This document shows positions 1 through 38,777 of a DNA stretch of 38,777 nt, one piece after another (position 1 is the stretch's first letter; each line of letters begins with the position of its first letter). Made by a program: the position numbers and the translations under genes. The notes under the pieces are model-generated. The model was not told the DNA's origin. It ran no database searches and saw only the letters and a list, made by a program, of their open reading frames with translations. The DNA is taken from contig PYER01000028.1 of NCBI GenBank assembly GCA_003017855.1, positions 1 to 38,777 of the forward strand. The letters are read 5' to 3'. The stretch comes from a filamentous cyanobacterium CCT1 (GTDB lineage Bacteria; Cyanobacteriota; Cyanobacteriia; Phormidesmidales; Phormidesmidaceae).

Positions 1-22
1 GTGGATGGGTGGCGGTCGGTCC

Positions 23-54
23 CTGAGCGGAGTCGAAGGGAGCGGAGTCGAAGG
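23..54. repeat. Tandem GAGCGGAGTCGAAG short repeat
   Basis: Two adjacent copies of a GAGCGGAGTCGAAGG-like unit are seen. A diverged version of the same unit (GAGCGAAGTCGAAG) occurs three times at 34691-34756, so it is a dispersed family in this genome. No coding role is evident. Confidence 0.6.
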
Positions 55-110
55 GGGGCGGAGGGGAGATTCCTTGAGAGACACCAGACTAAATCAAAGC
101 AGGAATCTGG

Positions 111-133
111 TAGGGGCAAACGGTTGTTTGCCC
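111..133. repeat. GGGCAAAC hairpin repeat, copy 1
   Basis: The arms GGGCAAAC and GTTTGCCC form a perfect 8-bp stem with a 4-base loop (ggtt). The whole 23-base string from TAGGGG to GCCC recurs identically at 12673-12695, so this is a dispersed repeat rather than a local terminator. Confidence 0.75.
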
Positions 134-232
134 GTCTAGGGTATTGGCCCTAAGCAGGAGCGGGAGGATGGGTCGGTGAAGGGTAAACCCCTGGGGGTAT
201 GATATTGAATCGGTGCGCTTCCCAGGCTGGTT

Positions 233-249
233 GGTGGGCGGTGCCCACC
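233..249. repeat. GGTGGGC/GCCCACC hairpin upstream of leuB
   Basis: GGTGGGC and GCCCACC form a 7-bp stem with a 3-base loop, 29 bases before the leuB ATG. It lies inside the longer open frame that begins with GTG at 213, which argues that this 5' extension is not coding. A leader role for leuB is possible but unproven. Confidence 0.5.
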
Positions 250-278
250 CTACGTTCGATCCATCTTCTGCAAACGCT

Positions 279-1361
<1,083 letters not shown>

Positions 1362-1368
1362 AGTTCTT

Positions 1369-1386
1369 TCTAGAAGCCCTTCTAGA
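1369..1386 (+). terminator. Possible terminator hairpin after leuB
   Basis: TCTAGAAG and CTTCTAGA form a perfect 8-bp stem with a 2-base spacer, starting 8 bases after the leuB stop. Only a short GTTT follows instead of a real U-run, so termination is a weak inference. Confidence 0.35.
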
Positions 1387-1442
1387 GTTTGCTGCCCCTG
1401 GAAAGATCGATTAGAGTCTGTCTATAAGCGCACAGGTGAGCC

Positions 1443-1721
1443 GTGTACGGTCTACAGCAACCCCCTTTTTCAAGTCAGTCGCCCAGCCAGCCGCCGGAGC
1501 CCAGCGCCCTGCCGACGGCGCTCAACCCGGCCCTGCTGAAGTCGGCCCGACAAATTTATCGCACTTACTACGAAGTGCACCCCGAAGATGTGCAGCGCCC
1601 CATCGGCATTGCCATCAGCACCAAGACCCACCGGGGAAAGCTGATTTTTGGCGATCGCCCTGTGCTGCTGCCCAACGAGTGCTTTGTGCCCATCAGCCAG
1701 ATCGAGCCGGGGCTGCACTAG
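1443..1721 (+). CDS. Small unrecognised protein, 92 aa
   Basis: I do not recognise the family. The frame starts with GTG at 1443 and contains no internal ATG. The first ~28 residues are Pro/Ser/Gln-rich and probably disordered. From about residue 29 the sequence looks like a compact folded domain: LLKSARQIYRTYYEVHPED, then IGIAISTKTHRGKLIFGD, ending in FVPISQIEPGLH. The alternation of charged and hydrophobic residues and the codon use resemble real coding sequence. The overlapping frames at 1348-1539 and 1436-1726 look like shadows, being rich in Arg, Pro and Cys. It lies 81 bases after leuB on the same strand, with a hairpin between them. Coding status is likely but rests on composition only. 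Confidence 0.55.
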   Translation: MYGLQQPPFSSQSPSQPPEPSALPTALNPALLKSARQIYRTYYEVHPEDVQRPIGIAISTKTHRGKLIFGDRPVLLPNECFVPISQIEPGLH

Positions 1722-1943
1722 ACTAGCCAACCGCCGTCAGCCGGGTCACTACATCAGCCCACCAGCGGGATAGCGGGCCAGGTTCGGCGGGCACACTGGG
1801 TAGCGTAATTCAGTAGTGCAAAGGATTTGGCACCTATGGCTGAGCTGTCGCTTCCAGTCCGGGCAACGTCGGCACCTGCCGCCTGGGCCAGCTCAACCCC
1901 CGCCAGCCTGGGGGCTACTTCCGACGCCCCTAAGCGACGGGCC

Positions 1944-3017
1944 ATGACCCATCGGCCTTTGCCCAGCTACACTCAGCGACTGCTGCGCCAGCTGCGGCTC
2001 AGGCTAGCCACCGCTTTCCCCAGCTCAGAAGTCCTCGATTTTTGTGTGGTGATCTGCACCTACAACGGCGAGCAGCGCTTGCCCCAGGTGCTCGACTGCC
2101 TGCTGGCCCAGCTGGGCACCGAGCAGCTGGCCTGGGAGGTGATTGTGGTCGACAACAACAGCACCGACGGCACCGCCCAGGTGGTCAAAACCTACCAGCA
2201 GCACTGGCCTCAAGATATACCGCTGCGCTACGCCTTTGAGCCGCGCCAGGGGGCTGGCTACGCCCGCCAGCACGCCATTGGCATAGCCCGCAGCCCGCTG
2301 GTGGGGTTCTTAGATGACGACAACCACCCGGCGCTGGGCTGGGTGCTGGCGGCCCAGCGATTCGGCCAGGCTCACCCCCAGGCGGGGGCCTTTGGCAGCC
2401 GCATTCGAGGCGATTTTGAAACCGCGCCGCCGCCTAACTTCGATCGCATTGGGGCCATGCTGGCGCTCACCGAGCGCGGGTCTGAGCCGCTGATTTACGA
2501 CCCGCGGCAGAAAATCTTGCCCCCGGCGGCGGGGCTGGTGGTGCGGCGGCAGGCCTGGCTGACCAGCGTGCCCGAACAGCTCTCGCTGGCCGATGCGATC
2601 GGCTTTCGGGCGGCGGGCGAAGATTTGGAGGTGGTGCTCCACATGCAGCGCCACGGCTGGGAGGTGTGGTACAACCCGGCGATGCGTATGCAGCACCAGA
2701 TTCCGGCCAGCCGGTTTGAGCGCGACTACCTGCTGCGGCTGTTTCGCGGCATTGGCCTGAGCCGCCACCGCACCCGCATGCTGAGCGTGGCCGGGTGGCT
2801 GTGGCCGCTGATGACGCTTTTGTACATGGCAAATGACCTGCGCAAGATCGGGCGTCACCTGCTCAGGTACCGGAGCGAGGCGATCGCCGATACGGTAGCC
2901 GCCTGCGAACTCACGCTGTACGTCTACAGCCTGGTTAGCCCGTTCTATATGGTTGGGCGCTGGTGGCAGCAGCGGCAGCGATATCGCGTTTCACAACCGG
3001 GAAATGTGCCGGGTTGA
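1944..3017 (+). CDS. hpsE: Family 2 glycosyltransferase, HpsE-like
   Basis: This is a GT-A fold glycosyltransferase resembling HpsE, which takes part in hormogonium polysaccharide synthesis in filamentous cyanobacteria. With the ATG at 1944 it has 357 residues. The N-terminal nucleotide-sugar part has VVICTYNGEQRLP near residue 36 and VIVVDNNSTDGT, and the metal-binding acidic run GFLDDDN has its Asp residues at 124-126. Later blocks are FGSRIRGDFE, PPAAGLVVRRQAW, AGEDLEVVLHMQRHGWEVWY and LSRHRTRML, all typical of HpsE-type proteins as I remember them. The open frame reaches back to a TTG at 1827 and an ATG at 1836, but that extension is Ala/Ser/Pro-rich and looks non-conserved. The C-terminus is partly hydrophobic (WLWPLMTLLYM), suggesting membrane association. 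No other hps genes are adjacent, so pathway assignment is by sequence resemblance only. Confidence 0.75.
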   Translation: MTHRPLPSYTQRLLRQLRLRLATAFPSSEVLDFCVVICTYNGEQRLPQVLDCLLAQLGTEQLAWEVIVVDNNSTDGTAQVVKTYQQHWPQDIPLRYAFEPRQGAGYARQHAIGIARSPLVGFLDDDNHPALGWVLAAQRFGQAHPQAGAFGSRIRGDFETAPPPNFDRIGAMLALTERGSEPLIYDPRQKILPPAAGLVVRRQAWLTSVPEQLSLADAIGFRAAGEDLEVVLHMQRHGWEVWYNPAMRMQHQIPASRFERDYLLRLFRGIGLSRHRTRMLSVAGWLWPLMTLLYMANDLRKIGRHLLRYRSEAIADTVAACELTLYVYSLVSPFYMVGRWWQQRQRYRVSQPGNVPG

Positions 3018-4005
3018 GGTGATCCCCGGCGATCGCGGTGAAAAACGCTTGGCGAATTGCGCACCGCGTGGCTCGACGGGGCCTCTTGTGCGTGGGGATC
3101 AGCGGACCTGGCGGAGCCTAACCCGGATTATTCACGAAACTAGCCATCAGCGACTGTCATTCCCGTGGCAACGGGAATCCATGGGAGGCAACTTACTCCA
3201 GAATAGATTCCCGCCTCCGCGGGAATGACGGACCTTTCAGTCAGCTCGTGAATAATGCAGGCTAACTGGAGGCCGGGGTATGGCCTATCCAGCCCAGCAT
3301 GAGGGCTTTTGGCGATTGGGAAAGACTGAATTCGGACCTTTTTTAAGCGGATAAAAATTAATATGAAATTGGCTTAAATAGCGTCAATACTGTTGATAAC
3401 ATAATGACCAAAAGCACTATTATGCATGAGTTACGCATTCAACCCATCTATCTCTGGTTGAACGCTTTTGCTGTGAGATCAGCGATCGCAGATTGCCCCT
3501 TGTAAGATTGGCTACAGAGGGTAGCGAGACAAGCGGTTACAGATGAATAGACAGCCCTGGGGATAGCCGCAGCGGCACCAGTTGGAGCCACCGAAATGAG
3601 CTTACGGAGTCGAGCTAGAGAAAAAAGATCTGCCGTCTCACCATCGGCGGCGATCGCAGCGTCAGGGTTACAAATTAGTAAGATTTACCCCTCGTTCCAC
3701 CCACCCACGGCAATACCTCTGAGGATGTCTAAAGCCGCATCTAGTCTGCCTTAGGCGCCAGGCCGCAAAGCCCAGCAAAAAATTCTGCTCAGCGAGGTTT
3801 GGTCTTATTCAATACAAATCATAGATTTGTTGAGGGGAGCTTTTTGGTTAGTGAAATTGCCCTTTTGGCTGTCGGTCTAAGGCAAAAAATCTATTCTAGA
3901 AAGCATCCGGAAGGCTGGGCCAATCAACAACGACGCTTTACACAAAATTTTGAGCACTTTTTCTTAAAACAGTTTAGCTAATTACTGCCGCTGCTTCCTT
4001 TTACC
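3018..4005. other. Gene-poor region of about 1 kb
   Basis: I see no convincing gene here. Open frames at 2953-3228 and 3799-3981 lack family resemblance, and the first one runs through the inverted-repeat element. The left part holds the nested repeat at 3127-3256. The stretch 3340-3480 is AT-richer than its neighbours. The remainder contains isolated HIP1-like octamers and presumably the promoter of the diguanylate cyclase gene, though no clear -35/-10 pair stands out. Confidence 0.6.
3127..3256. repeat. Nested inverted-repeat element around an ATTCCC double hairpin
   Basis: The outer arms are a perfect 11-bp inverted pair: ATTATTCACGA at 3127-3137 and its complement at 3246-3256. Inside, at 3156-3229, is a 74-base unit bounded by GTCATTCCCG and CGGGAATGAC. 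That unit has two hairpins, each with an 8-bp stem of ATTCCC-type arms and a 4-base loop. A second 74-base unit lies at 12546-12619. The 20-base core ATTCCC-N8-GGGAAT matches the form of the neisserial dRS3 repeat as I know it. The outer arms resemble a small non-autonomous element (MITE-like), but no clean target duplication is visible. Confidence 0.7.
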
Positions 4006-5802
4006 ATGCACTCTACTGACCAAAGCGCTGGGCTCAGTCTTCAAGATATTGAGCCCTTCGACCGCAGCATTATCGCTGCCGTTGAGAAAGCTGAAACCCT
4101 CTGGCGCATGCTGCAAACCGTACCCAACTTCACCCCAGAACTGCGTCAAAAAGCCCTGGAAGGGCTGCGACTCACCCTAGAAGAACTACAGGTTGCCCAC
4201 GAAGAACTGCAGGTGCAGCAGGAGGCCCTGATCGAAAAACACGATCAGATGGTGCTCAGCTACCAGCGCTACCAGGATCTATTTGAGTTTAGCCCTGAGG
4301 GGGCGCTGGTCACCGATGGCAGCGGGGTAATTTTGGCCGTCAACCAGGCTATGGCCCACCTGATTGGGGTGCCCCAGCGCTGGCTGGAGGGCAAGCCCCT
4401 GGCTACCTTTGTGCCCCTCGATCAGCGAGGGCCGTTTCGGCACTGGCTAAACCAGGTGCGGCAGGGGGCGCACACCAACCGGCGAGAGACCTATCTGCAG
4501 CGCCGCGATCGCGCCTGTCTGCCCGTAACCCTGAGCGTGCGGCGGTGCCAAGCGCCCTACGAAAACGAGCTGTGGTGGGCTGTGCAAGACCGCCGCGATC
4601 GCCACACCGCTGAGATTGCCATTCAGGCGGCCCAGCAGCAGCTAGAGCAAAAAGTGCAGGAGCGCACCGCCGCCCTCACCCAGGCCAACCAGCGCCTGGA
4701 GGCGGAGATCAAAGCGCGGCAGCAGGCCGAGCAGCGGCTGGAGTTTCAGGCCCAGCAGGAGCGACTGCTGCAGGCGATGGCCCAGCGCATTCGCAGTTCG
4801 CTAGAGCTTGACCAGGTGCTCAGCGCCACCGTCGAAGAGATTCAGCAGCTGCTAAAGGTAGACCGGGTGCTGATTTTGCGGTTTCTGGCCGACGGCAGCA
4901 AAGAAGTGGCTACCGAGGCACGCACCCGCTGCTGCCAATCGCTGCTGGCCCAAACCTTTCGTGAGCCCTGCCTGAGCGGTCAGGTGGTGGCGCAGTACGG
5001 CCAGCGGGGCGGGCGGGCGATCGCCGACATTTTGGCCTCTGATCTACAGCCCTGCCTGGTCGAGACGCTGACCCTGCTGGAGGTGCGCGCGCTGCTGGTG
5101 GTGCCAATTTTGCAGGAACCGTCGCCCGCAGACCCCGCCCAAAACGACCGGGTCTGGGGGCTGCTAATTGCTCACCACTGCCACGGCCCCCGCCCCTGGC
5201 CCGACCACGAGCAAACCCTGCTGCAGCGCCTGGCCACCCAGGTCAGCATTGCGATTCAGCAGTCGGCTCTGCACGCCGAAACCCAGCGGCTGGCGGTGGT
5301 CGATGGCCTGACCCAGGTGGCCAACCGGCGCAAGTTTGACACCTACTTGAGCAAGATGTGGAAGCAACATCTGCGCGACCAGACCCCGCTGGCGCTGGTG
5401 CTGGCCGACATCGATTTCTTTAAGCTCTACAACGACACCTACGGGCACCAGAGCGGCGATCGCTGCCTGCGCACCATTGCCGACAGCCTCAAAGCGCAGA
5501 TCAAACGGCCCCAAGACTTGGTCGCCCGCTACGGCGGTGAAGAGTTTGCCGCCATTTTGCCCCAGACCAGTCTGGCCGGGGCTCAGTTTTTGGCGGCAAC
5601 CTGCCTAACCCACATTCAGGGTCTAAACCTGTCGCATTCCAGTTCGCCGCTGCGGGTGTTAACCTTGAGCTTTGGGGTGGCAAGCCTGGTTCCTACCGGC
5701 GACCAGCGGGTCGAAAACCTGGTGCAAATGGCCGATCAAGCGCTATACGAGGCCAAAGCCAGAGGGCGTAACCAGGTGGTTACCTGGCCAATTGACCGCT
5801 AA
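4006..5802 (+). CDS. Diguanylate cyclase with PAS and GAF domains
   Basis: The protein makes cyclic di-GMP from two GTP molecules. It has 598 residues. In order: an N-terminal helical region with EEL coiled-coil repeats (about 45-85), a PAS domain (about 86-190, from YQDLFEFSPEGALVTD), a coiled coil (about 205-250), a GAF domain (about 255-430), and a GGDEF domain (about 430-598). The active-site motif is GGEEF at 510-514. An RxxD inhibitory site (RPQD, 501-504) sits exactly five residues before it, so product inhibition is expected. It has no signal peptide or membrane helices, so it is likely a soluble sensor. The input region is clearly paralogous to that of the histidine kinase downstream, which begins 124 bases after this stop on the same strand. 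The signal sensed is unknown. Confidence 0.93.
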   Translation: MHSTDQSAGLSLQDIEPFDRSIIAAVEKAETLWRMLQTVPNFTPELRQKALEGLRLTLEELQVAHEELQVQQEALIEKHDQMVLSYQRYQDLFEFSPEGALVTDGSGVILAVNQAMAHLIGVPQRWLEGKPLATFVPLDQRGPFRHWLNQVRQGAHTNRRETYLQRRDRACLPVTLSVRRCQAPYENELWWAVQDRRDRHTAEIAIQAAQQQLEQKVQERTAALTQANQRLEAEIKARQQAEQRLEFQAQQERLLQAMAQRIRSSLELDQVLSATVEEIQQLLKVDRVLILRFLADGSKEVATEARTRCCQSLLAQTFREPCLSGQVVAQYGQRGGRAIADILASDLQPCLVETLTLLEVRALLVVPILQEPSPADPAQNDRVWGLLIAHHCHGPRPWPDHEQTLLQRLATQVSIAIQQSALHAETQRLAVVDGLTQVANRRKFDTYLSKMWKQHLRDQTPLALVLADIDFFKLYNDTYGHQSGDRCLRTIADSLKAQIKRPQDLVARYGGEEFAAILPQTSLAGAQFLAATCLTHIQGLNLSHSSSPLRVLTLSFGVASLVPTGDQRVENLVQMADQALYEAKARGRNQVVTWPIDR

Positions 5803-5926
5803 AGTCATTTGGGCCTACAGTATCTCTGATTATCGTCATTTCTCAATATAAATACCTATGGCGGTGGATGTGAATATCTGCCATTGACGACAAACTGAGC
5901 CCAAGGCGACAAAACTAGGGGGCAGT

Positions 5927-7282
5927 GTGAGTGCGCTTCAAGATGACTTTCTCACTGAATATATACAAAAGGTGCAGACTCAGGTAGAAAGCCTCTACAA
6001 CGACGCCCGGCAGTATCCTAACAGTCACTCGCAACGGCTGGTCGTTACGCTAGAGGAGCTGCGCCTGGCCATCGAAGAGCTGCACGTTGCCGAAGAAGAA
6101 CTGATCACCCAAAACGAGCAGCTCATAGCCGCCCAGCAGCTAGCCGAAGTTGAGCGCCAGCGCTACCAGCAGCTGTTTGAGTTTGCCCCCGATGGCTATC
6201 TGGTTACCGACCTCAACGGCATCGTGCAGGAGGCCAACCGGGCCGCAGAGACACTGCTAAACATTCAGCAAAAGTTTTTGATTGGCAAGCCTCTGGTGAC
6301 CTATGTCGCCCAAACCGAGCGGGCCAATTTTCGCGCCCTGCTGAGCCAAATTCGCTCGGCCCGACGGGTGCAGGGTTGCGAACTGATGGTGCAGCAGCGT
6401 CGTGGTGAGGCGATTACGGCCGAAATTACTGTTGAAACATTCAGCGACGCTAGCGGTGCGCCCGTGGGGCTGCGGTGGCAGATCCGCGATATTAGCGATC
6501 GCAAAAAAGCCGAGGCCGCCCTCGCCCAGCTCCAGGCCCAAAATCTAGAAATGCTGGAGGCCGATCGGCTCAGAACTCAGTTTTTGGCCACGGTCTCCCA
6601 CGAGCTAAAGACGCCGATGACCGCGATTTTGGGGTTTTCGCAGGTGCTGATGGGGCAGTTTAACTGCAACCAGGACCCCAGGGCGACCAAGATGGCCGAG
6701 CGCATTTTTCACAACGGGCAGCACCTGCTCAGCCTGATCGAAAACATGCTCAACTTTTCGCGGCTGCGGGCCAACCAGGTCGAGCTACAGCTCGAAACCT
6801 TTGACCTGCTCGAGCTGATCAACACCACCATCGATGAGCTGCAGCCGCTGGTCGACCAAAAAGCGATCGCCCTCGAAACTGACCTGCCCGACGAGCCCCT
6901 GATGATCACTAACGATCGCAATCGCCTGCGGCAAATTATCACCAATCTGTGGTCAAACGCGATCAAGTTTACCGACAGTGGCCGGGTGACGGTGAGAGTA
7001 AAAACGCTGCCCGCCAACCGACTATCGCTGGTCGTGCAAGACACCGGCTGCGGCATTAGCGACGAAGATCAGGCCTACATTTTTCAAGAATTTTGGCAGG
7101 TTCACAACGCCCGCAGCATGGCCCAGGGCACAGGGCTGGGGCTGGCGATCGTGCATGCCCTGGTCAAAACTATGCAGGGCAGCATAACGGTAGAAAGCGA
7201 GCTGGGCCGAGGCAGCCAGTTTAAAGTTGAGCTGCCGCAGACGGTGAAGCCCAGCCGCATGAGCTTTGCGCTCAAGTCCTGA
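5927..7282 (+). CDS. PAS-domain sensor histidine kinase
   Basis: This is a 451-residue two-component kinase. It has an N-terminal EEL-type coiled coil (about 30-75), a PAS domain (about 80-195, from YQQLFEFAPDGYLVTD), a HisKA dimerisation domain with the phosphoacceptor in FLATVSHELKTPM (His225), and a HATPase_c domain with the N box (NLWSNAIKF), G1 (DTGCGIS) and G2 (GTGLGLAI) motifs. The start is GTG at 5927, preceded by an AGGGGG purine run at a suitable distance. It lacks membrane helices. No response regulator gene is visible in this window, so the partner is encoded elsewhere. Its input module matches that of the preceding diguanylate cyclase, suggesting duplication and possibly shared signals. 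Confidence 0.93.
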   Translation: MSALQDDFLTEYIQKVQTQVESLYNDARQYPNSHSQRLVVTLEELRLAIEELHVAEEELITQNEQLIAAQQLAEVERQRYQQLFEFAPDGYLVTDLNGIVQEANRAAETLLNIQQKFLIGKPLVTYVAQTERANFRALLSQIRSARRVQGCELMVQQRRGEAITAEITVETFSDASGAPVGLRWQIRDISDRKKAEAALAQLQAQNLEMLEADRLRTQFLATVSHELKTPMTAILGFSQVLMGQFNCNQDPRATKMAERIFHNGQHLLSLIENMLNFSRLRANQVELQLETFDLLELINTTIDELQPLVDQKAIALETDLPDEPLMITNDRNRLRQIITNLWSNAIKFTDSGRVTVRVKTLPANRLSLVVQDTGCGISDEDQAYIFQEFWQVHNARSMAQGTGLGLAIVHALVKTMQGSITVESELGRGSQFKVELPQTVKPSRMSFALKS

Positions 7283-7322
7283 GGCGATCAGATCTGCTCT
7301 AGCGGTCTGTCAAACCTTAAAT

Positions 7323-7402
7323 CGTAGGTTGAGTGAAGCGCCAGCGGAACCCAACAAAACCCTTGCTGCTGTTGGGTTTCATTTCGTTCCACCCAACCTA
7401 CG
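7323..7402. repeat. GTAGGTTGGGT-type inverted repeat between convergent genes
   Basis: The outer arms are CGTAGGTT and AACCTACG. Inside are the inverted segments AACCCAACA and TGTTGGGTTT, and GAGTGAA-type sequence faces TTCGTTCCACCC. The 80-base unit lies between the convergent kinase and wrbA genes and could act as a two-way terminator. It is of the GTAGGTTGGGTGGA dispersed-repeat type I recall from many cyanobacterial genomes; only this copy is in the window. Confidence 0.65.
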
Positions 7403-7422
7403 CCTGCCGCTCGCTCGGCTCA

Positions 7423-7466
7423 GAAGGCAGAGCCTTCAACGAACATGCCAATGCTCTGCATTGGCA
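7423..7466. repeat. Two adjacent perfect hairpins downstream of wrbA
   Basis: GAAGGC and GCCTTC (7423-7437) form a 6-bp stem, and TGCCAATGC and GCATTGGCA (7446-7466) form a 9-bp stem, each with a 3-base loop. They lie just past the wrbA stop at 7482 (minus strand), so they may mark its 3' end. Neither is followed by a T-run. Confidence 0.5.
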
Positions 7467-7481
7467 CGAGAAGCCGATGTG

Positions 7482-8096
7482 CTAGCCGCGCACTTTGGTT
7501 GTCACTTCGGCGACGCGCTGGCCCAGGGCACGGGCGATCGCCAGGTCTTCGGGCTTGGGCTGTAGCTCGCCCTGGCCACCCGCAATGGTAGAGGGGCCGT
7601 AGGGCGTACCCCCCCGCGCCTCGGTATGAATCATGCCCGTTACCGAGTAGGGCACGCCGACCACCAGCATGCCCAGGTGCAGCAGCGGCACCATCATCGT
7701 CAGCAGGGTGGTTTCTTGGCCGCCGTGGGTCGAGGCGGTGGAGGTAAACACTCCCGCTGGCTTGCCTTCCATATCGCCGTTGAGCCAGAGGCTGGCGGTG
7801 GAGTCAAACAGCTGCTTCATCTGGGCGGTCATGTTGCCGTAGCGGGTGGGCGAGCCAAACACCACGCCATCGGCAGCTTTGAGGTCATCTACAGTACACA
7901 CAGGGATGTCTTGCTGCTGCTCGCGCACCTGCCGAGCCGCATCGTTGTTGTCGATAATCTGGTTGACAGCGTCAAACTCCTGCACCCGTCGCAGCTCTAC
8001 CTCTATGCCAGATACCTGCTTGGCTCCTTCAACGACAGCCTGGGCTAGCTGCATTGTGTGGCCGTACATGGTGTAGTAAACGACTAGCAGTTTCAT
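7482..8096 (-). CDS. wrbA: NAD(P)H:quinone oxidoreductase, WrbA type
   Basis: This is a flavodoxin-fold FMN enzyme that reduces quinones by two electrons and is linked to oxidative-stress protection. The 204-residue product starts MKLLVVYYTMYGHTMQLAQ, with the phosphate-binding loop of the FMN site. Other WrbA blocks are GSPTRYGNMTAQMKQLFD, the STASTHGGQETTLL segment, and the C-terminal GELQPKPEDLAIARALGQRVAEV. The open frame extends about 70 codons upstream (to 8306), but the ATG at 8096 gives the normal length and is preceded by a good GGAGAAGG ribosome site. The gene is divergent from the CheB-like gene at 8392 across a 295-base spacer. Confidence 0.95.
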   Translation of the reverse strand: MKLLVVYYTMYGHTMQLAQAVVEGAKQVSGIEVELRRVQEFDAVNQIIDNNDAARQVREQQQDIPVCTVDDLKAADGVVFGSPTRYGNMTAQMKQLFDSTASLWLNGDMEGKPAGVFTSTASTHGGQETTLLTMMVPLLHLGMLVVGVPYSVTGMIHTEARGGTPYGPSTIAGGQGELQPKPEDLAIARALGQRVAEVTTKVRG

Positions 8097-8391
8097 GCCT
8101 TCTCCAGATTTAGCCAATTGTCGCCTCAACGGGTCAAAATGACGCGACAATCCGATAGTCCTGCATGTAGGGGCAGTTTTTATCTCTCCAAAGAAAGATT
8201 TTTGTGAGAGAAAAAGTTTGGTCGCCAAAGTCTCTCCCCCGAGGCTTGCGTTTGTGATGGTGCTATGCCGGTCGGGGCAACGTTTTCTCTCGCCACAGAC
8301 ATTCACTTGGGGGGATGTTGATGCTTTGCAGCCTGGATAGCCTAGACATTGGTCTCAAAATTCATTCTTAGCCAAACTGTAGGAGCAGGTA

Positions 8392-9435
8392 ATGGCAGGT
8401 TACTCTGTTGTCGTAATTGGTGCTTCTGCGGGTGGCGTTGAAGCGTTAGCCGAATTAATTGAGCAGTTACCTTCAGATTTAGATGCAGCAGTTTTTGTAA
8501 CCGTGCATTTTCCGCCCTACAGCGTTAGTTTTTTGCCCGACATTCTCAATCGCCTCAATACTCTGCCCGCCACCCATCCCCAGGATGGTGAGAAGTTTGA
8601 GCTCGGCCGCATTTACATTGCGCCGCCCGACTACCATTTGCACGTTCGCCAAGACACCGTGGAGCTAAACCGGGGGCCTAAGGAAAACGGCCATCGCCCC
8701 GCGATCGACCCGATGTTTCGCTCGGCGGCCAAGGCCCACGGCCCCGCAGTAATTGGGGTAGTGCTCACCGGCATGCTCGACGACGGCACCAGCGGCCTCA
8801 GCGCCATTAAGGCAGAGGGGGGCCTGGCCCTGGTGCAAGACCCAGCCGAGGCGCTGTTTACAAGTATGCCCGCCAGCGCGATCGCCAACGTAGCGGTCGA
8901 TTGCGTTCTTCCTGTGGCCGACCTGGCCAAAGCGATTTCGACCCTAACTACACACACGGCGGACCCTCCCCCCATGACCTCTGAACAGCCTAAGCTTGAG
9001 GACGAAATCGTCGCCGAAGAAAAAACAGCGGCTGAGCAGGGGGAACGTTCTAACGCGGCTTCGCCCCTGACCTGCCCCGACTGCGGCGGCGTACTGTGGG
9101 AGCTGCGCGACGGCAACCTGCTGCGGTTTCGCTGCCACGTAGGCCACGCCTACTCGCTCGACAGTTTGATTGCCGAACAGGCCGACGACCTGGAGCGCGC
9201 CCTGTGGACGGCGGTACGTGCGATCGAAGAACGGGCGGCGCTATCGCGGCGCATGGAGTCCTACGCCAAAGAGCAAAACCGACCCAAATCGGCAGAGCAG
9301 TTTGCCAAACGAGCCGCCGATGCCGAACAAAATGTCGAGCTGATCAGGCAAATTATTATGCGTCAGCAAGAAATGCGGTTGCAGGGCAACAGCCTTTCCT
9401 CAAAGCAGGTCTCTGACCTGGAGGCCAGCCTTTAG
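8392..9435 (+). CDS. cheB: CheB-type methylesterase with C-terminal Cys/His motif
   Basis: The first ~190 residues are a CheB methylesterase domain, which hydrolyses glutamate methyl esters on chemoreceptors or related targets. The catalytic triad is readable: Ser12 in GASAGG, His39 in VTVHFPP, and Asp131 in LTGMLDDG. There is no N-terminal receiver domain, so phosphorylation control as in enteric CheB is not expected. After a linker of about 30 acidic residues comes a CPDC (228-231) and RCHVGH (Cys248, His249, His252) arrangement that looks like a small metal-binding unit. A helical tail rich in Glu, Arg and Ala ends the 347-residue protein. The ATG at 8392 follows a clear AGGAG site. Its substrate is unknown, since no MCP gene is present here. 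Confidence 0.88.
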   Translation: MAGYSVVVIGASAGGVEALAELIEQLPSDLDAAVFVTVHFPPYSVSFLPDILNRLNTLPATHPQDGEKFELGRIYIAPPDYHLHVRQDTVELNRGPKENGHRPAIDPMFRSAAKAHGPAVIGVVLTGMLDDGTSGLSAIKAEGGLALVQDPAEALFTSMPASAIANVAVDCVLPVADLAKAISTLTTHTADPPPMTSEQPKLEDEIVAEEKTAAEQGERSNAASPLTCPDCGGVLWELRDGNLLRFRCHVGHAYSLDSLIAEQADDLERALWTAVRAIEERAALSRRMESYAKEQNRPKSAEQFAKRAADAEQNVELIRQIIMRQQEMRLQGNSLSSKQVSDLEASL

Positions 9436-9443
9436 GCAGTGAT

Positions 9444-9495
9444 GCCCACAGATAACGCCCACAGATAGCGCCCACAGGTAACGCCCGCAGGTAAC
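9444..9495. repeat. Four exact-length 13-bp tandem repeats
   Basis: Four consecutive units of GCCCACAGATAAC type occupy 9444-9456, 9457-9469, 9470-9482 and 9483-9495, differing at one to a few positions (AGATAAC, AGATAGC, AGGTAAC). They begin 8 bases after the first cheB stop. Confidence 0.8.
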
Positions 9496-9496
9496 C

Positions 9497-9531
9497 CCCA
9501 CAACGGCCGAGCAATCGCTAACGGTTGTGGG
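9497..9531 (+). terminator. Possible terminator after the first cheB
   Basis: CCCACAAC (9497-9504) pairs with GTTGTGGG (9524-9531) across a 19-base loop. It immediately follows the 13-bp repeats. There is no strong T-run behind it, so this may be a structural element only. Confidence 0.35.
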
Positions 9532-10028
9532 TACGTCCTTAGCCTCTAGACGCGCTATTAAACCGTGACATGGCGCTACGGTGAAGGTATTCTGTGCAAT
9601 TGATCCTACAATTTATTGCCTTAATGTTGTAAACAGGGTTTACGGGTTAGGGTAAGGCTGGTTCTTCTAACGGGTCTTGCAAAAATTTTCAAGGTTTGTT
9701 TTGGCTGAACCAAGCGTATTTCCAGATAGGTCACCATGCTGGTATTAAAAATTAGGCCGCACTCATTTTGCGTGGTGAGTGATCTCTAATGCTGCATTCG
9801 TCGTTTTTGGTGCGGGTTGACAGGTCTTACCCGCTGATCAAAACCGATCCTGAGATTCCTCCTGGCTAAGGCCATGCGATTGCGTTATTGAGAGAGTTTT
9901 TGAAAATAACTGCTGAGAATAAATGGCTGCTGCAGGGCCATCACCAGACTTTAGGGGTTGTTTGAAGTTTGTGGCGATCGCGTTCATTTACCTTCACCAA
10001 CCCCAAGGGCAATTTTTAGAGAAAAACC

Positions 10029-10640
10029 ATGACTGATGCAGCGTCATCGATTGCCCCGCCCACTTTGCCGTTCGATGTCGTGACCATTGTGACCTCGGCG
10101 GGGGGCATAAAGGCGCTGGGTGAGCTGTTGCCCCAGCTGCCCGCCGATTTTGCGGCAGCCCTGATTGTGGTCATGCACCTGGACCCCAATACCGCCAGCC
10201 TGCTGCCCCAAATTTTAAACCGCATGACGGCTCTGGCGGTTAAAGATGCCGAATCTGGGGAGGCCATAAAAGCCCACACGATTTACACAGCGCCCCCCGA
10301 CTACCATCTGCTGGTGACGGGCGATCGCAGGCTGCACCTCACCCAAACTAAAAAGGTAAACTTTACCCGCCCCGCCGCCGACTGCACGCTGACCTCGGTA
10401 GCCGAGCGCTTTGGGGAACGGGCGATCGCCGTTGTGCTCACCGGCTACGGCCACGACGGGGCCCTGGGGGTACGCGCCATTAAGCAGCACGGCGGTCGAG
10501 TAATTGTGGAAGATCCGGCGACGGCGATCGTGGCCAGTATGCCCCAGGCTGCGATCGATACCGGCGCGGTAGATTGGATTTTACCGATCGATCAAATACC
10601 TCCCACTCTGGTTAAACTAGTGCAGCAAAATGGGGAATAG
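10029..10640 (+). CDS. cheB: CheB methylesterase domain protein (second copy)
   Basis: This is a 203-residue stand-alone CheB catalytic domain. The triad is Ser23 in VTSAGG, His50 in VVMHLDP, and Asp143 in TGYGHDG. The APPDYHLLV and TAIVASMPQAAI segments are typical of the family. It lacks both a receiver domain and the Cys/His tail of the upstream paralogue. The stop is 3 bases before the GTG of the CheR-PAS gene, so the two are almost certainly co-translated and act as a methylesterase/methyltransferase pair. In many bacteria this pair is fused with PAS and kinase domains in one protein; here it is split. The modification target is unknown. Confidence 0.9.
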   Translation: MTDAASSIAPPTLPFDVVTIVTSAGGIKALGELLPQLPADFAAALIVVMHLDPNTASLLPQILNRMTALAVKDAESGEAIKAHTIYTAPPDYHLLVTGDRRLHLTQTKKVNFTRPAADCTLTSVAERFGERAIAVVLTGYGHDGALGVRAIKQHGGRVIVEDPATAIVASMPQAAIDTGAVDWILPIDQIPPTLVKLVQQNGE

Positions 10641-10643
10641 TTT

Positions 10644-12488
10644 GTGACTGCCGATTTAGAAAATAACGCCGACTTTGATGCCCTGCTCGACTACGTACGC
10701 ACCAGTCGAGGGTTTGACTTTACCGGCTACAAGCGCTCCAGCCTAATGCGTCGAGTGGGTCGCCGTATGCAGGCCGCTGGGGTCAACACCTTTATCGACT
10801 ACATCGACTATTTAGAGGTGCATCCCAACGAGTTTCAGCAGTTGTTTAACACGCTACTGATCAACGTCACCTCGTTTTTTCGTGACCCCACCGCCTGGGA
10901 TACGCTGCGCACCGATATTTTGCCCGCCATTCTGCGCACCAAAGACGATCAGGACATGATTCGGGTGTGGAGCGCTGGCTGCGCTTCAGGCGAAGAAGCG
11001 TACTCCATCGCCATTTTGTTGGCCGAACTGATCGGCATTGACGCATTTCAGGAACGGGTCAAAATTTATGCCACCGATCTCGATGATGATGCCCTGACCG
11101 AGGCTCGTCAGGCCACCTATTCTCAGCAAAAGGTAGAGGGGCTGACGGCCACCCAGCGCGAGCAGTTTTTTGAGTGCAAAGAAGGGCTTTATACCTTTCG
11201 CAAAGATCTGCGCCGCCTGGTCATTTTTGGTCGCCACGACCTGATTCAAGATGCCCCCATTTCTAAGGTCGATTTGCTGCTGTGCCGCAACACATTGATG
11301 TATTTCAATGCTGAAACCCAGAGCCGAATTTTGGCCCGGTTTCACTTTGCCCTGCGCGACAGTGGTTACCTATTTTTGGGCAAAGCCGAAATGCTGCTCA
11401 CCCACAGCAATATGTTTAGCCCGGTGCAGCTAAAGGGGCGAATTTTTTCTAAGGTGCCCCGGACCAATGTGCGCGATCGCCTGCTGATTATGGCCCAAAC
11501 CGGCAGCGAAGACGCCGCCGACCATCTCTCCGACCAGATTCGGCTGCGCGAGGCCGCCTTTGACATCAGCCCCGTGGCCCGCATTGTGCTAGACCAGAGC
11601 GGTACTCTCGTGATGGCCAACCAGCGGGTGCGGGTGCTGTTTGGCCTCTCCCAGCGCGATGTGGGGCGTCCCCTGCAAGATTTAGAACTCTCCTATCGCC
11701 CGGTAGAGCTGCGATCGTGCCTCGAAGAGGCCTACCAAAACCGCCGCACCGTCAGCCTCTCAGATGTCGCCTGGCAAAACTCCCGAGGCGAAGCCGTCTT
11801 TCTAGAGGTGCTGGTTACTCCCCTCTTTGGCGAAGACAGCGCCATTTTGGGGGCCAGCGTGAGCTTTCTTGATGTCACCCGGTTTAAGCGCTTGCAGGCC
11901 GAACTAGAGCACTCCAACCAGGAGCTAGAAATGGCCTACGAAGAGCTGCAGTCGACCAACGAAGAACTCGAAACCACCAACGAAGAACTCCAGTCGGCCA
12001 ACGAAGAGCTCGAAACCACCAACGAAGAACTCCAGTCCACCAACGAAGAACTGGAGACCATGAACGAAGAACTCCAGTCGGCCAACGAAGAACTGCAAAC
12101 CGTCAACGACGAACTGCAGCGCCGCAGCGAAGACCTCAACCACAGCAACGCCTTTTTAGAATGCGTCTTCACCAGCCTCAAGGGAGGCGTTGTCGTCGTC
12201 AATCACGACTTTCAGGTGCAGATCTGGAACCAAAAAGCCCAAGACCTCTGGGGCCTGCGCCCCGAAGAAGCCGTCGGCCAAAACTTTCTCAACCTCGATA
12301 TCGGCCTGCCGGTAGCGCAGCTGCGCCAGCCCATTCGCGAATGTCTCGCCCTCACCGACGGCAGCGCTGTCGAAGTCGTGCTCGAAGCAGTCAACCGCAA
12401 GGGCCGCCAAATTAGCTGCAAAGTGATCTGCACCCCCCTGATGAATTCTGAAAATCAGGCCCAGGGCGTAATCGTAATCATGGAATAG
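10644..12488 (+). CDS. cheR: CheR methyltransferase fused to two PAS domains
   Basis: This is a SAM-dependent glutamate methyltransferase fused to sensor modules, 614 residues. The CheR N-domain covers about 10-65 and the methyltransferase core about 70-280, with SAM motif I (VWSAGCASGEEAYS, from about 107) and the CRNTLMYF motif near 214. A first PAS domain lies at about 300-420, an EEL coiled coil at about 430-492 made of heptads such as ELETTNE and ELQSANE, and a second PAS domain at about 500-612. The protein ends with the second PAS; in related proteins a kinase domain often follows, and none is present. The start is GTG at 10644, three bases after the preceding cheB stop. A soluble, PAS-controlled methylation module is the likely role. 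Confidence 0.9.
   Translation: MTADLENNADFDALLDYVRTSRGFDFTGYKRSSLMRRVGRRMQAAGVNTFIDYIDYLEVHPNEFQQLFNTLLINVTSFFRDPTAWDTLRTDILPAILRTKDDQDMIRVWSAGCASGEEAYSIAILLAELIGIDAFQERVKIYATDLDDDALTEARQATYSQQKVEGLTATQREQFFECKEGLYTFRKDLRRLVIFGRHDLIQDAPISKVDLLLCRNTLMYFNAETQSRILARFHFALRDSGYLFLGKAEMLLTHSNMFSPVQLKGRIFSKVPRTNVRDRLLIMAQTGSEDAADHLSDQIRLREAAFDISPVARIVLDQSGTLVMANQRVRVLFGLSQRDVGRPLQDLELSYRPVELRSCLEEAYQNRRTVSLSDVAWQNSRGEAVFLEVLVTPLFGEDSAILGASVSFLDVTRFKRLQAELEHSNQELEMAYEELQSTNEELETTNEELQSANEELETTNEELQSTNEELETMNEELQSANEELQTVNDELQRRSEDLNHSNAFLECVFTSLKGGVVVVNHDFQVQIWNQKAQDLWGLRPEEAVGQNFLNLDIGLPVAQLRQPIRECLALTDGSAVEVVLEAVNRKGRQISCKVICTPLMNSENQAQGVIVIME
11935..12120 (+). repeat. DNA repeats encoding the EEL heptad coil
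   Basis: Units of 21 bases, most alike at a 42-base period, encode alternating ELETTNE and ELQSxNE heptads inside the CheR-PAS gene. The near-identical codons suggest recent expansion or gene conversion, and the coil length could vary between strains. Confidence 0.8.
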
Positions 12489-12545
12489 AACCACCCTATC
12501 TTCGGGCAAACCCGCCGGGTGCAGCCCACTGTTGCAAGTGCCTGA

Positions 12546-12619
12546 GTCATTCCCACGGAAGTGGGAATCCATTCGGGAGCAAGATATCCGTTATGGATTC
12601 CCGTGCAGACGGGAATGAC
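12546..12619. repeat. ATTCCC double-hairpin repeat, copy 2
   Basis: This is a 74-base unit with GTCATTCCC and GGGAATGAC at its ends. Its left hairpin is ATTCCCAC/GTGGGAAT and its right hairpin ATTCCCGT/ACGGGAAT, each with a 4-base loop. Copy 1 (3156-3229) is also 74 bases but has GT/AC and GC/GC at the two variable stem positions, so base pairing is preserved by paired changes. The outer 11-bp arms around copy 1 are absent here. Confidence 0.75.
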
Positions 12620-12672
12620 TGGTCAGTAGCCTTCATCAGTTAGCCTTCAGAATGATGGATTTAGGCACCCTG

Positions 12673-12695
12673 TAGGGGCAAACGGTTGTTTGCCC
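12673..12695. repeat. GGGCAAAC hairpin repeat, copy 2
   Basis: Identical over 23 bases to 111-133. It has an 8-bp stem and a 4-base loop. Confidence 0.75.
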
Positions 12696-12871
12696 AGCCC
12701 AATCGAGAGTCAGCCAAGACAGATTCAGGCTAAGATCCCGCCTTTCTCTAACATCGACCGCCGCAACCCCGCCCAGAATGCGACAATGTATGCCAATCAA
12801 CCCTGCTCCGAGGGGCATTGCCTTTGCCCCCTGCCGAGCAGGGCCACGACCAGCGATTGAGAGAATTACCT

Positions 12872-13612
12872 ATGCGTTCTGATTTGCAGCGGGCTTTTGC
12901 CACCCACTCGGTTCTAAAAATCATCAGCGGCCTCACCAACTACGACCACCAGCGGGTAGCCGCCGTAGTCAAAGCCGCCGACCAGGGCGGAGCCACCTTT
13001 GTCGATATCGCCGCCGATGCCGACCTGGTGCGCCTGGCCAGAACCCAAACCACCCTGCCCATCTGCGTCTCGGCGGTGGAGCCCGAGGCCTTTTTGGCCC
13101 CCGTCGCCGCCGGAGCCGACCTGATCGAGATCGGCAACTTTGACGCTTTCTACGCCCAGGGTCGCCGGTTCGAAGCGCCCGAGGTGCTCGACCTCACCCG
13201 CCGCACCCGCGCCCTGCTGCCGACGATTACCCTGTCGGTGACGGTGCCCCACATTCTGGCCCTCGACGAGCAGGTCAGCCTGGCCGAAGCCCTGGTTGCC
13301 GCTGGGGCCGACATCATCCAAACCGAGGGCGGCACCAGCAGCCAGCCCGTTCACCCCGGCACCCTGGGCCTGATTGAGAAAGCGGCCCCCACCCTGGCGG
13401 CAGCCCACGCCATTTCGCGCGCGGTGTCGATCCCTGTGCTGTGCGCCTCTGGCTTGTCGGATGTGACGGCTCCGATGGCGATCGCCGCTGGTGCAGCGGG
13501 CGTCGGCGTCGGCTCAGCCGTCAACAAGCTCGACAACCCGCTGGCGATGGTAGCCGTGGTGCGTCAGCTAGCCGAGAGCCTGCAAACCGTCCGCGTCGGC
13601 GCGGTGCGCTAA
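12872..13612 (+). CDS. ycf23: DUF561 protein, homologue of plastid Ycf23
   Basis: The product resembles DUF561/Ycf23, a TIM-barrel-like protein conserved in cyanobacteria and encoded in some algal plastid genomes; its biochemical role is not established. With the ATG at 12872 it has 246 residues. Family marks are KIISGLTNYD near the N-terminus, the repeated barrel strand ends ATFVDIAAD, ICVSAVEPE and AGADLIEIGNFDAFY, and the C-terminal phosphate-binding-like strand AGAAGVGVGSAVNKL. A longer frame begins at ATG 12818, but the extra 18 residues (MPLPPAEQGHD) do not look conserved and GAGAG precedes 12872. It is followed by a strong terminator at 13629, so it is probably monocistronic. Confidence 0.87.
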   Translation: MRSDLQRAFATHSVLKIISGLTNYDHQRVAAVVKAADQGGATFVDIAADADLVRLARTQTTLPICVSAVEPEAFLAPVAAGADLIEIGNFDAFYAQGRRFEAPEVLDLTRRTRALLPTITLSVTVPHILALDEQVSLAEALVAAGADIIQTEGGTSSQPVHPGTLGLIEKAAPTLAAAHAISRAVSIPVLCASGLSDVTAPMAIAAGAAGVGVGSAVNKLDNPLAMVAVVRQLAESLQTVRVGAVR

Positions 13613-13628
13613 GTAGCGTTTTTGTAGG

Positions 13629-13670
13629 GGCGATCGCGCGACCGGAATAGTGCGATCGCCCTCAATTTTT
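13629..13670 (+). terminator. Intrinsic terminator built from HIP1 octamers
   Basis: GGCGATCGC (13629-13637) pairs with GCGATCGCC (13652-13660) as a 9-bp stem, followed by a TTTTT run at 13666-13670. It lies just after the DUF561 stop. Confidence 0.7.
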
Positions 13671-13764
13671 GTCAGGCTCCATCGCGCCTTTCTGCGCCAG
13701 CGATTGGGCTGGAATCAGCGATCGTGTCACCGTTGCCCCCCACTTCGCCCAGGATAAGCGTGCC

Positions 13765-14523
13765 ATGGTTCAAGCTCAGCCTCTCAACCTCGCAGCCTTA
13801 GCCTGGGAACCTCTACCTGATCTTCGGTTGTGTTACTCCCCTCTGGGTAATATCCAGCCGCCGTTTTTCGCTGACGCACTAACTGAGGCTTTGGGGGCAG
13901 CCCAGCGCATTCAGCCAGAGATGCTAATTGGTTCCAACATTGGTTTAGTGGCCAGTGTCAATAATCAGTTTGTCTTCAAAGCTCCAAGCTGGCTCTACGT
14001 GCCTCGGGTCAATTCCCTACCTTCAGGGATGATGCGCTATCGCTATCTCCCTAATGTAGAGGGCGATCCAGTAGCAACTGTGATTGAATTTCTCTCCGAA
14101 AAGGACAACGGCGAGCTATCCCTTCGCTCCACCAAGCCCTACGGTAGCCTCTACATTTACGAGCAAATTTTGCAGGTGCCGACCTACGTCATCTATGCAC
14201 CTCAGCGCGCTAGGTTAGAGGTGCGGTGCTTACAAAATGGACGTTACGAGCCCCAGGCTCCAAACGCTTTGGGACATTTTTGGATTCCCCAGCTTGAGCT
14301 GTTTCTAGGCCTATGGCATGGTGAGCGGCTGGCTCAAACCCTCAACTGGCTACGCTGGTGGGATGCCGACGGCAACCTGCTGCTCTGGAGCTCAGAACAG
14401 GCTGAACGCGAAGCTCAGCGAGCTGAGGCCGAGCGTCAGCGGGCCGAAGCCGAGCGCCAGCGGGCCGATCGCCTCGCCGCCCTGCTCCGTGCCCAGGGCA
14501 TTGACCCCGACCAGCTGCCGTAA
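13765..14523 (+). CDS. Uma2-like (DUF820) family protein with coiled-coil tail
   Basis: The 252-residue product resembles the Uma2/DUF820 family, a PD-(D/E)XK nuclease-fold group greatly expanded in cyanobacteria and of unproven function. The fold is suggested by PSWLYVPRV, VIEFLSEKD and KPYGSLYIYEQILQVPTYVIYAP in the right order. In the relatives I recall, the first motif reads PDW with an acidic residue; here it is Ser75, so nuclease activity may be lost. The C-terminus is a Glu/Arg/Ala coiled coil with AEAERQRAEAERQRA repeats, as in many cyanobacterial members. The open frame starts with TTG at 13669, but that part overlaps the preceding terminator; the ATG at 13765 begins the family-like sequence. 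Confidence 0.75.
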   Translation: MVQAQPLNLAALAWEPLPDLRLCYSPLGNIQPPFFADALTEALGAAQRIQPEMLIGSNIGLVASVNNQFVFKAPSWLYVPRVNSLPSGMMRYRYLPNVEGDPVATVIEFLSEKDNGELSLRSTKPYGSLYIYEQILQVPTYVIYAPQRARLEVRCLQNGRYEPQAPNALGHFWIPQLELFLGLWHGERLAQTLNWLRWWDADGNLLLWSSEQAEREAQRAEAERQRAEAERQRADRLAALLRAQGIDPDQLP

Positions 14524-14530
14524 TCCATAA

Positions 14531-14558
14531 CAAAAGGGCACTGCCTAGACGGTGCCCT
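14531..14558 (-). terminator. Terminator for the MBL-rhodanese gene
   Basis: Read on the minus strand, AGGGCAC pairs with GTGCCCT across a 10-base loop and is followed by TTTTG. It sits between convergent genes, 40 bases past the minus-strand stop. Confidence 0.6.
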
Positions 14559-14597
14559 GGGTCGGAGTTGAGTCCATCGATACAAACTGGGTCGTCG

Positions 14598-15677
14598 CTA
14601 AGCTTTCTCTACGGGCAGGCGGGCGTCGTTCCAGCTCAGCATGCCGCCGCGCAGGCTGACCGCCTCTTTGAGCCCCTGCTTTTTGAGAATCACCGTGGCC
14701 TGAGCCGATCGCCGCCCCGATTTGCATACCGTCACCACGGGCTGGTCAGCGGGAATTTCCTCTACTCGGGCTTCTAACTCAGGCAGCGGAACCAGTTGAG
14801 CGTCCGCTATGTGGCCCAGCTCGGCATTGAACTCATCCCGGCCCCGCACGTCGAGCACGTGGACTTTGCCCAAATTTTCGGCCACCCACTGGGGCTCAAT
14901 TTCTTTGACGCCTCCGTAGTTGAGGTGCACCGGCCCCCAGTCGGCGATGGTGGGCATCTGACCATCTTCAGGTTTGCCGCACACACAGTTGGCCGGAATC
15001 GCAATGTCGATCTTTTTGGGGTGGGGTAATCCGAGGTTTTCCATGTAGCCAACGAAGTCGGCTTCGTCGGCCTGGCCGCCAATGCGGGGGTTGTAGACCT
15101 TTTCTTCGCCTACCGTAGAGGCAGTGCGCCCGCTGTAGTCGTGGGCGGGCCAGATGATGCAGTCGTCGGGCAGGCTAAAAATCTGTTCGGTAATGGACGC
15201 GTACAGGGTATGGGCGTCGCCCTGCTGAAAATCACAGCGCCCTGCCCCGCGAATCAACAGGCAGTCGCCGGTAAAGGCCATAGAGTGATCGTCGAGCACG
15301 TAGGTGATGCAGCCGTCGGTATGGCCAGGGGTGGCCCGCACTTCGAGGGCGCGATCGCCAAACGGCACGCGATCGCCTTGGTCGAGCAAATAGTCGGCCC
15401 CCTGCACCATGTCGCCGTAGCGGCCCGAAATGCCAATTTTGGACCCCAGAGCCTGCTGCATCAGCCACGCGCCGGTGACGTGGTCGGCGTGGCAGTGGGT
15501 GTCGAGGGTGGCTACAAGGGTAAGGCCGAGTTCTTCAATCAGGGCGCGATCGCGCAGATGCCTCTCAAACACCGGGTCGATCAACACCGCCTGCCTGGAG
15601 ATAGGATCGGCCAGCAGGTAGGTGTAGGTCGATGAGTCTGCATCGAAGAGTTGGCGAAAGATTAATGCTTGATCCAT
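14598..15677 (-). CDS. Metallo-beta-lactamase fold protein fused to rhodanese (persulfide dioxygenase-like)
   Basis: This is a two-domain protein of 359 residues. The N-terminal part (1 to about 240) is an ETHE1-like metallo-hydrolase with THCHADH at 60-66, ATPGHTDGC, FTGDCLL and WPAHDY, the expected metal ligands of a persulfide dioxygenase that oxidises glutathione persulfide to sulfite. The C-terminal part (about 265-355) is a rhodanese domain with the active-site loop CKSGRRS, Cys318 being the sulfur carrier. Such fusions are known to couple sulfite and persulfide handling, which suggests sulfide or sulfane-sulfur detoxification here. The function is inferred from motifs. The gene lies 140 bases downstream of a dienelactone hydrolase on the same strand, and an AT-rich palindrome lies upstream of its start. 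Confidence 0.88.
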   Translation of the reverse strand: MDQALIFRQLFDADSSTYTYLLADPISRQAVLIDPVFERHLRDRALIEELGLTLVATLDTHCHADHVTGAWLMQQALGSKIGISGRYGDMVQGADYLLDQGDRVPFGDRALEVRATPGHTDGCITYVLDDHSMAFTGDCLLIRGAGRCDFQQGDAHTLYASITEQIFSLPDDCIIWPAHDYSGRTASTVGEEKVYNPRIGGQADEADFVGYMENLGLPHPKKIDIAIPANCVCGKPEDGQMPTIADWGPVHLNYGGVKEIEPQWVAENLGKVHVLDVRGRDEFNAELGHIADAQLVPLPELEARVEEIPADQPVVTVCKSGRRSAQATVILKKQGLKEAVSLRGGMLSWNDARLPVEKA

Positions 15678-15733
15678 AGCGCACAGCTCCAGGCGATCGA
15701 GCCAAATGTGAATAACCCCTTAATTCACCATAT

Positions 15734-15745
15734 AACTAATTAGTT
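15734..15745 (-). promoter_or_regulatory. Palindrome AACTAATTAGTT before the MBL-rhodanese gene
   Basis: A perfect 12-bp palindrome lies in an AT-rich patch 57 bases upstream of the start codon. Its position suits an operator or promoter element. A sulfur-responsive ArsR-type repressor would fit the gene's likely role, but the identity of any binding protein is speculation. Confidence 0.4.
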
Positions 15746-15817
15746 GTTTTTATCGCCAAGATTTATAGTCGGCAACACTCCGGCTCATTCGGCGTAGATC
15801 AGCGAGTAAACGAACGC

Positions 15818-16486
15818 CTAGACGAGATGGGTGGATAAAAAGGTGAGCGATCGCTCCCAGGCCAGCTTCGTCGCCTCTGGGTCGTGGATGTCGTTGTTCT
15901 CGTTGCCAAAGGCGTGCTGGGCATCGTACCAGTACAGCTCATAGTTGACGCCACCCTCCTTGAGGCGGGCTTCAAACGCCTTCACCTGCTCAGGCGGAAA
16001 GAAGTCATCCTGGAGAGCAAAGTGGCCCTGAAACGGAATCGAAATCGTGCGAGTATCGGCGGCCTCCTCGGGCGGTACCCCGTACCAGCACACCGCCATG
16101 TCGGCCTCGGGCACGTAGACCGCTGCCAGCACCGTCAGCGCTCCGCCCATACAGTAGCCCAGCACCGCCACTTTGGGGCTGTCGGCCTTGAGGTGCTGCA
16201 CCGCGCCGCGAATATTTTGGGTGGCGGCATCACCAAAATCGAGGTCGCTCATCAGGTGCTCGGCCTCGGCGGCTTCGACGGTGACTTCGCCCTTATACAG
16301 GTCGGGCACCAGCACCCGATAGCCCTGCTGGGTCAGCTGGTCGGCCACGCCCTTGATCTGGTCGTTGAGGCCCCACCATTCTTGAATGACAACTACGCCA
16401 GGGGCGCTGCTGCCCGCCGCCGGTTCGGTGTAGTAGCCGCTGCAGGTTTGACCGTCGGGACGGTTAAAGCGAATCATGTCGCCCAT
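15818..16486 (-). CDS. Dienelactone hydrolase family protein
   Basis: This is an alpha/beta hydrolase of the dienelactone hydrolase family, 222 residues, normal length. The nucleophile is Cys112 in GYCMGG; the acid is Asp in ALQDDFF and the base is His in DAQHAFGN. The N-terminal region has VVVIQEWWGLN, containing the family's conserved EWWG. The start is the ATG at 16486, preceded by GGAGA. The physiological substrate in cyanobacteria is unknown; chlorocatechol degradation is not implied. It may be transcribed with the MBL-rhodanese gene 140 bases downstream, although that gap contains its own palindrome. Confidence 0.9.
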   Translation of the reverse strand: MGDMIRFNRPDGQTCSGYYTEPAAGSSAPGVVVIQEWWGLNDQIKGVADQLTQQGYRVLVPDLYKGEVTVEAAEAEHLMSDLDFGDAATQNIRGAVQHLKADSPKVAVLGYCMGGALTVLAAVYVPEADMAVCWYGVPPEEAADTRTISIPFQGHFALQDDFFPPEQVKAFEARLKEGGVNYELYWYDAQHAFGNENNDIHDPEATKLAWERSLTFLSTHLV

Positions 16487-16613
16487 GGGAGTTCTCCAGA
16501 GGTTGAGATGCGTTTCTTCAAAAAAGAGTGTGCGCCAACGCTAGATTACCTCTCAAAGGAGCAAAAGCTAAGCGCCGAGGGTTAGGCATCACAATCCCAG
16601 GTTTGCCTAAAGC

Positions 16614-17081
16614 TCAGCGCGGCAAAAAATCGGGGTTGAGAGCGTCATCGGCGGAGAGGGGTGGCAGGGTGGGAATGCGATCGCTCGGTAAGTCGCTTTT
16701 TTGTAAAACCTGAGTTCTGGCCCTGGCGTAGGACTCTAGAAAAAGCTCTTGCACCATGGGCCTTAAGCTAGGGCTATCGTCGAGCAGCAACTCTAGCTGC
16801 CCCCGCTGTTCAATCACCGTGTTGCGCCAGCCCCTGCTATTTTGGGCTTTTTCTGATTCCCAAAACAGCAGCTTTAACAGATGCTCAAGAATGACGAGCA
16901 GACGGCTTTTCAGCTCCTTTTTCTCGCTACGCCCCATGCTGTCAATTTCTTCTATGAGGTTTTCCCAGTCCACCTGGTCTAGTTCGCGATGTTTAAGCGC
17001 TTGGACGGTGTGCTGAATCCAGCGATAAAAGTCTTTGTTGTAGAGACTAGGCTTTTGCTCTGGCGTGGTTCGAGGCTGCAT
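16614..17081 (-). CDS. DUF29 domain protein
   Basis: The 155-residue protein belongs to DUF29, a helical family abundant in cyanobacteria with no known function. Typical features are LYNKDFYRWIQHTVQALKHR at the N-terminus, DWENLIEEIDSMGRSEKKEL, and HLLKLLFWESEKA followed by a W-rich turn. The last ~25 residues (DRIPTLPPLSADDALNPDFLP) are a Pro-rich tail. It lies 99 bases downstream of dnaB on the same strand, with an AT-rich spacer that may hold its own promoter. Confidence 0.88.
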   Translation of the reverse strand: MQPRTTPEQKPSLYNKDFYRWIQHTVQALKHRELDQVDWENLIEEIDSMGRSEKKELKSRLLVILEHLLKLLFWESEKAQNSRGWRNTVIEQRGQLELLLDDSPSLRPMVQELFLESYARARTQVLQKSDLPSDRIPTLPPLSADDALNPDFLPR

Positions 17082-17180
17082 AGACTGACCGCACGGAGGA
17101 GTTGCTGTAATTATAAAAACCTTTCGTCATCGTAGGATTCAGGGCTAAATCACATCCCTTATGCGCTGAGCCCTTCCCGT

Positions 17181-20018
17181 CTACATTCCCGGTGTGGCCA
17201 GGTTTCGGAAGCGAGTAAACTGCGGCTCAAACAGCAGCTTGACGGTGCCGGTCGGCCCGTTACGGTGCTTGGTGAGAATAATCTCGGCAATACCGCGATC
17301 GGGGGTATCGGGGTCGTAGTACTCTTCGCGGTAGAGCATCATGATCAAGTCGGCGTCCTGCTCAATCGCTCCACTCTCGCGAAGATCGCTCATCATCGGG
17401 CGTTTGTTGGTACGCGATTCGACGCCCCGACTGAGCTGCGAGAGGGCGATGATCGGCACGTTGAGTTCGCGGGCCAGACCCTTGAGCGATCGCGTCATCT
17501 TCGACAGCTCTTGCACCCGGTTGTCGCCGCCGCCCTCCATCAGCTGCAGGTAGTCGATCAAGATCAGACCCAACGCACCGCCCTGCTCGGCCTGGAGGCG
17601 TCGGCAGCGCGATCGAATTTCAGTCACCGAAATGTTGGGAGTGTCGTCGATAAAAATCGGCATCTGAGAGAGCACGCTGATGGCGTGGCCCAGCTTTTCC
17701 CATTCATTTTGGGCAATGCGACCCGTACGCAGGCGGCTGCTTTCCATTTCCACTTCGCTGGAGAGCAGGCGATAGACCAGCTGCACCTTCGACATCTCTA
17801 AGCTGTAAACAGCAACCGGCAGCTTCTGCAACGCCGCAATATTGCGGGCAATATTCAGCACGAAGCTGGTGTTGTGGACGCAGACATCGTTAGCCACAAA
17901 GTTGTGGGTATCGGGAATGGTGAGGTCGTAGACCTGTTTAGTACCCTGGGGCTCGATCGCGACGATTTCATCCCAGTAGACATCGCTGGTGGCAATGTGC
18001 TGAAGTTCTAGGTGCTCCAGGGCGGTGGCCAGGGCAAAGAGGCGATCGCGAGTGGGTGCCCGTTTTCCGACATGAATATTGCTGGTGCTCTGGAATCCGG
18101 CGCGGGTGGCCAGGGACACCCAAGATTCGTCACCCTTGGCAACGCAGAGGGATTCCCAAATTTCGACCGGAATCAGATCGCGGTTTGTCTGGTAACGGCG
18201 GTTGGTCAACGCCACTTCAACCTTTGCCAACGCGGCTTCTTTGCCGAAAATGCCGATTTCGCTAACAAAGGTCTTAATTGAGGGGGCGTCGGTGATGTCG
18301 ATTTGCCAGGCGGGGCGACGGCTGTCGAGATACTTCACCGATCGCAACCTGAGCTGAGCCAAAATACCAAACCGCAGCAGGAGGTGCTGCACCTGACGAG
18401 CTAGCGTTTCGCTGACGCTGGCAAAGCCCAGTTGCGCCTGGCCAGAGGCGAGGACGGTGGCCCAGCCATCGGTAGCAAATAGACGATTGAGAAAGAGGGC
18501 AAGCCGCGATCGCTCTAGCCGAAATACCGCCGCTGGAATAGTTTTCTGGTGAGCCGATTTGCCCCAGAGACCCAGTTCTTGCAGCCACAGCGTCAGATTG
18601 TTTTGACTCATCCAGCGGATGGTGGCGAGACCACCGGGGGCTAGGGTCTCGGGGAGAACCTGAAGCAATTGGCACAGGCGCTCGAAGGTGTCTGGGCTGG
18701 GCGCACAGACGCCCTGCTGCCACAGAGTAACCAGGCCAGGGGAGACTTCAAGGGTTTGAGCCAGCCAGCGGGCAGGTTTTCCACTGACCTTGATTAGCTC
18801 CCTTAGCCGCTGACCAAAGCTTTGACGGGCCTGCTGCAAATCTTCGCTGTCGGAGGTGACGTAGAACGTTGGCGTGCGAGTGCCTTGGGAGTTTTCTTCC
18901 CGCACCTTAACCCCTGGAACCTGGAGAGAAGCAGCGGTGAAGTCAGCCTGAATGGCCTGATTTTCGTTGGTGAACTGGGGCGAAGTGCCGGTCAGGCAGC
19001 CATCGCCAATCAGGTAGGCCAGCAGTTTGATCTGGTGCTCAGGCCGGGTTTCGGTGCCGAATACGGGCAGCACCCTGGGCACGGCAATTTTTTGGCCTAC
19101 TGTCAGCTCCGCTAGGGGTCGCCAACCTTGAATAGTCAGGTAAGGATGGCTTAGGGTCGTCTCAATTTCTCGCCCCGATCGCGTTCTCACCCGAAACACA
19201 GGTTTGTGGCCGTCGTCCACGTAGGCGCTGGGCTGAGCGAGCTGAAAGCGCCAGTTGTTCCCCAGAGTCAGCAGCGAAGCGGATTTCTCCTGGTAAATTT
19301 CGGCGATGGTCTTAAGGCTGCCATCGGCCAGCACAATTTGGGCGTCAGCGCTCAGACACTTTCCCATTGACGGCCTCGCAGCGGCGATAATCAGGTCTGA
19401 GCGCTGAAAACCCTGGGTCATAGCGTCGAGGTCGTAGAATCCGCAGGGAATGCCGGGCAGCACCACGCCGAGCGATCGCTGCTCGATCTCCGAAAATGTC
19501 TCAATCAAAATATCTGAGGTGGCCGTCAGCCCCCCCTGGGGTCGGGCTTGAGTAATGCCAAACAGCCGCTGCTCCGACTGGTCCAGCACATTCTCCAGGG
19601 GTAGGGTGGTGTCGTAGCCCAGCTGGGCAATATCGCCCCCGGTCTGAATCAGCAGGCGGCGGGTGTACTTATCCATCACCAGGGTGGCGTACTGGTCGAT
19701 GTTGGCGGCGCTGATGGTGCGATCGACCAGCTGCGCCAGGCGGGTTTGGCCGCCCACCTGCTCTAGCTTGCCGTTGTCTTTGAGCCACACGGCGATCGTC
19801 ATCAGGTCGGTGGGCTGCCCTTTGGCGTGCAGGGCCAGCGCCGCTTTGTAAATATCGCGGTGAGCACCCGTGTAAAAGGCGTCGGGCACCAGAATCTCCA
19901 TTACCCGGCCAATGGCTTCAGGGTCGAGCAAAATGCCGCCCAAAATGGCCTCTTCGGCCTCGATATTCTGGGGCGGCAGGCGATCGCTGACCGTATCAAA
20001 CTTGAGATTCTGAACCAT
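17181..20018 (-). CDS. dnaB: Replicative DNA helicase DnaB with intein
   Basis: DnaB is the hexameric ATP-driven helicase of the replication fork. The precursor is 945 residues: N-extein 1-220, intein 221-716 and C-extein 717-945. The spliced product would be 449 residues, the usual DnaB length. The N-extein has the N-terminal domain opening PPQNIEAEEAILGGILLD and ends in RPSMGK. The C-extein resumes TSFVLNIARN, so the intein interrupts Walker A between Lys and Thr. Walker B (LILIDYLQLM), the RESGAIEQDADLI segment and the HRNGPTGT C-terminal motif are intact. An active helicase therefore depends on splicing. The ATG at 20018 is the natural start. The gene is flanked by DUF29 and a MATE transporter on the same strand. 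Confidence 0.97.
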   Translation of the reverse strand: MVQNLKFDTVSDRLPPQNIEAEEAILGGILLDPEAIGRVMEILVPDAFYTGAHRDIYKAALALHAKGQPTDLMTIAVWLKDNGKLEQVGGQTRLAQLVDRTISAANIDQYATLVMDKYTRRLLIQTGGDIAQLGYDTTLPLENVLDQSEQRLFGITQARPQGGLTATSDILIETFSEIEQRSLGVVLPGIPCGFYDLDAMTQGFQRSDLIIAAARPSMGKCLSADAQIVLADGSLKTIAEIYQEKSASLLTLGNNWRFQLAQPSAYVDDGHKPVFRVRTRSGREIETTLSHPYLTIQGWRPLAELTVGQKIAVPRVLPVFGTETRPEHQIKLLAYLIGDGCLTGTSPQFTNENQAIQADFTAASLQVPGVKVREENSQGTRTPTFYVTSDSEDLQQARQSFGQRLRELIKVSGKPARWLAQTLEVSPGLVTLWQQGVCAPSPDTFERLCQLLQVLPETLAPGGLATIRWMSQNNLTLWLQELGLWGKSAHQKTIPAAVFRLERSRLALFLNRLFATDGWATVLASGQAQLGFASVSETLARQVQHLLLRFGILAQLRLRSVKYLDSRRPAWQIDITDAPSIKTFVSEIGIFGKEAALAKVEVALTNRRYQTNRDLIPVEIWESLCVAKGDESWVSLATRAGFQSTSNIHVGKRAPTRDRLFALATALEHLELQHIATSDVYWDEIVAIEPQGTKQVYDLTIPDTHNFVANDVCVHNTSFVLNIARNIAALQKLPVAVYSLEMSKVQLVYRLLSSEVEMESSRLRTGRIAQNEWEKLGHAISVLSQMPIFIDDTPNISVTEIRSRCRRLQAEQGGALGLILIDYLQLMEGGGDNRVQELSKMTRSLKGLARELNVPIIALSQLSRGVESRTNKRPMMSDLRESGAIEQDADLIMMLYREEYYDPDTPDRGIAEIILTKHRNGPTGTVKLLFEPQFTRFRNLATPGM
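17871..19358 (-). mobile_element. LAGLIDADG intein in DnaB Walker A
   Basis: The 496-residue intein begins with Cys221 (CLSADAQIVLADGS, block A) and ends with VCVHN (block G); the next extein residue is Thr. Block B is TTLSHPYLTIQGW and block F is VYDLTIPDTHNFVAND. The homing endonuclease has two LAGLIDADG-type motifs, LLAYLIGDGCL near 331-341 and LNRLFATDGWA near 509-520, each with the acidic residue present, so it may be active. Two stretches look like XRE-type helix-turn-helix segments: about 400-455 (WLAQTLEVSPGLVTLWQQG) and about 630-670 (SLATRAGFQSTSNIHVGK). The splicing residues Cys1, the block B His, and the terminal His-Asn are all present. Confidence 0.95.
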
Positions 20019-20111
20019 GGCGCTGGGGAAGTGGGGTAGCTCTAATTGTGCGACAAACCCGGCAGCTCTGGGGAACGACGTCCAATAGTTTAATAGTTTA
20101 TGTGTACTATT

Positions 20112-21488
20112 TTATGGCAGCTTGGGGCGCGTCAGCCGGTAGAAGCGAGCCACGAAGATGATGCCAGCGGTGGCGACCCCAATCGACTGGCCAACCCACA
20201 GCCCCACACCCCCCAGCCCCAGCGGAAAGCCCAGCAAGTACCCCGTGGTCAGGCCCACGCCCCAGAAGGCCAGGCCGCTGAGCACCATCGGCATGCGGGT
20301 ATCTTGCAGGCCGTAGAGCGCTCCCGAGGCCACCCGCTGCACGCCATCGGTAAGCTGGGCCAGGGCCGCCACGAAAAGCATCGGCAGGGCTAGGGCCACC
20401 ACGGTCGCGTTGGCCGGATCGTCCAGGTTTAAGTAGAGGCCGATAATTTGTTGACGCCACAGCAGCAGCCCCAGGGTCGCCAGCAGCATAAAGGCGGCGG
20501 CGATCGCCATTGCCACGTACCCCGCTCGTCGGGCCTGGGCCATATCCTGCTGGCCTAGGGCCTGCCCCACCCGCGCCGTCGCCGCGTAGGACATGCCCAG
20601 CGGCACCATAAAAACGAGGTAGATCGTCTGGTATACGGTCTGGTGGGCGGCCAGTACCTCAGGCCCCAAAATGCCCATCAAAAAGGTGACGACGGCAAAT
20701 AGGCTAAACTCCAGGGCAATGGTGACAGCTAGCTCTGTCCCCATCACCACCATGCGGCCGATCAGCGGGGGCTGCACCCGATACCATCCCCGCCAAAACC
20801 GATAATCCTTGAGCTGGGGATGCTTCAGGGTGTAGAGCAAAAACAGCCCAAACATCAGCCAGTAGCTCAGGCCGCTGGCCAGCCCCAGCCCCCCCAGTCC
20901 CAGGGCCGGAAAGCCCCATTTGCCAAAGCCCAGGGCATAGTTGCCCGCAATATTAAACACCGTGCCCACCAGCACAATGACAATCACTACCTGGGCCTGG
21001 GCCAGCGCCGAGGCATAGCCCCGCAGCATGGCAAAGCACAGTGCTGGCAGCGATCCCCAGAGAATCCATTGAAAGTAGGGGGCGGTTAGATCGGCGATCG
21101 CCGCAGGCTGGCCCAGGGCCAACAGAACCCGATCCATCTGGCTGAGCACCGCCATCAGCGGCAGGCTCAGCCCCAGCGATAGCCAAAATCCCTGGCGGGC
21201 GATCGCCTCCACCTCTGCCTTTTGCCCCGCCCCAAAAGCCTGAGCCGCCAGCGGCCCGACCACCATCACAAACCCGCCAATAACGGCAATCAGCAGCTGA
21301 AAGCAAATCGCCGCCAGTCCTCCAGCCGCCAGGGTATTGGCCCCCAGGCGACCCATCATTAGGGTGTCGATGAACCCAACAGCCGCCTGGGCCACCTGGG
21401 CACCGGCTAGGGGCATCGCCAGGGCAAGAAAGGCGCGCACCTCCGAGCCGGTTTTGGCTTGGGCAATAGATCTATCCTTGATATGCAT
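20112..21488 (-). CDS. MATE family multidrug/cation antiporter
   Basis: This is a 458-residue membrane protein of the MATE (NorM-like) exporter family, which expels cationic compounds in exchange for Na+ or H+. It shows about twelve hydrophobic segments. Family features include the opening LALAMPLAGAQVAQAAVGFIDT, the MMGRLGANTLAAGGLA segment after helix 1, and the duplicated half with a second VGQALGQQDMAQARRAGY loop mirroring AAQAFGAGQKAEVEAIARQG. There is no signal peptide, as expected. The substrate cannot be deduced. It lies 93 bases downstream of dnaB on the same strand and 65 bases after the valS stop. Confidence 0.93.
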   Translation of the reverse strand: MHIKDRSIAQAKTGSEVRAFLALAMPLAGAQVAQAAVGFIDTLMMGRLGANTLAAGGLAAICFQLLIAVIGGFVMVVGPLAAQAFGAGQKAEVEAIARQGFWLSLGLSLPLMAVLSQMDRVLLALGQPAAIADLTAPYFQWILWGSLPALCFAMLRGYASALAQAQVVIVIVLVGTVFNIAGNYALGFGKWGFPALGLGGLGLASGLSYWLMFGLFLLYTLKHPQLKDYRFWRGWYRVQPPLIGRMVVMGTELAVTIALEFSLFAVVTFLMGILGPEVLAAHQTVYQTIYLVFMVPLGMSYAATARVGQALGQQDMAQARRAGYVAMAIAAAFMLLATLGLLLWRQQIIGLYLNLDDPANATVVALALPMLFVAALAQLTDGVQRVASGALYGLQDTRMPMVLSGLAFWGVGLTTGYLLGFPLGLGGVGLWVGQSIGVATAGIIFVARFYRLTRPKLP

Positions 21489-21553
21489 TGAAAAGATCGA
21501 GCCCAGGGTGATGAAGTCTATGGCGGGGTCACTGGCGGAATGGGCGCCAGGCC

Positions 21554-24500
21554 CTACAGCATGGCCAGCCGCGACTTGAGAATGGCCGCCTGGGCCTCGG
21601 CTTCGGCTAGGGCATCGCGGGCGCCCTGCACGACCTCGGCGGGGGCTTTGTCCACAAAGCCAGCGTTGCTTAACCGCCCGGAGAGCGATTTGATTTCTGC
21701 CTCAACCTTGCCCAGATCTTTTTCAACTTTGGCCCTGAGAGCATCGACATCGACCACACCGGTCAGCGGAATCAGCACCTGCACGGTGCCGGTCACGCCA
21801 GCGAACAGTTTTTGAGGCGGTTCAGCTGGGGCTTCTGAGGCTTCAAGGGGAGTAGGGGCGATCGCGCTGCTGCCGTTCTGAGCCACCGTAGACTCAGGAA
21901 CGGGCCGCGATCGTGGCGCAGAGGGTGGTTTGGCAGCGGTGCCAGAACCTAGAATCTTACGTTGCCAGGTCTGGTAAGTTTGGCCCAGTTGCTGGCGATC
22001 ACGCCCCGTGAGCAAATTCTGCCGCACAAAGTTAAACGCGACCCAGAGACCCACCAGCTCCATCAGCGTGCCAAAGATCGGCGTGCTGTCGACCGCCGTT
22101 ACCAAAGCTCCGGCGAACCTGAGCCCCACCAGCGCCGCAAAAATCCACAGCAGCGTAAAGGCCGGACGGCGAATGTCGGCAAAGAACGACCCGGCGTAGT
22201 TCAGGGGTTCTTCAAACAGGGGCAGCATGGTGTGCCAGAAGTCTTGCACCTCGGCCACCACCCGGTTCTCGCTGAGCTTCGCCGATCGCTGGCTATCGCC
22301 CCCCGCCGCAGCGTGAGCGGTGGAGACCGGCTGCTTGCCGCCCAGAATCACCAGGGTTTCGATTTTGCCCAGGTCTTTGATGTAGTCGGCGGTGTCGTGC
22401 AGAATGTGGCGCTCTTCGGCGCTGTCACTCTCCAGAATGGTTTCGATCCGCAGTCCCGGTTTGATGCCCGCCTCGGCCCGCAGATTGCGCACCGTGCGTA
22501 CGGTATTAAAGACCAGCGTAAACCGCTGTTCCAGGTCATCATCGATCAGGCCGGGAAAGGCCGTGGGGTAGGGCTGCACGGCGAGAAACTGGTCGTCGCC
22601 CACCTGGTTGAGGTTGTGCCACAGCTCCTCGGTGATGTGGGGCATAAACGGGTGCAGCAGCTTGAGAATGCCGTCGAGCACAAAGGCCAGGGTTTGCTGC
22701 GCGGCGGTGAACTTCGCCGATCCTTCACCCTGCAGGCGCGGTTTGACCAGCTCAATGTACCAATCGCAGAAGTCGCCCCAGACAAACTCGTAGAGATCCT
22801 TGGCGGCCTCGCCCATGCCGTACTGGTCGAGATTGTCGCGCACGCTCTGCACCACTCGGTTAAAGCGCGACAAAATCCAGCGATCGGCCAGCTCCAGATT
22901 GGCCAAATCGGGCACGCCCAGGCTGGCGGCAGACTGCCCGCCCAGGTTCATCATCACAAAGCGGGAGGCGTTCCACAGCTTGTTGGTGAAGTTGCGGCTG
23001 GCTTCGACCGAGGCCGATTCGTCAGTGTTGCGATCGTACTCCAGGCGAATGTCCTGGCCCGCCCCAGTCACTTCGCGAATGAGCGTGTAGCGCAGGGCGT
23101 CGGTACCGTACTTGTTGATCAGCACCAGCGGGTCGATGCCGTTGTTGGCCGACTTCGACATTTTTTTGTTGTTTTCGTCGCGCACCAGGCCGTGGATGTA
23201 GACGGTTTCGAAGGGCATGGTGTCGGTAAAGTGCCCCGCCATCAGAGTCATGCGGGCCACCCAGAAGAAAATAATGTCGAAGCCGGTGACCAGGGTGGTG
23301 GTTGGGTAGTAGGTCTGGAAATCTTTGGCCGATTCATCCGGCCAGCCCATGGTCGAGAAGGGCCACAAGCCGGAGGAAAACCAGGTATCGAGCACGTCGG
23401 GATCGCGCACCAGGTCGACCCACTCGCCGAAGCGATCGCTGGCTTGGGCCCTGGCCTCTTCTTCTGTAGGTGCCACAAAGAAGGGCGTGTCGTCGGTGAT
23501 TTCGCCGTTGGTTTCACTCACCGCGTACCAGGCCGGAATCTGGTGACCCCACCACAGCTGGCGCGAAATACACCAGTCTTTGAGGTTGACCAGCCAGTCG
23601 CGGTACACCTTAGTCCAGCGCTCGGGCACGAACTTGGGTTCCTGGCGGTTATCCAGATAATCCAGCGCGTTGTCAGCCAGAGGCCGAATTTTGACGAACC
23701 ACTGGGTGGAGAGCAGCGGCTCGATGGGCACCTTGCCGCGATCGCTGTAGGGCACCGTGTGGTGGTAGTCCTCGACGCGCACCAAAAAGCCCTCGTCATC
23801 GAGCTGACGCACCACCGCACTGCGGGCCTCGAAGCGATCCATCCCCTGGAAATGGGCCGTGTTTTCGTTCATGGTGCCGTCTTTATTCATGACAGTGATC
23901 ATGGGCAGGTTGTGGCGCTGGCCCATGGCAAAGTCGTTGGGGTCGTGGGCGGGAGTGACCTTGACACAGCCGGTGCCAAACTCCGCATCCACGTACTCGT
24001 CGGCAATCACCGGAATTTCGCGGTTGACAATCGGCAGCGTCAGGGTTTTGCCGACCGTATCTCGATAGCGTTCGTCGTTGGGGTTGACCGCCACCGCCGT
24101 GTCGCCCAGCATGGTTTCGGGCCGGGTGGTAGCCACTTCCACGTAGCCTGAGCCGTCGGTAAAGGGGTAGCGGAAGTGCCACAGGTGGCCCTCTACCTCC
24201 CGCTGCTCCACCTCTAGGTCAGACACCGCCGACTGGCTGGCTGGGCACCAGTTGACCATATAGTTGCCCCGGTAGATCAGCCCTTCGTTGTAGAGCTGGG
24301 TGAAGGCGGTCAGCACCGCCGTGTTGAGCCCTTCATCCATCGTGAAGCGCTCGCGGCTCCAGTCCACCGAAACGCCCAGCTTCCGCAGCTGGTTGACGAT
24401 GGTGCCGCCCGACTCAGCTTTCCACTCCCAGGCCCGCTCCAGGTAGCGATCGCGCCCCACATCTTCCTTACTCAGCCCCTCGGCCTGGAACTGGCGATCG

Positions 24501-24790
24501 AGAATGGTGCTGACCGCAATGCTGGCGTGATCGGTGCCGGGTAGCCACAGGGTGTTGCGCCCCGCCATCCGCTGGTAGCGCACCAGGGTATCGATCAGGG
24601 CGTTCTCAAAGGCGTGGCCCATGTGCAGGCTGCCGGTTACGTTCGGCGGCGGAATCACCACGCAGTAGGGCTCGCCGGGGTGGTCGGGGTCGGCCTTAAA
24701 GACCTGGTTTTCTTCCCACTGAGTTTGCCACTTCGTCTCGGTCTGAGTGGGGTCGTACTGGGCAGAAAGCGTGGGAATGGAGGCCGTCAT
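21554..24790 (-). CDS. valS: Valyl-tRNA synthetase with CAAD-like membrane insert
   Basis: This class Ia synthetase charges tRNA-Val. The product is 1078 residues, longer than usual. It has the HIGH motif as HMGH (56-59), the KMSKS motif at 543-547, the editing domain between them and the anticodon-binding helical domain. Near residues 827-991 a segment interrupts the C-terminal part. It has two hydrophobic helices (about 877-900, [17 protein letters not shown]; about 905-925, [17 protein letters not shown]) and a Pro/Ala/Ser-rich linker. This is the signature of the CAAD domain known from cyanobacterial ValRS, IleRS, LeuRS and GluRS, which anchors them to thylakoid membranes. After it the C-terminal coiled-coil tRNA-binding arm resumes ([21 protein letters not shown]) and ends at LAML. 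The ATG at 24790 is the natural start. Confidence 0.97.
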
Positions 24791-25030
24791 CGCAAAACCT
24801 GGAGCGTGGAACCGTGCTAACAGACAGTGTACCTATCGATTCTGCCATTTTATAGAGGAGTTGCCCGGTGCCTTGCGATCGCATCACCCATCCCAGCCAA
24901 TGCCACCCACTTACCCCCAGTACAGCCAGCCCAACATCAACCTATGTCCAGCAAACCGGAATCCTTAACGCACCAACGCACTAAGAATTTTTCATTTTGA
25001 ACTTTGAATTTTGCACTCCATGTCGCAGCA

Positions 25031-25999
25031 CTAACCATCCAACAACGCCAAAGCCCCCTGCAGCTGCTCTCTAACCGAAGCCGCCGATCGCGCCAGCGCC
25101 TCCTGTTCCTCTGCCGTTAGCGACAGCTCCAGAATCTCCTCCACTCCCCCCTGACCCAGCCGACAGGGCACTCCCAAGTACAGATCCTCCAGCCCGTACT
25201 GGCCCGTTAGGTGGGCCGCCAGGGGCAGAATGCGCCGCTGGTGCCGCAGTATGGCCTCCACCATCACGCAGGCCGACGAAGCCGGGGCGTAGTAGGCCCC
25301 GCCCTGCTTGAGCAGCTGCACAATCTCCGCGCCGCCGTTGCGGGTGCGATCGATTAGCTCTGCCAGGCGATCGGTGCTCATCAGTTCGCCCACCGGAATG
25401 CCGCTGACGGTGGTGTAGCGGGGCAGGGGCACCATCAAGTCGCCGTGGCCGCCCAGCACCATCGCCGACACATCCTGGGGCGGCACCCCCAGCTCCCAGG
25501 CAATAAAGCGCTGAAACCGAGCCGAGTCGAGCACTCCAGCCATGCCCATCACCTGCTGGGGGGGGAGCCCGCTAGCTTTCCAGGCCAAGTAGGTCATCAC
25601 GTCCAGCGGGTTAGTGACCACAATAATGTTGGCCTGGGGCGATACCGCCAGTGCCTGCCGCACTGTTTCGATCACAATTTTTCCGTTGGTCTGGGTGAGG
25701 TCGTCGCGGGTCATGCCGGGGCGACGGGGCAGCCCGGCGGTAATCACCACAATGTCTGAGCTGGCGGTGTCTTGATAGTCGTTGGTGCCGACGATGGTGC
25801 GGTTGTGGCCCTCGCTGCCCGCCGCCTGGGCCAGATCTAGCGCTACCCCCTGGGGCCGCCCCGCCACAATGTCGATCAGCACCACGTTGGCCAGGTTGTG
25901 CTCTAGCAGGCGTTGGGCCAGGGTGCTGCCCACGTTGCCAGCCCCCACCACGGTAACCTGGCTAAAGGAGCGAGCAAATGAAACAGAGTCGACGGTCAT
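25031..25999 (-). CDS. mdh: Malate dehydrogenase, LDH-like type
   Basis: This is an NAD-dependent dehydrogenase of 322 residues that interconverts malate and oxaloacetate. The Rossmann motif [13 protein letters not shown] is near the N-terminus, followed by the acidic strand end VLIDIV, which favours NAD. The mobile loop reads [12 protein letters not shown]; the Arg at the specificity position indicates malate rather than lactate dehydrogenase (LDH has Gln). The catalytic pair is present as the Asp/Arg of GVLDSARF and His in [10 protein letters not shown]. The start is the ATG at 25999. It is divergent from the cNMP/EAL gene across a 397-base spacer. Confidence 0.94.
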
Positions 26000-26075
26000 A
26001 GTATTTAAGGATATTAGGATTAGGTCGCGCTATAGCCAGAGTCACCTGGATGAGGACATCGCTAAAGTCTGAAAA

Positions 26076-26093
26076 CATTCAAACGTTTGAATG
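26076..26093. promoter_or_regulatory. 18-bp perfect palindrome CATTCAAACGTTTGAATG
   Basis: A perfect dyad with a central CG lies 77 bases upstream of the mdh start and 304 bases before the EAL gene. The form suits an operator for a dimeric TetR- or LacI-type repressor; the regulator is unknown. Confidence 0.5.
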
Positions 26094-26228
26094 CTGGTTG
26101 GACAGATGCCCTAACCCGATTGGCTACAGCTATAACAGCGATCGCATGGCCCAGCCGTTTGAGTAGCCAGTTCAGCAGCGACACCGCTCACATTCTGGCG
26201 GATGTCAGACGATTTAGTCCCCCGTTGT

Positions 26229-26277
26229 TGTGATTTAGATCATGCCTACATGTGACCGTTACACTATATTTTTGTGA
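26229..26277 (+). promoter_or_regulatory. Three TGTGA motifs with 22-bp spacing
   Basis: TGTGA occurs at 26229-26233, 26251-26255 and 26273-26277, exactly two helical turns apart. The first is followed after six bases by TCATG, a partial match to the CRP-type TGTGA-N6-TCACA site. A cAMP-receptor-like factor is a possible ligand, but chance is not excluded. Confidence 0.4.
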
Positions 26278-26396
26278 TTGCCCAGCCCCTTTAAAAAGGC
26301 TTACTGACACTTCACAATCTAGTCATAAGCGACTTCAGTGAAATAGGGGATGCTTAGACATAGCTCCTCAAGCTTATTCCTGAAATCGTTCCTGCC

Positions 26397-28160
26397 ATGA
26401 AAAACTTTACCTTCCCCAGCTGCCCCCTAATGGCGGAGGGATTAGTGCCTTCAGAAGCCGTTCCAGCCGACCCCGACAGCAGCACTTTGGTTGCCGATAT
26501 TGCCGTCTCGCCGGAGTGCAGTATTCGTCTCTTTAATGCTGGAGACACCATTTTTACAGAAGGCAGTTCCGCCGATCGCGCCTACATTATTGAGTCGGGC
26601 TACGTCGAAATTTTTGTGGGTTCGGGGGAAGACTCCCTGCAGCTCAACGTGCTGGGACCTGGCGATATTTTTGGCGAGATGGGCATTATCGATGCTGCCC
26701 CCCGATCGGCCTCTGCTAAGGCTCTTTGCCCCTGCCGCTGCATTGTAGTAGCTGCGGCCCAGGTGGCTGAGCGCATAGAGTCGTCGTCACCGATGGTGCG
26801 GTTGTTCATTTCTATGTCGCTGCATCGCAACCGCGCCTACAATGCCTACCTCAAAGCGTTAGCCACCCCCCACGTAAGCCTGCCCAGCCCCGCCGTTTCC
26901 GAAAAAGCCTACGCTAAAAACCAGCAGTATCAGCAAATTTTAGACGACATCAAATTGGAAGCCGATCTGCAAAATGCCGTTCGCAATGACGAGCTTTTTC
27001 TGGTCTACCAGCCCCTGCTAAACCTGCACGATCAGAGGGTGGTCGGGTTTGAGTCACTGCTGCGGTGGCAATGCCCCCAGCGCGGTCTGGTAAATCCGCA
27101 ACAGTTCATTGCCCTGGCGGAAGAAACCACGCTGATTTTGCCCATGGGTGACTGGATATTAGAGCATTCCTGTGCCGATTTGCGGCGGTTTCAAGACCAG
27201 CTCGATCGCATTGGTCAGGGCAACGCCGATTTGTTTATTAGCATCAATATTTCGGTGCGACAGTTTCAGCAGCCCGACTTTTTTGAGCGACTGATGGCCT
27301 GCACCGAGCGCCATCGGGTCAGGGCCCAGCAAATTAAGCTGGAGGTGACTGAGCGCGTCTTTTTAAACGAGATAGAAGCGATTGATTCGATTGGCAAGTG
27401 TCGGGCCGCCGGGTTCGAGGTTTCGCTCGACGACTTTGGCACCGGCTACTCCAGCCTCAACTACCTGGAGCGCTGCGAAATTGACTGCCTTAAGATCGAC
27501 CAGTCCTTTATTCAAAAGCTGTGCACCAGCGATCGCGCCAAAATTTTGGTTAGCTCTATCATCGATATCGCCCGCAAGCTGGGCCTGCCCACCGTGGCCG
27601 AAGGCATTGAAACTCCGGCCCAGATGGCGGCCCTGCAGGCGATGGGCTGTGACATTGGCCAGGGGTTTTTATTCAGCCATCCCCTGCCGCTGACTGAGGC
27701 GCTAGGGCTGGTGGGCCAGCCCCTGGCGATCGCCCCTGCTAGCCCCGGGCGATCGCCCCTGCTAACCCCGCCTAGACCGACCGGCAGCGATCGCCACCTG
27801 ACGGTTCGGCAGCAGCCCTCGCTGGGCCAGGTAGTCCTGCAGCTGGCGCGGCGTCATTTTGCACAGGTCTTTGGCCAGCTCCTGCACCTGGAGACGCCCG
27901 GTAGCCCCCGCGGAGCAATCGCGCAAAATTCCCAAAATCTGCGGCTCTGCCACCAGCACCAGGGTATTGAGTTGATAGGCTGCCGCCAGAGATTCTATCT
28001 GCGCCCCAATCGCCTGAGCAAAGCGGCGCTCAAATTCCACCAAATGATTGCCCCGGTGGTCGTCGTAGCTATGCCCCCCGCCGCCGCTGCCCCGGTTGCG
28101 GCCCGTTTTGGTGTTGGCCCACAAGTCTTGGCCCGCCATCTCTATCGCTGGGTTAAGTAG
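26397..28160 (+). CDS. cNMP-binding/EAL phosphodiesterase with runaway C-terminus
   Basis: The 587-residue frame has a cyclic-nucleotide-binding domain (about 35-155) and an EAL domain (about 185-445). The cNMP domain has FGEMGIIDAAPRSASA, retaining the Glu, Arg and Ser used to bind the nucleotide. The EAL domain has the signature as ESLLRW (Glu219), NISVRQF, LEVTER, DDFGTGYSSL, KIDQSF and AEGIET, so c-di-GMP hydrolysis is expected. After HPLPLTEALGLVGQPL there is no homology: residues from about 452 are a shadow of the minus-strand gene at 27762-28274. A 23-base tandem duplication (27725-27770) shifts the frame here. With one copy removed, the frame would end at TAG 27772-27774, giving about 451 residues. 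The start is the ATG at 26397. Confidence 0.88.
   Translation: MKNFTFPSCPLMAEGLVPSEAVPADPDSSTLVADIAVSPECSIRLFNAGDTIFTEGSSADRAYIIESGYVEIFVGSGEDSLQLNVLGPGDIFGEMGIIDAAPRSASAKALCPCRCIVVAAAQVAERIESSSPMVRLFISMSLHRNRAYNAYLKALATPHVSLPSPAVSEKAYAKNQQYQQILDDIKLEADLQNAVRNDELFLVYQPLLNLHDQRVVGFESLLRWQCPQRGLVNPQQFIALAEETTLILPMGDWILEHSCADLRRFQDQLDRIGQGNADLFISINISVRQFQQPDFFERLMACTERHRVRAQQIKLEVTERVFLNEIEAIDSIGKCRAAGFEVSLDDFGTGYSSLNYLERCEIDCLKIDQSFIQKLCTSDRAKILVSSIIDIARKLGLPTVAEGIETPAQMAALQAMGCDIGQGFLFSHPLPLTEALGLVGQPLAIAPASPGRSPLLTPPRPTGSDRHLTVRQQPSLGQVVLQLARRHFAQVFGQLLHLETPGSPRGAIAQNSQNLRLCHQHQGIELIGCRQRFYLRPNRLSKAALKFHQMIAPVVVVAMPPAAAAPVAARFGVGPQVLARHLYRWVK
27725..27770 (+). repeat. 23-bp tandem duplication containing HIP1
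   Basis: The units 27725-27747 and 27748-27770 match at 22 of 23 positions and each contains GGCGATCGCC. Twenty-three is not a multiple of three, so the duplication changes the reading frame of the EAL gene and hides the TAG at 27772. The stop codon of the opposite gene lies inside the second unit. Confidence 0.9.
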
Positions 28161-28274
28161 TTCGCAACGTTCGGTCAGGTCAGGACCAGACTCTAACTCG
28201 GGGGCGTCCAGGGGTTCTAACGTTAAGAACCGGGCTTTGGCACCATCCACTACGGCTACGAGGAAGCGAGTCAT
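27762..28274 (-). CDS. Host-attachment-like protein
   Basis: The 170-residue product resembles the family named host attachment protein (PF10116-type), whose cellular role is unclear despite the name. Typical segments are the opening FLVAVVDGAKARFLTLEPL, the basic/His patch with GGGHSYDDHRGNHLVEFERRFAQAI, LVLVAEPQILGILRD, and the C-terminal ELAKDLCKMTPRQLQDYLAQRGLLP. An SD-like GGAGATCC lies just before the ATG at 28274. Its 3' 399 bases overlap the antisense C-terminal extension of the EAL gene; the homology shows that this strand is the genuine coding one there. Confidence 0.85.
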   Translation of the reverse strand: MTRFLVAVVDGAKARFLTLEPLDAPELESGPDLTERCELLNPAIEMAGQDLWANTKTGRNRGSGGGGHSYDDHRGNHLVEFERRFAQAIGAQIESLAAAYQLNTLVLVAEPQILGILRDCSAGATGRLQVQELAKDLCKMTPRQLQDYLAQRGLLPNRQVAIAAGRSRRG

Positions 28275-28523
28275 AGGATCTCCGTTGCTATTAGGTTTGG
28301 AGAGATCCTAACAACTCGACTGGGGCCTTTGGGGAGCCTGAACAAAGGTTAATTTTGGTTCAAAAAGAGTTAAAAACGGTGCATTCCATCGCACTGTCTG
28401 TTTTTATTAATGCGGTTTGCCGTTGATTTGATTGGCGTTTTATTAATTAACGTGAAGGCTATTCATATTCATCGCTCTGCAGAATGCGTTAGCCCTCTGA
28501 GACCGCCCTTGAGAATATTACCC

Positions 28524-28976
28524 ATGCTTATCCGCACCGCCCAGCCCAGCGACATCGAAACGCTCTTTGAGATCCGCACCAGCGTGGTCGAAAATTACCA
28601 ATCGCGGGAAGAGATCGCCGCCCTGGGCATTACCCCAGCGTCGGTAGCCACCATGCTAGCCACCGACTGCTGTGCCTGGATAGCGGAGGTAGACGATCGC
28701 CCAATCGGCTTCGCCATCGCCAGCGCCACCGAAAAGACCATCTTTGGCCTCTTTGTGCGGCCAGAGTATGAGGGACGGGGCGCGGGGCGATCGCTGATGC
28801 AGGCGGCAGAAGCCTGGCTCCAGTCCCAGGGCATTGATGAAATCTGGCTGGTGACCGGCAATGACCCGAGTCTACGCGCCTACGGGTTCTACCTGCACAC
28901 CGGCTGGACTGCGATCGGCGTGGAAGCCGACGGCGACTTTCAAGGCGAAATGAAATTTGTCAAACGGCTGCCGTAA
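28524..28976 (+). CDS. GNAT family N-acetyltransferase
   Basis: This is a GCN5-related acetyltransferase of 150 residues that transfers an acetyl group from acetyl-CoA to an unknown amine. It opens MLIRTAQPSDIETLFEIR, typical of the fold. The acetyl-CoA loop is in VRPEYEGRGAGRSLMQAAEAWL (RGxGxx form), and the fourth strand and helix end with WLVTGNDPSLRAYGFYLHTGW, a usual GNAT C-terminal pattern. The open frame extends to 28410, but those 38 codons have no family resemblance; the ATG at 28524 is preferred. The gene is monocistronic as far as I can see. Confidence 0.93.
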   Translation: MLIRTAQPSDIETLFEIRTSVVENYQSREEIAALGITPASVATMLATDCCAWIAEVDDRPIGFAIASATEKTIFGLFVRPEYEGRGAGRSLMQAAEAWLQSQGIDEIWLVTGNDPSLRAYGFYLHTGWTAIGVEADGDFQGEMKFVKRLP

Positions 28977-29030
28977 CCGAACTTTTGCAGTCATCTCGCC
29001 CATACCCTGAGCGAACTGGCCACTCCATGA

Positions 29031-29288
29031 TTAGCGATAAGCATCTCGGCGATGCTTAACTGTGACTACCAAAACCAGAAGCTGGCTGTCTTCGATCGCA
29101 TAAATGATGCGATGGTTGCCTACTCGAATACGGTAGAGGTTTTCATTTCCGGCGAGTTTGACCACGCCTGCAGGTCGAGGTTCACTCGCTAACGCATCAA
29201 TTTGGGGCTTGAGTCGCTGCTGGTCTTGGGGTGGCAGGGCTTTGAATTGCTTTGCGGCGGGCTTTGCAAACTCGATGCGGTAGGTCAT
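29031..29288 (-). CDS. RelE/ParE-family toxin
   Basis: The 85-residue product resembles RelE-type toxins, which inhibit translation by cleaving mRNA at the ribosome. The features are the opening MTYRIEFAKPAAKQFKALP, the middle LKPQIDALASEPRPAG with a following KLAG, and the C-terminal YRIRVGNHRIIYAIED and VKHRRDAYR, a pattern typical of the superfamily. Its ATG overlaps the antitoxin stop codon as ATGA (29285-29288), the usual coupled arrangement. A longer frame to 29318 lies inside the antitoxin gene and is not used. Toxicity is inferred from family only. Confidence 0.9.
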   Translation of the reverse strand: MTYRIEFAKPAAKQFKALPPQDQQRLKPQIDALASEPRPAGVVKLAGNENLYRIRVGNHRIIYAIEDSQLLVLVVTVKHRRDAYR

Positions 29289-29488
29289 AGTCCTACATCT
29301 GCCTGCAGGCTTTCCCATGAGACTGTGCCTTCAGTCGCAATGGACGCCAGGGCTTGCCGAGCTTCTAACAAATCGACTGTATCATCTGCCTGTTTAGCCT
29401 TCAAAAATTGCACAAAGTCTAACAACTCAATGAGCAATGACTCTGAAGCATCATCAAGTTCTTGAATGAGCAGTTCTTTCAGTGTCAT
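29285..29488 (-). CDS. Antitoxin of the RelE-type pair
   Basis: The 67-residue acidic protein starts MTLKELLIQELDDASESLLIE and continues with LLDFVQFLKAKQ, like DUF2281-type antitoxins paired with RelE toxins in cyanobacteria. The N-terminal half is helical and the C-terminal half (DDTVDLLEARQALASIATEGTV) probably wraps the toxin. It precedes the toxin with a 4-base overlap, so it is the first gene of the operon and likely autoregulates it. Confidence 0.85.
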   Translation of the reverse strand: MTLKELLIQELDDASESLLIELLDFVQFLKAKQADDTVDLLEARQALASIATEGTVSWESLQADVGL

Positions 29489-29561
29489 GGGTTTAGACGT
29501 TTGTGCCGGTATTTACAGTCTAACTTTTCGGCAAATCACAGATTGGCGTGAGGTTTAAGTG

Positions 29562-30887
29562 CTATAGCAGCAGTGCGGCCCGCTCGGCCAGGCTCGATCG
29601 CTCCCCTTTGGTCAGGCTGATGTGGCCCGCCAGGGCTTCACCCTTGAAGCGTTCAACCACATAGGTTAAGCCGTTGCTGGAGGCATCGACGTAGGGGTTA
29701 TCGATCTGCTCGGGGTCGCCCGTGAGAATAATTTTGGTGCCCTCCCCGGCGCGGGTGAGAATCGTTTTGACCTCGTGGGGGGTGAGGTTTTGGGCTTCAT
29801 CGACAACGAGAAACTGCTTCGGAATCGATCGCCCCCGAATGTAGGTCAAGGGCTCAATCTGCAACAGTCCCTGGTCAATCATCTCTTCGTGGCCGCGCCG
29901 CCAGTGCTCGGGCCGACCGCGCATATCCTGGGTGCCAAAGATCAGGTCAAAGTTGTCGTAAAGGGGCTGCATCCAGGGGTTAAGCTTTTCGCGAATGTCG
30001 CCGGGCAGGTAGCCGATGTCGCGGCCCAGGGGCACAATCGGGCGAGCGATTAGCAGGCGTGAGTAGAGGCGCTCGTCGGCCACCTTCTGCACCCCGGCGG
30101 CGATCGCCAGCAGGGTCTTGCCCGTGCCCGCCTTGCCCACCAGCGTCACCATCGAAATCGAGTCCTGCAGCAGCAGTTCAAAGGCAAAGCGCTGCTCCCG
30201 GTTGCGGGGCTGCACCCGCGACACCCCGGCGTGGGGCAGCTTGGCCAGGGGTACCAGCTTGCCGCTGCTGCCCTGCACCAGGGCCAGGGCCGTGTGGGTG
30301 GGGTTGGCCTCATCCACCAGAGTAATGGCCTGGTTGGGGTACAGCGGCACGTCCAGCTTCAGGTGACCGTCGCTAAACAGGTGCGCGATCGCCTCGGCGG
30401 AGGTCAACACCTCCAGGGTGCCGGTGTAGAGGTCGTCAATATCGATCTTGTCGGTTTCGTAGTCTTCGGCCACCAGCCCCACCGCATCGGCCTTAATGCG
30501 CAGGTTGGTGTCTTTGCTGACCAGCACCACCGGCATGTCGTGGTGGTGCTTGTATTCCATAGCCACCGCCAAAATCGCATTATCGCCTTGGTCGCCCTCC
30601 AGCTCGGGCGGCAGCTGCCGCAGGGTGTCGCGGTGGCAGAGGGCCACCTTCAGGGTGCCGCCCTTTTCTAGCTCAATGCCCTGCACCAGGGAGCCCTGCT
30701 GGCGCAGTTCATCCAGCCTGCGCGACACGTAGCGAGCGTTGCGGCCCGTATCGGCGGTGCCCTTTTTGAAGCGATCGAGTTCTTCGATAATTGTGATGGG
30801 CAACACCACGTCATTGTCCTCAAACCTGAACATTGCCATCGGATCGTGAAGCAATACGTTGGTATCGAGAACGAAAACTTTTTTCAT
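29562..30887 (-). CDS. PhoH family ATPase with N-terminal PIN domain
   Basis: The 441-residue protein has an N-terminal PIN domain (about 1-140; FVLDTNVLLHDP with Asp8) and a C-terminal PhoH ATPase domain. This architecture (PhoH2-type) is linked to RNA unwinding and cleavage in some bacteria. Walker A is VGKAGTGKT (about 250-258) and Walker B is FLVVDEAQNLT (Asp363 region), followed by LTGDPEQID. The start is the ATG at 30887; the frame extends further upstream to 31055, but that part overlaps the spacer before proS and is Pro/Cys/His-rich without family match. The gene is divergent from proS. Confidence 0.9.
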   Translation of the reverse strand: MKKVFVLDTNVLLHDPMAMFRFEDNDVVLPITIIEELDRFKKGTADTGRNARYVSRRLDELRQQGSLVQGIELEKGGTLKVALCHRDTLRQLPPELEGDQGDNAILAVAMEYKHHHDMPVVLVSKDTNLRIKADAVGLVAEDYETDKIDIDDLYTGTLEVLTSAEAIAHLFSDGHLKLDVPLYPNQAITLVDEANPTHTALALVQGSSGKLVPLAKLPHAGVSRVQPRNREQRFAFELLLQDSISMVTLVGKAGTGKTLLAIAAGVQKVADERLYSRLLIARPIVPLGRDIGYLPGDIREKLNPWMQPLYDNFDLIFGTQDMRGRPEHWRRGHEEMIDQGLLQIEPLTYIRGRSIPKQFLVVDEAQNLTPHEVKTILTRAGEGTKIILTGDPEQIDNPYVDASSNGLTYVVERFKGEALAGHISLTKGERSSLAERAALLL

Positions 30888-31254
30888 AAATAGGGCAACG
30901 CGTGGGACAGCACGCCCGGCCCATAGAAACAGTGAAAACGCCCTGTGGTGTGGGCAGACAGCCTGGGTCGGGCTATTTTCAGGAACGGAGGGTAGATGCC
31001 AATTCCTGGGCGAACAACAATTCTGCGGACTTTCGAGACAATGCCCCGGCCACAATCCTAGAATGGCTGTTTAGACACTGTAGCGGATTTCTTTCTGATA
31101 TCTGAACGTGTGGTGCAGGCCAGTTTGTGGAGAACGGTACTGACCGTCTGTAGCCTAGACTGTGACCGTGAACTGGCTCAGGGCTGCCCGTCCTCGTTTA
31201 CTATGGCCTATGAGTTGTCACCATTGAGCCCGCCCCGTCACCTCTGGAACCCCC
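30888..31254. other. Divergent spacer between phoH and proS
   Basis: No gene is convincing here. Both flanking genes face outward, so promoters for both are expected, but I cannot identify a clear -35/-10 pair. Confidence 0.5.
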
Positions 31255-33069
31255 ATGCGTCTATCCCAAATGCTGTTTGTCACCCTGCGGGAAGAGCCAG
31301 CCGAGGCTGAAATTCCCAGCCACAAGCTGCTGCTGCGGGCGGGCTATATCCGTCGTATTACCAGCGGGGTCTACGCTTATTTGCCTCTGCTCTGGCGGGT
31401 GCTAGACAAAATTTCCGATATCGTGCGCGACGAAATGAACGCCACCGGCGCGCAGGAGTGCCTGCTGCCCCAGCTCCAGCCTGCTGATCTGTGGCGGGAG
31501 TCGGGCCGGTGGGACACCTACACCAAGGCCGAGGGCATCATGTTCTCCCTGGTCGATCGCCGCCAGCAGGAGGTCAGCCTGGGCCCCACCCACGAGGAGG
31601 TGATCACCGCGATCGCCCGCGATATGATTCGCTCCTACCGGCAGCTGCCCCTGCACCTCTACCAGATTCAGACTAAGTTTCGCGACGAAATTCGGCCCCG
31701 CTTTGGCCTCATGCGCGGGCGCGAGTTCATTATGAAAGATGGCTACTCGTTCCACACCGATGAGAGTAGTCTGAAGGCCACCTACCAGGAGATGTACACG
31801 GCCTACAGCAACATTCTGCGCCGCTGCGGGCTGGAGTTTCGAGCCGTGGATGCTGACTCAGGGGCGATTGGCGGGTCGGGCTCGACTGAGTTTATGGTGC
31901 TGGCCGAGGCGGGCGAAGACGAGGGGCTCTACACCGAAGACGGCAAGGATGCCGCCAACGTGGAAAAGGCCGTGTCGCACCCCGCCGATGCGGTGCCCTC
32001 GACCTTTACCAAATTTGAAAAGCTGGATACGCCCAACACGCCCACGATCGAGTCGCTGGCCAAGTTTCTCAAGTGCTCGCCCACCCAGATTGTCAAGAAC
32101 GTGCTGTACCAGGCGGTGTTTGACAACGGGCGAGTGCTGCTGGTGCTGGTCAGCGTTCGCGGCGACCAGGATGTCAACGAGGTGAAGCTCATTAACGAGC
32201 TGAGTAAGCTAGCCACTGACTATGGCGCTGCCGCCGTGCTGTCGCTGGGCGTGCCCGACGAAGAGGCCCAGCGACAGTGGGCGGCCAAGCCCCTGCCCCT
32301 GGGCTATATGGCGCCCGATTTAGGCGACGACTATATTAAGGGCGGTAAAGCTATTGAGCCTAAGTTTTTGCGCCTGTGCGATCGTACCGCTGAACCCTTA
32401 AAAAACTTTGTCACCGGCTCAAACGAATCGGGCTACCACACCGTGGGCGGCAACTGGGGCAAAGAGTTTACCCTGCCCAAAATTGTGGTGGATGTGCGCA
32501 AGGCGGCGGCGGGCGATCGCGCCCTGCACGACCCCAGCCAAACCCTGCAAACGGCGCGCGGCATTGAGATCGGCCACATTTTTCAGCTGGGCACCAAATA
32601 TTCTCAAGCCCTGGGGGCCACCTACACCAGCGAAAGCGGCGCTGAGCAGCCTTTGGTAATGGGCTGCTACGGCGTGGGGGTGTCGCGCCTGGCCCAGGCG
32701 GCGGTGGAGCAGTCCTACGACAAAAACGGCATTGTCTGGCCGGTGGCGATCGCTCCCTACCAGGCGATCGTGGTCATCCCCAACATGGGCGATGATCTGC
32801 AGGTCGAAGCCGCCAAGGCCATCTACAAAGAGCTGCTGTCGGTGGGGGTCGAGGCGCTGCTCGACGATCGCGACGAGCGGGCCGGGGTCAAGTTCAAAGA
32901 TGCCGATTTGATCGGCATTCCCTACCGGATTGTCACCGGGCGCGCATTGGGCGACGGCAAGGTCGAGGTGGTCGAACGGTCCACCGGCATTGTGCAGGAG
33001 GTCGCCCTGGCTGACGTCGTCGCCCTAGTTAAGGGCTGGATTGATGACGAACTGCTGGCCAGTCGCTAG
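31255..33069 (+). CDS. proS: Prolyl-tRNA synthetase
   Basis: This class II synthetase charges tRNA-Pro. The product is 604 residues, the usual length for the bacterial type with an internal editing domain. Class II motif 1 is near [16 protein letters not shown], motif 2 near [21 protein letters not shown] and motif 3 near [18 protein letters not shown]. The editing (INS) domain is about 225-405, with [15 protein letters not shown] and [14 protein letters not shown]. The C-terminal anticodon-binding domain has [24 protein letters not shown]. The start is the ATG at 31255. The downstream DUF2993 gene begins 24 bases after the stop and is probably cotranscribed. Confidence 0.97.
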
Positions 33070-33093
33070 CTAGCCCCACCCTAAGGACAGGTT

Positions 33094-33930
33094 ATGGAAC
33101 TGATCACCATTATTCTCTCGACCCTGCTGGGGGTAGTGGCTACGGGGGGCGTGGTGGTCGATACCCTGGCCGAGTCAGCCCTGCGCAATCAGCTCGCCGA
33201 GGCCGAAACCTTAGAGGTGCGTATCGACAATGTGCCCAACTATCAGCTGGCCAGCGGCCGCATCGACCACACCCGCATTGCCGCTCGGGGGGTAGAAACC
33301 CGTCAGCTGCCCGGTTTACGCATTGACTCAATTGATTTAGAAACCGACGCGGTGGATGTCGATCTGGGCCGCCTGCGGCAGGGCCAGCTGGTGCTGGATG
33401 AACCTGCCCAGGCCGCCCTACGCCTGCGCCTCAAAGATGACGATCTAAATGCCTTCTTTCAGTCAGCCCTGGTGCAGGGCTGGCTCAATACGCTGCAGTT
33501 CAGCCTGCCGGGGGCAGCGGGCGATCGCGAGCAAAACCGCTACGGCCTGGCCAACCCCTCGCTGGAGTTCCTGGAGGGCGATCGCTTCCGCGTCGTCGTC
33601 GACCTCCAGGACCGGGTCACCCAGGAAAACATCGCCATTGTCATCGACCTAGGGCTCACCGTTCTCAACGGCCATCGCTTTGCCCTGGTCGATCCCACAA
33701 TTACCGTAGACGGCGAAGACACCCCACCGCAGCTGCTCGAATCCTTTGTGCAGGGGGCTCAGGAGCGCCTCACCCTGCGGCGACTAGAGGCCTTAGGCGT
33801 GGTGGCCCGCGTGATTAACTTCAAAGTCCGTGACAATGAGCTGGATATTGCCATCTTTGCCAGAATAGATCCAACCTCTCCGTTGCTATCTCGACAGCCA
33901 GCTCAAGAAGCTGTCCCTCCTCTGCCCTAG
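33094..33930 (+). CDS. DUF2993 domain protein
   Basis: The 278-residue product has a single N-terminal hydrophobic stretch (about 4-22) that may be an uncleaved anchor or signal, then a DUF2993 domain. This family is related to LmeA, a periplasmic protein of lipid-envelope metabolism in actinobacteria; the cyanobacterial role is unknown. Seen features are ESALRNQLAEAETLEVRIDNVPNYQLASGRID at the start of the domain and GLRIDSIDLETDAVDVDL, a pattern of alternating strands that suits a lipid-binding barrel. It is close behind proS and may share its transcript, without an evident functional link. Confidence 0.85.
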   Translation: MELITIILSTLLGVVATGGVVVDTLAESALRNQLAEAETLEVRIDNVPNYQLASGRIDHTRIAARGVETRQLPGLRIDSIDLETDAVDVDLGRLRQGQLVLDEPAQAALRLRLKDDDLNAFFQSALVQGWLNTLQFSLPGAAGDREQNRYGLANPSLEFLEGDRFRVVVDLQDRVTQENIAIVIDLGLTVLNGHRFALVDPTITVDGEDTPPQLLESFVQGAQERLTLRRLEALGVVARVINFKVRDNELDIAIFARIDPTSPLLSRQPAQEAVPPLP

Positions 33931-33983
33931 GCAAGCTTAGGGTGACCTAGGCTTAGAATGTGACTCCCGTTTGGTAACTCACC

Positions 33984-34676
33984 ATGCACTACAGAAATAA
34001 GCTACGGCAAATTCCCCTCGGCATTCTGGCTGGGTTAACCACCTTAGTGCTGGCATCAGGCGGATCTGTGGCCTGGTTTACCTGGCGTGCCCTCAACCCA
34101 ACGCCTCCGGTCGCCGAGTTTCCGAGTATAGACATTGAGACCGACCCTATGCTGGCACTGCCGGAGGTTTCGGCTCCAGTAACGACTCCTAGTGCTGAAG
34201 AAACGGCTCCCAAAGATCCCGTAACCCAGCCTGCCCCAGCCGAAGTAACGGGCCAAGTCTACTGGCTCAAGGATAACGGGACAAGCTTTGAACTGGTGGC
34301 CCAGCCCATTACCGTCGCCGCCGATGCCTCCCCCTCTGAGCAGGTCACCGCTGCCTTCAGCGATCTGCTCGCCAAGTCAGGCGACCCCAGCCAGCAGGCG
34401 TTTAGCACTATTCCTGAGCAGACCCAGCTGCTCGATGCCTCCGTCGAGGGCGACGGCGTCCACGTCGATTTGTCCAGTGAGTTTGAAACCGGCGGTGGCA
34501 GTGCCTCTATGATGGGCCGCCTGGGCCAGGTTATCTACACCGCCACTGCGTTTAATCCCGATGCTCCCGTGTGGATTTCGGTTGACGGCAAGCCGCTCAC
34601 GCTGCTGGGGGGTGAGGGCCTTGAAGTGACCCAGCCCATGACCCGCAGCGACTTTGACGATAGCTTTTCGCTGTAG
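33984..34676 (+). CDS. GerMN domain protein, membrane-anchored
   Basis: The 230-residue protein has an N-terminal transmembrane segment (about 12-32: LGILAGLTTLVLASGGSVAWF) and a Pro/Thr/Ser-rich linker (about 38-90). A C-terminal GerMN (sporulation/spore germination) domain follows, from VYWLKDNGTSFELVAQPITV to VWISVDGKPLTLL. The typical GerMN elements are the IPEQTQLLDASVEGDGVHVDLSSEF strand region and MMGRLGQVIYTATAF. The domain binds ligands or protein partners in the cell envelope; in cyanobacteria it is found in proteins of unknown role. It lies 53 bases after the DUF2993 gene, perhaps in one envelope-related transcript. Confidence 0.85.
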   Translation: MHYRNKLRQIPLGILAGLTTLVLASGGSVAWFTWRALNPTPPVAEFPSIDIETDPMLALPEVSAPVTTPSAEETAPKDPVTQPAPAEVTGQVYWLKDNGTSFELVAQPITVAADASPSEQVTAAFSDLLAKSGDPSQQAFSTIPEQTQLLDASVEGDGVHVDLSSEFETGGGSASMMGRLGQVIYTATAFNPDAPVWISVDGKPLTLLGGEGLEVTQPMTRSDFDDSFSL

Positions 34677-34684
34677 CCCACTAA

Positions 34685-34756
34685 CGATGGCTGAGCGAAG
34701 TCGAAGCCAGATAACTGAGCGAAGTCAAAGCCTAGTGACTGAGCGAAATCGAAGCC
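34685..34756. repeat. Three tandem GAGCGAAGTCGAAGCC repeats
   Basis: Units at a 24-base step (conserved parts at 34691-34708, 34715-34732 and 34739-34756) carry CTGAGCGAARTCRAAGCC. The motif is related to the repeat at the window start (23-54). The 24-base period fits eight codons on either strand, but no credible gene uses it. Confidence 0.8.
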
Positions 34757-34820
34757 ACCGTACTCACCTGCGGCGGAACGCTCTACAATGAGTACCCATG
34801 TTCCATCCCTAGAGCGCGCT

Positions 34821-35450
34821 ATGGATCTGTTCGCTACGGCCCTGCCCCCCTGCCGCCTCGGCAAAGTAGTTAAGTCTAACTCCCACTGCGACTACGTAGT
34901 GCAGGTAGACGATGCTCAGGATGTCTGCTCGCCGCCAGCGCCCGAAGACTGCGGTTTTGGCCAGTTTGTCAGTTTTGATGGCGATCGCCACTGGGCGGTG
35001 GGTCTGGTGTACAACTCGCAGCTGTTCAACCCGCTATTTTTTAACAGCGGTCCCCGGCTTTCCAGCGAACCCGACCCCCTGTTTACCCCCGACCTGGTAC
35101 AGGAAACGCGCACCCTGCTGGGGGTGGTGCTGGTGGGCACGCTAGAAGGTGAAGGCAACCAGCGCTACGGCAAACACGGCATTCCTCGGGTGGTGGTGCC
35201 GGCCAATACGCCCGTGTACTGCCTGCCGCCGGAGCAGGTTCACAGCTTTCACTGCAACGAAGACGGCCAGACGCAGTTTAGCTACTACAGCCACCTGCTC
35301 CGGTCGGGGGGCATGTTTGCAGCCCAGCTGGCCCAGCAGGTGCTGGCCGAATTGGTAGACAGCGGCCTGTTTACCGGAGCCGACCAAAAGGCGCTGATGG
35401 TGCTGGGCAAAGAGCTGAGCTGGAAAAATACCCTGGGAGCGATTCGGTAG
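34821..35450 (+). CDS. Conserved-looking hypothetical protein, possibly HAS-barrel
   Basis: I do not recognise the family with confidence. With the ATG at 34821 it has 209 residues. The N-terminal part (GKVVKSNSHCDYVVQVDDA through WAVGLVYNSQLFNP) has the pattern of a small beta-barrel such as the HAS-barrel of some cyanobacterial proteins. The middle has ETRTLLGVVLVGTLEGEGNQRYGKHGIPRVV, and the C-terminal half is helical (GGMFAAQLAQQVLAELVDSGLF). A longer frame from ATG 34788 is possible, but TACAAT at 34784-34789 overlaps it and resembles a -10 box, so the shorter start is preferred. It lies convergent to the DUF4394/CHRD gene. Confidence 0.75.
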   Translation: MDLFATALPPCRLGKVVKSNSHCDYVVQVDDAQDVCSPPAPEDCGFGQFVSFDGDRHWAVGLVYNSQLFNPLFFNSGPRLSSEPDPLFTPDLVQETRTLLGVVLVGTLEGEGNQRYGKHGIPRVVVPANTPVYCLPPEQVHSFHCNEDGQTQFSYYSHLLRSGGMFAAQLAQQVLAELVDSGLFTGADQKALMVLGKELSWKNTLGAIR

Positions 35451-35505
35451 ATTAACCCACCGAATCGCCCTCCCTTTTGCTTGCCGTAACTCGATTGTCA
35501 GCAGC

Positions 35506-38058
35506 CTAGAAGCTCAGGGATGCAGACAGATCGGCGATCGCAGCATTAACCTCAGCTTCCGTTGGCAGCAGGGCCGCTAGATTAGGAGTACTGCCTGCGA
35601 TGGCCGATCCCAGCGTCGCCAGGTCCTGTCCCAGCGGCGACATAGACAGGGTTTCTAGCAGGTCTCCCAGGTTATCGGTGATCGCTGGCCCGCCGGGAAT
35701 CCCCTTGGGCAGGGGCAGGTCCACACCACCATTCCCAGGGTTCATCAGATCGTCGGGTTCCTCACTCGCCATCGGGTTGGCCATAGCCACAAACCCCAGA
35801 AGGTTGCCAGACCCATCGCCCAGGGTGCCCAGGCTGGTAGCAGCTCCAGTCTCCAGATCGATGGTGTAGAGGGTGCTATCAGACACCGCAAAAGCAGCGT
35901 TGTCACCCTCAGCAGTGGAGAAAATATCGAAGCCGCCGACCACATCAAAATCAATCCCCAGGTCGCCCACCGTTACCAGGGTGCCGTCGTTGGGAGGGCT
36001 TTGCAGCAAAAGCTGGTCGAGCAGCGGATCGATGTTGTACAGCGCCGTGCTGGTGGTGCCGTCAACGGAGTTGGTATAGGCCGCTGCCGTCACATTGGGA
36101 TTTACCCCGGCACTGGCATCCTCCAAGGCAAAGGCCAGGGTGCCGTCCTCAAGTACCTCCCCAGTCTCTACATTAATGCGGAAGTTCTGGTCGTTATCGC
36201 CCACCAGGCGCAGGCGATCGGCCACCGGGTTAAAGTCAAAGCCAGTGACCACGCCGCCTTCAAAAGGCACCGACAGGGTGCTGACCAGGCTGGCTGCACC
36301 GCTGCTGGGGTCGATAGTGTAGAGGTTGTTGGCGGTGGTCAACCCATAGAGCAGGCCGTTGGCGGGGCGGGTGTCAATGCCCAGCAGGGTGCCCTCTACC
36401 CCGTTCACTTCCACAGAACTCACTTCGCCTGGAGCGGCGGCCCTGAACCCTAGCAGGGTGTTGTTGCTGGTCAGGGTTAGAAAATCAGGGGTCACGGGAG
36501 GAGTCGGGGGGGCATCCACTGCTGCTAAGCCAATGAGATTGCCGCTGGTCTCCAGGTTAAGGGAACCCAAGCCGGTCGCTGCCCCGGTGTTTAGATCGAT
36601 GGAGTAGAGCAGGCCGTCGGACACTGCAAAGGCCGCATTTTCCCCCTCGGTGGAGGAGACAATGTCGAACCCGCCGACTACGCCAAAATCAGCGCCCAGA
36701 TCACCCACAGTGACCAGGGTGCCATCGTTGGGTGGGTTTTGCAGAACCAGCTGATTGAGCAGGGCGTCAATGTTGTACAGCGCCGTACTTGTCGTTCCCG
36801 CAAAGGAGTTGGTGTAGGCTGCTGCGGTGATGTTGGGGTTGCCTCCGGTATTGCTGTCGCCCTCCCCAAAGGCCAGGGTGCCGTCTTCAATGACTTCCCC
36901 AGTCTCTACATTGATGCGAAAGTTCTGGTCGTTGTCGCCCACCAGGCGCAGGCGATCGGCCACCGGGTTAAAGTCAAAGCCCGTCACCACACCGCCTTCA
37001 AAGGGCACCGACAGAGTGCTAATCAGGCTGGCTACATCATCAGTAACAGAGAGGTTGCGCACGATGGGGCCATTCTCACCGGCCATACCCTGGTGCAGGT
37101 GAATGGCACTTCGAGGATTGCCCTCACTATCCACAGCACCAACGGGCAAGAGAGGGGCGCTCAAACCAGTAAAGGTGCCCTCTACCCCAAGCTGGCCGGT
37201 TGCCGCATCATAGATCGCTTCAAAGGAACCCGTGGCGGGGCCGTCGGGCACCATAGTGCCAACCTGCTGCGCCTCTTCTATGGGCACTCCCAGCTCAACC
37301 ACATCGCCCTTGACGGCGACAGCTACCTGCCCGCGCAGTTCGCCACCGCCAAAATTGTCGGTGTGGAGATTGACGTACAAAGCCTGGTCGAGCAGCAGAG
37401 CTTCCTCCTCGTCAGTCAGGGTAAAGGTGCCGCCGAAGCTGCCGTCGTCATTCACGCTGAAGTTGCGCAGAATAGGGCCATTTTCACCTGCCACCCCGCG
37501 ATGGAGATGAATAGAACTCTGGGGGTTGCCTTCGACATCAATGTCGCCAACGGGCATGAGCTCGGCGGTTAAATCGCTAAAGGTGCCGCTGATCCGCAGG
37601 GTGTTGGAGGCGTCGTCGTAGACCACATCGAAGCTGCCCATGGCGGGGCCGTCTGGCGGCGGGGCCTTAGCGCCGACTTCCTGGGATTCCTCCAGGGGCA
37701 GGCCAAAGGTAACGATATCGTTTTCTGGTTGAACATCGAGCTGCCCGCGCAGTTCGCCGCCCTCAAAGGCAGCGGTGTGCAGGTTGAGGTAAATGCCATC
37801 GTTGAGCAGCCCGGCGGCTTCATCTTTGGTGAGTGTAAACCGACCGCTGAAATCGCCAGAGCTAAACCCGTCGGGGTTGAGGGTATAGAGCTGGTTCGCC
37901 GTGGTGAGGCCGTAGATCAATCCATTGGCCGGGCGGATGTCAATGCCAATCAGGGTGCCGTCAATGCCGGTGACGGGGGTCGATGTCACCGCACTGAGGT
38001 CTTCGGGGTCAATAGAGATCAGCGAGTTGTTGTCAGTCAGAGCAATAAGACGTTGCAT
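35506..38058 (-). CDS. DUF4394/CHRD mosaic protein
   Basis: With the ATG at 38058, which follows an AAGGA site, the product is 850 residues. It has two DUF4394 modules, predicted beta-propeller-like (blocks LYGLTTANNLYTID, VSTLSVPFEGGVVTGFDFNPVADRLRLVGDNDQNFRINVETGEV and NPNVTAAAYTN). Two CHRD (chordin-like) units are inserted in the first module. They contain IHLHRGVAGENGPILRN and LYVNLHTDNFGGGELRGQV and occupy 37036-37866. No N-terminal signal peptide is seen, and the C-terminus (LPTEAEVNAAIADLSASLSF) could be a type I secretion signal; this is inference. An upstream TTG at 38121 is possible but less likely. The function is unknown; CHRD proteins are usually extracellular or membrane-linked. 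Nearly identical stretches in the two DUF4394 modules offer recombination sites. Confidence 0.88.
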   Translation of the reverse strand: MQRLIALTDNNSLISIDPEDLSAVTSTPVTGIDGTLIGIDIRPANGLIYGLTTANQLYTLNPDGFSSGDFSGRFTLTKDEAAGLLNDGIYLNLHTAAFEGGELRGQLDVQPENDIVTFGLPLEESQEVGAKAPPPDGPAMGSFDVVYDDASNTLRISGTFSDLTAELMPVGDIDVEGNPQSSIHLHRGVAGENGPILRNFSVNDDGSFGGTFTLTDEEEALLLDQALYVNLHTDNFGGGELRGQVAVAVKGDVVELGVPIEEAQQVGTMVPDGPATGSFEAIYDAATGQLGVEGTFTGLSAPLLPVGAVDSEGNPRSAIHLHQGMAGENGPIVRNLSVTDDVASLISTLSVPFEGGVVTGFDFNPVADRLRLVGDNDQNFRINVETGEVIEDGTLAFGEGDSNTGGNPNITAAAYTNSFAGTTSTALYNIDALLNQLVLQNPPNDGTLVTVGDLGADFGVVGGFDIVSSTEGENAAFAVSDGLLYSIDLNTGAATGLGSLNLETSGNLIGLAAVDAPPTPPVTPDFLTLTSNNTLLGFRAAAPGEVSSVEVNGVEGTLLGIDTRPANGLLYGLTTANNLYTIDPSSGAASLVSTLSVPFEGGVVTGFDFNPVADRLRLVGDNDQNFRINVETGEVLEDGTLAFALEDASAGVNPNVTAAAYTNSVDGTTSTALYNIDPLLDQLLLQSPPNDGTLVTVGDLGIDFDVVGGFDIFSTAEGDNAAFAVSDSTLYTIDLETGAATSLGTLGDGSGNLLGFVAMANPMASEEPDDLMNPGNGGVDLPLPKGIPGGPAITDNLGDLLETLSMSPLGQDLATLGSAIAGSTPNLAALLPTEAEVNAAIADLSASLSF
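37036..37866 (-). repeat. Two permuted CHRD units nested in a DUF4394 module
   Basis: The 831-base block encodes 277 residues made of exactly two CHRD-plus-linker units (141 and 136 residues), each starting at the FSGRFTLT or FGGTFTLT region and ending in SV(N/T)DD. The block starts and ends at the same internal point of the CHRD unit, directly after NPDG and directly before VASLIST of the host module. Confidence 0.8.
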
Positions 38059-38441
38059 AGATGTCCTTGTTTGTAGACACAGCATCGAAACGTTGATTGG
38101 GCTTTCAATTGCCTTGAGCAATCTCGCGGTGCTGTGGTGGCCTATCTAGCAAAGGTTCAGGAGCAGCGCGGGCTGCCCGGCACAGCGCCAGTACAATGTG
38201 CGGCTCAGCCATTTAAGGCTCAGCCTAACGATGTCGCAACCGAATCAAATCCTATGGCCGAGGGGCCTGTAAAGCTCTAAGTCGGCTGCCACAGAGGCGC
38301 GATTAGAGGCATCTTGCTAGACGGGCTAACCCAGTACCACCCTCAGTACGAAGTAGGGCAGCAATTGGTTTCTCTGGCCAGCGTTTCTCCGTCTAAAGGA
38401 AGAGTTAGAGAGCACGTTGAGCGTCGCGAGGAACGTTCGGC
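38059..38441. other. Spacer between the CHRD/DUF4394 gene and cobS, with a broken frame
   Basis: The plus strand carries a frame from GTG 38134 that stops at TAA 38278-38280 and then stays open to TAG 38443-38445 in the same frame. The second part reads ILLDGLTQYHPQYEVGQQLV. I do not recognise it, and it may be a decayed gene or chance. No further feature is clear. Confidence 0.35.
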
Positions 38442-38777
38442 TTAGGCCAGCGTAGCCAGACACAGCAGCAGGGTTTCGGTCCACTCGACCGTGGCGCCGT
38501 AGGTATCGCCCGTGTGCCCCCCCAGGCAGCGATTGAGCCAGGCCCCTGTCGCTAGGGCAAGGATGAGTCCGCCGCCGCCGCTAATGCCGATAAGTAGGAG
38601 ATGGTCTGGACTGTGCCATCCCCACAGGCCGTGCAGCGCCAGGGCCAGCCCCAGGCCTAGCAGCCAGTCCTGGGGCGATCGCATATGTTCCCGGTGCAAC
38701 GCCCCCTTGCCCTCAGCCCGCAGGTAGCGGTAGCGAGCGATCGCCACCACCTGCCCCCAGCGGCCCCACACCATCGC
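38442..38777 (-). CDS. cobS: Cobalamin synthase, 3' end (cut by the window edge)
   Basis: This is the C-terminal part of adenosylcobinamide-GDP ribazoletransferase, the membrane enzyme that joins the lower ligand to form cobalamin. The visible 111 codons end at TAA 38442 and begin outside the window, so the start is missing. Family marks are the helix WGRWGQVVAIARYRYLR followed by EGKGALH, several hydrophobic helices (WLLGLGLALALHG, LLLIGISGGGGLILALATGAW) and GGHTGDTYGATVEWTETLLLC, which carries the typical GDTYGA motif of CobS. Confidence 0.9.
   Translation of the reverse strand, partial: AMVWGRWGQVVAIARYRYLRAEGKGALHREHMRSPQDWLLGLGLALALHGLWGWHSPDHLLLIGISGGGGLILALATGAWLNRCLGGHTGDTYGATVEWTETLLLCLATLA

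Follow-up and report, generated by a model that had tools for sequence, protein, structure and literature searches.

A 23-bp tandem duplication and a long antisense extension at the 3' end of a cyanobacterial EAL-domain gene

When an open reading frame (ORF) exceeds the length of its orthologues and runs on, antisense, through most of an intact convergent neighbour, it can be asked (i) what removed the usual stop codon, (ii) whether the change is genuine, and (iii) whether the added C-terminal tail has any meaning. Such a locus is found in the window considered here, i.e., the whole stretch of 38,777 nucleotides that was analysed, which is one contig (C320) of the 546-contig, 6.85-Mb draft assembly of the filamentous cyanobacterium CCT1. 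Judged by the EAL gene, the nearest relatives of this organism are Nodosilinea-type cyanobacteria. The original prediction, made from the DNA letters, was that a 23-bp tandem duplication had shifted the frame of this gene close to its end.

The duplicated unit and the bypassed stop codon

The features of the locus are collected in Table 1. The two units had been described as matching at 22 of 23 positions and as containing the HIP1 octamer, and both points hold on the sequence, the sole difference being G27742 vs. A27765 and the octamer being present in each copy. Tandem Repeats Finder delimits the repeat at 27718-27770 (period 23, 2.3 copies, 93% matches), which is also the span of the self-match at an offset of 23, with two mismatches; an alternative repeat phase, i.e., 27718-27740 and 27741-27763, likewise gives 22 matches of 23 (mismatch T27724/G27747). 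Considering tandem periods of 20 to 60 bp with at most one mismatch, one is present in the window, vs. none in any of 40 order-1 Markov windows. No dispersed element is involved, since across the 6.85 Mb the 22-letter pattern of the unit matches both window sites and one further site, with two mismatches, on another contig. Elsewhere in the window, an array of 21/42-bp repeats (consensus ACGAAGAACTCCAGTCCACCA), whose period is a multiple of three, occupies 11938-12119.

Table 1. Coordinates of the features at the 3' end of the EAL gene (positions in the window).
Feature	Position	Strand	Remarks
cNMP-binding + EAL protein ORF	26397..28160	+	587 aa as assembled; 451 aa in one-unit relatives
First 23-bp unit	27725..27747	+	with HIP1 GCGATCGC
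Second 23-bp unit	27748..27770	+	with HIP1; extra unit shifts the frame; single unit in LEGE 06152 and LEGE 07298
Former EAL-gene stop TAG, now out of frame	27773..27775	+	L034 and L035, the one-unit relatives, stop at the aligned TAG (4354-4356)
Added tail portion past the former stop	27776..28160	+	codon-on-codon antisense to the neighbour; terminal TAG 28158-28160
Convergent neighbour, Host_attach (PF10116) / baeRF family 12-like	27762..28274	-	intact, 170 aa

As 23 is not a multiple of three, the normal TAG is bypassed. With either unit deleted, the frame had been predicted to end at a TAG placed at 27772-27774; the ending itself is borne out by one-unit relatives with products of 451 aa, while the position had been given one base short, the codon lying at 27773-27775. 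The accompanying claim of a run-on of about 136 codons to 28160, over the 3' three quarters of a host-attachment-like gene, agrees with the assembled sequence, where the ORF represents a net gain of 136 residues over the one-unit product and covers 399 of the 513 bp (78%) of the minus-strand gene (27762-28160). From one-unit relatives to the window, the convergent overlap grows from 14 bp to 399 bp.

The EAL gene and its orthologues

In the encoded protein, Pfam recognises a cNMP_binding domain (44-128) followed by an EAL domain (189-429). Among solved proteins, the nearest is Bd1971 of Bdellovibrio (6hq5; E 2.9e-90 over residues 50-438), described as a cAMP-sensing c-di-GMP phosphodiesterase with full-length homologues stated to occur in cyanobacteria (PMC6717892). 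The cAMP-binding residues given in that source for Bd1971, namely E58, M59, R67, S68, and R108 (PMC6717892), align with E94, M95, R103, S104, and R144 here, and its catalytic pair D306/D307 aligns with D345/D346, the Bd1971 numbering being offset by 4, as we fixed by means of this Asp pair. All seven residues are invariant in a 12-row orthologue alignment; a further capping residue of Bd1971, L109, corresponds to N145 here and is not conserved. The protein thus resembles Bd1971 in its domain order, the extent of the match, and the retention of the cAMP-contact residues and catalytic Asp pair, but differs by its cyanobacterial host, a longer N-terminal region and the extra tail, its activity and ligand being predicted from sequence. 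It is a predicted cAMP-gated c-di-GMP phosphodiesterase of the Bd1971 type. The conserved enzyme ends just before the mutation, and its core is present intact in the frame and should be unaffected, since the frameshift follows all aligned cAMP-contact and catalytic residues. At E up to 1e-130, a gene of this type (window 26397-27716) occurs in 22 of the 26 compared genomes of the genus, its own included.

The orthologue comparison covered 24 loci, namely the window and 23 others on distinct contigs, one per genome, leaving out G005 (L027/L048, a fragment without C-terminus) and loci below 50% identity. Two loci with disrupted frames were excluded from the length count, i.e., that of Shackletoniella antarctica ULC041 (L044), whose EAL domain is interrupted by an in-frame TAG (3640-3642), and L024 (G024), with an apparent frameshift near 2445. 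This gives 21 intact loci; in L008, L042, L045, L046, L022, and L023, where the match starts inside the query, length was counted from the query position.

All 21 end at ~438-455 aa, vs. 587 aa in the window, and past residue ~438 the orthologous sequences are variable. A single unit in close relatives had been proposed as a check, and it is found in the two relatives with an alignable junction, i.e., Nodosilinea LEGE 06152 (92% identical; C-terminus ...QPLAIAPVNPA*) and LEGE 07298 (89% identical; ...QPLAIAPINPA*), which stop at 451 aa on a TAG aligning with the bypassed one. With two relatives carrying one unit and ending at the predicted TAG, the recent-looking C-terminal frameshift announced by the original prediction, together with the long convergent overlap that it creates, is supported as lineage-specific. 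Relatives with both units and a conserved tail, named beforehand as the finding that would speak against it, were also sought; none of the 21 intact orthologues has the tail. In CCP3 (L033), the closest relative by the EAL gene (96%, dS 0.30), the junction (4320-4400) is differently arranged and the protein ends ...QPLAIE*; with this further junction, the end of the EAL gene is, judging from the sequences compared, labile in general.

Origin of the second unit

The second unit is very probably a real, recent and lineage-specific tandem duplication of the slippage type, by which the gene was extended at its 3' end. The event would be a recent one, placed where the coding sequence of a cNMP-gated EAL phosphodiesterase comes to its extreme 3' end. 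Direct evidence for the one-unit state comes from two relatives, since the CCP3 junction is arranged differently, and two units are seen in one genome only. That this genome is a single draft of 546 contigs, and that every other intact orthologue has the usual length, would also fit an assembly or sequencing error, in which case the organism would truly carry one unit and produce a normal 451-aa protein. Such an error is unlikely. A pure assembly slip is made less likely by the one-base difference between the two copies, as a unit would have to be added and a substitution as well, and an exact assembly loop would presumably not give this difference. Moreover, a typical read is longer than the 46 bp that both units occupy, which counts against misassembly.

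For the duplication as a genuine mutation, the simplest route would be mispairing of slipped strands at short direct repeats of the form A[G/A]CCCC, lying 23 bp apart in the one-unit relatives. In both of these, the CCCC core of this motif, repeated directly at that distance, brackets the unit; it is only suggestive as a slippage substrate, since chance often produces runs of at least four matches at a spacing of 23 bp, with 140 of them in the window. Exact CCCC slippage would require two later substitutions, and a breakpoint with less homology would require one. The resulting frame shift would bypass the TAG, and translation would proceed antisense through the neighbour up to its first TTA, CTA or TCA codon. 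We infer the slippage route itself, as well as the production of an extended protein.

It had also been suggested that HIP1 drives the duplication, HIP1-bearing segments being prone to slippage. Besides the octamer in each unit, a 13-bp HIP1 unit is repeated three times in tandem in a sample of Nodosilinea nodulosa PCC 7104 (L118 14750-14790), and an association of HIP1 with both site-specific and illegitimate recombination has been reported (PMC4390886). In the window, one of three tandem duplications contains HIP1 vs. 0.13 expected (P 0.13), that one being the 23-bp duplication which prompted the question. A survey of 400 kb of this congener (G008) tells otherwise: after removal of five runs of N from the 58 tandem stretches listed, HIP1 occurs in 2 of 53 tandem duplications vs. 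1.80 expected with at most one mismatch, and in 2 of 141 vs. 4.19 expected with at most two, duplications with a period of at least 20 bp numbering one and five in the respective sets. In the genome of CCT1 itself (G000), which has 8024 HIP1 sites (205 in the reversed-read control), pairs separated by a gap of 2-30 bp number 213, somewhat below the ~272 expected, a value that we calculated from the 8024 sites under uniform spacing and that supersedes the 412 derived from the HIP1 density of the window. With neither an enrichment in duplications nor an excess of close pairs, HIP1 was rejected as the driver, a role that is highly improbable.

The antisense tail and the convergent neighbour

The Host_attach gene was compared at 18 of the 24 loci, i.e., the window and 17 others (L044, L045, L046, L022, L023, and L024 being left out). 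In L038 and L042 no Host_attach gene occurs within the stretch examined, and a convergent Host_attach/baeRF-like gene accompanies the EAL gene in 15 of the 17 other loci. The product has 170 aa in the window, as it does in the four relatives that this gene places nearest, and 168-172 aa in the other 11. In LEGE 06152 and LEGE 07298 the convergent genes overlap by 14 bp; at the remaining 13 of the 15 loci, a gap of 8 to 140 bp lies between them.

The tail frame coincides codon on codon with that of the neighbour, in which a stop requires a TTA, CTA or TCA sense codon, and these three codons together account for 1.8% of all codons of the window and 2.0% of those of the congener sample. Counted from the 3' end of the neighbour, the frame is open to codon 132 in the window. 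An in-register antisense frame open for at least 132 codons from the 3' end is found in 30 of 252 long ORFs in the congener sample and 2 of 24 in the window, these being non-overlapping ORFs of at least 160 aa rather than annotated genes; the Host_attach gene is probably absent from the 24, outranked by the 587-aa ORF under the non-overlap rule. Among the 15 other Host_attach orthologues, the antisense frame closes before codon 132 in 13, the four nearest included, with a first stop at codon 57 in CCP3, LEGE 06152, and G025 and at codon 75 in LEGE 07298; in the other two (L037 and L009) it is open at least as far as in the window, without any extension of the EAL gene. The tail thus lacks conservation, the frame closing earlier in the nearest relatives, and its length is unremarkable given the equally open antisense frames among the sampled ORFs. 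The "novel tail" of the original prediction is therefore better seen as the default read of a stop-poor antisense frame than as a new domain, and it is probably meaningless, a neutral or mildly harmful ballast as far as can be inferred.

Were the mutation expressed, the antisense-encoded tail of ~136 residues might alter the stability or dimerisation of the phosphodiesterase, a new C-terminus then having been gained by overprinting, which is very unlikely. Predicted pLDDT is below 50 over residues 446-587, and equally so over 1-173, which includes the known cNMP domain (whole-ORF mean 50.0, from a 12-row alignment). That the tail would be a new functional C-terminal region kept by selection, as the opening of the frame to codon 132 past the stops of the four nearest Host_attach relatives might suggest, is extremely improbable considering its absence from the 21 intact orthologues, a length ordinary for this antisense phase, the lack of any Pfam match to the tail up to E 0.1, and codon 57, which is TTG in the window and also in the tail-less LEGE 07298, so that the missing stop need not have been selected.

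The EAL-gene case belongs to a known class, the 3'-end extension. In the classification of Palleja et al. (2008), class iii comprises 3'-end extensions by frameshift or stop mutation, which account for 124 of 178 convergent overlaps longer than 60 bp and are there filed as misannotations (PMC2478687). As in that class, the gene exceeds its orthologues in length (587 vs. ~438-455 aa) by an extension at the 3' end, convergent over an intact neighbour of the same 170 aa as in the nearest relatives, with an extra 23-bp unit putting the TAG out of frame. Unlike the class as described there, the causative duplication was identified via the one-unit relatives, and a real mutation rather than a misannotation is possible. 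Overprinted antisense genes have also been reported in bacteria, as separate genes for which there is evidence of transcription or translation (PMC4683798, PMC7103648); the present case shares with these reports an open frame antisense to an established gene, but concerns a putative C-terminal extension. It illustrates cleanly how a convergent overlap of 14 bp can become one of 399 bp through a single small tandem duplication that is out of frame. In GC-rich genomes, long antisense extensions should not be read as new domains, because a scarcity of TTA, CTA, and TCA codons often leaves the in-register antisense frame open. Regarding annotation, the length of 587 aa deserves a flag.

As to the neighbour itself, the 3' 300 bp of the Host_attach gene (window 27762-28061) are closer to LEGE 07298 (89.0%) than to CCP3 (84.3%), whereas over the remaining 213 bp CCP3 is again the closest (95.3%). 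The divergence of CCP3 in the 3' 300 bp may reflect either the exchange of a short tract or a segment that changes fast in CCP3.
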